DNA of 64,000 bases from Heyndrickxia coagulans 36D1 (GTDB lineage Bacteria > Bacillota > Bacilli > Bacillales > Bacillaceae_C). The translations under genes and the position numbers were made by a program. Under the pieces are notes generated by a model. It searched no databases, was not told the DNA's origin, and worked only from the letters and a program-made list of their open reading frames with translations. Where the stretch lies: NCBI RefSeq assembly GCF_000169195.2, contig NC_016023.1:620001-684000 (forward strand), given 5' to 3'. Below, one piece after another: positions 1 to 64,000 of this stretch (position 1 is the first letter of the stretch; each line of letters starts with the position of its first letter).

Positions 1-897
1 GGCACCGGCGCAAACGGCGGGGATACCGTATTTGGTAATCACCTTACAGCAGCTGATCTGAAACCGGTGTTTGATGCAGCAATGGATGCTGGGCTGAACT
101 TATGGGATACAGCTGCTGTATACGGAATGGGCGCTTCCGAAACGATTCTGGGTCGTTTTATCCGTGAGCGCGGGGACACCCTGATCTCCACAAAATTTAC
201 CCCTGGCGGCGAACAGGACGACAATGCGGTGGAAACGTTTCTGGAAGGCAGCCTTGAGCGACTTGGTGTGGATCATGTTGATCTTTACTGGATCCACAAC
301 CCGGGCGATGTAAAAAGATGGACCCCGAAGCTGATTCCACTCATGAAAAGCGGAAAAATAAAGCATGTCGGCGTTTCCAACCACAATCTGGAGGAAATCA
401 AGCTGGCTGCCGATATTTTAGCAGCGGAAGGGCTGAAACTTTCTGCCGTGCAAAACCATTACAGCCTGCTGTACCGCTCTTCAGAAGAAGCCGGGATTCT
501 GGATTACTGCAATCAAAACGGCATTCTGTTCTTCCCTTATATGGTACTCGAACAGGGGGCGTTAACCGGAAAATACGGACCGCAAAACCCATTCCCTGCC
601 GGCACGAGGCGAGGCGATGCATTTACTCCGGATGTGCTTAGCAAACTGGAAGATTTAATCCGGGTGATGAAAAAAATCGGCAGCAAATACGAAACAGGCC
701 CGGCACAAATCACAATCGCATGGGCCATTGCGAAGGGAACGGTGCCGATTATCGGCGTAACAAAGGTTTCGCAAATTGAAGACGCCGTTTCGGCCACTGA
801 AGTCCATTTGACAGAACAGGAAATCCGCGAACTGGAAGCGGCGGCAAAAGCAACCGGTGTGGAAATTAAGGGCGCCTGGGAAAAACCGATGCACTAA
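1..897 (+). CDS. Aldo/keto reductase (5' end cut by window edge)
   Basis: NADPH-dependent aldo/keto reductase of the cytosolic (alpha/beta)8-barrel type, probably reducing small aldehydes or ketones; the substrate cannot be read from sequence. The reading frame is open from base 1 and already inside the family at GTGANGGDTVFGN, so only the first 20-30 residues are missing. The four catalytic residues are visible: Asp and Tyr in DTAAVYGMG, Lys in STKF and His in WIHNP. The C-terminal cofactor region reads GVTKVSQIEDA. A GTG at 67 could be mistaken for a start, but the conserved sequence before it shows it is internal. A strong terminator follows immediately, so the gene ends its transcription unit. 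Confidence 0.9.
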   Translation, partial: GTGANGGDTVFGNHLTAADLKPVFDAAMDAGLNLWDTAAVYGMGASETILGRFIRERGDTLISTKFTPGGEQDDNAVETFLEGSLERLGVDHVDLYWIHNPGDVKRWTPKLIPLMKSGKIKHVGVSNHNLEEIKLAADILAAEGLKLSAVQNHYSLLYRSSEEAGILDYCNQNGILFFPYMVLEQGALTGKYGPQNPFPAGTRRGDAFTPDVLSKLEDLIRVMKKIGSKYETGPAQITIAWAIAKGTVPIIGVTKVSQIEDAVSATEVHLTEQEIRELEAAAKATGVEIKGAWEKPMH

Positions 898-900
898 AGC

Positions 901-931
901 AACAGGGGCTGATATATCAGCCCCTGTTTTT
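901..931 (+). terminator. Rho-independent terminator after the aldo/keto reductase
   Basis: A perfect palindrome, AACAGGGGCTGA followed by TATA and TCAGCCCCTGTT, runs directly into TTTTT, three bases after the stop codon. Confidence 0.92.
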
Positions 932-957
932 CATCAAAAACGAAGGGAATGGCTGAT

Positions 958-3159
958 TTGTTATCTTCACTGAAACTGATCGCAAAAGCAAAAGCGGGAA
1001 ATACGGATATTCTCCACGAACATAAATGGCTTTCATACTTGTACCGTACAGACGAAAAAAATGTGAACCTCGAACAAGTCGAATCATTGGAAAACCTTGA
1101 ACCGAATCCGGTCCTGCACTATGTTGAAAAAACGCTAGCCATATTGGACCGCTGTTATGCAGACTTGCCCGCATCTGAAAAAGAAATCATTGAGGAAGTT
1201 TTAAGATGGAGCGAGGTGGCAAAATGCGGGTCTGCCCAAAAGCGGGAAGAATGGCGCAGGCGCGGTTTTCAATTGCGTATCCATAATATCGGATCAGCGC
1301 GGATTTATGCCCATGAACAAATGGCGGTTCCATTCGGGCAGCGTCATTTGCAAAAAGAAGACCTGATCTATACGCTCATCCTGACCCACGGCCTTGTCGG
1401 GCAGTTTATCAGGGGAGAAGTCCGCTACCGCCAGCTGTATCCTCTAATTGATTGGATCCAAAGCCACCGGTCATCTTTAAAATGGGATATCAAACGCATT
1501 TTGCTTGCCCTCAATCACTGTATTATTGAAGGGGTATCCCCCGCTATATGGGAAAAAGTCCGTGCAGAAACTTCACAAATCACAAGCTGGATTGCCGCGG
1601 GAGAAAAAAGCCGGGAGCATTCCCTTAAAGAACGGCTCAGACGATTAAGAGAATGTTCCATCCAAAAAGGCGAGGACTTTGAGGCTTTATACACAAAATG
1701 GTTCAGCAACCGGGAACTTGCCAGTATGTTTCACTTACTTTTCCAGAAAACGGATATTTGGTATGTGGAATCCGCACTGCAGGATTTTTCTTTTGAAGAA
1801 TTCCTGAAAATTTTTCTTCTCGTCTATCAGAAAACAAACCTGCTTACCGTTGAGCAAATCAGTTTTGAGCCGTTGATGAAAGATATCTATTATGATTACA
1901 AAGGGAAAAAATCGGTTAATTTGTATAAAAAAAGAATTATAGAAGCGTATTTAAAAGCTTGTCCGCTAGCAGGCCTGATCAGCGGAGATACGCAGCCGAA
2001 CGAACATGTTACGCTTGAACTCATTCCATTCGATTCATTGGGCAGTACAACCGGCGTCAATTTTACTTTTTCCAAACCTGGGGAAAAGCTCATCGCATTT
2101 TGCCAGGAAGCAGAAAAGTCCCCTCTCTATGAACGTTCCATACTCTTGTTGTACGATTTTTTCGGATTCCGTAAAGATGCGTTTGACAGGCTGCAAAATG
2201 AACAGCATTATTTGGCAGACATGAACAATGCCGAAGACCATAAAAAGATCATCGCAGACTTTGCAAAAGGAACGGTCATGATTGATGTTGGCGCAGGGGG
2301 CGGGATCATGCTCGATCTCCTGTCCGAAAAGCACCCGGATGCCGACATTACGGGGATCGATATTTCGACCAATGTCATTCAAGAACTGGAGAGAAAAAAG
2401 GTCCGTGAACGGAAAAGCTGGAAGGTGAAACAGGCAGATGCGCTCAAACTTTCATCTTATTTTGAGTTAGAGAGCGCTGATACAATTATATTTTCATCTA
2501 TTTTGCATGAAATGTATTCCTATATCCCTTTTCACGGCCGGACATATAACCCGGATGTCGTAAAAGCGGCTTTAAAAAGCGCCTTTGCCGTGCTGAAACC
2601 GGGTGGGCGCATGATCATCCGCGACGGCATTATGACGGAGCCAAAAGACCTGATCCGGTTATTAGCATTCCGCGATCCGGACGGCTTCCGCTTTTTCACT
2701 AGATATGTTGAAGATTTTAAAGGCAGAAAAATTGATTACGAGATTACAGAGGATAATAAGATCAAACTCCCGGTAAATGACCTGATGGAATTTCTATATA
2801 CTTATACATGGGGGGAGGAAGCTTATCCACATGAAGTCCAGGAACAATTCGGATACTTCACCCCATCTGAATATCGGAAAGTGATTGAAGAAACGCTCGG
2901 CAGCAGGGCAAACATCATTTGTTTCCGCCACTATCTTCAAGAAGGCTACAGCACGCACCTGCTTCCGAAAGTCAAAGTAATGGACGAGAGCGGAAAATTG
3001 TCATTGAAAAGGCGGAATAAGCCTTCATCCGGACTGCTCCGTGAGAAGAGGCTGTTACAAGCAGCCTCTTTGCATCCTTCTGTTTTTTACCTAACCTATT
3101 CCATTTTACCGATAAAACATACTTTACAACTAGGATTAATTGGTTTAAAATTATGTTAA
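958..3159 (+). CDS. Large protein with C-terminal class I SAM methyltransferase domain
   Basis: About 733 aa. Residues roughly 435-590 form a class I S-adenosylmethionine methyltransferase: motif I is VMIDVGAGGGI, followed by ADITGIDIS and the post-motif LKPGGRMIIRDGI. The first 400 residues are helix-rich and I do not recognise them. The substrate is unknown. ATG at 949 sits only one base after the ribosome binding site GAAGGG (942-947), while TTG at 958 is spaced correctly, so I take TTG as the start. The last ~40 codons run through a hairpin (AGAGGCTG 3047-3054, CAGCCTCT 3062-3069) followed by a late T-run near 3083, so the natural stop may have been lost. A -1 or +2 shift near 3005 would meet TAA at about 3018. 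Confidence 0.75.
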   Translation: MLSSLKLIAKAKAGNTDILHEHKWLSYLYRTDEKNVNLEQVESLENLEPNPVLHYVEKTLAILDRCYADLPASEKEIIEEVLRWSEVAKCGSAQKREEWRRRGFQLRIHNIGSARIYAHEQMAVPFGQRHLQKEDLIYTLILTHGLVGQFIRGEVRYRQLYPLIDWIQSHRSSLKWDIKRILLALNHCIIEGVSPAIWEKVRAETSQITSWIAAGEKSREHSLKERLRRLRECSIQKGEDFEALYTKWFSNRELASMFHLLFQKTDIWYVESALQDFSFEEFLKIFLLVYQKTNLLTVEQISFEPLMKDIYYDYKGKKSVNLYKKRIIEAYLKACPLAGLISGDTQPNEHVTLELIPFDSLGSTTGVNFTFSKPGEKLIAFCQEAEKSPLYERSILLLYDFFGFRKDAFDRLQNEQHYLADMNNAEDHKKIIADFAKGTVMIDVGAGGGIMLDLLSEKHPDADITGIDISTNVIQELERKKVRERKSWKVKQADALKLSSYFELESADTIIFSSILHEMYSYIPFHGRTYNPDVVKAALKSAFAVLKPGGRMIIRDGIMTEPKDLIRLLAFRDPDGFRFFTRYVEDFKGRKIDYEITEDNKIKLPVNDLMEFLYTYTWGEEAYPHEVQEQFGYFTPSEYRKVIEETLGSRANIICFRHYLQEGYSTHLLPKVKVMDESGKLSLKRRNKPSSGLLREKRLLQAASLHPSVFYLTYSILPIKHTLQLGLIGLKLC

Positions 3160-3205
3160 CATTTTAAATTCACTGACCATATAAATGTTAGGAAGGAGCT
3201 TTTTT

Positions 3206-3970
3206 ATGCATGAATACTATCCCGTTCTTTCGGGTGCAGAATCCTTTTTTATAAAAGGAAATGAAATTGGCATTCTCATCTCGCATGGATTCAACGGCAC
3301 CCCGCAGAGCGTCCGCTTTTTGGGAGAGGCACTGGCATCGGACGGGTTTACGGTTTGCGCGCCAAGATTAAAGGGACACGGGACGCATATCCTGGACATG
3401 GAACGCTGCACTTACAAAGACTGGATTGCTAGCCTTGAAGAAGGTTATCAGCTGCTGAAACGGCATTGCCATGATATTTTTGTTATTGGCCAGTCAATGG
3501 GTGGCACACTGGCTTTGCATCTCGCGGAAAAACACCCGGATATCCGGGGAATAGTGTGTATCAACGCGGCTATCCAAAGCATTCCTGAACTGGAAAAATG
3601 CCTGGCGAAAGGACGGTTTATTCAAGAGGGCCCGCCGGATATTAAAGCAGCGGGCGTGCATGAAATTTCATATGAAAAAGTGCCGGTGGCTTCCATCCGT
3701 GAGCTTCTGTCCGTGATGTGGGAAACGCGGGAAAACCTCTCCGCCATCCATTGCCCCGCACTTTTGTTCCAATCAACAGAAGACCATGTCGTGCCTCCTG
3801 AAAATACAGAGTATATTGCCGCACATATTCATGCCAGCCGGAAAAAAATCGTACCGCTCCGCAACTCTTATCATGTCGCAACAATGGATCATGAAAAAGA
3901 ATGGATTGCGGCCCAATGTTCATTATTTGTTCAAGAAATTGCGCATATCGAAACCCGTACGGAAATATGA
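3206..3970 (+). CDS. Alpha/beta-hydrolase, carboxylesterase (Est30-like)
   Basis: About 254 aa, the size of Bacillaceae carboxylesterase Est30, a cytosolic serine esterase of short-chain esters or monoglycerides. The nucleophile elbow GQSMGG is near residue 93, the oxyanion strand is LISHGFNGTP near 25, the acid is Asp in STEDHVVPP, and the catalytic His is in NSYHVATMD near the C-terminus. An in-frame ATG at 3185 lies before the ribosome binding site GGAAGGAG (3191-3198); ATG 3206 is seven bases after it and is chosen. A small Fbp-like gene follows 42 bases downstream and may be co-transcribed. Confidence 0.88.
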   Translation: MHEYYPVLSGAESFFIKGNEIGILISHGFNGTPQSVRFLGEALASDGFTVCAPRLKGHGTHILDMERCTYKDWIASLEEGYQLLKRHCHDIFVIGQSMGGTLALHLAEKHPDIRGIVCINAAIQSIPELEKCLAKGRFIQEGPPDIKAAGVHEISYEKVPVASIRELLSVMWETRENLSAIHCPALLFQSTEDHVVPPENTEYIAAHIHASRKKIVPLRNSYHVATMDHEKEWIAAQCSLFVQEIAHIETRTEI

Positions 3971-4012
3971 TGAGTTTTAAATCATGCTCCAAAAGAATGG
4001 GAGGATGCTCAT

Positions 4013-4198
4013 TTGAAAAATTTTCTACGGCACGCGATAGAGAAAAAACGGCAATATTTGATAGAACAGCTGATTGCTCTTGGCGCCTATCAGGAAGATG
4101 ACAAGCAGCTTTTCACCCTGACATTGACGGAACTTGAAACAGAATATGCATACTTCAGCAAAATCAGCCAAGAAAAAGAAGCGTCCGGAAGAGAATAG
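4013..4198 (+). CDS. Fbp-family small protein (Fur-regulated basic protein-like)
   Basis: 61 aa. The layout AIEKKRQYLIEQLIALGAYQ followed by LTLTELETEYAYF matches the FbpA-type small proteins of Bacillus, which in B. subtilis are made under iron starvation and act with the sRNA FsrA to lower iron-protein synthesis. The start is TTG, eight bases after GGGAGGA. Unlike classic Fbp proteins it is not strongly basic overall. I looked for a Fur box (GATAATGATTATCATTATC type) in the 42 bases upstream and before the esterase and saw none, so iron control is family knowledge only. A terminator overlaps the stop codon region. Confidence 0.7.
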   Translation: MKNFLRHAIEKKRQYLIEQLIALGAYQEDDKQLFTLTLTELETEYAYFSKISQEKEASGRE

Positions 4199-4219
4199 TT
4201 TTGCCGGCGCTTCTTTTTT
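4178..4219 (+). terminator. Terminator overlapping the 3' end of the Fbp-like gene
   Basis: GAAGCGTCCGG pairs with CCGGCGCTTC (one bulged base) and is followed by TTTTTT. The left arm lies within the last codons of the gene. Confidence 0.75.
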
Positions 4220-4281
4220 GTGTATTTTTTTAAATGCCCAAAAACGGCATAGACGTTCCTGCCACAGTAAACGTGACACCT

Positions 4282-4500
4282 TTATTTAGGGCTTGCTGAA
4301 CGAATCCAATTCTGAGTTTGTCTGCAAGCTCTGTCTCAAAATATAGCAGAATTCTTTTGCAGAAATGGGTGATTTTATCTGATTTGGCTTACGAGTGCAA
4401 GCTTTTCACCGGATTTGTTGTAAAACTAGCATTTAAATGGTTGCCAAAGCTGTCAGCATCCTTGCCAAATCTAAGCAGTTTGCTTATTCAGCTAGCTCTG
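4282..4500. repeat. Degenerate insertion-sequence remnant (no gene)
   Basis: This non-coding stretch begins with AGGGCTTGCTGAACGAA and ends with GCTTATTCAGCTAGCTCT, imperfect inverted ends. An internal stretch near 4431-4490 (GCATTTAAA, GCCAAAGCTGTCAG, TTTGCTTATT) recurs at 52328-52375. It looks like a decayed short IS or MITE-like leftover; no transposase frame remains. Confidence 0.45.
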
Positions 4501-4506
4501 TACAGG

Positions 4507-5295
4507 TTATAACAGCCCTACAATTTGCAGACCGTGGGGAATGCCCATGTCTTCCACCGATTTTGTAATGTATTTGGCGGCAGCCTTTACCTTTTCTTCC
4601 GCATTTCCCATTGCCACACTGTTTTTAATCATGGACAGCATTTTAATATCATTTAACCCGTCGCCAAATGCATATTGGCGTTCTGGAGGAAAGCCCAATT
4701 TTTCAACAATCTTTTCAATTCCTCTCGCTTTTGACCCGCCTTTTGGCAAAACATCGACGGAAAGCGGATGCCAGCGAATAAATTCAAAATCCGGAAACGC
4801 CTGTTCATACTGTTTCTCTTCCCCTTCTGAACAGAACAGGAGCGCCTGGTACAATTCACGCCCTTTATAATAATGCGGGTCATACGCAGGCAACCGGCCA
4901 ATTTTCAAAGACGTAATGCTTTTTTCAATATCCTCGTGGTTTGGCACATTGGCCTTCATGTCTTCATGGTCCATGTAGACAAGCGGATGCTGGTGGGAAA
5001 GGGCATATGCAGTCAATTCTTCAAGCGATTGCCTGTTTAACGGATTTTTAAACAATACCTCTCCGTTCATAACAACATATTGCCCGTTATAACTTACAAA
5101 AGTATCCATCCCGAGTTCCTTCCGCAAATCTTCAAACATAAACGGGGCCCTGCCCGTTGCAATGGCTGTGACATGGCCATCGCTTTTCAGCTTATCTATC
5201 GCTTTTTTGGTTGTGACAGGCAGCTTCTTCTCATGTGTCAGCAAAGTCCCGTCGATATCAAAAAAAATCACGCTTTGTTGCTTCATATTCTTCAT
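4507..5295 (-). CDS. Cof-type HAD phosphatase
   Basis: About 262 aa cytosolic haloacid-dehalogenase phosphatase of the Cof/type IIB group, likely acting on a sugar phosphate or similar metabolite. Motif I is FFDIDGTLL (nucleophile Asp), motif II is AIATGRAP, and motif IV is AFGDGLNDIKML; a C2 cap lies between II and IV. Start candidates are ATG 5295 and ATG 5286, both close to GGGAAAGGA; upstream codons overlap the preceding gene and are discarded. It is the last gene after a LacI regulator and an SIS isomerase, with a 19-base gap to the latter, so it probably removes phosphate from an intermediate of that sugar pathway (inference). Confidence 0.88.
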   Translation of the reverse strand: MKNMKQQSVIFFDIDGTLLTHEKKLPVTTKKAIDKLKSDGHVTAIATGRAPFMFEDLRKELGMDTFVSYNGQYVVMNGEVLFKNPLNRQSLEELTAYALSHQHPLVYMDHEDMKANVPNHEDIEKSITSLKIGRLPAYDPHYYKGRELYQALLFCSEGEEKQYEQAFPDFEFIRWHPLSVDVLPKGGSKARGIEKIVEKLGFPPERQYAFGDGLNDIKMLSMIKNSVAMGNAEEKVKAAAKYITKSVEDMGIPHGLQIVGLL

Positions 5296-5314
5296 AATCC
5301 TTTCCCGTTCTATT

Positions 5315-5857
5315 TCAAGCATACTCATTTTCAGGATGCCGTTTTTTCATTAAAGATGCTGTAATGACATCATAAATCAAAAAACTCAGCAGTTCAAATA
5401 AGGTTCCGATTCTATCCGGGGTGAGGCCGGCCTGTTTTATGCTTTCAAATTCAGACGATTCGTCCGGCAACAAGACCGTCACATCCGCCATTTTTGCAAG
5501 GGTTGATGCGGGAGAAGCCGTGATGGCCACAATGTTTATACCGTGGAGCTTGGCTTTTCGGGCGGCATTCAATAAAACGGGATTTTCTCCTGATTTTGAG
5601 CTGAACAAGATGGTATCCCCTTTTTTAGGAACAGGGGAAATTAAGTCGCCAATCATCCCAACCCGGAACCCCAAATGGACCAGCCTGTTGGCAAAGACAC
5701 GGAGGATCATTTCCGAACAGCCCGTTCCTGCCAAAAACAAACGATTCGACCGACCAATCACCTCTACAACCTGCTCTAATGGTTGATCGTCTACTTTACT
5801 GCACAAACTGGCATACAGTTCTAAAACCATGGCCTTTGCATCTTCCAGTATATTCAC
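5315..5857 (-). CDS. SIS-domain sugar-phosphate isomerase, HxlB-like
   Basis: About 180 aa single SIS domain, the size of 6-phospho-3-hexuloisomerase (HxlB, 185 aa), which interconverts 3-hexulose 6-phosphate and fructose 6-phosphate. The phosphosugar loop appears as FLAGTGCSEMI and the second SIS Ser motif as ILFSSKSGENP; the catalytic Glu stretch is DESSEFESIKQAG. The start is GTG 5857, four bases after GGGGAGGGAG. No partner hexulose-phosphate synthase (hxlA) lies in the window, so a role in another ketose-phosphate pathway is equally likely. It sits between the LacI regulator and a HAD phosphatase. Confidence 0.8.
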   Translation of the reverse strand: MNILEDAKAMVLELYASLCSKVDDQPLEQVVEVIGRSNRLFLAGTGCSEMILRVFANRLVHLGFRVGMIGDLISPVPKKGDTILFSSKSGENPVLLNAARKAKLHGINIVAITASPASTLAKMADVTVLLPDESSEFESIKQAGLTPDRIGTLFELLSFLIYDVITASLMKKRHPENEYA

Positions 5858-5989
5858 TTTTCTCCCTCCCCGTTTGATAAAGCACAAGCATCCCTTTTGC
5901 GGCACTGCTGCAGACGCCGTTTTTGTTTTGGCAGGCTGAGGTTGGCCGGGCTTTACACGCGGCAGGACGAAACTTCCCAGCCTATATCC

Positions 5990-6949
5990 CTATACCGTAC
6001 CTCTTTCAATGAGTGTTGCTGAGATTTCCTTGTTTTTAATTTCCTTTGTCAAAACCTGGTGGACAAGGTTCCGGCCCATTTCAACAAGCGGAATATCTAT
6101 CGTTGTAATATTCAGCATTCCGGCAATCGGTTCATTGTCAAATCCGATGATCGCCAACTCATCCGGAATAGAAATTTGCTGTTTGTTGCAACTGATGACA
6201 ATCCCCGCTGCAACCTGGTCGCTTGTTACAAGCAATGCCGAAGGAGGCGGGTCCATTTCTTTTACCCGGCTCAAAACCCTTTCTCCATCCTCATAGTCGT
6301 AGCATTGGTCAAAAATATATTCCGGATGGTGCGGCAAATGGTATTTTTCATGGAAATCCCAATAGGCTTTATCGCGATTCCGGCTGTTGGTGCCGGATTT
6401 CCTGCCGATGCAATACCCGATTTTCGTATGGCCTTTCCGGTACAAAAATTCCAGTGCATCCATAAAAATTTTATAGTGGTCAATATAGGTTGACGATATT
6501 TCGCCGCCTTTTACACATTCACAAAGCGCAATCGGCCCGAATGGCAAGTATTCTTCAATTTTGCGCATACTGCAGGCGCGCGAACAAATGATTAAACCGT
6601 CAATTTGCTTTTGTTGCAGCATTTGTAAGGCTTCCGTTTCCCTGCTTTCCATATAGTCTGTTTGAAACAAAAGCAGTTTATGGTTATACTCCAGCGCCTG
6701 CTTTGCGATCCCTTTCAATAAAAGGGCAAAATAAGGATGATCTGTAAATGGCAACACGACCCCGATCAATTTTGTTTTCCCTTTACTTAAATGGACGGCA
6801 TTGATGTTTTTATGATACCGGGTCGCTTTCACCGCTTTTAAAACAGCGTTCTTTTTTTCTTCACTCACATACGGATGATTGTTCAGCACACGGGAGACGG
6901 TCGTCACAGACACGCCGGCCATTTTCGCCAAGTCTCTGATATTTGTCAT
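5990..6949 (-). CDS. LacI-family transcriptional repressor
   Basis: 319 aa cytosolic DNA-binding regulator. The N-terminal LacI helix-turn-helix is MTNIRDLAKMAGVSVTTVSR with hinge residues near 45-60; the rest is a periplasmic-binding-protein-like sugar sensor (GVVLPFTDHPYF, ALLVTSDQVAAGI, IIGFDNEPIAG). The start ATG follows GGTGAGGT. It lies between a GPH symporter and an SIS isomerase/phosphatase pair, so it probably controls this polyol/sugar cluster. A perfect ATGAAA-N4-TTTCAT palindrome sits right after a TTGACA box upstream of the gene, pointing to autoregulation; a related site precedes gutB. The effector is unknown. Confidence 0.92.
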   Translation of the reverse strand: MTNIRDLAKMAGVSVTTVSRVLNNHPYVSEEKKNAVLKAVKATRYHKNINAVHLSKGKTKLIGVVLPFTDHPYFALLLKGIAKQALEYNHKLLLFQTDYMESRETEALQMLQQKQIDGLIICSRACSMRKIEEYLPFGPIALCECVKGGEISSTYIDHYKIFMDALEFLYRKGHTKIGYCIGRKSGTNSRNRDKAYWDFHEKYHLPHHPEYIFDQCYDYEDGERVLSRVKEMDPPPSALLVTSDQVAAGIVISCNKQQISIPDELAIIGFDNEPIAGMLNITTIDIPLVEMGRNLVHQVLTKEIKNKEISATLIERGTV

Positions 6950-7066
6950 AACCTCACCTATTAAAACACTTGCGATTTTTCAGCAGGCATCCATGCTTTA
7001 GGATGGAAGTGTTCAAACCAAGCCCCTGCCAGCAGGCTCATTTATTATGTAGTTATAGTGTAAATG

Positions 7067-7087
7067 ATGAAACGCATTTCATGTCAA
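7067..7087 (-). promoter_or_regulatory. LacI-type operator adjoining the -35 box of the lacI-like gene
   Basis: On the minus strand, TTGACA (7082-7087 complement) is followed at once by the palindrome ATGAAATGCGTTTCAT (7067-7082), then by AT-rich sequence with TACACT/TATAAC candidates for -10. A palindrome after -35 is the usual repressor position. A second weaker palindrome, GTTTC-N6-GAAAC, lies near 7108-7123. Confidence 0.6.
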
Positions 7088-7152
7088 TTTTTATTTTTGC
7101 AAAATCCGTTTCGATGTTGAAACAGAAAAGCGCCGGTGAAGATGTGGACATG

Positions 7153-7179
7153 CAAAAAAGGGCTGGTTGCTGCAGCCCT
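7153..7179 (-). terminator. Terminator after the GPH symporter gene
   Basis: On the minus strand AGGGCTG, loop CAGCAAC, CAGCCCT is followed by TTTTT. It separates the symporter from the lacI-like gene. Confidence 0.85.
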
Positions 7180-7255
7180 CGCATTTTACCGGAGAAAAGG
7201 GCACCGGCATCTCGGCCGGCCCCTTGATCTTCCAAAAATCCCCATACATACGGTT

Positions 7256-8646
7256 TCATCTTTTCTGCTCCAGTTCTTTCATCATCTTCTTGTATCTGTT
7301 TTCTGTAATAGGATAAAAGCTGATCAGCAAAACAGACAGCAGAATAAAAATGCCGGGGATGATTGCATTCATGTCCTTAATCGCTTGAAGGGATGAAACG
7401 GACTGGGCTGCATTCGGAACATAGCCGGCCTTGTTTAAAAAGAACGCTGAAAACGAACCGGCGAGCGCAACACCCAGTTTATTGGTAAAACTCATACTCG
7501 AAATCACCACACCGTCTGCGCGGATTCCCGTTTTCCACTCTGCATAGTCCACACAATCCGCAAGCATCCCCCATGCGAGCGTGTTCAGCGGGGTGGTAAA
7601 AAACCCGGAAACAAACAGTAAAAACAAAATCAGTGGAATGGAGGAATATGCTGTAAATTGCAAGCCGACATAAGAAATCAGGGAAAGGGCTGCCGAAATC
7701 ATCATGACGTTCTTCCTGTCCCATTTTTTGGACAGGCTGGGGATGAAGATATTGCTGATCAGCGCAGCACCAAAAAATAACAGCGTCCCCATAAACACCA
7801 AATCTTTGCGGTGGACATTATAGGTGAAGTAGTAAACCATTGTCGTCAATTTAATGTTAAAACCGACGGCAAAAGCCAGGAAAGAAGAAGCCAGGATGAG
7901 CAAAGGTTTATTTCGGATCAAGACGGCCAATGTTTTCTTTACACCGTGTTTTTTTCTGGTTTTATAGCGACCCTCTCCCGCACTGTCAGGAAACTGATCA
8001 AATTTAATGCAAAGCTTGCGGCCGCATAAACAAGCGCCGTGAGTTGAAATCCTTTTGCCTGGTCATCGCCGCCGAAATATTGGGCAAGCGGTGTTGCACA
8101 AGATATGGAGAGAAGAATTCCGATATAGACCAAAATCATCCTGATCGTTGTCAATAATGTCCGTTCCTGTAAATTGTCCGTCATTCTTGCAGTCAGGCTG
8201 TTTACCGGTATCGTCTGCATGCTGAATGACATCCCGAGCAAAATATAGGTCACGTATGCATAAATTCTGTTGCCCGCCACACTAAAATGGGGCGTTGTAA
8301 AACATAAAAAAGTAAACAAAGCAAGAGGAACTGCCGCCCATAATAAGTACGGCCGGGCTTTCCCCCATCTGCTCTTTGTCTTATCCATAATGGCGCCCAT
8401 CACCGGGTCAAAAACGGCATCCAAAACGCGCACAACAAGGAACAAAGTGCCAATGATAGCAGGTGAAATCCCGTCCACATCGGTATAATAGAATAGCAGA
8501 TAGGCGTTTACGAACTGGAAAATGATATTATAAGACATATCCCCGAGCCCGTAACCGATTCGTTCCGTCCAGGACAACCTGCCGCCGGAAGCGCCCCCTT
8601 TATTTTCCGCTGTATTGAATCGTACTGTTTTATCAGAAACCAACAT
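7256..8646 (-). pseudogene. GPH-family sugar:cation symporter, frameshifted
   Basis: A 12-TM glycoside-pentoside-hexuronide symporter split into two reading frames: N-terminal 235 residues (8646-7939; [17 protein letters not shown], then [20 protein letters not shown], the loop 2-3 signature) and C-terminal 224 residues (from about 7930; [27 protein letters not shown], another family signature). At 7950-7956 there is a run of seven T (A7 in the gene). One extra A joins the frames as [18 protein letters not shown], giving about 463 aa, a normal length. Either a sequencing error, a real null allele or slippage. It would import the substrate of the GutB-type dehydrogenase next door (inference). 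The first ATG has no good ribosome binding site. Confidence 0.85.
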
Positions 8647-8647
8647 A

Positions 8648-8662
8648 GGTATGCGTTTTCAA
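8648..8662 (-). promoter_or_regulatory. Candidate CcpA cre site at the 5' end of the symporter gene
   Basis: TTGAAAACGCATACC on the minus strand fits WTGNAANCGNWNNCW at 14 of 15 positions. It lies immediately before the first ATG (8646), which lacks a ribosome binding site, so the true start may be further in, or repression may act as a roadblock. Confidence 0.5.
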
Positions 8663-8978
8663 TGATTCGTTTATTTAAATGCCTGCAGGAAAACGCACAT
8701 GTTGTGCCGGTTTTTCCTCCAAGCATGCAAATGGTGATGGAAATGGACGCGGATCCGGATTGAATCCATCGGGCGCCCCTTGCTTCAATCCCGGCCCGCA
8801 TCCTCATTTCCATTCTATTATTTGTGTAAAAATCATACAGGCCATCATGATTTCGATCCTATTTTTCCGGTGAAACCAATCCAGCCCGCGCATGTAGATT
8901 GCAACCATTTTCTATAAAATGAACGAATGATACTGCCCTTTTTCCTAAATATGAATGTCTCGTTCTTGTTATAAATGT
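8663..8978. other. Intergenic leader of the symporter, no gene seen
   Basis: About 316 bases between gutB and the symporter gene. It contains AT-rich candidate promoter sequence on the minus strand (near 8910-8940) but no -35/-10 pair I would defend, no RNA motif I recognise and no terminator with a clean U-run for gutB. Confidence 0.4.
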
Positions 8979-10040
8979 TCAGCTATTCGGATAAATCATG
9001 ACTTTCAGGCATTCGTTCTTGAAATTCAGTGCACGTTCCATCGCCTGATAAGTATCTTCCAAGGCATATTGATCCGTCACCAGTTTTTTTACATCCGCGA
9101 TGCCGGAAGCCAAAAAGTTAATGCCTTTTGGATACGTATTCGCATAACGGAAAACACCGTATATATCAATTTCATTATCCGCGATAAACGGAACGTTCAA
9201 CGGAATTTCATTTTGGGCCGGCAAACCGACAATGGCCAGCTTTCCGCCGCGGCGTACAGATGCAAGCGCTGATTGGAGCGCTGCCGGATTTCCTGCTGTT
9301 TCCCAGGCAACATCAACACCCTTGCCATTGGTGATGTCTTGAATCGCTTCGTAAGGGTCTTGTTCGCGAATATTGATCGCATAGGTGGCGCCCATTTCTT
9401 TCGCCGCTTTAAGCCGCAATGGTTCCAAGTCCGTTACAATAATGTTCGACGCTCCGAAGGCCCTCGCTGCCACAACAGCCATTAAACCGACCGGACCCAT
9501 TCCCATAATCGCTACGGTCGATCCCGGTTGCAGTTTTGTTCTTGTGGCTGCGTGAATGCCAACGGAAAAAGGTTCAACAAGAGAAGCCTCTTCATAAGAA
9601 AGCGCATCCGGAATGGCGAACACAAAGTCTTCTCGCATTTTAATATATTGGCAAAAGGCACCATCTACAGGAGGGGTTGCCAAAAATTGGACATGTGGGC
9701 AAAGATTGTAACGCCCTTCTTTACATGCTTCACAATGCCCGCAAGTGACACTTGGCTCAACAGCGACTCTGTCCCCTACTTTAAAATGGCGGACTTTTGA
9801 ACCAACTGCTGCAATTTCCCCTGCACATTCATGCCCGAGAATAAACGGCTTGTCCACTACATATTTTCCAATTCTGCCCGTTTCGTAATAATGTAAATCC
9901 GAACCGCAAATGCCGACCGCCATGACTTTAATTAAAACTTCATTTTCTTCAATTTGCGGAACAGGCAATGTCTCAATCGAAATATTTCGTGTCCCGTGCA
10001 TCACTGCTGCTTTCATTGTTTCAGGTATATGGTTTGTCAT
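8979..10040 (-). CDS. gutB: Zinc-dependent polyol (sorbitol/xylitol) dehydrogenase
   Basis: 353 aa, the same length as B. subtilis GutB. Medium-chain zinc alcohol dehydrogenase oxidising sorbitol, xylitol or a similar polyol with NAD+ in the cytosol. Seen: catalytic zinc ligands in GICGSDLHYYE and GHECAGEI; structural zinc cysteines in CGHCEACKEGRYNLC; Rossmann loop MGMGPVGLMAV followed by Asp (VTDLEP), which favours NAD. An upstream in-frame ATG at 10100 is discounted because GAGAGGG sits nine bases before ATG 10040. It heads a polyol cluster with a GPH symporter and LacI regulator, and an ATGAA-type operator lies about 50 bases upstream. Xylitol/threitol substrates cannot be excluded. Confidence 0.88.
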   Translation of the reverse strand: MTNHIPETMKAAVMHGTRNISIETLPVPQIEENEVLIKVMAVGICGSDLHYYETGRIGKYVVDKPFILGHECAGEIAAVGSKVRHFKVGDRVAVEPSVTCGHCEACKEGRYNLCPHVQFLATPPVDGAFCQYIKMREDFVFAIPDALSYEEASLVEPFSVGIHAATRTKLQPGSTVAIMGMGPVGLMAVVAARAFGASNIIVTDLEPLRLKAAKEMGATYAINIREQDPYEAIQDITNGKGVDVAWETAGNPAALQSALASVRRGGKLAIVGLPAQNEIPLNVPFIADNEIDIYGVFRYANTYPKGINFLASGIADVKKLVTDQYALEDTYQAMERALNFKNECLKVMIYPNS

Positions 10041-10088
10041 CTTCAAAGTCCCTCTCTTTGAAAAACTGGATTTCCGGAATATACCGTG

Positions 10089-10104
10089 ATGAAAGTGCAT
10101 TCAT
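10089..10104 (-). promoter_or_regulatory. Candidate operator upstream of gutB, similar to the lacI operator
   Basis: ATGAATGCACTTTCAT (minus strand) has the same ATGAA...TTCAT arms and 16-base span as the site before the lacI-like gene (ATGAAATGCGTTTCAT). A TATGAT box lies about 30 bases further upstream (near 10133-10138). Confidence 0.5.
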
Positions 10105-10264
10105 TTTGGCATATTCTGTTTTCACTATTTTTATCATACAAAACGGATGAAAGGGGAACCAGCTATTGTTGCTGTATAAAAGGACAGCCGCACTGTATGT
10201 TTTATGCTTAAATCTTAGACATCGGTTATTATATTGATAAAATATAGGAAAGGAGGTGCAGGCT

Positions 10265-12785
10265 TTGGCCGAACTTGAAAACCAAAAAAAGTTTTCCAGT
10301 CTGCTATCTTCCGGTGTTAAAGCTTTAAAACAGCACCCGGATTACAAGACAAATAGAGAAGCCGGCAACAAAACCGGGCAATCTTACATGGAAAAAATCG
10401 CATACAAACTAGGTGTATCCCCTAACACCGTTAAAAGCTGGATCGGCCAAATGGGATCGAAGTATATTCCGGGCCGGATCGAGGATGCCAAACTGTTCGG
10501 CATCATCTGGCTCATTCTTGAAAAAGGATGCATGAATGTAACGTGGTTCATGGAATTGCTGGAAACCACTTCCATCCCTGTCATCGAACCGGCATTGCCG
10601 GCATGGGTGGCGTCCTGCCTTAAAAAAGCAAAAACGATGAACGATAACGGGACAATCGGTACACCCCCGCCTGAGGAAATCAATATGGTCATCACCCGTC
10701 TGTTTGGAAACGCCGCTGTGCTTGAAAGCGAAGAGAAAAACAAATTTTCCGCGCACAACCTGCCCGCACGCTGGTCAGGGCGCTTTATTGGTAGAAAATC
10801 AGATTTACAAGCCATCTATCACTGGCTTCTTTCCCCTTCGCCTGTTTGTTCCATTACAGGGTGGGCCGGCGTGGGAAAAACGACGCTCGCCCTTGAAGCC
10901 GCTTATGCTTGTGCAGGGGAACCGGGTGAAGAAGCGGCAAATGTCTCTGATAAGTGGCCCGCGTTTCACTGCATCATTTGGTTCAGCACCCATTTAACAG
11001 GGTTAAGTTTCAATGATTTTTTAAATACAATCGCTTACCAGCTTGGACTGACAGAACAAATCGATAAACCCGTCATGGAAAAACGTTTTGCAGTGCGGCA
11101 TGCTTTACAGCTTTTTTTCCAGGGAACAGCCGATACTGCTTATTGTGGATAGTATGGACGCCGCTGAAAAAGAGGTGCTTGAATTCATTATCAACCTCCC
11201 TCAAGGCGTAAAAGCAATGCTGACTTCCCGTGAAAACTACAATCAAGATTATAAAGACGCTTTTCAAAATTTCACAATTGTCAAGTTAAAGGGATTAAAC
11301 GAAAAAGAGGCACTTTCATATTTGTCATTTGTCATCCGCGAACATTTGCAAACCGGCAGTGCACCTAACCAGGAAGAGTTGCGGCATCTGACACCGGAGA
11401 TGCAGGCAAAGCTGATCAAAGCGGCCGCCGGGAATCCAAAAGCGCTGTCCCTCTGTATTGCCTATATCAGCGACGGCGGCATTCCGGCAGAACAACTCAT
11501 TCAGGAAATCGAAAGCGCCGGGTATTCATTACTGGAGTTATTTGAATTTCTTTTCGGGAGAACATGGAAGCGCATCGATGAAGCAGCCCGCCGTTTATGG
11601 CAGGTGCTCTGTTTTTTTGAAAAGCCGCCCGTTGAAGCTGCCTGGGCCGCAGCGGCAGGATTAGATGCCAGGGGCTTTTATGCAGCAGTTGAACAAATGC
11701 GGAATTATGCGCTGATCCATCCTGACCGGACAGACGGAAAATTGCGCTACCCCGCGCATCAAACCGTGATTGCTTACGGTGAACAGCACTTGTCGGAAAA
11801 CCGGCAGCTGGAAAAAGAGGCGCGAAAACGATGGGCTCGCTATTATATCCATTTTTTGGATACCCATTTAAAACGGGAACAGCCCAATATATTCTATTGG
11901 CGCTATCTGCTTGGCCGGGATCTCGATGATCTGAAGCAGGAATGGACAAACATTCGCAAGGTAATGGAATGGGCCAGCCAATCAGACGAAAAGGAAATAT
12001 TGATTGAATTCGTAGTCCGTACCAGCCATTTTTTAAGCCGGGTCAATCTGCCTTTACGGGTCGAATACGGGCGAAAAGCAGCTGATTTTGCTGCTGCACT
12101 GGGAAAAAGCATGCTCGAAGCTTTCTTTCGGATTGATACGGTTGGATGGGCGCTGATGGAAATGAATGAGCTGAAAGAGGCGCTCACACAAATTGATGCC
12201 GGGCTAAAGCGGCTATCCGGCCTGGATGCTGGCAATGAGGATACCCGCGACTTGATGGTCTGGGGGCATGCCTTAAAATCAAGGGTGCTTCTTAAATCGG
12301 GCGACCCCGATCAGGCAGAGGCCATTCTCGGCAAAGTCATTCCGGTCCCCTCCACCCCGATGATCAAGCACCGTGTTTTATTAGTCCAGGGCGATTTATA
12401 TTTGGAACGGAAAAAATACAAAGAGGCCATCCGTGCATATGAAGCTGCTAATCAAATCAGCCATTCTTACGGCGGGGAAAAGACGATTGAAGCCTATTTT
12501 AATCTCGGCATCGCATACGTGGAAAATCAGCAGTTTGAAAAAGCGGCGGCGGCATTTGAAAAGATGCTTTATCAAAAAAACAAAGCCAACCCGATTGAGT
12601 TAATGTACTATCACTACGGCATGGCCAGATTATTTGCCAAAAAAGGCGATTTGGCATACGCCCTTTATTCCAGTCAGGAAGCTCTTCATCTCGCTGCGTC
12701 ATGGGAACAAAACATCAGTATCCGCGATGAAGCAGAAAAGTTCAATCAGTTTATAAAGAAAAAAATCCAATATCAAAACGGATGA
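10265..12785 (+). pseudogene. HTH-STAND ATPase-TPR regulator, frameshifted
   Basis: A signal-transduction ATPase with numerous domains, about 839 aa once repaired. Order: helix-turn-helix near residues 41-62 (YMEKIAYKLGVSPNTVKSW), linker, NB-ARC/AAA nucleotide-binding domain (Walker A GWAGVGKTT near 198-206; Walker B LLIVDSMD near 291-298; sensor-like MLTSREN), winged-helix-like region, and C-terminal TPR-like helices (about 610-800). The first frame stops at 11152; the second continues with the Walker B. The join is at CTTTTTTTCC (11111-11120): six T instead of seven restores LQLF-SREQPILLIVDSMD. TTG 10265 is six bases after AGGAGGTG; GTG 10256 overlaps it. Ligand and target unknown. STAND proteins include transcription activators and phage-defence sensors; radical-SAM yfkAB follows. 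Confidence 0.8.
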
Positions 12786-13036
12786 ATGGCGTCGGTCTAG
12801 GTGCCCGTGCCATAACGAGCCTTGCATCAGAGAAAAATGACAAACAGCCGGCGCAACTTTTCAACACAGACGTCACTGCTTTAGCGAAGGCAGCATACCG
12901 TACTTTTTACGAAAAACACCCGGAGCCCAGGAAATGGAATCTGCGAAAAAAGAAACAGGCTGCATGTTATAATGAACCATGGCATATATAGGATAAAAGC
13001 AGAAAAAGGAGGGGCCTGCCGTTTGGAGGTGGAATC
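12786..13036. other. Intergenic region with promoter for yfkAB
   Basis: TGTTATAAT at about 12966-12974 is a good extended -10 box facing yfkAB; no clear -35. Downstream is AGAAAAAGGAGGGG, a ribosome binding site without an obvious following gene, and inverted arms GCCTGC (about 13014) and GCAGGC (about 13045). A 69-codon frame from 12782 is not convincing. Confidence 0.4.
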
Positions 13037-13123
13037 ATGCGCAAAGCAGGCGCCCGGATTGACTTTTTGAAAAAGGAGCACAAACATGTTAAAAGAAGAA
13101 ACACAACGAAGCATTACGCCTGA
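13037..13123 (+). CDS. Possible 28-aa leader peptide overlapping the start of yfkAB
   Basis: ATG 13037 follows GGAGGTG by a normal gap and encodes a very basic 28-residue peptide starting MRKAGARIDFLKKEHKHVKR. It stops at TGA 13121-13123, 35 bases inside yfkAB in another frame. Its translation would pass through the yfkAB ribosome binding site (AAAAAGGAG near 13071), so it could couple or regulate yfkAB translation. Only the ribosome binding site supports it. Confidence 0.3.
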   Translation: MRKAGARIDFLKKEHKHVKRRNTTKHYA

Positions 13124-14237
13124 ATACGATCCGTGGGAAGCATACATGGACATCACGACGCACGGCAAACTGACTTTGTCGAATATTGAATTCACAACGA
13201 CCACTTTATGCAATATGCGCTGTGAACATTGTGCGGTCGGTTACACGCTGCAGCCAAAAGATCCGGATGCGCTGCCGCTTGATCTGCTGCTCAGGCGGCT
13301 GGATGAAATCAGCACACTGCGCTGCATCAGCATTACCGGCGGCGAGCCGATGCTGTCAACCAAATCTGTTGAAAATTACGTTCTGCCGCTGTTACAATAT
13401 GCGCATGAAAGAGGGATTCGCACCCAAATCAATTCCAATTTAACAATGAAACTCGAAAAATATGTGCAAATTGCGCCTTATCTCGATGTGCTGCACATTT
13501 CCCACAACTGGGGAACTGTCCGTGATTATATTGACGGCGGGTTTGCCAACATGCGGATCAAGCCAAGCGATCAGCACGGTGAAAAATTGTTCAGGCGTAT
13601 CGTGGAAAACAGCCGCGCCTTGTCGGAGATGGGCGTGATGGTTTCTGCGGAAACGATGTTAAACAAGCGCACATTGCCTTATATGGAACAAATCCATCAT
13701 CAAATTGTCGAAGAAATGAAATGTGCAAGGCACGAAATTCACCCAATGTACCCAAGCGATTTTGCTGCTGATCTTGAAGTGCTCAGCTTGGATGAAATTC
13801 GAGAAGCCATCCACCATTTGCTCGATATCCGTGATGAAAGCGTGTGGATGCTGTTTGGCACGCTGCCATTTTATCCGTGCAGCCCTAATCCAGAAGACCA
13901 GGCCTTATTGAAAAGATTGTACGAAAGCAAAAATGTGACCCTCCGCAATGATCCGGACGGCCGCTCCCGCCTGAATGTCAATATTTTTACGGGTGATGTG
14001 ATTGTCACGGATTTTGGCGATACACCACCGCTTGGCAATATCCAGCATGACAGGCTGCCCGACGTCTTTGAAAAATGGCTCGAAACACCCATTGCAAAAT
14101 CGCTGAATTGCCATTGCCCGCAAGTCAAATGTCTCGGACCGAACATTTTAGTCAAAAATGCTTACTATAAAAATATTGATTTTACCCAACGAAAAGCAGT
14201 CATCGACATGCAGGGCGCCTCTTCCAGGATGGGCTAA
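13086..14237 (+). CDS. yfkAB: YfkAB radical SAM / CxCxxxxC protein
   Basis: 383 aa, start ATG after AAAAAGGAG. Radical S-adenosylmethionine enzyme: the [4Fe-4S] motif is CNMRCEHC near residue 39, followed by SITGGEPML (SAM-binding GGE). Near the C-terminus a second cysteine set, NCHCPQVKCLGPN, is the CxCxxxxC-type auxiliary cluster candidate that names the YfkAB family. The reaction is unknown in the family. It reads intact as a single fused protein. A terminator follows within 12 bases, so it is monocistronic apart from a possible leader peptide. Confidence 0.92.
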   Translation: MLKEETQRSITPEYDPWEAYMDITTHGKLTLSNIEFTTTTLCNMRCEHCAVGYTLQPKDPDALPLDLLLRRLDEISTLRCISITGGEPMLSTKSVENYVLPLLQYAHERGIRTQINSNLTMKLEKYVQIAPYLDVLHISHNWGTVRDYIDGGFANMRIKPSDQHGEKLFRRIVENSRALSEMGVMVSAETMLNKRTLPYMEQIHHQIVEEMKCARHEIHPMYPSDFAADLEVLSLDEIREAIHHLLDIRDESVWMLFGTLPFYPCSPNPEDQALLKRLYESKNVTLRNDPDGRSRLNVNIFTGDVIVTDFGDTPPLGNIQHDRLPDVFEKWLETPIAKSLNCHCPQVKCLGPNILVKNAYYKNIDFTQRKAVIDMQGASSRMG

Positions 14238-14246
14238 AAATGGCAG

Positions 14247-14276
14247 AAGCATGGGGTGCGCCTGCCCCATGCTTTC
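14247..14276 (+). terminator. Terminator after yfkAB
   Basis: GCATGGGG, loop TGCGCCTG, CCCCATGC followed by TTTCT. Confidence 0.85.
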
Positions 14277-14387
14277 TCGTAATCTCAACTACTTTTATCC
14301 TGGTTATTTTCATTCTAATGCGTTACAATACGCAACAAAGATGATTGGATGTAGCATAAAATGACTTTTGATCAGGAGGGAATAAAA

Positions 14388-14915
14388 TTGGGTTGGTTTA
14401 TCGGGATTATCATTATTATCTTGCTCGTGTATTTTTTAATCATCCGTCCTTTGATCGAGCGGAACCGCCCGCAAATCATTGAACCGCGAAGAAGCATTTA
14501 CAATGGGGATGCCTATGACCCGCACCCGGAGCAAACTGGATGGAACGATGGGGGTAATGCCGGAATCGGCCGGTTTGGCATGTTTGCCGGCGGGATGGCA
14601 ACAGGTGCATTGCTGACGTATTTACTGGAACAGGGCAGAATCGGTTTAGACCAGTTCGAGCATTTTCAAAATCTTGATGGCAACGATCTGTTGCAAGAAC
14701 TGGAAGAGCAAAATATTTTACAACAGGATGAGATTGACCATCTCCAGGATACTTTAAGCAACTTTGAAGACAACGGCCATGACGGTCATGACGACGGAAA
14801 TCATGGAGACCACGACCAGCAAGACGCCGGATTCGATCTGGCTGATTTCAGTTCCAATGATGACAATGACTTTGGCGGATGGGATAGCGGATCGGATGAC
14901 AATAACTGGCTGTAA
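14388..14915 (+). CDS. Single-pass membrane protein with acidic His/Asp-rich tail
   Basis: About 175 aa, not recognised. Residues 2-24 are one strongly hydrophobic helix (GWFIGIIIIILLVYFLIIRP), then a basic stop-transfer patch. A second hydrophobic/Gly stretch, FGMFAGGMATGALLTYLL, lies near 65-85. The last 50 residues are almost entirely Asp, His, Asn and Gln (GHDGHDDGNHGDHDQQD), a possible metal- or cation-binding tail. The start is TTG 14388 after GGAGGGA; an upstream ATG (14361) precedes that site and is discarded. It stands alone between terminators. Function unknown; bias for acidic residues could also reflect a spore or stress surface protein. Confidence 0.75.
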   Translation: MGWFIGIIIIILLVYFLIIRPLIERNRPQIIEPRRSIYNGDAYDPHPEQTGWNDGGNAGIGRFGMFAGGMATGALLTYLLEQGRIGLDQFEHFQNLDGNDLLQELEEQNILQQDEIDHLQDTLSNFEDNGHDGHDDGNHGDHDQQDAGFDLADFSSNDDNDFGGWDSGSDDNNWL

Positions 14916-14926
14916 GCATATAAACA

Positions 14927-14958
14927 GAACAGGTGCTGCAACTGCCTGTTCCGTTTCC
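14927..14958 (+). terminator. Weak terminator after the acidic membrane protein
   Basis: GAACAGG, 11-base loop, CCTGTTC followed by CGTTTCC; the U-run is poor. Confidence 0.5.
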
Positions 14959-15000
14959 TTATGACGGGTTTCCAGCAGGCTAACCTGCATTGGCATTTGC

Positions 15001-15092
15001 CCAAAGGCTTTGCAAGGGCTAGAACTTAGAAATGAGATTGGCAGCGTAGAACTATTTACAACTTTGTCCAAAGGTTTTGCAAGGGCTAGAAC
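15001..15092. repeat. Two copies of a ~25-bp direct repeat
   Basis: CCAAAGGCTTTGCAAGGGCT (15001) and CCAAAGGTTTTGCAAGGGCT (15068) each continue AGAAC; start-to-start distance is 67 bases. They lie in a gene-free 326-base stretch (14916-15241) between a plus-strand gene and the convergent small gene. Confidence 0.7.
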
Positions 15093-15241
15093 CTACCGCT
15101 CCGGGCAAGACAGATCCATCGCTGTTCCATTGTTTGCAGCGACAGTACCCACTCGAATCTTGGCGAAAAACATACTAGAAGCACCCGGGGATTCGGATTC
15201 CGTTTTTATCGGCCATCCCGCGGGTGCTTTGCTTACAAGGT

Positions 15242-15448
15242 TTACGGTTTGTACTTTTTTTCGCTTGAAGAAGTCGTTTTTTTGTCATGATCCGTTTTTT
15301 CTTCAAGCTTTTCTTCTCGCAAGTCTTCCATTGGGATCGGGTCAACTGTTTGTTCACTCATAAATTTATCATGCATGTCTTCGTTTTCTGTTGCAAATTG
15401 TTCGGGGTTGTCCATTTTCCGTTGCGATTTCTTTTTGTTTTCGTTCAT
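15242..15448 (-). CDS. Small highly charged hypothetical protein
   Basis: 68 aa, no recognised family. Very hydrophilic: Lys/Glu/Asp make up much of it, no cysteine, tryptophan or hydrophobic core (MNENKKKSQRKMDNPEQF at the start, a Lys/Ser-rich end). GAGGTGAT stands upstream of ATG 15448, which argues for a real gene. Such small charged proteins are common as stress or sporulation products in Bacillus, but nothing in this sequence shows that role. It converges with the plus-strand genes upstream and diverges from the universal stress gene. Confidence 0.6.
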   Translation of the reverse strand: MNENKKKSQRKMDNPEQFATENEDMHDKFMSEQTVDPIPMEDLREEKLEEKTDHDKKTTSSSEKKYKP

Positions 15449-15648
15449 TTCATATCACCTCGTATGGTTCAATACCCTTTATTTTTCCGAAAAAAACAGA
15501 AAATATCCGACGAACATGCAAAAAATAAACCGTGCCTGTCCACCCCAAGGGGCAGAGATTTTGTGTTTTTCTCGTATTCTCTGTTAATTGTTGCAATTTT
15601 TTATGATATGATAAGGTTGATGAGAAGAAAGCCGATGGAGATGATTTT

Positions 15649-16074
15649 ATGTTTAATCGTATTCTTGTGGCAATAGACGGTTCAAAAATGAGTGAAAAAG
15701 CACTGAAATCCGCACTGAATTTTGCAAAAGAAAGGTTTACAAAAATCGGTGTCATCCATGTGGAGAAAAATCCGGTTATTCCGGAGGGGATGCCAAATGC
15801 GTCAATAGATACCCTTTATTCTGAACAGCAGAGGGACGGGGACGATTTGCTAGACCAAGCCGCCGCTCTTGCTGAAGAGGAAGAAATTGAGATAGAGAAG
15901 TTTTATGAAACGGGCGATCCCGCTGCCCAGATTGTCAGAAAGGCGGAAGAAGGAAACTATCAGCTTATCATTATGGGAAGCAGAGGACTCGGAAATCTGA
16001 AGGGGCTCATGCTTGGCAGCGTCAGCCAGAAAGTCACCCAGCTCGCCAAATGTCCGGTACTGATTATAAAATAG
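15649..16074 (+). CDS. Universal stress protein (UspA family)
   Basis: 141 aa, normal single-domain Usp length; cytosolic nucleotide-binding stress protein. N-terminal strand ILVAIDGS and the C-terminal ATP-binding signature G-2x-G-9x-G-S are visible as GSRGLGNLKGLMLGSVSQKV, ending CPVLIIK. The ribosome binding site GGAG precedes ATG 15649 by about nine bases. It is monocistronic, with a very strong terminator six bases after its stop, then a 52-bp repeat array. Biochemical role in this family is usually regulatory or protective and is not known here. Confidence 0.93.
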   Translation: MFNRILVAIDGSKMSEKALKSALNFAKERFTKIGVIHVEKNPVIPEGMPNASIDTLYSEQQRDGDDLLDQAAALAEEEEIEIEKFYETGDPAAQIVRKAEEGNYQLIIMGSRGLGNLKGLMLGSVSQKVTQLAKCPVLIIK

Positions 16075-16079
16075 TCCTG

Positions 16080-16120
16080 TTTCAAAAACCTGTCCAGAAA
16101 TACCGGACAGGTTTTTGAAA
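16080..16120 (+). terminator. Strong terminator after the Usp gene
   Basis: A perfect 16-bp stem: TTTCAAAAACCTGTCC (16080-16095) and its complement at 16105-16120, with TTTTTGAAA on the 3' arm; may act in both directions. Confidence 0.88.
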
Positions 16121-16204
16121 TTGAACCGGGCAAGTGCCTCTCTACATACAGGCCCTTTACGTAAACTTATTCCCCAACGGTGCCTACGTGAACTTATGGT
16201 TGGA

Positions 16205-16452
16205 TTTTCGCATTGTTCCTTAACGTAGAACTGCTCTATGTGAACTTATGGCCGGATTTTTGCATTGTTCCTTAACGTAGAACCACTCTATGTGAACTTA
16301 TGACCGGATTTTTCGTCCGTTCCTTAACGTAGAACCGCTCTATGTGAACTTTTGACCGGATTTTTTGTCTGTTCCTTAACGTAGAACCATTCTATGTGAA
16401 CTTTTGACCAATTTTTTCGTCTGTTCCTTAACGTAGAACCGTTCTATGTGAA
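16205..16452. repeat. 52-bp tandem repeat array 1 (5 units)
   Basis: TAACGTAGAAC recurs at 16221, 16273, 16325, 16377 and 16429, exactly 52 bases apart. Each unit reads TTCCTTAACGTAGAAC, then a variable 4-mer, TCTATGTGAACTT, then GGATTTTT-type spacer. The right half of the palindrome seen in arrays 2 and 3 (TCTACGTTAAG) is replaced by TCTATGTGAAC. Degenerate units extend back to about 16130. It lies between two convergent gene 3' ends. Confidence 0.92.
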
Positions 16453-16601
16453 ATTACTATCAAAAATTTCGATTCTTTCTCGTTCCCCCCTTATAAAACG
16501 ATCAAGCTGGGTTATGTTGCACAAACTTCCAAGAATTACCGCGGACCCTCACAAACCCGGACAAACATCCAAAAAGCCTGCCGGAACCCGTATATCTACC
16601 G

Positions 16602-17930
16602 TTAAAAAGTATGTTTCATTGATTTGCGGAGAATCAGGGAGATTTCAATTTTTTTACAAATCGTTAAATAGTGCATCATCATGATAAGCAATGTTCCCGT
16701 ATTCATAGCGATGATGACGCCGGCCATTTGGTACTGGGGATTTGAGCCAAGATAATAAATGAGGCAGTACGTAACCATTGTTGACCAAATAAAATGCGCG
16801 AGGGCATCCCTGACCAGGCCGAGGCCGATTAAAAACGCCTGCATCGGAATGACAAAATAGTGAAACAGAAAATACGGCCATAACAGACGGACATAAACGG
16901 CGGCGGCAGCCGAATGGGAAAACAAAGTTGTGAGCGGCACGGAAAACACCTGAATGACAATGACAGCCGGAAGCCCGTAAAGAAACGTCATCATCATCAC
17001 CTGCTGAAGCAGTTTCTGCAGCTTTATGCCGTCTCTTTTGGCATAAGCTTCCGAAACAGTCGGAATTAATACGGTGGACAGGGAATGGGCAATAAAGGCC
17101 GGAAAAAATCCGATCGTAAAAGCGACGCCGGCCACCAGTCCGAAATGTTCGTTTGCCATCCCCTCCGTCATCCCGGATTTAAGCAATACCCATTTGATAA
17201 AAAATGGTTCAATCGCATTTGTGACGGCATGAAATACGCGCATGCCCGTTGTCGACAAGGAAACAGAAAGAAGGCTCCTTCTGATTTCCTTTCCCCCCAT
17301 TGGAGCCTGTTCTTTTTTCTTGAGCGTCCGCATTTGCAGCACAAACATATGAAAAAGATACAGCAGCACAATCAAGTCACTACCGACAAGTGTGCATATC
17401 GCGATAAAAATCGACATTTGCACGTCAAATTCCATCCAATGAAATAGCAAGACAAGCAGGATAAGCTGCATCATTTTTCTCAGGAAGTTGGCAGCAGCAA
17501 TCTTCCCCATTTGCTGGACACCCATAAAATAACCTCTCGCAATTGAGGAAAAGGCGATCATCGGGATAAGCGCAATGATCAGCCAGCGAAGATACGGGTG
17601 GTAATGATGGAAAATTGGAAGCGCCGGCAGCAGCAATGCGACTGCCGCCATGAGCAACAGGACAAACAAAGATGCCAGCCGGATTGTAAACCGCAGCATA
17701 TCACGATGATATTTTTCTTCCTTTTCCGCAACAAATTTTGAAATGGAGATGGGCAGTTCCATGCTGGCGATGGTGACAATTAAAAAAATGGCCGGCAAAA
17801 TAGACATGTACAGCCCCATGCCGTGCGCCCCGAGTTCATTTGCAAGTACCATATTTGTTAAAAATTCAATGCACTCTCCGATGAAAGCAACGCCAATCAG
17901 CATAAATGCCCCTTTAAAAAACACTGCCAT
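16602..17930 (-). CDS. MOP-superfamily flippase (SpoVB/YkvU type)
   Basis: About 442 aa integral membrane protein with 12-14 predicted TM segments, belonging to the polysaccharide/lipid-linked-precursor exporter branch of the MOP superfamily. FFKGAFMLIGVAFIGECIEF near the N-terminus and MELPISISKFVAEKEEKY are typical of the SpoVB/YkvU group of sporulation-associated flippases in Bacillus; the length is closest to YkvU (~445). Likely moves a lipid-linked wall or spore cortex precursor across the membrane (family inference). Start ATG 17930 follows GAGGA; upstream residues to 18002 are rejected. It is divergent from the acetyltransferase gene, sharing a 106-base promoter region. Confidence 0.8.
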   Translation of the reverse strand: MAVFFKGAFMLIGVAFIGECIEFLTNMVLANELGAHGMGLYMSILPAIFLIVTIASMELPISISKFVAEKEEKYHRDMLRFTIRLASLFVLLLMAAVALLLPALPIFHHYHPYLRWLIIALIPMIAFSSIARGYFMGVQQMGKIAAANFLRKMMQLILLVLLFHWMEFDVQMSIFIAICTLVGSDLIVLLYLFHMFVLQMRTLKKKEQAPMGGKEIRRSLLSVSLSTTGMRVFHAVTNAIEPFFIKWVLLKSGMTEGMANEHFGLVAGVAFTIGFFPAFIAHSLSTVLIPTVSEAYAKRDGIKLQKLLQQVMMMTFLYGLPAVIVIQVFSVPLTTLFSHSAAAAVYVRLLWPYFLFHYFVIPMQAFLIGLGLVRDALAHFIWSTMVTYCLIYYLGSNPQYQMAGVIIAMNTGTLLIMMMHYLTICKKIEISLILRKSMKHTF

Positions 17931-18036
17931 GTTCTTCCTCTTCTCCTTATCAAGAAAAACTTTTTCAATAATAAAGGATATGAGGCAAGCCTGGAGAATC
18001 ATTACAAATAAATCAGCAGAGATGGGAGGCGCTCCT

Positions 18037-18864
18037 GTGACAGAAGAAAACGTGATTCGTCAAAAACAAATGCTCGTAACAAAAGAAAGATTAGTGACAG
18101 ATTTTCGCAAGCTCGGGCTGAAAGAAGGTATGGTGGTTATCGTCCACTCGTCTTTAAGCGCGCTCGGCTGGGTTTGCGGGGGAGAGGTTGCCGTCATTCT
18201 GGCTTTAATGGAAGTGGTAACAGAGCGCGGCACCATTGTGATGCCGGCCCAAACAGCGAATAATACCGACCCCGCCTTTTGGGAAAACCCGCCCGTTCCA
18301 GAAGCTTGGTGGGAAGAAATCCGCCGCTCTATGCCTGCATTCGATCCCGCCGTCACGCCGACTTACGGCATGGGCCGGGTTGCCGAGCTTTTTCGGACGT
18401 TTCCGGGGGTTTTAAGAAGCCATCATCCAACTTGTTCGTTTACTGCTTGGGGACGGGAAGCAAAATCAATTTTGAGCGGACATTCGCTCGACTTCCCGTT
18501 CGGGGAAAAATCCCCGCTCGCCCAGATTTATGACCGAGATGGCTGTATTTTGCTGCTCGGTGTCGATTACCACGCCAATACATCCATGCATCTCGGCGAA
18601 TCCAGGTCCAAGCATACAAAACGGTGTACGCAGAGCTGCGCGATGACAATAAACGGAAAAAGGGTCTGGCAATCATACGAAGATTATGAGGAAAACTCCG
18701 ATTTATTCAATAAAATCGGCCGCGCCTTTGAACGCAGCCATCAAGTTAAAACCGGTTTTATCGGCGCTGCCCCGTCAAAACTTATCAAACAGCGGGCGCT
18801 CGTCGACTTTACCGCGCAATATTTGGATGAGTTATACACGGATACGGAAAAAGCGCACCGCTAG
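18037..18864 (+). CDS. AAC(3)-family aminoglycoside N-acetyltransferase-like protein
   Basis: 275 aa, the size of B. subtilis YokD. Cytosolic acetyl-CoA-dependent antibiotic N3-acetyltransferase fold: VIVHSSLSALGWVCGG, VMPAQTANNTDP, the catalytic-type HHPTCSFTAWG with His, and LLGVDYHANTSMHLGE. Start GTG 18037 lies seven bases after GGGAGG; the long upstream open frame is antisense to the flippase gene and not used. Chromosomal YokD-type proteins do not always confer resistance, so the natural substrate is open. It is divergently transcribed from the flippase gene. Confidence 0.88.
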   Translation: MTEENVIRQKQMLVTKERLVTDFRKLGLKEGMVVIVHSSLSALGWVCGGEVAVILALMEVVTERGTIVMPAQTANNTDPAFWENPPVPEAWWEEIRRSMPAFDPAVTPTYGMGRVAELFRTFPGVLRSHHPTCSFTAWGREAKSILSGHSLDFPFGEKSPLAQIYDRDGCILLLGVDYHANTSMHLGESRSKHTKRCTQSCAMTINGKRVWQSYEDYEENSDLFNKIGRAFERSHQVKTGFIGAAPSKLIKQRALVDFTAQYLDELYTDTEKAHR

Positions 18865-19026
18865 TTTTCTAATTTCCTTTTCGGGCGGATCCCAGCGTGC
18901 ACAACAGACCGGCTTGCCGCTATTGATACGCCAGCATCAGGTTGCTATATCTTCATTCACCCGTTTCCTCGGCCGCTTGTGATTTCGCATGAGTGCAGTC
19001 GATTTGCACAGCACGCTCCCTTGCCA

Positions 19027-19947
19027 TTAAGAATCCGTAATCGTCCCACCGTTTACATGCAGCACCTGCCCGGTCACATAGCTGGAATCACGGGATGCGA
19101 GATAAACATAAGTGGGAGCCAGTTCATACGGCTGGCCGGCCCGCTTCATTGGCACATCAAGGCCGAATTTGGCAACCTGTTCCGGATAGAAGCTTGACGG
19201 AATCAGCGGTGTCCAAATCGGCCCCGGTGCCACCGCATTGACCCGGATGCCCTTTCTCACCAGATTTTGCGACAAAGACCGGGTGAAAGCCACAATTGCC
19301 CCTTTTGTTGCAGAATAATCGATCAAATTTCGACTTCCTTCATACGCCGTGACAGAACTGGTAAAAATGATCGAGCTGCCGGCTTTCAAATACGGCAATG
19401 CGGCTTTGACCAAGTAGAAAAAGCTGTGAATATTGTTTTTAAAGGTAAAATCCCATTGTTCATTCGTAATATCTTGCAAATCCTTCTGCACAAACTGCAT
19501 GGCATGATTGTTCACAAGCACATCCAGATGTCCGAATGTATCCACCGTTTGCTTTACAACGTTTTGGCAATGCTCCGGATCTTTTAGGTCCCCCGGAATC
19601 AGCAGGCAACGCTGCCCGAGCGCTTCGATCCTCCGCTTTGTCCGGCTCGCATCTTCTATTTCATAATTGGAAAAATACGGAATCACTACATCCGCGCCTT
19701 CTTTTGCAAACGCAATCGCGGTAGCTGCGCCGATCCCGCTGTCCCCGCCGGTTACAATCGCCACTTTATTTTCAAGCTTTCCAGATCCCTTATAGGACGA
19801 GTCTTCAATCTGCGGGCGCGGATGCATCAGTTTTTCAATCCCCGGCTGTTTTGGCTGGTGCTGGGGCGGAAAGGCATATTTTTGCGGATGAATGCGGTAA
19901 CCCGGTTCCGTCCGGGAAAAATACATATCTGGCTTCTGCCAATACAA
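19027..19947 (-). CDS. Short-chain dehydrogenase, general-stress-protein type
   Basis: About 306 aa NAD(P)-dependent oxidoreductase resembling the YhdF/YdaD (GSP39) group of Bacillus stress SDRs, which carry a ~55-residue N-terminal extension (here a proline/glutamine-rich [10 protein letters not shown]). Cofactor loop TGGDSGIG near residue 66, NNHA (usual NNAG), catalytic Ser in [10 protein letters not shown] and YSATKGA (Tyr and Lys). C-terminal [11 protein letters not shown]. Start TTG 19947 lies five bases after GAGGTGG, preferred over GTG 19956 inside that site. No SigB promoter was found upstream. It follows the acyl-CoA dehydrogenase gene on the same strand after a 66-base gap. Confidence 0.9.
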
Positions 19948-20013
19948 ATGGACCACCTCTTTATCCAGGCTTTTTCCATTTAGTGTATTCGCCTAAAAGC
20001 CGATGGGTGACAA

Positions 20014-21672
20014 TTAATTTCCTTCATTTGCCGGCACTTTTTCCATCACAATCTCTTCAAAATGTTTCACAAGCGCCAGTTCCGGATCGATGGCAAGCGG
20101 GTCGTGCCAAGCCAGCCTGAGGTAGGCTTCCGCGATCCATTTTTGCCGCTGCCCGGCCAGTGCGTCTTCGAGGGCTGTGACACTTTCATATATTTTAACC
20201 ATTTGCCTGGCCACTTTTTTACAATGGTACGTTTGCACGGCTTCCTCTTTCGCCTTCATGACAAAACGGCAAGTTTCTTCGAGTTGCTCCAGTCCGGCAG
20301 ATAGCCATGTACCGGCCTGCAGCTGATCTATTTTCTCCCGCATCATGCCGATAAAAATGTCGTGCACTTTAAATTTCCGCATCAGGCGGAGCACTTCAAG
20401 GCCGAGAATATTGGCGGTCCCTTCCCAGACAGTAAGCACCTGGGCATCACGCAAAAGCCTTGGCGTTACAAAGTCTTCGATATAGCCGTTTCCGCCGTGC
20501 ATTTCGATCGCTTCATGGGCAAAATGGATGGCCTGCTCGGCTGTTTCCATTTTCAAAATGGCGATGAGAAGCCTTGCCATGATGTTTTCTTTTTCATCCG
20601 CCTTGCCGGAAGCCGTCCGGTCAAAAAGTGTGGCAAGCCGGAAAACAGCGCTTGTTTCCACTTCCTGTTTGGCTGCCATTTTGACAAGGGTTTCTTTTAC
20701 CATTGGATAATCTGCGAGCCGGCTGCCAAACGCCGTCCGTCTCAGCGCATAGGCCCGCGCTTCCCGGTATGCCCGGCGCATGATGCCGATCGAAGCAACG
20801 GCATTGCAGATGCGCGAAAGGTTTAGGGCCTCCATCATATAGTAAAAGCCTTTGCGGGGGTCGCCAACCAAGTAAGCTTTTGCCCCGTCAAATACCACCT
20901 CGCCCGAAGGCACCGCGCGCACGCCGAGCTTATCTTTCAAACGCCGGATATAGATGCCGTTTTTCTCGCCGTTTTCTTTTTCCCAGGGCACCAAAAACAA
21001 GCTTAGCCCTTTTGTTCCGGACGGGGCCCCTTCACGCCTTGCAAGCACCATGGCTACACCGCACATGCCCACATTAGAGGCAAAATATTTTTCGCCGTAA
21101 AGCCGGTAACAGCCGTCTTCCGAAACGGCTTTTGTTTCATTGGCGCCAACGTCTGACCCGCCTTGGCGTTCCGTTAAAAAAGTGGCACCTTCGTAGCGCT
21201 CCGCTTCACCTGTTGAAATCAGCTGCGGCAAATAGGTTTGTTTCAGTTCATGGCTGCCATAATGGTCAAGCAAATAGGAGGCTGCTGCCGTCAATGTGAC
21301 CGGGCAATAAAACCCGAGTTCTGATTGCGACAGCAAATAACCTTGCGCAAACGCATACACATAATTGCCTTTTTGTCCCAATGCCGGAATGGGTTTATGG
21401 ACATATCCGACAATACCTTTGTTATACACTTGCTCAACCGTTTTAAAATAACCCTCATTTACCCACACTCTCGATACATCTTCCCCGTAGCGGTTATATT
21501 TGATCAGCTTGGGCTGGCCTTCCCGGTCCGTGTGGGTCGCCCGTTCGTCAATTTCTCCGGCGCACATTTCCCCGAATTCGGCCAGTTCCTTTTCTGCCCA
21601 ATCAAAAAACAGCGGATCCAAATATTGTTTCAAAAGCCGTGCCAGGTTCGGATCGTCATGGTAAAAGTTCAT
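20014..21672 (-). CDS. Acyl-CoA dehydrogenase (AidB-like branch)
   Basis: 552 aa FAD flavoenzyme, longer than standard ~380-aa acyl-CoA dehydrogenases and matching the AidB/long branch. Seen: FAD/substrate region EGATFLTERQGGSDVGAN, EKYFASNVGMCGV, RTAFGSRLADYPMVKE, and IEMHGGNGYIEDF with TVWEGTANILGLEVL. Probably the first oxidation of a fatty or branched acyl-CoA. Its start ATG overlaps the end of the upstream acyl-CoA synthetase gene by 17 bases and its ribosome binding site (GAGGGGGAT) is inside that gene, so the two are translationally coupled. They form one operon with a MerR regulator. Confidence 0.92.
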   Translation of the reverse strand: MNFYHDDPNLARLLKQYLDPLFFDWAEKELAEFGEMCAGEIDERATHTDREGQPKLIKYNRYGEDVSRVWVNEGYFKTVEQVYNKGIVGYVHKPIPALGQKGNYVYAFAQGYLLSQSELGFYCPVTLTAAASYLLDHYGSHELKQTYLPQLISTGEAERYEGATFLTERQGGSDVGANETKAVSEDGCYRLYGEKYFASNVGMCGVAMVLARREGAPSGTKGLSLFLVPWEKENGEKNGIYIRRLKDKLGVRAVPSGEVVFDGAKAYLVGDPRKGFYYMMEALNLSRICNAVASIGIMRRAYREARAYALRRTAFGSRLADYPMVKETLVKMAAKQEVETSAVFRLATLFDRTASGKADEKENIMARLLIAILKMETAEQAIHFAHEAIEMHGGNGYIEDFVTPRLLRDAQVLTVWEGTANILGLEVLRLMRKFKVHDIFIGMMREKIDQLQAGTWLSAGLEQLEETCRFVMKAKEEAVQTYHCKKVARQMVKIYESVTALEDALAGQRQKWIAEAYLRLAWHDPLAIDPELALVKHFEEIVMEKVPANEGN

Positions 21673-23179
21673 TGGCCATCCCCCTCAATACTTGTTTTTG
21701 GATTTTTCCCGTGGCGTTCCTCGGCAGTTCTTCTATTCTTTCGTACAACTTCGGAATTTTATAGGATGCCAGTTTCCCTTTTAGAAAGCGTTTGCATTCT
21801 TCTTCAATATTGTCCATCGGTTCTGCCAGCACGAGAAAAGCTTTGACCGTTTCCCCCCATTCCGGATGCGGAACACCGATCACAGAAACTTCCCTTATTT
21901 TCGGATGGGTAACCAATACGTCCTCGATCTCTTTCGGGTATACGTTTACACCGCCTGAGAGGATCATATCTTTTTTACGGTCCACTACCCAGTAGTACCC
22001 TTCCTCATCTTTTCTCGCCATGTCGCCAGTTAACAGCCAGCCATTTTGAAATACGCGGTTCGTTTCTTCTGGTTTCCGGAAATATCCTTTCATGACGCTT
22101 TCCCCGTACAACGCAATTTCCCCGACTTCCCCCGCCGCTACGTCTTCACCTTTTTCATTCACAAGCCGGATTTCCATGCCAAGTGCAGCGCGTTTACCGA
22201 TGCTTCCAGCTTTTTCCGCGTGTTCTTCAGGCAGCAGCAATGTCCCGTTCGGCCCCGCTTCTGTCAGGCCATATACGCACACGAGCCGGTCCGACCGAAA
22301 AGCATTTTGAATCAGGCCCACTTCCGGTCTGGAAAGCGGCGCACCGCCATATACCCAATACTTCATGGTGGATAAATCGTAATCCTGCAAGTTCGGCAGT
22401 TTTGCCGTGAACAAATAGGCCACCGGGGCACCGAAGAAATGGGTGATTCGTTCTTTTTCTACAGTTTCCACCAATGCTTCCGGTGTAAATACAGGCGAAA
22501 GCACATGTGTGGCGCCTACAACCGTGCCTGCAACCAAAAAGAGATGAAGAGGCGCTGAATGGCTGAGCGGCATCATGTGCAGGATTCTGCTTTCCGGTTT
22601 CATTGCCATTTCCACACACATCATCCAGGCGGCGGACAAAATATTGCGGTTGGTGAACAAAACACCCTTTGGCTTCCCAGTTGTGCCCGATGTGTAAAGA
22701 ATAGAAGCATCATCGTCTTCTTTGAGCCGGCACCGGATCTCCGTTTCAGGCGAATGGTTAATCATTTCTTCAAAAATTTGACAGCCTGTCACACGTTCGC
22801 CTGTTTTTATTTTTACGAGATGGGGAGGAAAAGTTGCTTCTTTGAGTTCCTCAAAAAGCAGCTCATGGACAAATAACACGTTTGCTCCGCTATCGTCCAA
22901 CATATACTCCAGTTCTGCGCGGCTTGATTTGGCATTAACCGGCACGACAATACCGCCAAGCCGCATCACGGCAAAATAGGCAATGACAAACGCATTTGTA
23001 TTTGGCATCACGATGACCGCCCTGTCTCCCTGCTTGAAGTTACAATTTTGGAGGGCATGCGCCAAACGGTTTACTCTGACATTTAATTCCTGATAATTCA
23101 GCCGTTCACGAGGCGAAACCAATGCTTCCTGCTGTGGGTACTTTCTTGCATTCCGCGCCAACAGTTCAGAAATATTCAT
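21656..23179 (-). CDS. Acyl-CoA synthetase (AMP-forming)
   Basis: 507 aa ANL-superfamily ligase activating a carboxylate via acyl-AMP to its CoA thioester. P-loop motif ILYTSGTTGKPKGV near residue 160, A5 motif VYGLTEAGPNG, A7/A8 region GDMARKDEEGYYWVVDRKKD followed by ILSGGVNVYPKEIE, and the catalytic Lys motif NATGKIQK near the end. ATG overlaps the MerR stop codon (ATGA) and has AAAGGAGGAG upstream. Followed by an acyl-CoA dehydrogenase, so the pathway is activation then beta-oxidation of a fatty or branched/aromatic acid. Chain-length preference cannot be read. Confidence 0.92.
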   Translation of the reverse strand: MNISELLARNARKYPQQEALVSPRERLNYQELNVRVNRLAHALQNCNFKQGDRAVIVMPNTNAFVIAYFAVMRLGGIVVPVNAKSSRAELEYMLDDSGANVLFVHELLFEELKEATFPPHLVKIKTGERVTGCQIFEEMINHSPETEIRCRLKEDDDASILYTSGTTGKPKGVLFTNRNILSAAWMMCVEMAMKPESRILHMMPLSHSAPLHLFLVAGTVVGATHVLSPVFTPEALVETVEKERITHFFGAPVAYLFTAKLPNLQDYDLSTMKYWVYGGAPLSRPEVGLIQNAFRSDRLVCVYGLTEAGPNGTLLLPEEHAEKAGSIGKRAALGMEIRLVNEKGEDVAAGEVGEIALYGESVMKGYFRKPEETNRVFQNGWLLTGDMARKDEEGYYWVVDRKKDMILSGGVNVYPKEIEDVLVTHPKIREVSVIGVPHPEWGETVKAFLVLAEPMDNIEEECKRFLKGKLASYKIPKLYERIEELPRNATGKIQKQVLRGMANELLP

Positions 23180-23562
23180 CCCTGCTCCTCCTTTAAGCGT
23201 TTTAAACGAGTTTCAAATTCTGCCAGATATTTTTCCAGTTCGGATTGAAGTTCCTGGAGGTTTTGAATTTGCTGTGCAACTTCCCGGCGTTTTTGTTTGC
23301 CATACTCGATCGTTTTTTCGAGTTGTTTTATGCCGGAGCGGTCGCAATCGAACAGTTCGATCATTTCTTTAATCTCATCCAAAGAAAAATCCAGTTGTTT
23401 CCCGCGGAAAATGAGCTTTAACCTGGTGTAGTCCTTTTTCGAATAGCACCTCCTGCCATTTTGGCTTCTTTTTGGCTTGAACAGCCCAAGCTCTTCATAA
23501 TAGCGGATGGTCCTCGTGGATACCCCGAATTCGGCTGCCAGTTCAGAAATTTTGCAGGTCAT
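23176..23562 (-). CDS. MerR-family regulator of the acyl-CoA operon
   Basis: 128 aa DNA-binding regulator. Winged-helix MerR N-terminus KISELAAEFGVSTRTIRYYE (residues 4-23), then GLFKPKRSQNGRRCYSKKDY, and a long C-terminal coiled coil (residues ~75-128). No cysteine-rich metal site is apparent, consistent with the LiuR-like group that controls branched-chain or fatty-acid degradation (family inference). Start ATG 23562 follows AAGGAGAGGGG; codons back to 23598 are before that site. It is the first gene of the operon and is preceded by a 19-bp-spacer promoter with a perfect palindrome, so it probably regulates itself and the two enzymes. Confidence 0.9.
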   Translation of the reverse strand: MTCKISELAAEFGVSTRTIRYYEELGLFKPKRSQNGRRCYSKKDYTRLKLIFRGKQLDFSLDEIKEMIELFDCDRSGIKQLEKTIEYGKQKRREVAQQIQNLQELQSELEKYLAEFETRLKRLKEEQG

Positions 23563-23589
23563 ACACCCCTCTCCTTCCCATTTGCCTCT

Positions 23590-23620
23590 ATCATACAATT
23601 TACGTTAACGTAAACTTCAA
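23590..23620 (-). promoter_or_regulatory. MerR-type promoter with 19-bp spacer and palindromic operator
   Basis: Minus strand: -35 TTGAAG (23615-23620), then exactly 19 bases (23596-23614) containing the perfect palindrome TTTACGTTAACGTAAA (23599-23614), then -10 TATGAT (23590-23595). The over-long spacer filled by a dyad is the hallmark of MerR control. Confidence 0.85.
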
Positions 23621-23979
23621 GATATAAAGCGTGAATTCCTTTTATCATTATGAAACAATTAGAGGGGAATACGATTATACAGGAATGAGCCATTTTGGGA
23701 TTGCATGTCATGGATTTGGTTGATTATGCCAGCCTATATTTCCCTAAATGTATTGAAAAGTTGCCGAAGCGAATGCTAAGGAATAATTGGTTGGTTTTTG
23801 AAGGAAGTTTTTAAGGAAGTGACCAGAGGAAGTTCAAACACCGTTCAGAAAATGGAATTAAACAAAATAAAAAGCAGCAACATACCCGTATTCTTCATAA
23901 GGAGTGGAAGTGGGAATGATAAAAACACCTCTTCCATCCTAATAAATGTGTCTCCCCCTCTACCTGCCCTGTTTTTAAC
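23621..23979. other. Gene-poor intergenic stretch
   Basis: About 360 AT-rich bases upstream of the MerR operon and beyond the end of the small membrane-protein gene. A 61-codon frame at 23798 has no ribosome binding site and a low-complexity product. No RNA motif or mobile-element end recognised. Confidence 0.4.
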
Positions 23980-24207
23980 TTAATGTAATATAAAAAACCA
24001 TAGATAAGCAAAAAGGAGTAAATAAGCAATGATGTAGAAAAGAATATTCCCTAAGCTTGGTTTTTTATAAATATTATACAAGGACATAAAAAACAGGACG
24101 ATGAATGCACCCCAGTACACTGGTGTACGCTGAATAAAAGTAACCAGTAAACCGACAACTAAATATATAACGGATGAAAAGCTTCTACGTGTTGAGGATT
24201 GACCCAT
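23980..24207 (-). CDS. Small two-TM membrane protein, unknown
   Basis: 75 aa, not recognised. After a short polar head (MGQSSTRRSF) there are two clear hydrophobic helices, VIYLVVGLLVTFI and ILFYIIAYLLLFAYLWFFIL, separated by a third shorter one (WGAFIVLFFMSLYNIY) and a KKPSLGN turn. GGTGAT precedes ATG 24207. Base composition (about 35% GC) is lower than that of most neighbours, so it may be recently acquired. It lies in a gene-poor island between the MerR operon and bioY with a decayed copy of the MerR promoter close by. Confidence 0.55.
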   Translation of the reverse strand: MGQSSTRRSFSSVIYLVVGLLVTFIQRTPVYWGAFIVLFFMSLYNIYKKPSLGNILFYIIAYLLLFAYLWFFILH

Positions 24208-24503
24208 TGATATCACCAAACTTTTTTAAGTTTTTAAAAATACTATTTAAAAAACTTCCCGGTACTGAACGAAGAATCGTTTTGAAAAAATTTCAAAAAA
24301 TATACAGATCATCTTCTTAATAGACAAATTATTCCATATATAAATCCAATAGTCAAGACACAATTAAACCTTTTAGGGTGGATAAAAATCCGATTAGGAT
24401 GACAAAGACCTTCGCCTTTAGTGAGAGAAGAAGACCTCCCCACTGATTTGATTCACTATATTATTGACAACACTCGGTGTTTTGGAACCATGTCACTCCC
24501 CTC
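24208..24503. other. AT-rich intergenic stretch, no gene seen
   Basis: Low-GC sequence upstream of the small membrane-protein gene. It ends at a relic of the MerR promoter region that encodes only an 11-codon frame, ATG near 24490 to a TAG near 24458 on the minus strand. Confidence 0.4.
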
Positions 24504-24540
24504 TACGTTACAGTAAACTTCAAGACACAAAGCCCGAAAT
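24485..24540 (-). repeat. Decayed duplicate of the MerR-operon promoter
   Basis: Bases from CTACGTTACAGTAAACTTCA to AAGACACAAAGCCCGAA parallel 23599-23637 (TTTACGTTAACGTAAACTTC, AAGATATAAAGCGTGAA). On the minus strand TTGAAG, a damaged dyad and a ribosome-binding-like AGGGGAGTG before ATG are kept, but the reading frame stops after 11 codons. Confidence 0.6.
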
Positions 24541-24593
24541 ATGTAAACCAATTTTATTTTTAGGTTGACATATATGCCGCAGTTTTTTAATCT
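24541..24593 (+). promoter_or_regulatory. bioY promoter with BirA-like operator
   Basis: -35 TTGACA (24565-24570), 17 bases, -10 TAATCT (24588-24593). An inverted repeat ATGTAAACC (24541-24549), 13 bases, GGTTGACAT (24563-24571) overlaps the -35 and resembles the BirA operator TTGTAAACC-N14-16-GGTTTACAA; the spacer is a little short. Confidence 0.6.
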
Positions 24594-24627
24594 ATTAATA
24601 GATAAAGGAAAAAAGGGGAGTGAAAAA

Positions 24628-25209
24628 ATGGCAGCGAAAAAATTCCGTGCCATTGATCTTTGTTATGCGGGTATGTTTGCGGCGCTGATGGCCATTGGGG
24701 CAAATATTACATCCATTGCGCCGTTTCTTGTTATCGGCGGGGTGCCGATCACATTGCAAACTTTTTTTGCCGTGCTGGCAGGTTTAGTGCTCGGCAGCAG
24801 GCTTGGAGCGATCTCGATGGTCGCCTATATGCTGATCGGCTTACTGGGAGCACCGGTTTTTGCGCAGTTCAGCGGCGGGTTTCAAACCGTTTTAAGCCCA
24901 ACATTCGGATTTATTCTTAGCTTTATCCCCGCAGCCTGGGCAACGGGCAAGATTGTGGAAAAACGCCAAAACTTGACAACGTACTTTATTGCGGCAATCA
25001 TTGGCCTGATTTTAAACTATTTGATTGGGACCAACTGGATGTACGCCGCGTACAAAATATGGGCGCAGGCCCCACAAGCGTTCAGCTACAAAATTGCCTG
25101 GGTGTGGATGGCGGTGCCCCTGCCAAAAGACATCATTTTGTCCTTGGTTGCGGGCTGGCTGGCACACCGGATTAAAGCCGTTTCCCCGCTAATTGCGTTA
25201 AAACGGTAG
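24628..25209 (+). CDS. bioY: Biotin transporter substrate-binding S component BioY
   Basis: 193 aa, six-TM membrane protein that binds biotin with high affinity and works with an ECF energy-coupling module (encoded elsewhere). Family signatures: LCYAGMFAALMAIGANI, PITLQTFFAVLAGLVLG, GAPVFAQFSGG, and C-terminal PLPKDIILSLVAGWLAHRI. Start ATG 24628 has AGGGGAGTG upstream; an in-frame ATG at 24565 lies in the promoter. Control by biotin through BirA is suggested by the operator-like palindrome over its -35 box. Its last codons (TTTCCCCG...TGCGTTAAAACG) match the start of the downstream tandem repeats. Confidence 0.93.
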   Translation: MAAKKFRAIDLCYAGMFAALMAIGANITSIAPFLVIGGVPITLQTFFAVLAGLVLGSRLGAISMVAYMLIGLLGAPVFAQFSGGFQTVLSPTFGFILSFIPAAWATGKIVEKRQNLTTYFIAAIIGLILNYLIGTNWMYAAYKIWAQAPQAFSYKIAWVWMAVPLPKDIILSLVAGWLAHRIKAVSPLIALKR

Positions 25210-25590
25210 AATGGCCCCGCTTATACTGCCCCGCCCGATATGGTGATTTTTCAGGCGGGACAGTATTTCGGAGCAGGGCATTTCCCCGTTTACTGCGTTA
25301 AAACGACGGGATCTTTCCAAATGCATACTTCAGACCCCCGCTTGACGATTAAATCCGATCCCGCTGCAGCCGCCTGAAACGGTGCATTCTTCGGGTGGGA
25401 CAGTATTCCGGAGCAGGGCATTTCCCCGTTTACTGCGTTAAAACGACGGGATCTTTCCAAATGCATACTTCAGACCCCCGCTTGATGATTAAAACGAGGC
25501 GGGCTATTTATTCCACTGTAGCCGCCCGAAACGGTGATTCTCTAGGGAGGACAATGCTCCGGCGCACCGCTTATCGCGTTAGAACGATGG
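25184..25590. repeat. ~140-bp tandem repeats bridging the 3' ends of bioY and map
   Basis: GCGTTARAACG occurs at 25195 (inside bioY), 25295, 25435 and 25576 (inside the map 3' end). Units beginning at the GGGACAGTATT copies (25256 and 25396) are nearly identical for about 95 bases, including CATTTCCCCGTTTACTGCG and AAATGCATACTTCAGACCCC, then diverge mildly (GCCGCCTGAAACGGTG / GCCGCCCGAAACGGTG). Confidence 0.88.
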
Positions 25591-26314
25591 GGGTTCCTTT
25601 TGTTACAATGACGGTATGTTCCACTTGCGCTACAAAGCTTCCGTCCGGCGTTACATACGTCCAGCCGTCGCCCGATTCTACCACTTCATCAGCGCCGGTC
25701 GAGACAAACGGTTCAAACGCAATGACCATGCCGTCCTGTAACAAACCTGTATCGTCTGGGTCATAGTAATTTAAAATATACTCGGGATCCTCATGCAGGG
25801 CCTTCCCGACACCGTGGCCCGTCAAATTCAAGAGTACTTCAAAACCATTGTCGTACACTGCTTTTTCAACCGCCCGGCCGATTTGATTCTGCCGATTGCC
25901 GGCCCGGATTTTTTTCAGGCCGCTGTCAAACGCCAGCTGCGCACATTCGCACAGCGCAAATAATTCGGGATCTCCTTTTCCGACAACAAAAGAGATGCCT
26001 GTATCCGCATAATATCCATCCAGCGATCCGGATACATCCACATTCACAAGATCCCCTTCTTTTAACACGCGGTCTCCCGGAATGCCGTGCGCCACTTCTT
26101 CATTTACACTGATACAGGTGTAACCCGGGAAGTCATACTCTCCCTTTGGCCCGGAGACCGCCCCGTTTTCTGCAAACCTCTTGCCTGCCCATTCATCCAG
26201 CTCTTTTGTTGTGATGCCGGGCCTGGCTTTTTCCTTCAGCTCATCGCGAATGCTGGCAACAAGCCTCCCGATTTTTTTCAGTCCTTCCAAATCCGCTTCT
26301 GACTTGACGATCAT
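25571..26314 (-). CDS. map: Methionine aminopeptidase, type I
   Basis: 247 aa cytosolic metalloprotease removing initiator methionine. Pita-bread-fold ligands: Asp in VNVDVSG, Asp in YYADTGIS, His in GHGVGKALHEDP, Glu in AFEPFVS, and Glu in QVEHTVIV; substrate His in NEEVAHGIPGD. The sequence resembles the second B. subtilis enzyme (YflG/MapB) more than the ribosomal-operon Map (inference from sequence features). Start ATG 26314 is nine bases after AGAAAGGAA. It converges with bioY; the two 3' ends are joined by tandem repeats. Monocistronic. Confidence 0.93.
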   Translation of the reverse strand: MIVKSEADLEGLKKIGRLVASIRDELKEKARPGITTKELDEWAGKRFAENGAVSGPKGEYDFPGYTCISVNEEVAHGIPGDRVLKEGDLVNVDVSGSLDGYYADTGISFVVGKGDPELFALCECAQLAFDSGLKKIRAGNRQNQIGRAVEKAVYDNGFEVLLNLTGHGVGKALHEDPEYILNYYDPDDTGLLQDGMVIAFEPFVSTGADEVVESGDGWTYVTPDGSFVAQVEHTVIVTKGTPIVLTR

Positions 26315-26559
26315 GTTGAACGTTCCTTTCTGCTTTAAAGTCATGACTCCATTATATAGAAATAACGTTAGATATCAAAATCCATGGTTCACCCGAACAA
26401 AAAAGGATGCCGTGCCCCGCATGCCGGACGCCGTCAAACTTTTCACACTTTTGTCGTATACGTAATGTTTTTGTAATATTATTTAATGTGAGCGTAACCA
26501 AAGAATCGACAAATATTGGTATAGTGGGATTACAAGATTCATAGACAGAGGTGGGAAAT

Positions 26560-27003
26560 TTGAAGAAAGTAGCTCCAATACTGCTTGCATTCATGCTGGG
26601 AACCGGTTTTTTACTGCCTGCTAAACAAGCGGCTGCTGCATCCTATTCCCCGTCAAAAGTCATCAGTACGGCAAAGAAATATATAGGGACCCCGTACAGG
26701 TGGGGCGGCACAAGCCCATCAGGTTTTGATTGTTCCGGCTTTGTAGGTTATACATTTAAAAAGAACGGAAAAAGCTTGCCGAGAACAGCAGCAAGCATTT
26801 ACAAAAAAGGAAAAAAAGTCAGCAAGTCAAATTTAAAACCGGGCGATCTGGTTTTCTTCCATACTTATTCAAAAGGCGTTTCACATGTCGCCATTTATAT
26901 CGGCCATAACCAAGTCATCCACTCCGTATCGCAGGGCGTAAAGATCGACAGCCTGAGCAATCCTTACTGGAAACCGCGGTACGTCGGGGCAAAAAGACTT
27001 TGA
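26560..27003 (+). CDS. Secreted NlpC/P60 endopeptidase
   Basis: About 147 aa. Signal peptide: basic MKK, hydrophobic VAPILLAFMLGTGFLLP, AAAA cleavage region near residue 28. One NlpC/P60 cysteine-peptidase domain: YIGTPYRWGGTSPSGFDCSG (catalytic Cys), LKPGDLVFFHTYSKG, and SHVAIYIGHNQVIHS (catalytic His, then His). It probably cleaves peptidoglycan stem peptides outside the cell. No LysM or SH3 wall-binding domain, so it may be freely secreted. Start TTG 26560 follows GAGGTGG; GTG 26551 is within that site. Single-gene unit with a terminator. Confidence 0.92.
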   Translation: MKKVAPILLAFMLGTGFLLPAKQAAAASYSPSKVISTAKKYIGTPYRWGGTSPSGFDCSGFVGYTFKKNGKSLPRTAASIYKKGKKVSKSNLKPGDLVFFHTYSKGVSHVAIYIGHNQVIHSVSQGVKIDSLSNPYWKPRYVGAKRL

Positions 27004-27007
27004 GATC

Positions 27008-27042
27008 AAAAAACTTCGGAAACTCCCGATGTTTTTTTTGCA
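27008..27042 (+). terminator. Terminator after the NlpC/P60 gene
   Basis: AACTTCGG, short loop, CCCGATGT (one or two mismatches) followed by TTTTTTTT. Confidence 0.65.
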
Positions 27043-27216
27043 CTTTTTCCTACCTCTACCCCTTCCCCGGAAATCTAAACCGGGATACAAAAATATGAAT
27101 TAAAATTTTTCCATAAATCTTATTTTTTCCTCCCCTATTTACCATAAGAAACAAAAAATGCTATGATCGTGCTGCAAGTCTATTAAAAATTTACAGATTT
27201 AGGAAGGGGTTACAGC

Positions 27217-27732
27217 ATGAAAAAAATTTGGTTTGCAACTTTTAGCCTTGCCCTTGTGCTTGCACTTGGCGCATGTTCCGGAAATTCAGGGCAGTCCGGG
27301 GCAAAGAAACCGGCAAAAAGCAGCACAAAAACAGCTTTGATGAATTTTTATATGAATCTCACCAATCATATCAATGCCCAGGACAGGGATTTAAATACGT
27401 ATGAACAGGCGATCGCTAAGACGGACGAAAAACCGCCGAAAACTGAGCTTGCCACCATGCAGAAGGAAGCGCAGTCATCCGCAGAAAATGTAGTGAAAGA
27501 AATTAAAAATACGAAAATCCCATCCAAAATAAGTAGCTATCAATCGGAGATCAAAACGGCTGTAAAAGATTTGCAACAGTCCTACCAAATGAAAGCGGAT
27601 GAGTTGAAAAAAACGAACCCTTCGCTGGATGCTGCGAACAAAAAACTGGAACAAGCCAACGATGAACTCGGCAAAGTATTTAAAAAAGCCGGCTTGTCAC
27701 CGGCCAGCCTCCCGGACGATGTTAATTCATAA
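27217..27732 (+). CDS. Putative lipoprotein, unknown function
   Basis: 171 aa. Lipoprotein signal peptide with lipobox LGAC at residues 17-20 (MKKIWFATFSLALVLALGAC), Ser/Gly/Lys linker, then an all-helical body rich in Lys, Glu, Gln and Ala, probably coiled-coil (AELKKTNPSLDAAN, KLEQANDELGKVFKKAG). Anchored to the outer face of the membrane. No family recognised. AGGAAGGGG precedes ATG 27217 by about eight bases. A 46-bp tandem repeat array begins at its stop codon. Confidence 0.85.
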   Translation: MKKIWFATFSLALVLALGACSGNSGQSGAKKPAKSSTKTALMNFYMNLTNHINAQDRDLNTYEQAIAKTDEKPPKTELATMQKEAQSSAENVVKEIKNTKIPSKISSYQSEIKTAVKDLQQSYQMKADELKKTNPSLDAANKKLEQANDELGKVFKKAGLSPASLPDDVNS

Positions 27733-27992
27733 GGAAGTTTCAAAATATAATCGGGCGATTGCCGACCCAAACGGCTTCCGCTGATGTCCATTCAGAGGGA
27801 AGTTTCGAAATACAATCGGGCGATGGCCAATGCCCATTCAAAGGGAAGTTTCAAAATACGACCGGGCGATTGCTGATACTCATTCAAATAAAAGTCTCAA
27901 AACACGACCAGGCGATGGCCGGTACCTATTCAAAAGGAAGTCTCAATACACAGCTGGACGATTGCCTATGCCCAATTAAAAGGAAGTCCAAA
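27727..27992. repeat. 46-bp tandem repeat array after the lipoprotein gene
   Basis: GGAAG-type unit starts occur at 27733, 27798, 27844, 27890, 27936 and 27982; the last four intervals are exactly 46, the first is 65. A typical unit is ATTCAAAGGGAAGTTTCAAA followed by ATACGACCGGGCGATTGC. The first unit overlaps the stop codon of the lipoprotein gene (AATTCATAAGGAAG). Confidence 0.88.
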
Positions 27993-27993
27993 A

Positions 27994-28034
27994 CAGAAGG
28001 CCTGCCGGAGAATCGATTTCCGGCAGGCCTTCTG
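27994..28034. terminator. Perfect 16-bp hairpin closing the 46-bp array
   Basis: CAGAAGGCCTGCCGGA (27994-28009), nine-base loop, exact complement (28019-28034). There is no U-run on either strand, so it is either a weak terminator for both convergent genes or an RNA-stabilising hairpin. Confidence 0.6.
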
Positions 28035-28164
28035 CGGCATGAAAGACAACGAAACTTTGTATTTCATCTTTTTAAAGCAGAATAATCTTCCCGCTTTTGG
28101 AATCCGCCCAGGGAATGAAGCCATCCTCCGGACAAATTTTTCGCATTCAAAAAAACTGATTTGC

Positions 28165-29295
28165 CTATTCGGGATCTACCAGCTCACCGCGCTTTATGTC
28201 TTTTCGCCTCAATTCCACATGCTGCGCTTTTGCATATTTTTTCAACACCGTTTCTTCTTTCGGCGTGACAAGAGAGACAACTGTGCCGGGGTTTGAACCG
28301 AGCCGGCCTGTCCGTCCCGAACGGTGGACATATGCGGAACCATCTTCCGGCAAATCAAATTGAATCACATGCGTAATCGCCGGAATGTCCAGGCCGCGGG
28401 CAGCGACATCCGTTGCCAAAAGGAGCGGGACATCGCCGTTTTGGAACAACCGGATACTTTTTTCTCTTTCTTCCTTGCGCATATCGCCATGCAATTCGGC
28501 GATGGCCAGCCCTTTGAACCGGAGTTTTTCCACTGCAACCGAAACATCCCATTTATTATTAAAAAACACGAGTCCCCGGACCCCCATTCGGGCTATCTTT
28601 CGCAACTGCTCGATTTTGTCGCGCGGATCGCTGCTTACGATATAAATATGTTCAACCGGGCTCCGCGCCTCCTCTTTTGCAATGCGAATCAACAGGGGTT
28701 CTTTCATCTGTTCCATAGCCTTATGGGCTGCAGCATCAGGCAAAGTGGCTGAAAACAAAAGGAGCTGGCAGTCACGCATGGCGGATTTTACAATTTGTCC
28801 GACCGTGCGGCTGTATTCCTTTCCGAGCAGCTGGTCCCCTTCATCGAGCACCATCATTTTCACTTCATGCATTTTCAGTTTTTTCTGGTGGATCAATTCA
28901 AGGATGCGTCCAGGCGTCCCGATAACAAGGTGCGGGTGTTTTTTCAGTTTTTCAATTTGCCGTTTCACATTCGCGCCGCCGATCAGCGGGATGCTCCGGA
29001 TTCCGCTTCCCTGTGACCATTTTCCGGCTTCCTCTTGGATTTGCATGACCAGTTCTTTAGAAGGCGCCAGAATGACAGCTTGAACCGTTTGTTTTCCGGG
29101 GTCCATCCGGTCGAGCACAGGCAGCAGGTAGGCGAGTGTTTTTCCCGATCCTGTCGGTGCTGCAGCAATCACATCCCGGCCGTCCAGCACAGCAGGAATC
29201 ACTTTTTCCTGTACAGAAGCAGGATGTTCAAACGTTGAATTTTTCCATGCCTGTTGTAAAAAAGGCTGTAAATGATGAATGAATGTAGGTTCCAT
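28165..29295 (-). CDS. yfmL: DEAD-box-type ATP-dependent RNA helicase YfmL
   Basis: 376 aa, same length as B. subtilis YfmL, a helicase linked to ribosome assembly and cold growth. Motifs: Q-motif region FEHPASVQEKVIPAVL, Walker A AAAPTGSGKT, Ia APSKELVMQ, Ib TPGRILE, motif II VLDEGDQL (DEGD instead of DEAD), motif III FSATLP, and VI VHRSGRTGR. It has the two RecA domains and almost no C-terminal extension. ATG 29295 has a modest TTAGGGA site. An extended -10 (TGTATGAT, 29331-29338 complement) lies just before the 52-bp array 2, so the array sits immediately upstream of its promoter. Confidence 0.9.
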   Translation of the reverse strand: MEPTFIHHLQPFLQQAWKNSTFEHPASVQEKVIPAVLDGRDVIAAAPTGSGKTLAYLLPVLDRMDPGKQTVQAVILAPSKELVMQIQEEAGKWSQGSGIRSIPLIGGANVKRQIEKLKKHPHLVIGTPGRILELIHQKKLKMHEVKMMVLDEGDQLLGKEYSRTVGQIVKSAMRDCQLLLFSATLPDAAAHKAMEQMKEPLLIRIAKEEARSPVEHIYIVSSDPRDKIEQLRKIARMGVRGLVFFNNKWDVSVAVEKLRFKGLAIAELHGDMRKEEREKSIRLFQNGDVPLLLATDVAARGLDIPAITHVIQFDLPEDGSAYVHRSGRTGRLGSNPGTVVSLVTPKEETVLKKYAKAQHVELRRKDIKRGELVDPE

Positions 29296-29359
29296 TGTTT
29301 TTTCCCTAACCTTCCTTTTCCAGTTCTTTTATCATACACTATCCCGTATGGAAAAGAAA

Positions 29360-30116
29360 AGTTATCTAACGTAGACCCGTTCTATGTTAAGGAAGATCGC
29401 TTAATATCGCCCCTATCTTAACGTAGAGGTGTTCTATGTTAAGGAAGACCGAAAAAAAGTCATGCTTTCTTAACGTAGACCCGCTCTATATTAAGGAAGA
29501 TCGAAAAAAATCGCCCCTTTCTTAACTTAGAGCCATTCTACGTTAAGGAAGATCGCCTAAAATCGTCCCTATCTTAACGTAGAGGCGTTCTACGTTAAGG
29601 AAGACCCCCAAAATGACACGCTTCCTTAACGTAGATCCATCCTACGTTAAGGAAGATCGCCTAAAATCGTCCCTATCTTAACGTAGACCCGCTCTATATT
29701 AAGGAAGATCGAAAAAAATCGCCCCTTTCTTAACGTAGAGCCATTCTACGTTAAGGAAGACCTCCAAAAAGTCACGCTTTCTTAACTTAGAGGCGTTCTA
29801 TGTTAAGGAAGACCGTTAAAAATCGTCCCTATCTTAACATAGACCCGCTCTACGTTAAGGAAGACAGAAAAAAAGTCATGCTTTCTTAACGTAGACCCGC
29901 TCTATATTAAGGAAGATCGAAAAAAATCGCCCCTTTCTTAACGTAGACCCATTCTACGTTAAGGAAGACCGAAAAAAAGTCATGCTTTCTTAACGTAGAC
30001 CCGCTCTATATTAAGGAAGATCGAAAAAAATCGTCCCTTTCTTAACGTAGAGCCATTCTACGTTAAGGAAGACCGCCAGAAATCATCCCTATCTTAACGT
30101 AGATCCTCGTTCCTTA
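29360..30116. repeat. 52-bp tandem palindromic repeat array 2 (15 units)
   Basis: Left arms TAACGTAG (or one-base variants) start at 29367, 29419, 29471, 29523, 29575, 29627, 29679, 29731, 29783, 29835, 29887, 29939, 29991, 30043 and 30095: every interval is exactly 52. Each unit is the palindrome CTTAACGTAGA, 4-5 variable bases, TCTACGTTAAG, then about 26 bases of GGAAGAYCGAAAAAAATCG with CCCCTTT or GAYCG...GTCATGCTTT. It lies between the 3' end of adhE and the 5' end of yfmL. Confidence 0.95.
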
Positions 30117-30123
30117 CCTTAAA

Positions 30124-30240
30124 AACCCGTCTAAGTGAAGTGATCGCCAAAATTCTGGCTATTTCCTTCACTTAGACGGGCTCTATGTTAACGGATCAAC
30201 AATTTTTAAATTGCTTCTTTTTCATAGACACGGGCTACAT
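30124..30240. repeat. Variant inverted repeat beside array 2
   Basis: CCCGTCTAAGTGAAG, 26-base loop, CTTCACTTAGACGGG is a perfect 15-bp inverted repeat; the right arm continues CTCTATGTTAAC, which is the array half-palindrome. A further degenerate unit (CTTCACGTAAAGTG) lies near 30271-30284. Confidence 0.75.
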
Positions 30241-30307
30241 GAGCGTTTTCGCCAAAACCTCTTCGGTTCCCTTCACGTAAAGTGCGCCTCTTCCAAAATG
30301 AAAGCCA

Positions 30308-32920
30308 TTATTTTGCTTCAACGCCTTCAAAAGCTTTGCGTAAAATGTCTTCCAATTCGCTGACAAGCGGCAATTTAGGGTTTGCAGGTGTGCATTGGTC
30401 TTCAAATGCGCGGTCTGCAATAATGGCAACCCGTTTTTCAAAGTCCGCCCGGTTCACGCCGGCTGCTTTTAGGCTAAGCGGAATATTGAACAGTTTGCAC
30501 ATCCGGATGATTTCCTGGCAAAGGCTTTCGACACCTTCTTCTGTCGTGCTTGCCGGAAGACCAAGTACGCGCGCGATTTCCGCGTAGCGTTGATCCGCAA
30601 TAAAATGTTCGTATTTCGGGAATGCCGCAAATTTTTTCGGCTTTTGCGCGTTATAGCGGATGACATGCGGCAACAGAATCGCGTTAGCCCGGCCGTGCGG
30701 AATATGGAATTCAGCGCCGATTTTATGGGCAAGTGAATGGTTGATGCCAAGGAATGCATTCGAGAACGCCATCCCTGCCAAAGTCGATGCATTGTGCATT
30801 TTTTCGCGTGCCAGTGCATCATTGCCATTTGCGTATGCTTTCGGCAAGTATTCGTGAACAAGCTGGATGGCCTTAATTGCCAGGCCGTCCGTATAGTCGT
30901 TGGCCATGTTGGATACATAGGCTTCAATCGCATGGGTCAAAACGTCCATCCCGGTATCGGCTGTTACGGATTTCGGAACGGTCATAACAAACTGCGGGTC
31001 AATGATCGCAACATCCGGTGTCAGTTCATAGTCTGCGAGCGGATATTTTGTGTTGTTCTTTTTATCCGAAATGACGGCGAAAGAAGTCACTTCAGAACCG
31101 GTGCCCGATGTGGTCGGAATGCAGACCAGCTGCGCTTTTTCACCCAGTTTCGGGAATTTGGCAACCCGTTTCCGGATGTCCATAAATTTTTGCTTCAATT
31201 CGTTGAAATCAACTTCCGGATGCTCATAGAACAGCCACATGCCTTTTGCAGCATCCATCGCCGACCCGCCGCCAAGCGCGATAATGACATCCGGCTGGAA
31301 GCTTGCCATAGCTGCGGCACCTTTCCGAACCGTTTCAATAGACGGATCCGGTTCGACTTCTGAGAAAATTTCACAGTGCACATAGTCCGGGCGTTTCCGC
31401 AAGTAATACAGTACTTTCTCAACGAATCCAAGCCTGACCATATCCGGATCGGTGACAATAAAGGCACTTGAGATATCCGGCATTTTTTCCAGGTATTGGA
31501 CCGAGTTCTTTTCAAAATACACGCGCGGTGGAATTTTAAACCATTGCATATTGACTCTCCGTTTCGCCATTGTTTTTACATTGTAAAGATTGATGACACC
31601 GACGTTTGTGGACACCGAGTTGCCGCCAAACGTGCCGCAGCCGAGTGTCAAAGAAGGCATGTAGGCATTGTAAATGTCGCCGATTGCCCCTTGCGAAGAC
31701 GGGGAGTTGACAATGATCCGGCCGGCTTTCATTTTTAAGCCGTATTGTTCAATGACTTCATCGTTTGTCGAATGGATCACAGCCGAGTGACCAAGTCCGC
31801 CGAATTCGAGCATGGCTTCTGCAAATTCGAAACCTTGTTTTGTGCTGTTGGCTTTGTAACAGGCCAAAACCGGGCTTAATTTTTCTCTGGAAAGCGGGTA
31901 GTCCGGGCCGACACCTGTAAGTTCGGCGATTAAAATTTTGGTATCTTCCGGAACATTTACGCCTGCCATTTTCGCAATTTCATAGGCCGGTTTGCCGACA
32001 ATGGCGCTGTTGACGGATTGCGTCTTTTCATTGATGACGGTTTTCTCAACCTTTTTCTTCTCCGCTTCATTCAGGAAGTAGCATTGATTTGCAATCAATT
32101 CGTTTTTCACATTGTCATAAATTTCTTTGTCGATGATGACAGCCTGTTCCGACGCACAGATCATGCCGTTGTCAAACGTTTTGGACAAAATCAAATCATT
32201 GACGGCGCGTTTGATATCAGCAGATTTTTCAATATAGCAAGGGACGTTTCCCGGCCCGACGCCAAGCGCAGGTTTCCCGCTCGAATATGCGGACTTTACC
32301 ATGCCGGAACCGCCCGTTGCAAGAATCAGTGAAATACCCGAATGGTTCATCAATTGCTGTGTCGCTTCAATGGCCGGTTTTTCGATCCATTGGATGCAGT
32401 TTTCCGGGGCGCCGGCTTTCACAGCAGCGTCAAGCATCACTTTTGCGGCATGGCTGCTGCATTTTTGTGCGGACGGATGGAACGCGAAAATAATTGGGTT
32501 GCGTGTTTTAATGGCAATTAATGCTTTAAACATCGTGGTTGATGTCGGGTTTGTTACAGGAGTGACCCCGGCAATCACGCCGACCGGTTCCGCAAATTTA
32601 ACAATCCCTTCATTATTGTTTTCGTCAATGATGCCGACTGTTTTGTTATATTTAATGTTGTGATAGATGTATTCTGTTGCAAACAAGTTTTTTGTCATTT
32701 TGTCTTCATATACGCCGCGCCCTGTTTCTTCCACGGCCATTTTGGCGAGCACCATATGCTGTTCCAACCCGGCAAGTGCCATTTGTTTTACGATATTGTC
32801 CACTTGTGCCTGATCCAGTTCCATAAATTCACGCAGTGCTTTTTGCCCTTTTGCGACGAGGGAATCGACCATTTCCGTGATTTGCGCAGATTTGCCAACA
32901 ACTTTTTCATCGATTGCCAT
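30308..32920 (-). CDS. adhE: Bifunctional acetaldehyde-CoA/alcohol dehydrogenase AdhE
   Basis: 870 aa cytosolic fusion: N-terminal CoA-dependent aldehyde dehydrogenase (about 1-440; catalytic Cys in NGMICASEQAV, NAD loop GVTPVTNPTS) and C-terminal iron alcohol dehydrogenase (about 455-870; ALGGGSAMDAAKGMW, iron His in GINHSLAHKIGAEFHIPHG). It reduces acetyl-CoA to ethanol, re-oxidising two NADH in fermentation, and may form spirosomes. ATG 32920 (MAIDEKVV) is preferred over 32962 because GGGGG sits eight bases before it and a Rex box covers the earlier ATG. Two Rex boxes over its promoter indicate induction by high NADH; a cre-like site is further upstream. Confidence 0.96.
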   Translation of the reverse strand: MAIDEKVVGKSAQITEMVDSLVAKGQKALREFMELDQAQVDNIVKQMALAGLEQHMVLAKMAVEETGRGVYEDKMTKNLFATEYIYHNIKYNKTVGIIDENNNEGIVKFAEPVGVIAGVTPVTNPTSTTMFKALIAIKTRNPIIFAFHPSAQKCSSHAAKVMLDAAVKAGAPENCIQWIEKPAIEATQQLMNHSGISLILATGGSGMVKSAYSSGKPALGVGPGNVPCYIEKSADIKRAVNDLILSKTFDNGMICASEQAVIIDKEIYDNVKNELIANQCYFLNEAEKKKVEKTVINEKTQSVNSAIVGKPAYEIAKMAGVNVPEDTKILIAELTGVGPDYPLSREKLSPVLACYKANSTKQGFEFAEAMLEFGGLGHSAVIHSTNDEVIEQYGLKMKAGRIIVNSPSSQGAIGDIYNAYMPSLTLGCGTFGGNSVSTNVGVINLYNVKTMAKRRVNMQWFKIPPRVYFEKNSVQYLEKMPDISSAFIVTDPDMVRLGFVEKVLYYLRKRPDYVHCEIFSEVEPDPSIETVRKGAAAMASFQPDVIIALGGGSAMDAAKGMWLFYEHPEVDFNELKQKFMDIRKRVAKFPKLGEKAQLVCIPTTSGTGSEVTSFAVISDKKNNTKYPLADYELTPDVAIIDPQFVMTVPKSVTADTGMDVLTHAIEAYVSNMANDYTDGLAIKAIQLVHEYLPKAYANGNDALAREKMHNASTLAGMAFSNAFLGINHSLAHKIGAEFHIPHGRANAILLPHVIRYNAQKPKKFAAFPKYEHFIADQRYAEIARVLGLPASTTEEGVESLCQEIIRMCKLFNIPLSLKAAGVNRADFEKRVAIIADRAFEDQCTPANPKLPLVSELEDILRKAFEGVEAK

Positions 32921-32946
32921 GTTCGTGGCCCCCATTCTAAATGTTT

Positions 32947-33002
32947 TTGTGAATAATTTCACATGATAGACTAAAAAATATAATTTGTGAAGTATTTCAC
33001 AT
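32947..33002 (-). promoter_or_regulatory. adhE promoter overlapped by two Rex boxes
   Basis: Rex boxes TTGTGAATAATTTCACAT (32947-32964) and TTGTGAAGTATTTCACAT (32985-33002) fit TTGTGAA-N4-TTCACAA. On the minus strand -35 TTCACA (32986-32991) and -10 TATCAT (32963-32968) are 17 bases apart; one box covers -35 and the other -10. A half site (ATGTGAAATCG) lies near 33055-33065 beside another TATAAT. Confidence 0.88.
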
Positions 33003-33180
33003 GATTTTCTGCCGTTTTACATTTGTTTCTTTTCTTTATGGCTTTATTATAGGCGATTTCACATGCTATGGCTGTGTCAGATTGGTGACAAATGAATAAA
33101 TCATTTATAAACTTTTTTCTTTAAAATATTGCTTTCCAGCTATGATTTAATTAAAATAAGTTTTTTCCGCCTTTTTACAT

Positions 33181-33194
33181 TGTAAGTGCTTACA
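33181..33194. promoter_or_regulatory. cre-like palindrome upstream of adhE
   Basis: TGTAAGTGCTTACA matches the symmetric CcpA site TGTAAGCGCTTACA except one central base. The same 14-mer (opposite strand) lies upstream of mmgD. Confidence 0.5.
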
Positions 33195-33235
33195 TTTTAT
33201 ATTTGAATATTTATGCAAAATTCCGTATAGAAATT

Positions 33236-33298
33236 GCCGTAAAAAAAACCGCTTCTCGCTTGTGAAACCTGCACATTCACAAGGCAGAAACGGAAAAG
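33236..33298 (-). terminator. Terminator after corA
   Basis: Minus strand: CCGTTTCTGCCTTGTGAA, loop, TTCACAAGCGAGAAGCGG with small internal mismatches, followed by TTTTTTTT. Confidence 0.88.
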
Positions 33299-33334
33299 GA
33301 GATGAATTTTATGCAAATCCATCTCCCAGGTGTG

Positions 33335-34276
33335 TTAGAAATATCTTTTTTTCCAAAAAATAAGGGCTGTAACACTGGAAAGAACCAGAGAGGCCAAAAA
33401 CGCCAGCCAAAACCCATGGGGGCTTGATTGCCATGGCAGGCCGTGAAGATTCATTCCGAAAAAGCTGGATACCATCGTTGGCAGGGAAAGGATAATCGTG
33501 ACCGTCGTCAAAAATTTCATCACGCCGTTCACGTTATTGGAAATGACAGAAGCATAGGCATCCATCATGCCGCTTAAAATATTGCTGTGCACTTCACACA
33601 TTTCGATTGCCTGTTTGACTTCAATCATGACGTCATCCAGTAAGTCCATGTCATCTTCATATACTTTTAGAAAATGCTGCCGTGTCATTTTTTCCAAGAC
33701 GATTTTATTGGCTTTTAATGAGGTAGTGAAATACACGAGCGTTTTTTCAAGGCTCAACAGTTCGAACAGTTCCTCGTTTCGCATCGATTCGTGCAATTCG
33801 CGTTCGATCAAGCTTGATCTGCGGTCGATATATTTTAAATAGTTCAAATAATAGCTTGCAACTTCATACAGAATTTGAAGGGTAAATCTGGTTTTCATGT
33901 AGGTGTAAAACCCGCGCACCCGTCTGTGGATAAATTTTCCGATAATCGGATTGTCCTCTAGGCAGACCGTGATGAAATAAAAAGGCGTGACGATAATCCC
34001 GAGCGGAATCGTATCATACAGCGCGGAGTCCACATCGTCCTTTACCTTAACCGGAAGGCCGACAATGATTAAAATATCATCGTCTTCTTTTTCAATACGG
34101 GAGCGTTCATCGACATCCAGCGGGTCTTTAATAAAATCGATCGGTATATTCGTTTGTTGGACAACCTGGTTGATTTCTTCTTCTGTCGGGTTCACCAGGT
34201 TCACCCAGCATCCTTTTGACAAAATTTCTGTTTCCTTCAGTTTGCCGTTTTCGTCCGTTAAATACATATTTAACAT
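33335..34276 (-). CDS. corA: CorA-family magnesium/divalent-cation transporter
   Basis: 313 aa. Large cytosolic N-terminal domain and two C-terminal TM helices; the ion-selectivity signature is FFGMNLHGLPW at about residue 280, between TM1 (TVTIILSLPTMVSS) and TM2 (FWLAFLASLVLSSVTALIFW), ending in a basic KKRYF. Works as a pentamer importing Mg2+ (or Co2+/Ni2+). Start ATG 34276 follows GAGGAGGTG; upstream codons to 34315 precede it. A possible 24-codon leader frame lies 42 bases upstream, which might sense translation or Mg2+, as mgtA leaders do in other bacteria (inference). Monocistronic with its own terminator. Confidence 0.93.
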   Translation of the reverse strand: MLNMYLTDENGKLKETEILSKGCWVNLVNPTEEEINQVVQQTNIPIDFIKDPLDVDERSRIEKEDDDILIIVGLPVKVKDDVDSALYDTIPLGIIVTPFYFITVCLEDNPIIGKFIHRRVRGFYTYMKTRFTLQILYEVASYYLNYLKYIDRRSSLIERELHESMRNEELFELLSLEKTLVYFTTSLKANKIVLEKMTRQHFLKVYEDDMDLLDDVMIEVKQAIEMCEVHSNILSGMMDAYASVISNNVNGVMKFLTTVTIILSLPTMVSSFFGMNLHGLPWQSSPHGFWLAFLASLVLSSVTALIFWKKRYF

Positions 34277-34570
34277 GCAGGCACCTCCTCTTCTCTTTTG
34301 AGGAAGCTCAAGCATACTTTACTCTTCCAGAGACTGATAACGTGTAGGATTGGTCGAGGCCAGTATGAAGACTTCCTCTTGCTTATGTTTCATGCACGAC
34401 CTCGGATGCGCGTCAGAATCCATCAGTTATCATCTCCTTTTTTTCTTCGATTCATAAATAGCTGCGAAACCTGCAACCATTTTATTATACCACAATATAG
34501 TATGCCTGAATATGTCCGCTTGTTATTTTTTAGCCGGATTATCCGCACAAAAAACTTACATAAAAATAAA
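34277..34570. other. Leader region of corA
   Basis: Gene-free apart from the possible leader peptide at 34319-34393. On the minus strand GAGGAAG (near 34370) can pair with CTTCCTC (near 34304), so the RNA may fold around the leader. A TATAAT-like box lies near 34485-34496. It does not match the ykoK/M-box riboswitch as I remember it. Confidence 0.4.
34319..34393 (-). CDS. Possible 24-aa leader peptide upstream of corA
   Basis: ATG 34393 follows GAGGT by five bases; the peptide MKHKQEEVFILASTNPTRYQ plus SLEE ends in TAA at 34319. It lies in the corA leader, in the same direction. Only the ribosome binding site and position support it. Confidence 0.3.
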   Translation of the reverse strand: MKHKQEEVFILASTNPTRYQSLEE

Positions 34571-34609
34571 AAAGCAATATAATGGCACATTTGTGCATCA
34601 TATTGCTTC
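34571..34609 (-). terminator. Terminator after tRNA-Lys
   Basis: Minus strand AAGCAATAT...ATATTGCTT stem with inner GCACA/TGTGC, followed by TTTTTTATTTTTA. Confidence 0.88.
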
Positions 34610-34613
34610 GTGA

Positions 34614-34686
34614 TGGGACATGAGGGGCTCGAACCCACGACCCGCTGATTAAGAGTCAGCTGCTCTTCCAACTGAGCTAATGTCCC
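34614..34686 (-). tRNA. tRNA-Lys (anticodon CUU)
   Basis: 73 nt. Acceptor GGGACAT/ATGTCCC; D-arm GCTCAGTTGGAAGAGC; anticodon arm GCTGA-CTCTTAA-TCAGC, with CTT at positions 34-36 reading AAG (Lys); variable loop GGGTC; T-arm GTGGG-TTCGAGC-CCCTC, which has one U-U mismatch. Discriminator A; CCA is not encoded. It has its own promoter and terminator and stands alone between corA and panF. Confidence 0.95.
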
Positions 34687-34699
34687 GCAGATGACAATC

Positions 34700-34731
34700 A
34701 TTATATTATCACAAATCCGGGAGAGATGCAA
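34700..34731 (-). promoter_or_regulatory. Promoter of tRNA-Lys
   Basis: Minus strand: -35 TTGCAT (34726-34731), 17 bases, -10 TAATAT (34703-34708) overlapping TATAAT (34700-34705). It ends about 14 bases before the tRNA. Confidence 0.55.
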
Positions 34732-34750
34732 CGAAAAATTTTTTTAGATC

Positions 34751-34780
34751 CGGGCCGGGCAGATGATGCGTCCCGGCCCG
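34751..34780 (-). terminator. Probable terminator hairpin after panF
   Basis: CGGGCCGGG (34772-34780 complement) pairs with CCCGGCCCG (34751-34759 complement), then GATCTAAAAAAATTTTT. A second GGGGC/GCCCC hairpin (34840-34868) lies between it and the panF stop. Confidence 0.55.
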
Positions 34781-34909
34781 ATTGATTCTTATTTTGCAGC
34801 TTCTTCCGGACATCGCACATTTTTAGCTAAAAATTTCAATTTGGGGCGCCGGATTACTCGGCCCCAATAAGTCATAATGACGCGTGTCGATTGAACCGGT
34901 ACTTTTACT

Positions 34910-36364
34910 TTATGCCCCATCGCGTTCAGCCCGAATGGCAGCTCTCTTGCGCCCGAAGAGAAGGCTCGCCGCGATAAACCCGGCGCAGGAAATAAGGACC
35001 GGCAGCACCACTGTATGCAATCCGAACGGGTTTGGATGCAAGCGGTCCAGCAGAATGTACGAGCCCATGCCGAGTATCATAGAACAAACCGCGCCGTACT
35101 TGTTTCCTTTATTCCAGTACAAGCCGAAAATCACCGGCCATATAAAAACGGATTCCAGGCCGCCAAAGGAAAACAAGTTGAGCCATATGATCAATTTCGG
35201 CGGGCTGAGCGACAACAGCACGACAATGACGGCAATCGCTGCGGTCACGCTGAAACTTGCCGCTTTCATCTGTTTTTCGGATGCGTTCGGTTTCACATAA
35301 TTCAAATAAAGGTCTTTGACAAGCGCGGAACCGACGAGAATGAGGAGCGCATCAACGGTAGACATAATTGCGGCCATCGGAGCAGCAAGCACGATACCGG
35401 CCGGCACAGGCGGCAGCACTTTCATCGTTAATAGCGGCATTACCGTATCGGGCACTTTCACACCCGGTATGACAGCACGTGCCATCACGCCAATAAAATG
35501 CATGCCGAACATAATAAACCCAATGACAATGGTACCGATGATGATCGCCCTGTGCATCGCCCGGGAATCTTTGTAGGACATCGCACGGACCGTAATTTGC
35601 GGCAGGCCGACGACACCAATCCCGACCAAAATCCAAAACGACGACACATAGGCAGGGCTCAGGCTGTGCCCGTGTCCGAACGGCGTAATCAGATCCGGGT
35701 CCTCTGCAGCAAGTTTGTGCATAATCGGTTCCATCCCGCCGCCCGCTTTAATGGTTGCCACCAGTAAAATAAGCGTGCCGAGAAACATGACCGTGCCCTG
35801 GACTGCATCTGTCACCGCCACTGCGCGAAATCCCCCGACTACGACAAACAGCGTAACAGAAGCGGCAAAAATTAGGAGCGACGCCGTATACGACAATCCG
35901 GTCAGCGATTCAACAAGGCGCGCACCGCCGATCCACTGTGCCGTCATCGATGAAAACAGAAAAATAATAATGCTTGCTGCCGCCAAAATGACGACGGCAT
36001 CACTTTGATAACGGCTTTTTAAAAAGTCAATCAGCGTCACCGCCTCATATTTGCGTGCCATAATCGCAAATTTTTTCCCGAGCACCATCAGGACAAAATA
36101 GCCGGTTGAAAGCTGTGCCATAGAAAGAAGCACCCAGCCAAGCCCCTGTGTGTACGCCACACCCGGCCCGCCGATAAAGCTGCTGGCGCTCCCGTATGTC
36201 GCCACCATCGTCATCGCGAGGATAAAACCGCCGAGCTGCCGTTTTCCGAGAAAATATTCCTGTACAAAAGATTGCGTTTTGATCACGTATTGATTGGCCC
36301 AAAAACCAACGGCAAAAATAATGAGCAAAAAAATGAGCAGTGGTGCCAATACCGGCCAGTTCAT
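34910..36364 (-). CDS. panF: Sodium/pantothenate symporter
   Basis: 484 aa, 13-TM member of the sodium:solute symporter family. EYFLGKRQLGGFILAMTMVATYGSASSFIGGPG is typical of PanF; GFRAVAVTDAVQGTVM and LPQITVRAMSYKDSRAMHR are conserved family loops. Imports pantothenate with Na+ for CoA synthesis. It overlaps the YhdT gene by 4 bases (ATGA), the conserved yhdT-panF pair seen in many bacteria, which supports the substrate call. Confidence 0.93.
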   Translation of the reverse strand: MNWPVLAPLLIFLLIIFAVGFWANQYVIKTQSFVQEYFLGKRQLGGFILAMTMVATYGSASSFIGGPGVAYTQGLGWVLLSMAQLSTGYFVLMVLGKKFAIMARKYEAVTLIDFLKSRYQSDAVVILAAASIIIFLFSSMTAQWIGGARLVESLTGLSYTASLLIFAASVTLFVVVGGFRAVAVTDAVQGTVMFLGTLILLVATIKAGGGMEPIMHKLAAEDPDLITPFGHGHSLSPAYVSSFWILVGIGVVGLPQITVRAMSYKDSRAMHRAIIIGTIVIGFIMFGMHFIGVMARAVIPGVKVPDTVMPLLTMKVLPPVPAGIVLAAPMAAIMSTVDALLILVGSALVKDLYLNYVKPNASEKQMKAASFSVTAAIAVIVVLLSLSPPKLIIWLNLFSFGGLESVFIWPVIFGLYWNKGNKYGAVCSMILGMGSYILLDRLHPNPFGLHTVVLPVLISCAGFIAASLLFGRKRAAIRAERDGA

Positions 36365-36633
36365 GGCTTATCCCCCTCTTCATCATCGAAAGGGATATCC
36401 TTAAAAAAGAACTTCACAATGAAGATGACAAGCGCCGTCACGACAATATACCCGGCAATGCAGCTGTAAAAAAACCATGATGGCATGCCAAATATATAAT
36501 GATACTGTTTGGCCGGCCGTGAACCGAGGCCGTAAGCAAAACCGTACCACCAGAGAAAATTGAACAGCACAAGCCCGACGCCGATCCTTGCTTCTTTGTG
36601 CGCCTGTTTAAATCTTTTGTCATCTGTTTTCAA
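36361..36633 (-). CDS. yhdT: YhdT-family small membrane protein (PanF partner)
   Basis: 90 aa, DUF997/YhdT family. Two TM helices: GVGLVLFNFLWWYGFAYGLG and FFYSCIAGYIVVTALVIFIV, with the signature FGMPSWFFYSC between them and an acidic C-terminus (DDEEGDK). Always found just before panF and assumed to be its auxiliary subunit, though the role is not established. Start TTG 36633 lies downstream of AAGGAAAGGATGG. Its stop codon overlaps the panF start, giving coupled translation. Confidence 0.85.
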   Translation of the reverse strand: MKTDDKRFKQAHKEARIGVGLVLFNFLWWYGFAYGLGSRPAKQYHYIFGMPSWFFYSCIAGYIVVTALVIFIVKFFFKDIPFDDEEGDKP

Positions 36634-36976
36634 AATGTGCCATCCTTTCCTTACTTTTGCTACTATCTTACATCTTTTTCATCCGGCCGTGTGATTTTCA
36701 CCATGAATCAGGTTTGTTTTGCATAAAAGCACTGGAACTTGCAAAATAAGCCGAACGAAACTGGATTCCTTTTCATGGTTGCCAGAAACAACCTCTCTTC
36801 TGATCGTCATTGATTTTGACGCGAAAAACTTCATTTCATTCTATATAAGTTGAGCTTAAGTTACATCAAGCCCGAGCGCCAATTTGCACGATGACGATTT
36901 TTTACAGCAGGCAACAAAAGCTGCGATATTTTAGCTGGAACTTCGGGTTGTATCCCGATCCCCATCGCACAGCCCG
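36634..36976. other. Promoter region of yhdT-panF
   Basis: About 340 gene-free bases on the minus strand between the gtaB terminator and yhdT. TAAGATAGT near 36656-36668 (complement) is a possible -10; no RNA motif recognised. A 22-codon frame (near 36715-36783) has only a distant GAGAGG and is not called. Confidence 0.4.
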
Positions 36977-37022
36977 ATAAAAAACGCCTGCGTTCGCATA
37001 TTTCGCGAAACAGGCGTTTTTA
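36977..37022 (-). terminator. Terminator after gtaB
   Basis: AAAACGCCTG / CAGGCGTTTT stem (36981-36990, 37011-37020) with inner TTCGC/GCGAA, then TTTTTTAT on the minus strand. Confidence 0.9.
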
Positions 37023-37040
37023 CCGGCAGACCTGCAAGTT

Positions 37041-37925
37041 TCAGATCTGATGGTTTTGAATTCTCCATTGCAAATCTTCCAAATACCGGAGCAAATCATC
37101 GCGCAGATCTTCCCGGGAAAGCGCCATTTCAATCGTCGATTTGATAAACCCGAATTTTTCGCCGACGTCGTAGCGTTTCCCTTCATAAGCATAGGCATAC
37201 ACTTTTTGGATTTCATTCAATTGTTCAATGGCATCGGTCAGCTGGATTTCACCGCCTGATCCCGTCTTCTGCAATGAAAGGAAATCAAAAATCTCCGGTG
37301 TTAAAATATACCGCCCGATAATGGCGACATTTGACGGCGCTTCCTCCACTTTCGGCTTTTCTACAAAGCCTTTCACATCATAAATTCTTCCCTTTTGATC
37401 GAGCGGGTCAATAATCCCGTAACGGTTTGTTTCCTCACGCGCGACTTCCATGACGGCAATCACGCTGGAATGGACCTGTTCATAAACATCGATCATTTGT
37501 TTCAGGCAAGGCGGTTCAGCCTGAATAATATCATCACCGAGGAGCACGGCAAACGGTTCATTCCCAATAAATTTGCGCGCACACCAAATCGCGTGGCCCA
37601 GTCCTTTCGGTTCCTTTTGCCGGATATAATGGATATCCACTTCTGCAGGCTGGCGCACTTTTTCAAGCAGATCAAATTTTTTCTTTGCGATCAAATTGTC
37701 CTCAAGCTCAAATGCGTGGTCAAAATGGTCTTCAATCGCCCGTTTCCCTTTCCCGGTTACGATGATGATATCTTCAATGCCGGAATCAATGGCCTCTTCC
37801 ACAATATATTGGATTGTCGGCTTATCGACAATTGGCAGCATTTCTTTCGGCATTGCCTTCGTCGCCGGCAGGAAACGTGTTCCAAGCCCCGCTGCCGGGA
37901 TAATCGCCTTCTTGATTTTTTGCAT
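37041..37925 (-). CDS. gtaB: UTP-glucose-1-phosphate uridylyltransferase
   Basis: 294 aa cytosolic nucleotidyltransferase making UDP-glucose for teichoic acid glucosylation, glycolipid anchors and capsule. Signature [20 protein letters not shown] (residues ~8-27), [20 protein letters not shown] (metal Asp), GFVEKP and [13 protein letters not shown] 37925 is six bases after the stop codon of the NAD(P)HX repair gene, and its AAGAGGTG site overlaps that stop, so the two are one operon. Confidence 0.95.
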
Positions 37926-37931
37926 TATTTG

Positions 37932-39434
37932 TCACCTCTTTATAAAACGGTCACCGTTTCCTAAACCCGGCGCTTTCCCTGCATCTTTTGCGGCCGTTTC
38001 CAATTGGTGCATCACTTTGGGAAGCAGCCGGGAAAATTCATGGGCAGTGAGTGTAGCGGACCCGTTTTCCCGGATCCACAAGTCAGCGCATGCCCCGTGG
38101 ATATAAACGGCATTGGCAACCGCTTCCTTGATATTAGCATACGTGCATATATTTGCCAAGAGCATGCCGGTTAATGTATCACCGCTTCCGCCTTTTGCCA
38201 GGCTGCTGTTGCCGGTTGTATTTACATAGCCGCTGCCATCCGGAAATGCCATTACCGTGTACTGTCCTTTTAAAACGACGATGACCCCGTGTTCCTGTGC
38301 ATAAGCGGAAGCAAGCCTGAGCCTGTCCGATGCAATTTGCCCGGTCGGAATGCCCGCCATCCTTGAAAATTCCCCTGGATGCGGCGTTAAAACGACCGGC
38401 GCCGTACGTTTCGGGTATGCCCTTTTATGTAATGCCCCGGCATCGAGGACAACAGGAAGTGGTTCTTTTAAAACGCCGTGAATGAAAGACTCCAGCTGCT
38501 CATCCGGCTCAATCCCGGGACCGATGGCCACCCCGGCAAATTTCTGCCCCAAATCGTTAAGCCGCTTTGAAAAATCCCTTTTTAAATAAGTCGCTTCCGG
38601 AACGAGTGTAGCGATCACATTCCGGGCACCGCTTTCCGTAAAAACGGAGAGTTTCCCGATCCCCATCCGCATGGCGCCGATCGCAGCCAGTGCCGCACTG
38701 CCCGGCATATCGTCACTCCCGGCAACCAAAAGCCCGGTCCCGAATGTGCCTTTATGGACATTGCCGCTTCTTTCGGGGAGCGAACGGATGACATCTTCTT
38801 CTGACCAAATTTTCCATTTTGAAGTATGCGGCAGACCGATCCCGACAGCCTTTGTTTCGCCGAAATAAGCGGAAGAAGGGAATAACAGGCTGGACGGTTT
38901 CAAACCATGAAGAGAAAACGTATAATCTGCGTGTACGGTATGCGGATCGGCATCACCCGTATCCCCCGCCACTCCCGTCGGTACGTCAATGGCGGCCACT
39001 TTTGCCTTCCGGGTATTGATCCAATCGGTTACTTCTGCAAGATCATCCCTGAGCGGCAGCCTTGTACCAACGCCAAGCAGCCCGTCTGCGATCCAGTCAT
39101 AATGTTTCTCACGGTCAAAAGGGGCTGCTTCAAAGCCGCACGATTGAAAATAGGAAAAATGCTGCGCAGCCTCTTTCGTTTGCGGCGGGCCTAAAGGAAA
39201 GATCAAATCCGCGTTGTATCCGTTCAGTTTTAAATAGCGGGCAAGTACGATCCCGTCCCCACCGTTATTCCCTTTGCCGGAAAGCACCGCAATCGTGTCG
39301 CGTTTGGAAAGGAGCGGCGCAAGGGCGCGGTACAGACCGCTTCCGGCATTTTCCATCAGCGTAAACGTATCCATGCCGAAAGAAGCTGCATTTGCATCGG
39401 CTTCCTTAATTTCTTTGCTTGTATAAATTTGCAT
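37932..39434 (-). CDS. nnr: Bifunctional NAD(P)HX epimerase/dehydratase
   Basis: About 500 aa metabolite-repair enzyme that epimerises and dehydrates hydrated NADH/NADPH. N-terminal YjeF-type epimerase (1-~210; GKGNNGGDGIVLARYL, IDVPTGVAGDTG) fused to a ribokinase-like ADP-dependent dehydratase (about 225-500; KGTFGTGLLVAGSDDMPG, VLTPHPGEFSRM, and catalytic GGSGDTLTGML). Start ATG 39434 is eight bases after GGGGGTG; TTG 39440 lies too close. The following gene is gtaB. The IS element is inserted about 75 bases upstream of the start, so the ancestral promoter may be displaced. Confidence 0.93.
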   Translation of the reverse strand: MQIYTSKEIKEADANAASFGMDTFTLMENAGSGLYRALAPLLSKRDTIAVLSGKGNNGGDGIVLARYLKLNGYNADLIFPLGPPQTKEAAQHFSYFQSCGFEAAPFDREKHYDWIADGLLGVGTRLPLRDDLAEVTDWINTRKAKVAAIDVPTGVAGDTGDADPHTVHADYTFSLHGLKPSSLLFPSSAYFGETKAVGIGLPHTSKWKIWSEEDVIRSLPERSGNVHKGTFGTGLLVAGSDDMPGSAALAAIGAMRMGIGKLSVFTESGARNVIATLVPEATYLKRDFSKRLNDLGQKFAGVAIGPGIEPDEQLESFIHGVLKEPLPVVLDAGALHKRAYPKRTAPVVLTPHPGEFSRMAGIPTGQIASDRLRLASAYAQEHGVIVVLKGQYTVMAFPDGSGYVNTTGNSSLAKGGSGDTLTGMLLANICTYANIKEAVANAVYIHGACADLWIRENGSATLTAHEFSRLLPKVMHQLETAAKDAGKAPGLGNGDRFIKR

Positions 39435-39654
39435 GGCCAAACACCCCCGTTCTCATAGTTTTATTGTAACACTGCTTGAATGCGACAACATAAAATTTCT
39501 AATTTCCGTATGTGTCAAGTTTTTCTCGACAAGGTTTAAATATCGGGTATTCCAAGACACTCTTTTTGTACACTTTCGGCTACCGTGCTTTACTTGCTCG
39601 GTGTAATTTTCGGAAAAGATGTAATATTTCCGTATAAAGATGGATAACGGGGAT

Positions 39655-39781
39655 GTTGAGGCGCGCGAAATTCACTCGCTTTCCGCGGGCGGCCGGCGAG
39701 CCTCCTCGCTCGTACCTCGCTGCGGGGTCTTTCCTGGCTCGCTTTTCCCGCAGGAGTCTCGTAAATTTCGCGCGCCTCAAC
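39655..39781. repeat. GC-rich 127-bp palindromic element inside the IS
   Basis: GTTGAGGCGCGCGAAATT (39655-39672) and its exact complement (39764-39781) flank 91 bases containing GCTTTCCGCGGGCGG, GAGCCTCCTCG, CTGCGGGGTCT and CCCGCAGGAGTC. This resembles a dispersed repeat common in Bacillaceae genomes. It is far richer in GC than the surrounding IS. Confidence 0.7.
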
Positions 39782-39804
39782 GATCAGTCCCCACTGAGCC
39801 AGGC

Positions 39805-41220
39805 TTAAAACGAAAGCTCTAATATTTTGCTTAAATGTCCCATTGCCGATGAACTGCTTGAATGCAGGGCAACTGATCCGTGCTTTACGCCCACTGACGG
39901 GCGTACAGGCTGCTTGAGTAGTTGAGACATCCTGATGAATTGTTTCAAGTTCCGTTGCTTTCTCTCGCTTCTTGAACGGTGTTTCAGATAGGCTTCTCTC
40001 AATGTCCCATTGAGTATGCCTTGTTTGATTTTCACCATGGCTTCTGCGCCAAGTTCACTCCAATGCATGCCCCTTTTTTTCATCCTGAAGGAGATATGCC
40101 TTTGATTCGATTCCATCGCTCCTAGGCCTCTCGCACCTTCCGGCACGTTTTTCACCCTGTCTCTCCAGTCAAAAATGCGGTCCCAGTTTTTCAAGATATA
40201 CGAACGGAATTCCTTGATTTTCTTGAGAGCCTTTTTATCCGTCAAGGTGCTTTCGTGCGTATCCAAATATAACGTGAATTGGTCCAGGTCATGCGTTCTA
40301 ATCGCTTTTCTAATTTGCTCCTTGATCTCGCTCTTTCCGCCCCCAAATGTCCTTATGATGGCTTGTGCAACGTGGTAGGTATCCAGCTGGTTGAGCACCG
40401 GAAATTCCGACTGTGAGAAAGCTGTTTGAAACCGTTCAGCTGTGTATCCCGCACCTCCATCACTGTTTGTAATGACATGCGTTTTTTCGAGGGAGTAGGT
40501 GTTGGCAGCTGTGGCTTGGACTTCATCCCAAAATGTCTGAATGTCTTCCGTCGTCATGATGACTGTGGGCTGACGCAGGGAGACCCTTTTACCATTGGTT
40601 TCCCATCCCTCATAGAGAATGGCGTGGTGGACTTCCATACTCTGTTTCTTTTTTAGTCCCCGAACGAATACACCATCTGCTTCAGAAAACAGGTAGTCTA
40701 CCTTCTTCCCCTCAGGCAGGGAAACAGCTATTTCTAGCTCTTCTACAAGTGCCTTATCGGCTTCCGCCTGAGTTTTCCCTACGTGTTTTACCATGTTCCC
40801 TACAGTTGTGTGACTAAGACTCACTGCTGTCCACTCTTTTAAAATATCAGCTACTTCCCGATAGGTGTTCTCACTTGCCAACTCTGCCACCTTTAATTCC
40901 ACTAACGGGCTGTATCGTTGGTGTGGTACCAGCCCTAACCATTCATCCAGAGGATAATGGGAATTTCCTCTCTTGTCATGCATTAATGAGCGTTTAAAGG
41001 TCACACTTCCAAATAGAAACTGAATGTTTCTGTTATCACTCCGGCAGTACACCCAGCCCTCCTCTAACTTCTCCTGTTTAATTGTTTTATCTAACTCTTC
41101 AAATATTTCCCCAACCCATTGTGTAAAAGCCTTCTGCATCAGAAGTTTAAGCTGTTCTTCAAATTCGATAAGACTCTTTGTATCCTTTAATAATCCAGCA
41201 ATTATTGATATAATATCCAT
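39805..41220 (-). CDS. ISLre2-family (UPF0236) transposase
   Basis: 471 aa, full length for the family. N-terminal helical part, then YSPLVELKVAELASENTYRE, the DDE-type core with Asp in YLFSEADGVFVRG and THVITNSDGGAGYT, NQLDTYHVAQAI, and C-terminal RGLGAMESNQRHISFRMKKR. The frame is intact, so the element could be mobile. ATG 41220 follows GAGAGAGAGG at the expected distance. The stop lies about 24 bases before the hairpin element. Confidence 0.93.
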   Translation of the reverse strand: MDIISIIAGLLKDTKSLIEFEEQLKLLMQKAFTQWVGEIFEELDKTIKQEKLEEGWVYCRSDNRNIQFLFGSVTFKRSLMHDKRGNSHYPLDEWLGLVPHQRYSPLVELKVAELASENTYREVADILKEWTAVSLSHTTVGNMVKHVGKTQAEADKALVEELEIAVSLPEGKKVDYLFSEADGVFVRGLKKKQSMEVHHAILYEGWETNGKRVSLRQPTVIMTTEDIQTFWDEVQATAANTYSLEKTHVITNSDGGAGYTAERFQTAFSQSEFPVLNQLDTYHVAQAIIRTFGGGKSEIKEQIRKAIRTHDLDQFTLYLDTHESTLTDKKALKKIKEFRSYILKNWDRIFDWRDRVKNVPEGARGLGAMESNQRHISFRMKKRGMHWSELGAEAMVKIKQGILNGTLREAYLKHRSRSERKQRNLKQFIRMSQLLKQPVRPSVGVKHGSVALHSSSSSAMGHLSKILELSF

Positions 41221-41413
41221 GGGAAGACCTCTCTCTCTAGATGTTCATCTTGAAGTGTACAATTAGATGATAGAGCGTCTTCCCATTTTTTTCCACTCAT
41301 TTGCCCCTTCGAGTAAAATTTTACACATACTAATTTCCGAATCCTTTTTTTGTTTTTTTCGTATTTATGGAAGGGAATGGGTTTTATAGACAAGAAAGAA
41401 AGGGGTGGTAGGA

Positions 41414-41818
41414 ATGAAACGAACTGCTGAAATTGTACTGAGCATCATTGGCGCGGTGCTAAACGGACTTGCCGCAATCCTCGTTATCTTCTTTACGATA
41501 GCCATGAAAAGCCAAAGTATTATCGACCAGCTGAAAAATGATGCCTCCATACGGGAAGCCGACTTTCAAACAGTCCTTCATACGATCCAGACGCTCGGCT
41601 GGGGAATTGCTGTGGTACTTATCATCGGAACGGTGATCGGCATTGTCGCCGCTGTTCAACTGAGGAATAACAAAAGGCCGAAGCTGTCAGGCATTTTGCT
41701 TATTATCGGTGCATTGCTTGTGTTCTTTTTCACCGTCGGATTCGGGGTGCTCCCGGCGCTGCTTTACCTGATTGCGGGCATTTTGAGCCTCGTGCGCAAA
41801 CCGCCAGTCATCGTTTAA
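41414..41818 (+). CDS. DUF4064-like membrane protein
   Basis: 134 aa with four TM helices: VLSIIGAVLNGLAAILVIFF, GWGIAVVLIIGTVIGIVAAV, LSGILLIIGALLVFFFTVGF and VLPALLYLIAGILSL. This arrangement and the opening MKRTAEIVLSIIGAVLN match the DUF4064 family of small Gram-positive membrane proteins of unknown role. ATG 41414 has GGGGTGG upstream; the in-frame GTG at 41405 lies inside that site. The IS lies 75 bases upstream and may now supply or block its promoter. A terminator follows. Confidence 0.82.
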   Translation: MKRTAEIVLSIIGAVLNGLAAILVIFFTIAMKSQSIIDQLKNDASIREADFQTVLHTIQTLGWGIAVVLIIGTVIGIVAAVQLRNNKRPKLSGILLIIGALLVFFFTVGFGVLPALLYLIAGILSLVRKPPVIV

Positions 41819-41833
41819 TCGTTTAATAGAGCA

Positions 41834-41864
41834 TGAGCCTTCCTGCATGAGGGAGGCTTATTTT
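41834..41864 (+). terminator. Terminator after the DUF4064-like gene
   Basis: GAGCCTTCC, seven-base loop, GGGAGGCTT then ATTTT. Confidence 0.75.
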
Positions 41865-42150
41865 GATACAAAAAAATAAATACGGCCAAGCGCGATTCCG
41901 CTTTTCATGCCAGCTAATCCGGCAATTAAAAAAGCCGGATGAAGATTTCCTGTCAAACGGAACACGGGAGCACGGCGTTTGCCGGTGGCCGTTTCAAAAA
42001 TTTACCTGTATCATCATCTTCCCGCCTGAGCCGGAAACGATGCGTGTTTCAAAAAAATGTGATAAAATCATAATAAATCGTTTCAATATTCCGCCATTCA
42101 AAGGAACCTGCTTCAACCCGTTCTGTGAATTCTTAAAGGAGATGAAAGAG

Positions 42151-42930
42151 ATGGGTTTATTGCATAAAGGTGTCACGATATTGGCTTTTGACGAAACGTA
42201 TGATGAACAAAAAAGGATCCAGTCTTTTCCCCATGAAACTATTAATCTGAAACATATCCGCCATACCAATCTTTTTTGTGAAAAACAGGCGCTTTTCCAA
42301 ATTGAAACGGCACTGGACCGCCGCAAACAAAAAGGCATCACCTTTCTTGGAAGTGGCAACTACCATTATGTGACCTCCCTGCTTTTAAAAAAAACGCCGA
42401 AACCGTTCACCCTTGTGCTGTTCGACAACCATCCGGACATGGACGACAGCTTTGAACAGACACTGCTATCATGCGGGTCGTGGGTATCCTACGCCTTAAA
42501 AACGAACCCGCTGCTGAAAAGAGTTGTCATCATCGGCCCGACTTCTTTCAAAACACATCGCCGCCCGCCACAAACCGTCCAAATTTTTCCTTTTAACGGC
42601 CGGAATCTTGAAAACCGGAAACGGATTTTATCCGCCATTCCAACAGATACCGTCTATATCAGCATTGACAAAGACGTCCTTTCCCCGGCTTTTGCCGAGA
42701 CAAACTGGGATCAGGGGAGGATGGGCAAGCAGGAATTGCTGTCCTGTATTTCGGCCATTCTCGATCAAAAGCAAGTATTCGGCATCGATATATGCGGGGA
42801 AACCGCAGTCTCGCCGGCTGAACGCTTTCTCCCGCATGCATTTGAAATAAGCCAAAAAAACGACGCCATGAATGCTGAAATCCTCGAAGTTTGCCTGGAG
42901 CGGCACCCGCAACCAGCACTGCACGTCTGA
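42151..42930 (+). CDS. Arginase/ureohydrolase-fold protein
   Basis: 259 aa. Manganese-ligand motifs of the ureohydrolase superfamily appear in divergent form: GSGNYHYV (usual GGDHS), VLFDNHPDMDD (DAHxD), and YISIDKDVLSPAF (SxDxDxxDP), then FGIDICGE. The length is short for arginase (about 300). The substrate could be a guanidino compound, formimidoylglutamate or an acetylated polyamine; none can be chosen. ATG 42151 follows AAAGGAG by nine bases. The longer upstream frame crosses a promoter-like TGTGATAAAAT (near 42058) and is discarded. It precedes hom by 116 bases. Confidence 0.78.
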   Translation: MGLLHKGVTILAFDETYDEQKRIQSFPHETINLKHIRHTNLFCEKQALFQIETALDRRKQKGITFLGSGNYHYVTSLLLKKTPKPFTLVLFDNHPDMDDSFEQTLLSCGSWVSYALKTNPLLKRVVIIGPTSFKTHRRPPQTVQIFPFNGRNLENRKRILSAIPTDTVYISIDKDVLSPAFAETNWDQGRMGKQELLSCISAILDQKQVFGIDICGETAVSPAERFLPHAFEISQKNDAMNAEILEVCLERHPQPALHV

Positions 42931-43046
42931 TTCTTTTTCTTACTTTTTAAAAAAGAAAGACTTGATCTTCCTCTGTAATCATGCTTTAATGTCTATTATA
43001 CAAAGACATTTGTTTTCTGTAAAAATACATAAAGAGGTGTGATCAA

Positions 43047-44342
43047 ATGAAATCGGACGTTTCAATCGGACTGCTTGGACTCGGAACCGTTGGCTGCGGC
43101 GTTGTCAAACTGATCCGGCAGCATCAGGAGGAACTCGTCCATCAGCTTGGGCGTGAAGTAAAGGTGAAACGAATTCTCGTGCGCGACACCGAAAAGGACC
43201 GCGGTGTAGACATTGATCCCGCCTCTGTCACTACAAATCCCGATGAGATACTAAATGACCCGGAAATCGATGTCGTCGTTGAAGTGATGGGCGGAATTGA
43301 TGAAGCCCGCCGGTACATTGTCAAGGCGATTGAAAATAAAAAACATGTCGTGACCGCGAACAAAGATTTAATTGCTCTCTATGGACCGGAGCTTCAGGAA
43401 CTGGCCTGGAAAAACCAGTGTGACTTGCTGTATGAGGCAAGCGTCGGCGGCGGCATCCCGATTATCAGGGGGCTTACAGACGGCCTTGTTTCCGACCGGA
43501 TCCAAAAAGTGATGGGGATCGTCAACGGGACAACCAATTTTATTTTGACCAAAATGATGGATGAAGGCGTTTCTTATGACGAGGCGCTGAAAGAGGCACA
43601 GGAACTTGGTTTTGCCGAAGCTGACCCGACATCAGATGTGGAAGGCCTGGATGCGGCAAGGAAAATGGCGATTTTGGCAAGGCTCGCATTCTATACAAAT
43701 GTGAAACTTGAAGATGTGGAAGTGGAAGGCATTACCCATCTTTCATCCGCAGATTTGCATTATGGGAAAACGCTCGGGTATACGATGAAGCTGATCGGCT
43801 TGGCGGAATGCCAGGATGAACATATTGAAGTGAGCGTGCAGCCGGCGTTTATCGCCCAAAACCACCCGCTTGCTTCCGTGAAAAACGAATTCAATGCCGT
43901 TTATATTAACGGGGAAGCAATCGGCGAGGCAATGTTTTACGGGCCCGGCGCCGGAAGCATGCCGACTGCGACCGCGGTCGTGAGCGATTGTATTGCCGCG
44001 ATTAAAAACATGCAGCTCGGCGTGAACGGCCGGAACCTCAGGGGCCCGCGCTTTGAACGGAAACTCATGCCGCCTGAGCAGCGCTACGGGCAATTTTATA
44101 TCCGTATGCATTTAAAAGACCAGGTCGGCGCATTTTCAAAAATTACAGCCGCCTTCAGCGCGCTCAATATCAGCTTTAAACGGATTTTGCAGACGCCTGA
44201 TAAACGCGATGAGCTTGCGGAAATCATCATTGTTACCCACAAAGTGTCGCTCGACCGTTTCCAAAAGGCGCTCGAACAGTTAAATGAAATGCCTGTTGTC
44301 AAAGAAGTGAACAGCTACTACCGTGTTGAAGGAGAGGCATAA
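43047..44342 (+). CDS. hom: Homoserine dehydrogenase
   Basis: 431 aa; NAD(P)H-dependent reduction of aspartate semialdehyde to homoserine, branch point for threonine and methionine. Rossmann [13 protein letters not shown] at the start, [13 protein letters not shown], catalytic region [18 protein letters not shown] and [30 protein letters not shown] (catalytic Asp/Lys). A C-terminal ACT domain ([20 protein letters not shown] onward) suggests feedback control by threonine. First gene of hom-thrC-thrB. AAAGAGGTG precedes the ATG. Confidence 0.96.
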
Positions 44343-44346
44343 AAAC

Positions 44347-45411
44347 ATGAATCAATGGCCAGGATTACTCAAACAGTACAAATCATTTTTACCCGTCACA
44401 GACAAAACACCGGAACTGACATTATTTGAAGGCAATACGCCGCTTATCCCGTTTGCCCGCCTCTCGGAAAAGCTCGGCGTGGAATTGTACGGAAAATTTG
44501 AAGGTTTGAACCCAACCGGCTCTTTTAAAGACCGCGGCATGGTGATGGCGGTTGCGAAAGCGATCGAAAACGGCAGCAGGTCCGTTATCTGCGCCTCCAC
44601 CGGCAACACTTCCGCTTCTGCGGCCGCCTATGCCGCAAAAGCCGGAATCCGGGCAATCATCGTGATCCCGAGCGGAAAAATCGCGCTTGGCAAACTGGCA
44701 CAGGCCGTTATGTACGGCGCTGAAATCGTGGAAATTGATGGCAATTTTGACCAGGCGCTTAAAATCGTCAGGAAAGTAAGCGAAACTTCGCCTGTTACAC
44801 TTGTAAACTCGGTTAACCCTTACCGGCTGGAAGGCCAAAAAACAGCGGCTTTCGAGATTTGTGAGCAGCTGGGTTCAGCACCCGATGTCCTTGCCATCCC
44901 GGTCGGCAATGCCGGAAACATCAGCGCGTATTGGAAAGGATTCAAAGAGTTCAATGAGAAATTCGAAACCGGCCTGCCGGAAATGCACGGCTTTGAAGCG
45001 GAAGGCGCAGCTGCCATCGTCCGGGATCGGGTGATCGAAAACCCGGAAACGGTCGCCACCGCGATCCGGATCGGCAACCCGGCAAGCTGGAAACTGGCTG
45101 TCAACGCCCGCGATGAATCAGGCGGCGTGATTGACTCAGTGTCAGACCCGGAAATCCTTGATGCGTTCCGGCTGCTCGCCCGCAATGAAGGAACGTTCGC
45201 CGAACCGGGTTCATGTGCGTCCATCGCCGGTGTCATCAAGCAGGTCAAAACGGGACAGATCAAAAAAGGAAGCAAAGTGGTTGCTGTCCTGACCGGAAAC
45301 GGGCTAAAAGACCCGCAAACCGCCATGTCCCAAGTCGAAGTCCGGCCTGCCGTGCTGCCGGCAACGGAGGAAGCCGTGACAGATTATCTTTCGAATGTGA
45401 TCCATGTATGA
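44347..45411 (+). CDS. thrC: Threonine synthase
   Basis: 354 aa pyridoxal-phosphate enzyme converting O-phosphohomoserine to threonine. PLP Lys in [11 protein letters not shown]; phosphate-binding [35 protein letters not shown] typical of bacterial type. ATG 44347 is chosen; ribosome binding site GGAGAGG overlaps the hom stop. It overlaps thrB by 4 bases (ATGA). Confidence 0.96.
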
Positions 45412-46328
45412 ACAGGCTGGTTATCCGCGTCCCCGCAAGCACGGCAAATCTCGGGCCCGGATTTGATTCAGTCGGCATGGCGCTCAACCGTTTTTTAACG
45501 CTTGAAGTGCTCAGCAGCGAGGAATGGGTTTTTGAACAAGTATCACCCCTTTTGCCGCCGCTTCCGGAAGACAGCGACCCTTTTATCTTAAAAATTGCGC
45601 GGCAGGTTGCGGATTTATACGGCGTGCAGCTTGCCCCGTGCAAAGTCATTGTTGACAGCGAAATTCCGCTTGCTCGCGGGCTTGGCAGCAGCGCCTCAGC
45701 CGTTGTGGCCGGCATTGAACTTGCCAACTTTGCCGGAAATCTCAGGCTTTCGCTTGCAGAAAAGCTGGACATTGCCACCCGGATCGAGGGGCATCCGGAT
45801 AATGTCGCGGCATCCCTGTTCGGCGGGCTCGTTGTTTCAGCCGAGCAAGGGGACGGACGAGTCGAAGTCGTGCCGTTTTTTGACATTATGGCGGATTTGC
45901 TCCTGTTTATTCCCGATTATGAGTTAAAAACGGAAGATGCGCGCAAAGTGCTTCCTGATTTTTATGCACGGAAAGAGGCGGTAAAAGGAAGTGCGGCCAG
46001 CAATCTTTTTATTGCGGCGCTCATAAGCGGCCAGTACGAACTGGCCGGAAAAATGATGGAACAGGACCGTTTTCACGAGCCGTACCGGACAAAATTGATC
46101 CCCGAATTTTTGGAGATCCGCCGGCTGGCCAAATCACTCGGCGCGTACGGGACGGTCATTAGCGGCGCCGGCCCGACGGTTATTTCGCTTGTGCCGTCCG
46201 GGCAGGCAGAGGCCATGGCAGAAACGATCCACGCCCATTTTCCGCATGTGCTGGTTGAACCGGCCAAAATTGACCGGACCGGCCTTTCCGTCGAAAAATA
46301 TGCGGCATCCAATATGCTGAACTTATAA
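45408..46328 (+). CDS. thrB: Homoserine kinase
   Basis: 306 aa GHMP-family kinase phosphorylating homoserine. Motif 1 [23 protein letters not shown] loop [14 protein letters not shown], motif 3 [19 protein letters not shown] at 45408 overlaps the thrC stop codon; longer in-frame extension inside thrC is rejected. Last gene of the threonine operon, ended by a strong bidirectional terminator. Confidence 0.96.
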
Positions 46329-46360
46329 AAAAGGTTTGGAGCATCTCCAAACCTTTTTTT
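46327..46360. terminator. Bidirectional terminator between thrB and thiZ
   Basis: AAAAAAGGTTTGGAG, loop CAT, CTCCAAACCTTTTTT: A- and T-tails on both sides serve both convergent operons. Confidence 0.93.
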
Positions 46361-47108
46361 ATTTCCCCAAAAATGAGGCAAGTTCTCTTAACAGTTCATC
46401 TTTGTCTTTTTTCAACGCATCCGAAGAGAGCATCTCCCATTTCCGCGGGCGCGGCAAATGCACCTTCAATTCGTGGATGATGGCGGACGGCTGCTGCGAC
46501 ATGACAAAAACACGGTCCGATAGCAGCACGGCTTCATCAAGATCATGGGTAACCATAAGAATCGTCTGGTTTCCTTTCTCCCATGATTCGAGCAGCCAGC
46601 GGTGGACATCCATTTTAGTAAAGGCATCGAGCTTCCCGAACGGTTCGTCTAGCAGCATAACCGGTTTTTCGCATAAATACGTGCGCAAAAAGCTGATCCG
46701 CTGCCGCATGCCGCCAGAGAGCGAGGCGGGATAGTGGCCGGCGTAATCCTCAAGGCCAAACTGCCGGAGCACCTCCATCCCCCGCAAAACCCGTTCCCGT
46801 TTCCGCACCCCTTTTATTTCAAGCGGCAAAACAATGTTTTGCAGTGCCGTCCGCCAAGGCAGAAGCAAATCCTGCTGCGGCATGAAACCGGCGGCATCCT
46901 GAACCCCATCCGGTTTGCCGTCAAGCAGCACTTTGCCGCCATTCGCCTTTTCAATCCCGGCAATGATATTTAACAGCGTGCTTTTTCCGCATCCGCTCGG
47001 CCCGATAAAAGTACAGAATTCACCTTTCCGGATCGTTGCGGAAATGCCTTCCAGCACTTTTTTCCCGCCAAATGTTTTCGTAATACCTTCCAATTGCAGA
47101 TACGTCAT
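46359..47108 (-). CDS. thiZ: ABC transporter ATPase for a thiamine pyrimidine precursor
   Basis: 249 aa cytosolic ATPase. Walker A GPSGCGKST, Q-loop MPQQDLLLPWR, signature LSGGMRQR, Walker B PVMLLDEPFGKLD, and switch His THDLDEA. Of the NitT/TauT-type importer family; context under a TPP riboswitch with ThiY/ThiX points to formylaminopyrimidine/HMP uptake. Its start overlaps the thiY stop by 4 bases. Confidence 0.9.
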   Translation of the reverse strand: MTYLQLEGITKTFGGKKVLEGISATIRKGEFCTFIGPSGCGKSTLLNIIAGIEKANGGKVLLDGKPDGVQDAAGFMPQQDLLLPWRTALQNIVLPLEIKGVRKRERVLRGMEVLRQFGLEDYAGHYPASLSGGMRQRISFLRTYLCEKPVMLLDEPFGKLDAFTKMDVHRWLLESWEKGNQTILMVTHDLDEAVLLSDRVFVMSQQPSAIIHELKVHLPRPRKWEMLSSDALKKDKDELLRELASFLGK

Positions 47109-48103
47109 GGCCGGTTTGGAAGAAATTCGTTTGTGTAGGCAGCCTTGATGTTGATTTTTTTCTTAATGACTTTATGGTCATAAAGGAAGTCCATATAACG
47201 GCGCCACACTTCTTCCTTCTGTACCCCCCATTCCGCGGCATCGTCCTGGTACTTCGTGCTTAGCCACTTCTGGCTGGCGCGGACAAGCCCTTTATTTGTA
47301 TCCGGCACGTCCTTAATCAGGATATCGGCGGCCTGTTCCGGGTGCTTGATCGCAAATGTATAGCCTTGAGCCGTAGCCTTCATAAAAGATTTGACAAGAG
47401 GTTTATCCCCTTTGGCCAGTTTTTCGCTTGTAATGATGACCGGGCTGTAATAATCAAGCGCAGGGTCGAGATCTTTGACCATGATAAGATTCAGTTTTTT
47501 CCCGCTCCGCTCTGCCTGGATGCCGTCCCAGCCGTAATAAATCCATTCAAAATCCGCTTCACGCCCGATTGATTTGAAAAAATCCGTCTGGCCGAGCACA
47601 ATATTTTTTACTTTGCTGTAGTCGGCGCCATATTTTTCCATGACCGTTTTGATGACGGCTTCTTCAGACGGCGAACCCCAGCCGCCGTAACGTTTTCCTT
47701 CAAAGTCTTTCGGAGAAGTGATGTTGTCTTTTTTCAAAGAAGCAAAGCCGGAAGTATTGTGCTGGATAATCGCGGCAATGGACACAATCGGAATTCCTTC
47801 CGTCCTTGCCGTGGTGACATTTTCCTGATAACTGACCCCGAAATCCGCTTTCCCGGAAGCCACCATTTGTTCAGCCGTAATATTGTCCCCCGGCTGGATG
47901 ATTTTCACATCCAGGCCCTGCTTTTGAAAATAGTGTTTTGTTTTAGCTACATACAGGCCGGTATGATTGGTGTTCGGAAACCAGTCCAGCACAACCGTCA
48001 CCTTTTGCAGCGCTTTTTTGCTGCTTTCCTTCTGCCCGCTTCCGGCGCATCCGGCAGCAAGCAGCAACATGGCCGCCTGCAAGATGATTAACATTTTCTT
48101 CAT
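47105..48103 (-). CDS. thiY: Thiamine-precursor-binding lipoprotein ThiY (NMT1/THI5-like)
   Basis: 332 aa extracellular solute-binding lipoprotein. Signal with lipobox AAGC (MKKMLIILQAAMLLLAAGC), then NMT1/THI5-like fold: VVLDWFPNTNHTGLYVAKTK, GDNITAEQMVASGKADFGVS, and FEGKRYGGWGSPSEEA, typical of pyrimidine (FAMP/HMP) binding proteins. ATG 48103 follows AAAGGAAGA; upstream codons are inside thiX. It overlaps thiX and thiZ by 4 bases each. Confidence 0.92.
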   Translation of the reverse strand: MKKMLIILQAAMLLLAAGCAGSGQKESSKKALQKVTVVLDWFPNTNHTGLYVAKTKHYFQKQGLDVKIIQPGDNITAEQMVASGKADFGVSYQENVTTARTEGIPIVSIAAIIQHNTSGFASLKKDNITSPKDFEGKRYGGWGSPSEEAVIKTVMEKYGADYSKVKNIVLGQTDFFKSIGREADFEWIYYGWDGIQAERSGKKLNLIMVKDLDPALDYYSPVIITSEKLAKGDKPLVKSFMKATAQGYTFAIKHPEQAADILIKDVPDTNKGLVRASQKWLSTKYQDDAAEWGVQKEEVWRRYMDFLYDHKVIKKKINIKAAYTNEFLPNRP

Positions 48104-48897
48104 TGATGATCTTCCTTTCGGTATACCCATGGTGCGGATAGCCTTTGCAAACATTCAACAGCGCCGTATAAAAGAAATGTGAGCCCAATGATGACAGCAG
48201 AGATAGCAAACAGGCGGGCCGTCATAAAAGATTTCGTCGCCCTTGTCAGCATGACGCCGAGCCCTTCGCTTGCGCCGAGCCACTCACCGATAATGGCACC
48301 CATCACACTATATGTAACGGCAATTTTTAAACCGGAAAAAAAGTAAGGGAGCACAGCCGGAAATTTGACTTTCCGGTATAGCTGCCATTTTGAAGCATGC
48401 ATGGTCTTTAACAGTTTCACCAAGTCATCATCCACCGTTTGAAACCCTTCCAGGATGCTCAATGCCAGCGGGAAAAAGCAGATTAAAATGACCACAATGA
48501 TTTTTGACTGGAGCCCGAATCCGAACCAGACGATTAAAAGCGGCGCAATTGCCACAATCGGAATCGTTTGCGAAACGACCAAAAGCGGCCGGACCAGCAT
48601 CCGGAAAACGGGAACCATATCCATAAAAACGGCAATCGCTGCGCCAATCACAATGGAAAAGGCTAACCCGATCAATACTTCTTTTGCAGTTTGCCAAATA
48701 TTGGGCCAAACCATCCATTGCAGGCTTTTCAATTCCTGCCATACTTCCGTCGGTTTTGGCAGCATCCATTCACTGATATGAAAGCCGGCCGTTACCCCTT
48801 GCCAGACGAAGAGCAAAAAAATGAGCCAGGCAGCCGTGAGCGCCGTGTTAACGAACCGGCTGCGGCGTTTGTTCGCGATATTTTGCAATTTTTTCAT
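48100..48897 (-). CDS. thiX: ABC transporter permease ThiX
   Basis: 265 aa, six TM helices, binding-protein-dependent permease of the NitT/TauT type. EAA loop KTMHASKWQLYRKVKFPAVLP near residue 170; GWLGASEGLGVMLTRA-type loop seen as GEWLGASEGLGVM. ATG 48897 overlaps the end of the MTH1187 gene by 50 bases, with GGGGTGA in front, so translation is coupled. Confidence 0.9.
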   Translation of the reverse strand: MKKLQNIANKRRSRFVNTALTAAWLIFLLFVWQGVTAGFHISEWMLPKPTEVWQELKSLQWMVWPNIWQTAKEVLIGLAFSIVIGAAIAVFMDMVPVFRMLVRPLLVVSQTIPIVAIAPLLIVWFGFGLQSKIIVVILICFFPLALSILEGFQTVDDDLVKLLKTMHASKWQLYRKVKFPAVLPYFFSGLKIAVTYSVMGAIIGEWLGASEGLGVMLTRATKSFMTARLFAISAVIIGLTFLLYGAVECLQRLSAPWVYRKEDHQ

Positions 48898-49171
48898 CCA
48901 TTGTCACCCCGGTGCTTGGCCGGTAATGGATTTTGATCGATGTGAGGACATCAATCGCACCGGCTTGGACGCAAGCATCCTGCGCTTTTTTGATGATCTC
49001 AAGCAGCTCGTCAAGATCGCCTTCCATCGTCGTTTCCATTGCCCCGACTTCATAACGTACGCCGGCGTTTTGGACGACTTCGATCGCGCGGTCGACGACA
49101 CCGTATAAGTCATCACTTTTAATATGCGGAACAACTGAAAAAGAAACCGTTACTTGATTCGATTTTTCCAT
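48848..49171 (-). CDS. MTH1187-family thiamine-binding protein
   Basis: 107 aa cytosolic ferredoxin-fold protein (DUF77/MTH1187), a family shown to bind thiamine or related pyrimidines. SFSVVPHIKSDDLYGVVDRA and GVRYEVGAMETTMEGDLDEL are the conserved parts. ATG 49171 follows AAAGGAGGAG; the long upstream frame runs into the riboswitch and is rejected. First gene of the TPP-controlled operon; probably holds or delivers the imported precursor. Confidence 0.9.
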   Translation of the reverse strand: MEKSNQVTVSFSVVPHIKSDDLYGVVDRAIEVVQNAGVRYEVGAMETTMEGDLDELLEIIKKAQDACVQAGAIDVLTSIKIHYRPSTGVTMDEKIAKYREQTPQPVR

Positions 49172-49193
49172 CAAATTCTCCTCCTTTTTTTCA

Positions 49194-49230
49194 AATAAAA
49201 AAGCTTTCATTGCATGCGCAAGAAAGCCTG
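49194..49230 (-). terminator. Riboswitch-controlled terminator of the thi operon
   Basis: Minus strand GGCTTTC, loop, GAAAGCT, TTTTTTATT between the TPP aptamer and the first gene; the expression platform. Confidence 0.82.
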
Positions 49231-49266
49231 TCCATCCAAAACATGCCGAAACATGCTTCAATATGA

Positions 49267-49350
49267 GACTCCCTACGCTGGCATTATCCAGATCAGGTGA
49301 AGGGTCGATGCAAAGCGGCATCCTCTCAGCCAAACCGGCTCCCCTGCTTT
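49267..49350 (-). ncRNA. TPP riboswitch (THI element)
   Basis: Minus strand contains AGCAGGGGAGCCGG, GGCTGAGAGGATGC, CGACCCTTCACCTGATCTGG and ATAATGCCAGCGTAGGGA, the universal conserved TPP aptamer blocks in order. It controls MTH1187-thiX-thiY-thiZ via the terminator at 49194-49230, turning transport off when TPP is abundant. Confidence 0.97.
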
Positions 49351-49439
49351 TTTTCCTTGTAATTTTATTGTAACATGAAAGCCATCCTTTTTGGCAAAAA
49401 ATTTTCAATAGGATGGTGCGGTGCGCAAGCCGGCCTTTG

Positions 49440-50165
49440 CCTGCCTTGGTAAAGATTGGGGCGTTAAGATAGCGGGGATTTTTGACGGCCTTCCTTAACA
49501 TAGAACGCCTCTACGTTAAGATAGCATGTCTTTTTTTCGGACTTCCTTAACGTAGAACGCCTCTACGTTAAGATAGCATGTCTTTTTTTCGGGCTTCCTT
49601 AACATAGAGCGCCTCTATGTTAAGATAGCGGAACTTTTGGGCAGCCTTCCTTAACATAGGACGTCTCTACATTAAGAAAGCATGACTTTTGGGCGGGCTT
49701 CCTTAACATAGAACGCCTCTACGTTAAGATAGCGGGCATTTTTTTCGAGCTTCCTTAACGTAGAACGCCTCTACGTTAAGGAAGCGGGACTTTTGGACGA
49801 CCTTCCTTAACATAGAGAGTTCTACGTTAAGATAGCGGAACTTTTTGCCGGCATTCCTCAACATAGAACGCCTCTACATTAAGAAAGCGGGCATTTTTTT
49901 CGAGCTTCCTTAACGTAGAACGCCTCTACGTTAAGGAAGCGGGACTTTTGGGCAGCCTTAACATAGGACGTCTCTACATTAAGAAAGCATGTCTTTTTGT
50001 CGAGCTTCCTTTCTATGTTAAGATAAATCCTGCTTTTTTCACCCTTCCTTAACATAGAACGCCCTACGTTAAGATAGCGGGGATTTTTGGTCTCCTTCCT
50101 TAACGTAGAGTGACTCTACGTTAAGGTAGCGAGGATTTTTCGCGGCCTTCCTTAACGTAGAGTTC
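49440..50165. repeat. 52-bp tandem palindromic repeat array 3 (about 14 units, inverted)
   Basis: Left arms TAACRTAG start at 49496, 49548, 49600, 49652, 49704, 49756, 49808, 49859, 49911, 49959, 50050, 50101 and 50153. Intervals are 52 except where a unit has a small deletion (51, 48) or lost its left arm (near 50010). Unit: CTTCCTTAACATAGAACGCC, TCTACGTTAAG, ATAGCGGGCATTTTTTTCGA. Its reverse complement aligns with the array 2 unit, so it is the same repeat turned round. It lies between the amidase 3' end and the TPP riboswitch. Confidence 0.95.
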
Positions 50166-50200
50166 CAACCCGTGCGTAAGTAACGCCGCTTATTCATGCT

Positions 50201-51688
50201 TTAAAGGCAAGGGTTTCCCTGCATGCCAACCCAAAGTTCCGACTGTTCGAGCGCATAAGCGACATCCAGCAGCCAATGTTCATTTCCTTTCGGCGCAACC
50301 AGCTGTACCCCTAAAGGAAGCCCGGCCGCTGTTACATGAACCGGCAGGCTGATCGCCGGCTGCCCGGTTAAATTGGCCAGCTGCGTAAACGGGGAAAACG
50401 TTAAGCTCGGTTCAAACATATCATAGACAAGTGCCTGCTGCTTTTCTTTCGGAAGTCCGGTAACGCCAAACAAGCGATCCCGCTCTTTCCCGGTTTGGGT
50501 AAGTTCCCCGATTTTCGGTGCCGGAAACGCGGTTGAAGGCGTGATATACAGGTCATAAGTCTCATGGAAAGCAGCCATTTGTGCTGCGGCTTTATCCCAC
50601 TCCGCAAGGCTCTTTGCGTATTCCGCCGCCGTGACATTTTTCCCGGCAGCATACAAGACCCACGAAACCGGCTCCATATCTTTTTCCGTAAGCGGGCGTC
50701 TAAGTGCGCTTTCCAAATCCGAAAGTTCCGCCGCCATTTCCCCGCAGTTCATTAAATAATAGTTTTCCATCAGCCGCCTGCCGTCAACACCGTTTTTGGC
50801 TTCTTCCACAAGATGGCCCTCCTGCTCCAGCCATTTTGCCGTTTTATAGACAGCCTGTTTTGCATCGCGGCTGACAGGCGTCCCGACCGGCGATTCAACC
50901 GAAAACGCGATCCGGTATTTTTTCGTTCCACTCCGCTCTAGTTCCTTTACATATCCCGGAAAAAGCGGCGTTTGAAAAGCAGCGGCGGGCTCTACCGTTT
51001 GTAGCACATCGAGGAGCGCTGCACTGTCTCTGACTGTTTTTGCCAGCACAAAGTCAATAGCCGCCCCTTGCCATTGCCGTCCACGGCCCGGCCCGACCGG
51101 TGTCCTTCCCCTTGTCGGCTTTAATCCTGTTAAACTTGTAAAAGAAGCTGGGATGCGGATCGATCCGCCGCCGTCACTTGCACCGGCAACCGGTACCATC
51201 CCGGAAGCCACCGCAGCCGCGGAACCACCGCTTGATCCGCCGGGTGAAAAATGGGGATTCCACGGATTGCGCGCCGGACCATAAAGTTCAGGTTCCGTAA
51301 TATTTTTTAATCCAAATTCCGGTACGTTTGTATGTCCGAGAATGATAAACCCCGCTTCCTTCAATTTTGCCGTAAAAAAAGCATCTTCTCTGGCACGGTT
51401 TTGCTGGAGCAGTTTTGATCCGGATGTGAGCAGCTCGCCCTTTACTGCCTGAGAAAGGTCTTTCAGCAAAATCGGCACGCCGGCAAATGGCTGCTCATCT
51501 GTACGGAGCGTGGCCGCTTCCTTTTTTGCTTTCTCAAACCGTGTCCGGATGACGGCATTTAAACGCCTGTTTGTTTTTTCAATCCGGGCCATTGCCGCCT
51601 CAAGCACTTCTTCCACACTTACTTCTTTTCGCTTTACGAGTCCGGCCAGCCCTGTTGCATCATACGATAGATATGCAGATTCTTCCAT
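50201..51688 (-). CDS. Amidase-signature family hydrolase
   Basis: 495 aa cytosolic amide hydrolase with the Ser-cisSer-Lys triad: Lys in VPILLKDLSQ, cis-Ser in SPGGSSGGSAAAVASG, and nucleophile Ser region GASDGGGSIRIPASFTSLTG. Resembles 6-aminohexanoate-cyclic-dimer-hydrolase-like and general amidases, not GatA by context (no gatB/gatC near). Substrate unknown. GGAGGGAGAG precedes the ATG. Array 3 begins about 35 bases after its stop. Confidence 0.9.
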   Translation of the reverse strand: MEESAYLSYDATGLAGLVKRKEVSVEEVLEAAMARIEKTNRRLNAVIRTRFEKAKKEAATLRTDEQPFAGVPILLKDLSQAVKGELLTSGSKLLQQNRAREDAFFTAKLKEAGFIILGHTNVPEFGLKNITEPELYGPARNPWNPHFSPGGSSGGSAAAVASGMVPVAGASDGGGSIRIPASFTSLTGLKPTRGRTPVGPGRGRQWQGAAIDFVLAKTVRDSAALLDVLQTVEPAAAFQTPLFPGYVKELERSGTKKYRIAFSVESPVGTPVSRDAKQAVYKTAKWLEQEGHLVEEAKNGVDGRRLMENYYLMNCGEMAAELSDLESALRRPLTEKDMEPVSWVLYAAGKNVTAAEYAKSLAEWDKAAAQMAAFHETYDLYITPSTAFPAPKIGELTQTGKERDRLFGVTGLPKEKQQALVYDMFEPSLTFSPFTQLANLTGQPAISLPVHVTAAGLPLGVQLVAPKGNEHWLLDVAYALEQSELWVGMQGNPCL

Positions 51689-51753
51689 CTCTCTCCCTCC
51701 ATTTAATTCTATATTGACTGAATTTTATGGAGATGTCAAAACCTATGAAACTC

Positions 51754-51778
51754 GTTTAACCCTTTTTCTACCGGGTAA
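51754..51778 (+). promoter_or_regulatory. SigB promoter of yflT
   Basis: GTTTAA (51754-51759), 13-base spacer, GGGTAA (51773-51778), the general-stress SigB consensus, 33 bases before the yflT ATG. Confidence 0.9.
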
Positions 51779-51811
51779 AAATGCACTATCACCATTAGGA
51801 GGCAGATAGAG

Positions 51812-52288
51812 ATGGCAAAAGAAGTAGTTGGTATTTACACAACGTTGCAGGAAACGATTGACGTAGTAGACCGGTTGACCGCACAAGGCTACAGCACTTC
51901 CAATATTTCTATTATTTCAAACGGGAATGATGGAACTTTATTGAAAAAGCAGACCGGCGCAAATGTGGACCACACCACCACTGTCCAGGATGAACAAAAC
52001 AGCTCTGTCTGGGAGAAAATCAAAGGGTTCTTCAAGCCGGACTATTATGATGAAACGACAAGAAAACTGACCAATCTGGATCTCCCGCAGGACGAACTGG
52101 ACCGCTATTCGACTGAAATTGATGCCGGACACTATCTTGTGCTCGTAGACAATGATGCTTCTGCCCTCAATGAAACGGCCGCTCCCAGAACAGCCGATCC
52201 TGCCACAGAAGTTTCCGGCCAAACAACGGCATCCGGGTTGAAAAACGAATTTGGCGAAAACTACTCAACGTCGCAAGAAAAAAGGTAG
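51812..52288 (+). CDS. yflT: General stress protein YflT (17M domain)
   Basis: 158 aa. N-terminal general-stress-protein-17M domain (about 1-110): VVGIYTTLQETIDVVDRLTA, NISIISNGND, WEKIKGFFKPDYYD, YSTEIDAGHYLVLVDND; the tail is disordered (Thr/Ser/Glu-rich). Induced by heat, salt and ethanol in B. subtilis through SigB; molecular role unknown. AGGAGGCAG precedes the ATG and a perfect SigB promoter lies in front. Monocistronic. Confidence 0.93.
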   Translation: MAKEVVGIYTTLQETIDVVDRLTAQGYSTSNISIISNGNDGTLLKKQTGANVDHTTTVQDEQNSSVWEKIKGFFKPDYYDETTRKLTNLDLPQDELDRYSTEIDAGHYLVLVDNDASALNETAAPRTADPATEVSGQTTASGLKNEFGENYSTSQEKR

Positions 52289-52295
52289 ATGTTCG

Positions 52296-52392
52296 CGAAA
52301 AAGTGCTGGATGTCGAAAAAAACCCTTGCATTTAAAATTTTTGCCAAAGCTGTCAGTATCCATTTTGCTTATTGAGTAAGCCCCAAATAGGC
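52296..52392. repeat. IS-end remnant after yflT
   Basis: About 95 non-coding bases ending GCTTATTGAGTAAGCCCCAA share GCATTTAAA, GCCAAAGCTGTCAG and TTTGCTTATT with 4431-4490, and the ending is like the complement of GGGGCTTACTGAAT at 63945. It looks like a solo terminus of a lost element. Confidence 0.5.
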
Positions 52393-52406
52393 CGGCCGCT
52401 AAGTTT

Positions 52407-52447
52407 AAAAGGGCAAACCCGCACGGAAAAGGCGGGTTTGCCCTTTT
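52407..52447 (-). terminator. Terminator after prpB
   Basis: AAAAGGGCAAACCCGC and its exact complement (16-bp stem), nine-base loop, A/T tails on both sides; may also stop read-through from yflT. Confidence 0.92.
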
Positions 52448-52450
52448 TCT

Positions 52451-53377
52451 TTACGTTGATGAGGAAGGATCAGGCGTAACAGGCAGAATCGTTTTAGCGA
52501 TCGACTGGTCGAGCGCTTCAAATTCCTCTAAAGAAATCGTGCTGTAAAGCTCTTTTCTCGTCTGCATGTCGGAAAGGGCATTTTTTTGCGTGCCTTCGTT
52601 TTTGATTTTTTCAAACACCCTTTCATAAGCTTTTGCGGCAACGCGCAGCGAAGTAACCGGATAAATGACCATCGCGTATCCCATTTCCTGAAATTCTTCC
52701 GCCGTATAATACGGGGTTTTACCGAATTCGGTCATATTGGCAAGGAGCGGCGCTTTTATTTTTTTCGCAAACAGCCGGAATTCATCACGGGACTCGAGCG
52801 CTTCCGGAAAAATCGCATCCGCCCCCGCTTCCACATACGCCTCAGCTCGCGTCAAGGCGGAATCCAGCCCTTCGACTCCTCTTGCGTCCGTACGTGCGAC
52901 AACTACGAGGTGCGGTGCCACACTTTTGAGCGCCCGGATTTTTTCGCGCATGTCGGATGTCTCCACAAGCTGTTTGCCGTTTAAATGCCCGCATTTTTTC
53001 GGAAGCTGCTGGTCTTCAATCTGAACAGCCGCAACCCCTGCTTCAACCATTTCGCGGGCGGTGCGGGCAACGTTCAGCACGCCGCCAAAGCCGGTGTCAA
53101 TGTCAACAAGAACCGGTAAATCGGTGGCACGCACGAGATCGCGTGCACGTTCCGCCATTTCCGTCAATGTGATCATGCCAAGATCCGGAATCCCTTTGCT
53201 CGCGGTATAGGCAGCGCCTGATAAATAAAGCGCCTCAAACCCTGTGTTTTTTGCAATGAGTGCCGCCATTGCATCATGCGCGCCGGGGATTTGCAAAATG
53301 CCTGGCGCCTGTATGCGTTCCTTAAACCGTTTGGCAAGCGCCTCCTGTGAAGACGGGTGATTGACAATCCAAACCAT
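52451..53377 (-). CDS. prpB: 2-methylisocitrate lyase
   Basis: 308 aa cytosolic Mg2+ enzyme of the PEP mutase/isocitrate lyase superfamily; cleaves 2-methylisocitrate to pyruvate and succinate, last step of the methylcitrate cycle. Catalytic loop QLPKKCGHLNGKQ with Cys, GAHDAMAALIA, VDIDTGFGG (Mg2+) and GADAIFPEAL. Corresponds to B. subtilis YqiQ/MmgF. The prpD/mmgE gene lies 15 bases upstream, so they are co-transcribed. Confidence 0.95.
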   Translation of the reverse strand: MVWIVNHPSSQEALAKRFKERIQAPGILQIPGAHDAMAALIAKNTGFEALYLSGAAYTASKGIPDLGMITLTEMAERARDLVRATDLPVLVDIDTGFGGVLNVARTAREMVEAGVAAVQIEDQQLPKKCGHLNGKQLVETSDMREKIRALKSVAPHLVVVARTDARGVEGLDSALTRAEAYVEAGADAIFPEALESRDEFRLFAKKIKAPLLANMTEFGKTPYYTAEEFQEMGYAMVIYPVTSLRVAAKAYERVFEKIKNEGTQKNALSDMQTRKELYSTISLEEFEALDQSIAKTILPVTPDPSSST

Positions 53378-53392
53378 GGTGCAACATCCTTT

Positions 53393-54841
53393 CTACAAGG
53401 TGAATAAATTGACGAATTCATGAACGGCCATTTTTTCAAGCGCTTCTCCCGCAAGGCAGGCTTCTTTGATCCTTTCCTGCTGCTTCGCGGAATAGTGGGT
53501 GGCGATATTATCCGAAAACTTGGTGATAATTTTCGGGATCGCTTCTTCCCTTCTGAAGCGGTGGCCAAGCGGATACTCGACTTCCACATTTTCAGTTGAT
53601 GTGCCGTCTTCAAAAAAGACTTGTACGGCATTCGCGATGGAACGTTTATCCGGATCAAGGTAATCGATGCTGTATTGTTTGTTTTCAACAACTGCCATTT
53701 TTTCCCTCAATGCATCAATGCGCGGGTCAGCGGCGACTGCGTCTTCATAATCGTCCGCCGTAATATTGCCTTTGATCAGGCCGACAGCCGTCACATACTG
53801 GATGCAATGGTCGCGGTCAGCAGGGTTATAAAGCGGCCCTTTTTTATCAATGATGCGGATGGCAGATTCATGCGTTGTAATGGTAATATGCTTGATTTGA
53901 TCCAGTTTCCCGGCGACAACCGGATGGAGTTTAACTGCGGCTTCTGCTGCCGTCTGTGCATGGAATTCTGCCGGATACGATACTTTAAATAAAACATTTT
54001 CCATCACATAGGAACCGAGCGGGCGGGCCAGTTTCAGTTCTTTCCCTTTGAACATCACGTCCTGGAATCCCCACCCGGGTGCGGAAAGCGGCGTTTGATA
54101 ACCCATCTCCCCTTTCATCGCAATCAGCGCAAGCGCCACGCCCCTGCTGGTTGCATCGCCGGCCGCCCATGATTTGCGCGAACCGGTATTCGGCGCATGC
54201 CGGTATGTGCGCAACGGGCCGTTATCAATCCAGGCGTGGGAAACGGCGTTCATGATTTCGTTTTTCCCGCCGCCGAGCATTTTTGTCGCAACAGCAGCTG
54301 TAGCCACTTTGACAAATAAAACATGGTCAAGCCCGACGCGGTTCAAACTGTTTTCCAAAGCAAGCACACCTTGGATTTCATGGGCTTTGATCATGCCCTC
54401 GAGCACATCGCGCACTTTTAGCGGTGCTTTCCCGTTGGCAACGCGCGTCCGGCTCAAAAAATCCGCAACAGCAAGGATGCCGCCGAGGTTGTCGGAAGGG
54501 TGCCCCCACTCCGCCGCGAGCCACGTATCGTTATAATCGAGCCAGCGGATCATGCAGCCAATATTAAACGCCCCCGCAACCGGATCGAGCACATAGGAAG
54601 TGCCCGGCACATGCGTCCCGTTCGGCACGGTTGTACCCGGAACGATCGGACCGAGCATTTTTGCACACTCCGGAAAACGGAGGGCGAGAATGCCGCAGCC
54701 GAGCGTATCCAAAAGCCCGTAACGCGCAGTCTCAAAAGCTTCGGAACTCGTAATCTCTTTGTCTAGCACATAACGGGCAATTTCTTCTATCAGGGCATCC
54801 CGCTCCCCTGTTTTTTCATTTACAGCTGTTGTACCGGCCAA
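53393..54841 (-). CDS. mmgE: 2-methylcitrate dehydratase (MmgE/PrpD)
   Basis: 482 aa, all-helical MmgE/PrpD fold; dehydrates 2-methylcitrate in propionyl-CoA breakdown. [54 protein letters not shown], and [16 protein letters not shown] are conserved. The ATG at 54850 almost touches GGAAAGGGGA; TTG 54841 ([10 protein letters not shown]) has correct spacing and is preferred. Middle gene between mmgD (162 bases away) and prpB. Confidence 0.92.
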
Positions 54842-54944
54842 TTTAAACATTCCCCTTTCCAAACTTCATCTGCAGTGCAACACCGGGTCCTTAAGACAGC
54901 GTTTTACCCCAGCTTTTTGTTCACTTTATCTCTTAATGGTCCCG

Positions 54945-55042
54945 CCTTTTTAAAACCTCATCTTGCGAATGCAAGCCATCCGGTCGCAGGCCTTTTTAAA
55001 ACTTAATCTTGCGGATGCAAACCGCGCGGGCCTTTGTATTGG
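54945..55042. repeat. 46-bp tandem duplication of the 3' end of mmgD
   Basis: CCTTTTTAAAACCTCATCTT (54945) and CCTTTTTAAAACTTAATCTT (54991) continue GCGAATGCAAGCC / GCGGATGCAAACC to a GGCC boundary; period 46, third partial at 55031. The second copy contains the real last codons and stop of mmgD (tta at 55003-55005). Confidence 0.8.
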
Positions 55043-56124
55043 ACGCGCGGACGGAACAGGCGGTTGTTTTCATGCTGCTCCATCACATGTGCGCACAGCC
55101 CGACCGTTCTTGAACTGAAAAAGATCGGCGTATAAAGCGGAATCGGAATGCCGAGCATCCAATAAACCGGGGCTGCATAATAATCGAGGTTCGGATAGAG
55201 CCCTTTTTCCTGCGCCATGATTTTTTCCCCGGCTTCGCACATTTCAAGCAGCGAATGATCCCCTTTTTCCGCACAAAGTTCTTTCAGCGCTTCTTTCATC
55301 ATCAAGGCGCGCGGGTCCATCTTTTTCATGTAGACGCGGTGGCCGAACCCCATTACTTTTTCTTTGTTTTTCAGTTTCGTATAAAGCATTTCTTCAAATT
55401 TTTCCACCGTGCCGGCTTCTTTCAGCATCTCCATCACCGCTTCATTGGCACCCCCGTGCAGATGGCCCTTGAGCGATGCCACTGCGCCTGTTAACGCCCC
55501 GTATAAATCGGACAAGGTGGACGCAATGACCCTTGCCGTAAAAGTCGAATTCGGCAGTTCATGTTCGCTGTACAGGACAAGGGAACGGTCGAAAATCTTT
55601 TCTTCCTTTTCCGAAGGGACTTTCCCGGTGATCATGTACAGGAAATTGGCGCTGTACGACAAATCCTGCCGCGGTTCAACCGGGTCTTCGCCGTTTAAAA
55701 GATGGTAGCTGTTTGCGACAATGTTCGGCACATTCCCGAGCAAATGGTATGCACGGTTTAAATTGGCTTTGCGGGAGCGATCCAGCAGGTTTTCATCATA
55801 CCCCGCCAGCGCTGAAACCCCTGTACGGAGCGCATCCATCGGGTGGGTGGATGCCGGCAATAGCTTCAAAATGTCCAGCACGGCTTCCGGAATCCGGTAG
55901 TTTTTCTTTAAACTTTCTTCCAACGCTTTTTTCTCGGCATCATTTGGGAGCGTGCCTTCAAGAAGCAAATGCACGATGTCCAGATAGCTTTTCGTTTTCG
56001 ACAACTCAATCAAGTCATACCCCTTTAAAACGATCTCGCCCTGGGCCGTGTCAAGAAAAGAAAGCTCCGTTTCAACAGCGACAACCCCTTCAAGCCCCGG
56101 CACAAACTGTGTCGTATTTCCCAT
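55003..56124 (-). CDS. mmgD: 2-methylcitrate/citrate synthase
   Basis: 373 aa. Condenses propionyl-CoA (or acetyl-CoA) with oxaloacetate. Citrate-synthase catalytic residues: His in LKGHLHGGANEAVMEM, His in VMGFGHRVYMKKMDPRA, Asp in NLDYYAAPVYW. Placement before mmgE-prpB favours methylcitrate synthase. Start ATG 56124 (MGNTTQF) lies ten bases after GGAGG; ATG 56130 is also possible. A 24-bp palindrome with a cre-like core lies about 30 bases upstream. Confidence 0.93.
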   Translation of the reverse strand: MGNTTQFVPGLEGVVAVETELSFLDTAQGEIVLKGYDLIELSKTKSYLDIVHLLLEGTLPNDAEKKALEESLKKNYRIPEAVLDILKLLPASTHPMDALRTGVSALAGYDENLLDRSRKANLNRAYHLLGNVPNIVANSYHLLNGEDPVEPRQDLSYSANFLYMITGKVPSEKEEKIFDRSLVLYSEHELPNSTFTARVIASTLSDLYGALTGAVASLKGHLHGGANEAVMEMLKEAGTVEKFEEMLYTKLKNKEKVMGFGHRVYMKKMDPRALMMKEALKELCAEKGDHSLLEMCEAGEKIMAQEKGLYPNLDYYAAPVYWMLGIPIPLYTPIFFSSRTVGLCAHVMEQHENNRLFRPRVQYKGPRGLHPQD

Positions 56125-56155
56125 CTCCATCCATCCTCCGTTTCTGTATTTTGCC

Positions 56156-56179
56156 AAAACTGTAAGCACTTACAGTTTT
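56156..56179. promoter_or_regulatory. 24-bp perfect palindrome (cre-like) upstream of mmgD
   Basis: AAAACTGTAAGC followed by its own mirror, ending GTTTT. The core TGTAAGCACTTACA (56161-56174) is one base from the symmetric cre TGTAAGCGCTTACA, suggesting CcpA repression of propionate use. Confidence 0.6.
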
Positions 56180-56366
56180 ATGTAAAACAAAGTTGCCAAT
56201 ACCCCTGATGCTTTCATAAAAAAACATATCATAATATTTACAAAATGACAACGCCCACAGGCTTTGGACGACGATTCAGAACGGTCCTGTGATCCGGCTT
56301 TTCAAACAGCCCGGCTTCAGGGAAACTTTCCGTGCTCTTCCTGCCATTTCCCCGGAACAGCCAACA

Positions 56367-56400
56367 AAAAAAGACAAGTTTAACCTGCCTTGTCTTTTAA
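56367..56400 (-). terminator. Terminator after manO
   Basis: AAAAGACAAG, 10-base loop, CTTGTCTTTT with U-run on the minus strand, directly after the stop. Confidence 0.88.
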
Positions 56401-56402
56401 AA

Positions 56403-56777
56403 CTATTGCTTTTTCGGTTTTCTCTTAAAACTGCGCTTCACAACATCGAAGAAACTCAGTGACTGAACCATCCGATTCGGATCCACATATTGGCGGACCG
56501 CCCGCAACACCCTTTTCGGATCTTTGGAAGAAAAGGTGTATGTCCCGTTTTTCTTCGTTTTGATCGCATAACGCGGGATCCATTTTCCTTTAAACATGAC
56601 GGAAGCGATCACGTAATCGACTTCTTCCCAAGGAATTTGAATGTATTTGCGCACATCGCGCTCATTGAAAAATTCAAATCCTTTATCGCCGATCATGATT
56701 TTGCCGTAATCTGTCAATCCCATATGCGCGGCTGCCTTTATCACCAAATCCACTTTTGTATTGATTGATTGGACCAT
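56403..56777 (-). CDS. manO: ManO-type DUF956 protein
   Basis: 124 aa cytosolic DUF956 protein, normally encoded after mannose-PTS genes and called ManO; thought to modulate man expression. Conserved DYGKIMIGDKGFEFFNERDV and YIQIPWEEVDYVIASVMFKG. ATG 56777 follows GGGGTGGA. It is separated from manZ by a terminator and 300 bases, so may be expressed apart or by read-through. Confidence 0.88.
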   Translation of the reverse strand: MVQSINTKVDLVIKAAAHMGLTDYGKIMIGDKGFEFFNERDVRKYIQIPWEEVDYVIASVMFKGKWIPRYAIKTKKNGTYTFSSKDPKRVLRAVRQYVDPNRMVQSLSFFDVVKRSFKRKPKKQ

Positions 56778-57038
56778 TTGATCCACCCCGTTCTTTTCTT
56801 TTTGTGGTTTCAAAAATTCATATCTATACAGCTTATCTTGATTTCCGGATCTTCGCTTCTAAAAAGGGTCCTGGTTGACCGGTGAAACGGCTGTACATCG
56901 CAATTCTTCCCGCAACCGTATTTGTAAATCCGGGGCAAATCTTCCCCGGCTGGCCTCTCCCTTATTATACGAAGTTTTACCGCCTGAAGCAAAACATACT
57001 CAGAACCCGTATACAACCCAGGGGCTGGCGGTTTTTTT
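56778..57038. other. Intergenic region between manZ and manO
   Basis: Gene-free. A small hairpin-prone GC stretch (CCAGGGGCTGGCGG near 57017-57031) and no clear promoter for manO; I see no other feature. Confidence 0.4.
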
Positions 57039-57067
57039 GAAAAAAGCCCAGGCCAGAAAGCCCGGGC
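57039..57067 (-). terminator. Terminator after manZ
   Basis: Minus strand GCCCGGG, loop, CCTGGGC then TTTTTTC. Confidence 0.82.
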
Positions 57068-57079
57068 ATTTGCCTTTTC

Positions 57080-57991
57080 TTACATTAAGTGAATTAAATG
57101 GAATACGATACCAACAACAAACAATCCAAGAATCATAACGATCGGAGACACTTTCTTTTTCAAAAGCCACATGCAGAACAGCGTCAAAAGCAATGCGGCA
57201 AGGCCCGGAATTAAGCTGTCCAGGTTGTTTTGCAATGTCGTGACTTTGACCGGTTCCAATGAGAGGCCGGCAGCTTGCTGTTCAAGCGCCGTTTTAATCC
57301 CCTGTGCTCCGGCAGGCAAATGATTCCAGTCAATATAAGCGCCTTTAGAAAGTTTTACTTGTGATACAACTGGTGTAAACTTAATCGATACCCATCTGTT
57401 AACCAGCGCGCCAAGGATAAACATCCCAAGGATCGATGCGCCTTTTGTAATATCCTGAAGAATGCCGCCCGATAAGTCCTCCGTAATTCTTGAACCAGCT
57501 CTGTAGCCGAATTCTTGTGTATACCACAGGAATCCCATCCGGATGAGGTTCCATGCAACGAAGAAAATAATTGGCCCGAGAATGTTGCCGTTCAATGCCA
57601 GAGAAGCACCTAACGCACCAAGGATTGGCCTGACCGTGAACCAGAATACCGGATCCCCGATCCCTGCCAAAGGCCCCATCATCCCGACTTTCACACCTTG
57701 AATGGCTGTGTCGTCAACGGGAGCGCCGTTTGCACGTTCTTCTTCAAGCGCTAAAGTTACACCAACAATCGGTGCAGCGACATAAGGGTGAGTGTTAAAA
57801 AATTCCAAGTGGCGCTGCAGGGCAGCAGAACGGTCTTCTTTCGTTTTATATAATTTTTTGATGGCCGGAATCATGGTATATGCCCAGCCGCCGTTTTGCA
57901 TCCGTTCATAGTTCCAGGAACCTTGAAGGAAAGTTGAACGCCACCATACAGAAATACGATCTTTTCTAGATAATTTTAGTTCTTGTGCCAT
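57080..57991 (-). CDS. manZ: Mannose-family PTS IID component
   Basis: 303 aa, usual IID length. Membrane partner of IIC in the mannose/fructose/sorbose PTS. RSTFLQGSWNYERMQNGGWA at the N-terminus, LKRHLEFFNTHPYVAAPIVG-type motif, GLMGPLAGIGDP-type loop (MMGPLAGIGDPVFWF) and a C-terminal TM (MILGLFVVGIVFHLIHL). ATG 57991 follows AAGGAGG at 11 bases; the earlier in-frame ATG lies in manY. Confidence 0.94.
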   Translation of the reverse strand: MAQELKLSRKDRISVWWRSTFLQGSWNYERMQNGGWAYTMIPAIKKLYKTKEDRSAALQRHLEFFNTHPYVAAPIVGVTLALEEERANGAPVDDTAIQGVKVGMMGPLAGIGDPVFWFTVRPILGALGASLALNGNILGPIIFFVAWNLIRMGFLWYTQEFGYRAGSRITEDLSGGILQDITKGASILGMFILGALVNRWVSIKFTPVVSQVKLSKGAYIDWNHLPAGAQGIKTALEQQAAGLSLEPVKVTTLQNNLDSLIPGLAALLLTLFCMWLLKKKVSPIVMILGLFVVGIVFHLIHLM

Positions 57992-58010
57992 TTTTCTGTC
58001 CGCCTCCTTC

Positions 58011-58820
58011 TTAGTAATTGTCAATAATATCGCCTAACGGATCGCCGGTGTTTGCATTTCCGCCGCCTTTACCGGAGCCGCCTTGTTTGGAGAGCGCCAA
58101 ATAAATCAGTGCAAGTGACACACCGATACCGCCAAGGCCGATAAGGGTAATTTGCGAAACAGTTGCCAAAACGAACCCAATGGCGAAGAACGGCCATACT
58201 TCTCTTGTCGCCATCATATTAATGACCATTGCATAACCAACAGCAACGACCATTCCCCCGCCGATTGCAAGGCCGTCTGTCAACCAGGTCGGCATGGCGG
58301 ATAACAAGTCACGCACCGGTCCTGCACCAATGGCTAAAACCAGGACTGCCGGAATCGCAATACGCAGCCCTTGCAGGCAAATCGCAACAATATGCCAAAA
58401 CTCAACTGTTCTGATGTTTCCTTCCCGCGCTGCGGCATCCATTAAGTGGACAATCCCTGTTGCAATGGTACGAACGATGATCGTCAATAAGAGGCCGGCA
58501 ACCGCAAGCGGAACGGCAATCGCGATTGCAGAAGATACACCGGCTTTGCCTGCGCCGCTTAAAACTAAGATAATGGCAGATGCAACGGATGCAAGCGCAG
58601 CATCCGGCGCTACGGCAGCCCCGATGTTTGCCCAGCCTAAAGCGATCATTTGCAGGGTACCGCCTAAGATAATACATGGCACCAAGTTACCTGTAACGAG
58701 GCCAATTAACGTACAAGCAACGAGTGGCTGATGGAACTGGAATTGGTCCAAAATCCCTTCCATACCAGCTAAAAATGCTACGATAAAGACTAGTATCATT
58801 TGGACAATATTTAAATCCAT
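58011..58820 (-). CDS. manY: Mannose-family PTS IIC component
   Basis: 269 aa sugar-channel subunit. MVFIVAFLAGMEGILDQFQF-like start (MILVFIVAFLAGMEGILDQF), conserved FHQPLVACTLIGLVTG and GGTLQMIALGWANIGAAVAP. Glycine-rich cytosolic tail GGSGKGGGNANTG. Forms the membrane complex with ManZ. Start ATG follows GGGAGG-type site. Confidence 0.95.
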   Translation of the reverse strand: MDLNIVQMILVFIVAFLAGMEGILDQFQFHQPLVACTLIGLVTGNLVPCIILGGTLQMIALGWANIGAAVAPDAALASVASAIILVLSGAGKAGVSSAIAIAVPLAVAGLLLTIIVRTIATGIVHLMDAAAREGNIRTVEFWHIVAICLQGLRIAIPAVLVLAIGAGPVRDLLSAMPTWLTDGLAIGGGMVVAVGYAMVINMMATREVWPFFAIGFVLATVSQITLIGLGGIGVSLALIYLALSKQGGSGKGGGNANTGDPLGDIIDNY

Positions 58821-58856
58821 AACGAGTCGTCCTCCCTTTTCTCCTGATGGGCAGGA

Positions 58857-59825
58857 TTATTTTTGTTTGTTCAGCTCTTCCTGAGCCCTTTTGAGAATTT
58901 CGTCCATGTCGCCTTTTGCATCGCCCGGAACTTTGCGCACATCAAACTTTAGCCCCAGTTCTTTCATTTTTTTGAAAGCATCAATATCATTCTGGCTAAA
59001 TGCCAGCACCTTGTTTGGCTGAACTTTGCCCGGCGAGTGTGCCATGGAACCGACGTTGATTGTTTTCAATGGAACGCCGCCCTCGACTGCACGGAGCACA
59101 TCCTGCGGGTTTTCAAAAAGAAGCAGGGCGCGCTGGCCACCGAAATGCTGGTCATCTTTCGCAAGTTCAATCATTTTACGGATAGGAACAACGTGTGCCT
59201 TTACACCAGGGGGCGCAGCCTGTTGAATCAGTTTCTTCCGAAGTTCGTCCTTCGCTACCGCATCCGATACAACGATGATACGTGTAGGCCGTGTCGTTTT
59301 TGTCCAAGATGTTGCGACTTGTCCGTGGAGCAGGCGAGAGTCGATCCGTGCCAGCACGTATTCAAACTTGCCAGGAGCCCCTGCCGTTAACGGTTTTCCG
59401 GCAGGCTTGGAAGGTGCGGCCGGCTGTAATGCTTCAGGCCTTACTTTCACGCCTTCTTTCGCTGCGCCTAAAATATGCGCGGCAATGTCCTGGGCTTTGT
59501 TCATCGTGGCGCGTGCTGCAAATGCTTCAATGAGCATTGGCAAGTTCATGCCTGAGACGATGGCCCACTTGTCTTTGTGTTCTTCAAACAAGCTGTTGGC
59601 CTGGTTGAAAGGTGTTCCGCCCCAAAGATCGACTAAGAAGAGGACTTCATCCTGGTTGTCGAAAGAGGCGACTGCTTCTTTCATTTTTGCCTTTACGTTA
59701 TCAGGGCCTTCGCTCGGCATCAATGTAACAGCTTTTACATTTTCCTGCTTTCCGAAGATCATCTCTCCGGATTGCAAGACACCATTGGCGAAATCGCCGT
59801 GACTGGCAATGATAATTCCTACCAT
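58857..59825 (-). CDS. manX: Mannose-family PTS IIAB fusion
   Basis: 322 aa cytosolic phosphotransfer subunit. IIA domain (1-125) with phosphorylated His9 in IIASHGDFANG and LWGGTPFN; Ala/Pro linker (126-153); IIB domain (154-322) with phosphorylated His167 in RIDSRLLHGQVATSW. Passes phosphate from HPr to the sugar imported by ManYZ. It follows a second, separate IIB gene. Confidence 0.95.
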   Translation of the reverse strand: MVGIIIASHGDFANGVLQSGEMIFGKQENVKAVTLMPSEGPDNVKAKMKEAVASFDNQDEVLFLVDLWGGTPFNQANSLFEEHKDKWAIVSGMNLPMLIEAFAARATMNKAQDIAAHILGAAKEGVKVRPEALQPAAPSKPAGKPLTAGAPGKFEYVLARIDSRLLHGQVATSWTKTTRPTRIIVVSDAVAKDELRKKLIQQAAPPGVKAHVVPIRKMIELAKDDQHFGGQRALLLFENPQDVLRAVEGGVPLKTINVGSMAHSPGKVQPNKVLAFSQNDIDAFKKMKELGLKFDVRKVPGDAKGDMDEILKRAQEELNKQK

Positions 59826-59897
59826 CTTCTTACCTCCCTAATCGTATTGTTACAGTATCAATCTTATAAATAAGTTCTAAAGAACCTGTAACTAAAT

Positions 59898-60401
59898 TCA
59901 TGGATGTAGCCGTTTTTCCTTTTTGATCAGCTGCATCAAATCGATTTTCCGGTCGGCGGGCACTTGGCGGATTTCCAATTCGATGCCGCGTGCAGCCAGC
60001 TTCGCAAAGGCCTGGATATCATCCTCATTGACTGAAATAAAATTGGTGATCATCTTCTTGCCTTCCGTAAAACGCATGCCGCCGATATTGACCGATTTCA
60101 AACCAACCCCTGCCTGGACAACTTCCAGTACATCCTGCGGCGAAACAAACAGCAGCATCACTTTCATTTCGTCAAACAGCCGGTTTTGGTAAAGTTCAAG
60201 CAGTTTTTGCTTCGTAATGACATGTGATTTGATGCTCGGTGGTGTCGCTTGCTTCAATAAAAGCTTTCGCAGCTCGTCATTGGCGGCTTCATCATTGGCC
60301 ACTAAAATCCGGTCAATCCCCACTGCCCTCGACCAAACCGTGGCAACCTGGCCATGAATCAAACGATCATCAATGCGCGCAAGCCGTATATCCAATGCCA
60401 T
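59898..60401 (-). CDS. Separate PTS IIB subunit (LevE/ManB type)
   Basis: 167 aa, single mannose-family IIB domain with active-site His16 in ARIDDRLIHGQVATVW. Similar to but distinct from the IIB half of ManX (about half identity by eye). First gene of the PTS operon, directly after the sigma-54 promoter. The extra IIB may regulate LevR by phosphorylation or serve another sugar (inference). Confidence 0.92.
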   Translation of the reverse strand: MALDIRLARIDDRLIHGQVATVWSRAVGIDRILVANDEAANDELRKLLLKQATPPSIKSHVITKQKLLELYQNRLFDEMKVMLLFVSPQDVLEVVQAGVGLKSVNIGGMRFTEGKKMITNFISVNEDDIQAFAKLAARGIELEIRQVPADRKIDLMQLIKKEKRLHP

Positions 60402-60454
60402 CCGACCACCTCCTGCTAATCAATCGTAAAAAACTTGCCTTTCCGCCTATTATA

Positions 60455-60472
60455 ATGCAAGATGTGTGCCAA
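60455..60472 (-). promoter_or_regulatory. Sigma-54 (-24/-12) promoter of the PTS operon
   Basis: Minus strand TTGGCACACATCTTGCAT is a perfect match to TTGGCAC-N5-TTGCAT, 54 bases before the first PTS gene. Needs SigL and an activator such as the adjacent LevR-type protein. Confidence 0.95.
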
Positions 60473-60620
60473 CTTTTGAGTATCAAAAAACAACCGTTGT
60501 CAAATAAGCGTTTTCAGAAATCCTTTTATGCTTATGATACACAAACCGTTTGTTTAATACACATTGAAAAAGGGTTTTATTTTCCATTTCGCTACTGTAT
60601 TAAAAAGTTCTGCAATACCT

Positions 60621-60635
60621 GTATCATTTTGATAC
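60621..60635. promoter_or_regulatory. Candidate upstream activating site for the LevR-type protein
   Basis: GTATCATTTTGATAC is a perfect dyad (one-base centre) about 150 bases upstream of the -24 box, the usual distance for enhancer-binding proteins; ATGATAC half-site near 60533. Confidence 0.45.
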
Positions 60636-60693
60636 TTTTGACCTGCATGTGCATTCCGTATCAGGGATATCTCTCCGTCTTTTTCCCCGGCAT

Positions 60694-60731
60694 AAAAAAA
60701 GCCTGCAAATAGTGAGAATCTATTTGCAGGT
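60694..60731 (-). terminator. Terminator after the levR-like gene
   Basis: CCTGCAAATAG, loop ATTCTCA, CTATTTGCAGG then CTTTTTTTATG on the minus strand. Confidence 0.92.
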
Positions 60732-60736
60732 AAAAA

Positions 60737-63601
60737 TTACCGCACGGCTGCAGTTTGCTCGGCAGATAAATGGTCGATCATGTCGGCAATATAATAAAGT
60801 TCATCATCCGACAGCTTCAATTTCAGCTGGTCTTCAAAAATTTGCGCCGCCTTTTTATATTTTTTGATTTTAGCAGTTTTTTCCGGCGTGATGTCATTTT
60901 TGTAAATGAGGCCAGACTGGGTGACCATTCTTTCGAGCGCACAACCGATATGAATATTCATATTGATTTTCGATGCGTTGTTAAACGGCCTTTCCGCTAT
61001 TTTTTCAAGGGCAGTGACAAACGCCGTAATCGCTGTGATCACTTTCTTTGGATTTAAAAAGGTTAAAAATTCATTCAGGCTTTCTTCCGTCATTTCCCGC
61101 ACCATTGCCGGAGACCTTGGCGGTTGTTTCAGCAACTGGTGGTTTTGAATGAGATGGGTGACCTGCGTTTCCCCGTCGCCCATAAACAAAGATTCAAGCG
61201 GAACAAACGGTGCCTGGACTTTCGGATCGGCAATCCCGACAGCGAGCAAAATGTCATATTTCTGCATCAGCATTTCTTTCTTTTCTTCTACTTCGTTGAT
61301 TGGCAGCGGGATAACGGCAATATTGGTTTTGCCGATGTTTTTGAGCAGTCTTGTAATCAGCTGCTTTAATTTTTCCGCCGTCCCTTCCCCTGTTGAACAG
61401 ACGGAAAGAATGGCCTGCGGTTTCACGGGCTTCCCTGTTTCCCGCGGTTTGCTTTCCATCTGGTAAGATCCGTAGCCGCGGAATTCCTTTAATGACTCAT
61501 AAATATCGTCGAGATCCATTTCCATAATCGTCGCTTTGCGGATCGCTTCAATGACGAGCGCCGTTGTCACCATATCGATGGTCCGCGTTTTGATGCCCGT
61601 TTCCTGTGTAATCACATCGCCAAACCCGGTCAGCGAGCCCATATCGACAAGCAGCAGGACGCCTTTTCCCATATCAATTTCTTTTACCCGCCTCTTCATT
61701 TCCTCCAAAACATATTTCGGGTCCATATCAAGCGGCATATCAATGCAGTCCACATTCGATTCACCGAGGAGGCTTTTCACAACACTTACCATGCTGCTTG
61801 CGGTGCTGAACCCGTGCGCGGCAACGAGGATCGCCACCTGCTCGGCCTTTTGTTCGTCTATAAGAGATGTGAGCAAAATCGTTAAGTACATGGCTTCTTT
61901 TACCGGTACATGCACGCGGTATTTTTCCCCGATCATTTTGCAAATATCAAGTGACAGCTGATACTCCTGCGGTCGGTCATTGATGACATTTTCGATATTC
62001 GTATAATTGGCCACCTGCTGGTTTTTTACCCGCTTCAGGAAGGAAGTCAAGTGCAGGCTGAACGCCAGCAAAAAACGTTCATTTACTTTGCACTTCAGCC
62101 GTTTTTCCACAATATCCTGCACTTCTTCGCTGAAATTAAGGATATCTTCGCTGACAATTTTTAAGATTTTCTCACGGTTCAGCGCATAGCTTGAAAACTT
62201 GTTGTAAAACTTGTTTAAATGGATATCGATGTCCAATTTCAGAAACCGGTTAATGTCTTCATCCGACACGTCCTGTTCCATCATAAAACTGACTTTGTCC
62301 TCGATGATGTTGTACAGGTTAAAATCCGGTTCGTACGGGTCTTCTTCAAAGAGCGCCTTGTTTTCCCCTTCCGGATAAACCGTTAAATAGGAATCAATTA
62401 AATCGGAAAGCTCCTGGATTTCCTGGCGTTTTCTACTAAAATAGAAGAAACCGTTTTTCAGTTCGGATGGCAGATCTTTAAAGTGGATGGTAATGACATC
62501 ATCGTGCAGGCAGTGCAGAAAACCGTTGGCGCAGACAAGCTGGATGTTGGATTTCAACTGCCCGACGTTACCGTATGACGTATTGCCAATTAACGCCTTC
62601 ATCGATTCCGCATCAATTTTAATCGGTTTTTGGACGCGGTTTGCTTCAATGGCAAGCAGGAATTTCAGAATCTCAATCTTGTCAATTGCCGGCCGTTCTT
62701 CAAAAGACGGAATCCGGATCAGGATCGGAATACGGCGGACAAACGTTTTCAACAAGGAAGATTCCGGGTCTTCCGTTGTCGCCCCGACGATCAGGACATT
62801 GGCGTTGCGATTCCGTTCGGTTTCCCCAAGCTTTGCATACGTCCCCGTATCCATAAAGTAAAAGAGCATTTCCTGTCCTTCAGGCGGGAGCCGGTGGATT
62901 TCATCGAGAAACAGCATGCCGCCGTCCGCTTTGGAAACAAGGCCGTCTTTTTCGCTGTCCGCACCCGTAAAGGCGCCTTTAATATGACCGAAAATGTGGG
63001 AAATGAGGAGCTGCGGGTTATTCGCATAATCCGCGCAGTTAAAGACAATAAATTGGGCGTCTTCGTCCATAAACGGGGCTGCCAGTTTTGCATAATTGAA
63101 CATCAAATTGGCAAACAGCGTTTTCCCGACACCAGTCTGGCCGACAATGAGCGTATGAAGGCCGTGCGGGGGATAGAGGACGGCCGCCTTTGCCTGTTCG
63201 ACCTGCACTTTCAGGCTTGTTTTCGAACCGATCAGGTCATCAAAGGGATTCGTTTCCCAGGCGGTATCATGATTTGCGGACGGACCGTTGCCCGGATCCG
63301 GGGATTGCCCGCCCGTCACTTCAAGTATATTTTCATATTCATATTGATCTTCCGGCAATTTCGTTCCGAGAAGGTCTTCCATGATTTGTTTGACCAAGTA
63401 ATGAACCGGGCGGCCTTTTATTTTGATAATCCGTTTCTGCCGCAACAGCTTGTTCAGCTCGGCACTGACATTGTTTCTTAAAATGCCAAGGTCTTTTGCG
63501 ATATCCGAAGCTGTAAATCCTTCTATACGGATCCATTCATCAAGCGTTTTGCCTTGCGACTGTTCAACAAGATACGCGTAAATGCGGTCAATCCTTTTCA
63601 A
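60737..63601 (-). CDS. levR: LevR-type sigma-54 activator with PRD and PTS-like domains
   Basis: 954 aa. N-terminal HTH (1-65; FTASDIAKDLGILRNNVSAE), sigma-54 AAA+ domain (about 120-350) with Walker A GQTGVGKT (154-161), GAFTGAD loop (209-215) and Walker B MLFLDEIH (229-236), then PRD1, an EIIA-Man-like domain (VAILVAAHGFSTASSM), an EIIB-like segment (ILSVCSTGEGTAEKL) and a C-terminal PRD2 (MNIHIGCALERMV). PTS phosphorylation of its histidines sets its activity. Start TTG 63601 after GGGGTGG. Upstream TTGACA and extended -10 TGCTATGAT (near 63660) do not have ideal spacing. It drives the adjacent PTS operon. Confidence 0.94.
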   Translation of the reverse strand: MKRIDRIYAYLVEQSQGKTLDEWIRIEGFTASDIAKDLGILRNNVSAELNKLLRQKRIIKIKGRPVHYLVKQIMEDLLGTKLPEDQYEYENILEVTGGQSPDPGNGPSANHDTAWETNPFDDLIGSKTSLKVQVEQAKAAVLYPPHGLHTLIVGQTGVGKTLFANLMFNYAKLAAPFMDEDAQFIVFNCADYANNPQLLISHIFGHIKGAFTGADSEKDGLVSKADGGMLFLDEIHRLPPEGQEMLFYFMDTGTYAKLGETERNRNANVLIVGATTEDPESSLLKTFVRRIPILIRIPSFEERPAIDKIEILKFLLAIEANRVQKPIKIDAESMKALIGNTSYGNVGQLKSNIQLVCANGFLHCLHDDVITIHFKDLPSELKNGFFYFSRKRQEIQELSDLIDSYLTVYPEGENKALFEEDPYEPDFNLYNIIEDKVSFMMEQDVSDEDINRFLKLDIDIHLNKFYNKFSSYALNREKILKIVSEDILNFSEEVQDIVEKRLKCKVNERFLLAFSLHLTSFLKRVKNQQVANYTNIENVINDRPQEYQLSLDICKMIGEKYRVHVPVKEAMYLTILLTSLIDEQKAEQVAILVAAHGFSTASSMVSVVKSLLGESNVDCIDMPLDMDPKYVLEEMKRRVKEIDMGKGVLLLVDMGSLTGFGDVITQETGIKTRTIDMVTTALVIEAIRKATIMEMDLDDIYESLKEFRGYGSYQMESKPRETGKPVKPQAILSVCSTGEGTAEKLKQLITRLLKNIGKTNIAVIPLPINEVEEKKEMLMQKYDILLAVGIADPKVQAPFVPLESLFMGDGETQVTHLIQNHQLLKQPPRSPAMVREMTEESLNEFLTFLNPKKVITAITAFVTALEKIAERPFNNASKINMNIHIGCALERMVTQSGLIYKNDITPEKTAKIKKYKKAAQIFEDQLKLKLSDDELYYIADMIDHLSAEQTAAVR

Positions 63602-63783
63602 AATGCCACCCCATTTCTAAGTATAAACTGTATCTTAATAGTATCACGAATGTATCATCCATCATAGCAGGAATATATTGCGAACAAGTGTCAAGTTTTT
63701 GCCAAAAGGAGCTTATCTTTAATACACTTTTAGAACCCACGCTGCTTCAGGTGAAAACGCCCGGTACACCCGAAAAATAGGAT
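63602..63783. other. Promoter region of the levR-like gene
   Basis: Minus strand TTGACA near 63689 and extended -10 TGCTATGAT near 63657-63665, 22 bases apart, a poor spacing; GTATCA half-sites (63630s, 63650) like the UAS dyad lie between it and the gene, hinting at autoregulation. Confidence 0.35.
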
Positions 63784-63813
63784 AAAAAAACAACGCCGCA
63801 TATGGGCGCTGTT
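63784..63813 (-). terminator. Terminator of an unseen minus-strand gene beyond the window
   Basis: Minus strand AACAGCGCC, loop, GGCGTTGTT, TTTTT. No gene lies between it and base 64000. Confidence 0.6.
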
Positions 63814-63942
63814 CATTCAACAATTTTCGGCCGCTTCCATCCATCTGCTTTCCGCAACATCCGGCCGGTTCATTTTCTGTTCCCAAACCGGTTCATGCAT
63901 GTGTTTCCGGCGAAATTCAGGCGGTTCATTTATTGATCATAT

Positions 63943-63995
63943 TGGGGCTTACTGAATCCGCACTTTCGCCATGCGTTCAGCAAGCCCTGTTTCCC
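63943..63995. repeat. Palindromic IS-end remnant at the window edge
   Basis: TTGGGGCTTACTGAATCC and GCGTTCAGCAAGCCCTG form an imperfect inverted repeat; the left arm is the same end sequence found inverted at 52373-52390 and, more diverged, at 4282. Confidence 0.5.
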
Positions 63996-64000
63996 CTTAA

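Follow-up and report, generated by a model that had tools for sequence, protein, structure and literature searches.

Heyndrickxia coagulans (formerly Bacillus coagulans) is a food and probiotic bacterium. In the genome of strain 36D1 (3,552,226 bases, single contig), a row of palindromes recurring with a step of exactly 52 bp is located between genes encoding a DEAD-box RNA helicase and a bifunctional dehydrogenase, and this locus raises the question of what keeps such a step: selection on length, as for a bound protein, or the recent expansion of a repeat. The stretch of DNA analysed, termed the window here, comprises 64,000 nucleotides (positions 620001-684000 of the genome) and harbors the following features, given in window coordinates, with the palindromes of this type designated family A:

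16184..16456, minus strand: second family-A array, five units, all four intervals 52 bp; flanked by convergent ORFs, coding for a protein of 141 aa (weak universal-stress match) and a SpoVB-like protein (below that model's cut-off)
28165..29295, minus strand: DEAD-box RNA helicase gene (CshA is the best NCBIfam match, though below cut-off), 5′ end towards the array
29366..30118, plus strand: the array in question, 14 complete family-A units followed by a half unit, all at a 52-bp step (pattern scan and TRF)
30119..30200, plus strand: degenerate array edge, with half-sites CCCGTCTAAGTGAAG ... CTTCACTTAGACGGG and one palindrome at 30167
30308..32962, minus strand: bifunctional acetaldehyde-CoA/alcohol dehydrogenase gene, 3′ end towards the array
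49462..50163, minus strand (from the A-tract; consensus fit ambiguous): third family-A array, 12 units, more eroded

The original prediction described 15 units of a 26-bp palindrome. The array is real, but a pattern scan, in which a complete unit has a 5-nt centre and no more than two of its 20 arm bases deviate from the consensus, resolves it into 14 complete palindromes (starts at 29366, 29418 ... 30042), with every step equal to 52 bp, while the 15th slot (30094, a further 52 bp) retains the left arm only, with 5/20 bases off the consensus. The exact phase was confirmed by the scan, including the step to the half unit, and by TRF, which reports a period of 52 plus higher-order periods of 104 and 156. 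The palindrome at 30167, 73 bp beyond 30094, is out of this register. The predicted alternation of palindrome and A-tract spacer likewise holds, the family-A unit consisting of a 27-bp dyad (11 + 5 + 11) and a 25-bp spacer, with the A-tract of the mean spacer at positions 37-41 (on the plus strand in this array), and pairing of the palindrome often runs on into the spacer (CTTC...GAAG). In the eroded third array, seven of the eleven intervals are 52 bp, two are 51, one is 48 and one is 91. A 46-bp tandem repeat (27783-27995; 4.7 copies) can also be observed in the window between the ORFs ending at 27732 and 28165; it contains no strong dyad, and one of its frames is open.

Family A is represented in the 36D1 genome by 45 arrays of at least two units, with 407 units in total and 2 to 20 units per array. 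Among the 362 intervals, 340 are 52 bp, twelve are 51, three are 53 and seven have other values, and the centre is 5 nt long in 400/407 units. None of the intervals is exactly 104, suggesting that few interior slots were passed over, although a slot may be concealed in the single interval that measures 107. The arrays were collected with several patterns over the genome, followed by scanning of the surrounding stretches, giving 44 arrays and then 45 in the last scan; the broad pattern has 249 genome matches, all 249 within the scanned stretches, such that every array containing a match is covered, while arrays without a match could be missed. Four single palindromes apart from arrays were left out of the array count. 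The scan recovered two units in shuffled and one in reversed sequence (437,836 bases), against 409 in the real sequence, and the arrays are not due to chance. By simple ORF calls for 42 arrays, four (L077, L057, L059, L060) overlap an ORF of at least 75 aa while 38 do not, and stop codons are present in the array arms. The 45th array is a small one near the replication terminus (3,431,739-3,431,816; L191), comprising two units at a step of 52 with half-sites on either side, and is flanked by an apparent direct repeat of other sequence. Divergence, covariation and gene context, as reported below, were computed on the 44 arrays known before it.

The same step is found in arrays of two further palindromes, B1 (TTTTGTCCTTTTGA-N5-TCAAAAGGACA) and B2 (TTTTGTCCTTCAT-N7-ATGAAGGACA), the arms of which are unrelated to those of family A. 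The first of these arrays emerged at a locus printed as an orphan CRISPR (see below), and TRF revealed others. In 16 B arrays of 36D1, 184/202 intervals equal 52 bp, in a partial set where the collected stretches cover 98 + 70 of 123 + 86 broad matches. A B3-like third form (TTTTGTCCAATTAGA) occurs in a few places and was excluded from the counts. Switches between B1 and B2 inside rows (n = 6) take place at steps of 52, 52 and 104, in exact register, of 50 and 105, within 2 bp of it, and of 44, which is 8 bp off. The largest B array (2,292,538-2,294,171; L195) contains 32 units, 19 in one orientation and then 13 in the opposite one, with a 44-bp join.

Fifteen other tandem arrays with a period of at least 30 bp, identified in 0.61 Mb of 36D1, have periods of 42 to 231, none of them 52. 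The best 10-bp-arm dyad in these arrays reaches 7 in nine, 8 in four and 9 in two, as compared to 8 in 5, 9 in 19 and 10 in 20 of the 44 family-A arrays, and 9 in 1 and 10 in 15 of the 16 B arrays. The dyad strength of family A overlaps with that of the other tandem arrays, several of which are ORFs throughout; with this imperfect control, the 52-bp period goes with dyads.

A search among relatives, proposed along with the original prediction, located B arrays in other genera, while family A was found solely in the H. coagulans clade, based on a pattern search of 34 genomes of the family and four congeners. The B pattern matches 14 of 120 sampled genomes from the order, including 36D1 and its congener G030, and is absent from most of them; genomes G074, G080 and G120 have a single match each, G083, which belongs to the same genus as G038 and G148, has none, and the pattern read backwards as a control gave single matches in nine genomes. 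Intervals of 52 bp make up 77/80 of those in G148, 26/27 in G038 and 35/36 in G097 (part of the arrays read in the latter two), and 6/7 in the one array of G135, together 144/150. The family-A pattern matches 2/34 family genomes, 36D1 included, and a similarity search of the four congeners adds G030 to its carriers. The exact family-A pattern matched 11 records among genome contigs, a DSM 1 array among them; in the remaining ten records, scanned more loosely, no 52-bp step was seen. Two further rows can be observed in these genomes. Another array of 52-bp period but other sequence adjoins B2 units in G030 (L116, 1265-1444) and may be a further family, while in G038 (L149), and also in L119/L145, a TTTTGTTCAATAGAG-type unit lies one 52-bp step ahead of B2 units, as a third palindrome in the row. 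Queries built from two units of the A consensus and from a B2 sequence of three units matched neither plasmids nor phages, and in viral contigs one family-A match, a solitary palindrome within a stretch resembling coding sequence, and no strict B2 match were found; a plasmid or phage origin was dropped on the strength of the unmatched queries.

Arrays are present at the same loci as in 36D1 in DSM 1 (G032, L051) and G030. The original prediction had also pointed to a comparison of interval lengths among strains. The orthologous or related arrays of DSM 1 have 9/11 intervals of 52 bp, counted without chance matches away from arrays (threshold 4), and the one interval of G030 is 51. Orthologous arrays differ in unit number, with a length gap of 53 bp at the 2.054-Mb locus. 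At the 2.579-Mb locus, however, the gap is 712 bp, which is not a multiple of 52 and counts against an operator function of the arrays, as discussed below. No array with a period of 45-60 bp was detected in 175 kb of G031 or 120 kb of G033. Such arrays can furthermore break draft assemblies, as at the 1.69-Mb locus of 36D1, which in DSM 1 falls on two contig ends, one from each of two contigs.

That the length of the arrays is held more tightly than their sequence is supported by the divergence of family-A units, which within arrays is 14% for the palindrome and 29% for the spacer, and between arrays 20% and 42%, respectively. A minimum spanning tree of 398 units requires 2271 substitution steps (458 for the palindrome plus 1160 for the spacer if treated separately), such that, with 22 intervals other than 52, there are 0.010 (or 0.014) length changes for each substitution. 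In non-ORF flanks aligned between 36D1 and DSM 1 or G030, 1,604 sites contain 100 substitutions and 18 indels (ratio 0.18). Length changes per substitution are as such 13- to 19-fold rarer in the arrays than in the flanks, an estimate based on a small flank calibration and on an array substitution count inflated by recombination among units. Selection on length, one of the two origins considered at the outset, is supported by this deficit and by the retention of the 52-bp step over 45 arrays, unrelated palindromes, other genera and the DSM 1 intervals. Recent expansion agrees with the higher-order repeats and with differences in unit number inside arrays, but cannot alone explain one period for several palindromes.

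The arrays favour gene 3′ ends. According to simple ORF calls, with ORFs overlapping arrays left out, 90 arrays (44 of family A; 16, 21, 5, 3 and 1 of B) lie between convergent (41), codirectional (39) and divergent (10) ORF pairs, against a background of 121, 300 and 101 such pairs in 36D1 and 31, 121 and 23 in G148, and at 121/180 array edges the neighbouring ORF presents its 3′ end. When 154/168 flanking ORFs were scanned with Pfam, no family among the matches listed occurred in more than 3/99 or more than 3/55 flanking proteins.

The 41/90 arrays located between convergent ORFs would fit stacked transcription terminators or insulators between genes. The other 49 do not share this context, however, and the array region of the window contains one terminator-like site, as compared to 1.4 in shuffled sequences. 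The B palindromes have T's before the stem and a mixture of A's or T's after it, with no immediate T-tract on both strands. Intrinsic terminators were rejected on the basis of the window count and of stems without a directly adjoining T-tract, and we consider the wider terminator or insulator function very improbable.

A further possibility is that the arrays act at the RNA level, their transcripts, 3′ UTRs or small RNAs, forming rows of hairpins. Their position near gene 3′ ends would suit such a role, and five of six strands fold more stably than their shuffles (z -4.9 to -7.9), with the 16-kb array at z -0.9. Pairing within the palindrome, however, does not appear to be maintained. Family-A arms vary mainly at positions 4 and 7 (partners 24 and 21), and Watson-Crick pairs make up 38% at 4/24 (40% in shuffles) and 26% at 7/21 (31%), with the commonest combinations, C.T and A.C, breaking the pair; the variable arm pairs of B1 (49% vs 49%) and B2 (66% vs 66%) behave likewise. 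A few weak hints of pairing are seen at A 4/24 when shuffled within arrays (38% vs 36%; P 0.02), at the innermost B1 pair (30% vs 24% overall and 19% within arrays), at B1 pair 17, which lies outside the arms (54% vs 47%), and at B2 pair 14 (12% vs 10%), but in none of A, B1 and B2 do the variable arm pairs show clear compensatory change, and a stem under strong pairing selection was rejected on this ground. Neither the window nor four further loci match Rfam, and a row of hairpins needs no exact 52-nt step. A role in RNA is as such regarded as quite improbable. The half-site information profiles of family A agree (Spearman 0.90; the scan pattern is itself symmetric), and since the half-sites match and the variable positions lack clear compensation, the unit looks more like a two-fold protein site than an RNA stem. 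The proposal of protein binding in the original prediction gains indirect support from this motif symmetry and the lack of clear compensation.

The arrays may be distributed unevenly relative to replication. By GC skew, the origin of 36D1 lies near 1.37-1.39 Mb, with its terminus at 3.28-3.36 Mb. Within 10, 12.5, 15 and 20% of the terminus, 3, 3, 7 and 12 of the 45 family-A arrays are found (P 0.013, 0.0016, 0.021 and 0.045), with 11.2 expected in the 12.5% window, where inclusion of the 45th array at 3.43 Mb weakened the depletion from P 0.0004. The corresponding B array counts in 36D1 are 0, 1, 2 and 5 of 16 (P 0.03 to 0.33), the one in the 12.5% window comparing to 4.0 expected (P 0.06). 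In G148, 0, 1, 1 and 3 of 22 arrays are located within 5, 7.5, 10 and 12.5% of the terminus (P 0.10, 0.14, 0.048 and 0.16), with 4.4 expected within 10%. These counts are suggestive of a modest and partial depletion near the terminus.

The strict units of G148 are fully polar, with 51/51 of the right arm on one strand and 33/33 of the left arm on the other. Array orientation agrees with the local GC skew in 21/21 arrays read in G148, 5/5 in G038 and 6/6 in G097 (32/32, excluding single B units in the latter two genomes). It follows the strand less in 36D1, in 11/18 B blocks and, by the A-tract, in 29/44 family-A arrays (28/44 if the 669-kb array is read by consensus fit), and is discordant in the one array of G135 (0/1). 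The spacers are 77-84% purine on the oriented strand in the three polar genomes (G148, G038 and G097), and a leading-strand purine bias on the spacers may contribute to the orientation.

These observations bear on a selfish or neutral origin, whereby REP/BIME-like palindromes were spread as a 52-bp unit by a putative transposase and multiplied in tandem. The period would then go back to a founder unit or to the copying machinery, and would have no cellular function. HUH transposons insert into the single-stranded lagging-strand template, which the strand orientation of the arrays would fit, and the preference for gene 3′ ends, the patchy spread over the order, the differing unit numbers of orthologous arrays and the higher-order 104/156 repeats are all in keeping with such elements. 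The period is nevertheless common to unrelated palindromes, spacers that differ by 42% between arrays keep their length, and no recurrent family is evident among the listed matches of the flanking proteins. Furthermore, a PF01797 search found no intact REP-associated Y1 transposase in 36D1, where the sole match (1,095,618-1,095,737; L105, L113) is a 40-residue piece that covers model positions 1-40, contains one stop and has its nearest array ~14 kb away; G030 to G033 have at least one PF01797 match each. We regard this origin as possible, though on balance rather doubtful.

Our preferred, if tentative, explanation is that the arrays are helically phased rows of operators for a putative dimeric, possibly chromosome-organising protein. 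Each dyad would be the operator of one dimeric DNA-binding protein or of a small set of related proteins. B-DNA has 10.4 bp per turn, so that 52 bp corresponds to five turns, and successive dimers would sit on one face of the helix, where they could join as a regular filament or bridge. Recombination between units may lengthen and shorten the arrays, while units of the wrong length would be removed by selection because they break the row. The position at gene 3′ ends, the lower number near the 36D1 terminus and the orientation with the replication strand in three genomes suggest a chromosome-scale task, such as folding, anchoring or segregation, instead of the control of one neighbouring gene. 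Contrary results, namely the weak orientation in 36D1, the discordant G135, the 712-bp gap, the lack of an array in the G031 and G033 stretches, the family-A array near the terminus and the overlap in dyad strength, led us to lower our confidence in the operator explanation slightly and to raise that in the selfish one slightly.

A broader version of the operator explanation, which we consider unlikely, is that the 52-bp lattice is independent of sequence: a common architectural partner would keep several unrelated palindrome families at one spacing, while each family would presumably be recognised by a protein of its own. If true, dozens of chromosomal loci in some Bacillales would be organised as a regular nucleoprotein fibre, similar to positioned chromatin. 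Bacterial intergenic palindromes are usually viewed as loose and selfish, while here length is tighter than sequence and is common across genera. The 36D1 arrays and the similar arrays in some relatives point to a putative protein that recognises DNA at fixed intervals, and an architectural role of such arrays becomes directly testable. A literature search by title and start of abstract, mostly outside the subscription journals, returned no description of 52-bp arrays; it included the repeat and palindrome passages of PMC3368420, PMC4892684, PMC8954581 and PMC3733652, and in a sequence-string search of papers the matches listed look unrelated by title.

Among known systems, CRISPR resembles the arrays in that a palindromic repeat alternates regularly with a spacer of similar length, and one 36D1 locus (320,637-321,284) is listed as an orphan CRISPR of unknown type (PMC8954581 Table 4, in the part of that paper covered). 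That stretch belongs to a composite B2/B1 palindrome array with a step of 52 (320,266-321,282; L111 3767-4783), and the other 36D1 repeats of Table 4 differ from it. Here, in contrast to CRISPR, the repeats have diverged, in family A and in the B profiles alike, the spacers are mutually related and dozens of loci are involved. Among the top 25 of 204 and of 113 Pfam families for the 99 + 55 flanking proteins, no Cas family is present. CRISPR was rejected on the grounds of repeat and spacer divergence within family-A arrays and of related spacers, a CRISPR or CRISPR remnant has practically no probability, and the printed orphan-CRISPR call is corrected. XerC/XerD dif and other tyrosine-recombinase core sites have inverted arms of 10-13 bp and a 5-8 bp centre. 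They are alike in the arms and short centre, whereas the arrays form rows of up to 32 units at a fixed step. The bcr repeats of Bacillus cereus are likewise intergenic in Bacilli (bcr1 in the covered part of PMC3733652) and were compared by description only.

REP, BIME and REPIN elements are short extragenic palindromes, clustered and present at many loci (PMC3733652 and PMC3116915, in the parts covered). The 36D1 arrays are similarly composed of short palindromes largely outside genes, clustered at many loci, but differ in the one 52-bp step common to unrelated palindromes. In the unit profiles, the terminal GTAG/CGTC tag of REP is absent, family A ending in CTT/AAG and B1 and B2 in TGTC/GACA with flanking A or T, while GTAG occurs inside the A arms of part of the units. 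RAYT-linked REP was rejected based on this absence and that of an intact Y1 transposase in 36D1, where an orphan type I-B CRISPR, listed at 1,096,065 in the covered part of PMC8954581, lies near the transposase piece.

The nearest functional analogue for scattered palindromes that are missing at the terminus is provided by the Noc-binding sites (NBS), the consensus of which is presumably unlike family A or B. In Bacillus subtilis, ~70 such palindromes occur round the chromosome, bound by a spreading dimer, and none is located in the terminus region (PMC4331003, in the text covered). The covered text of that paper contains no phased tandem arrays, and the depletion observed here is, unlike that of NBS, only partial. 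BIMEs are the nearest repeats, and we claim membership of the 52-bp arrays in neither group.
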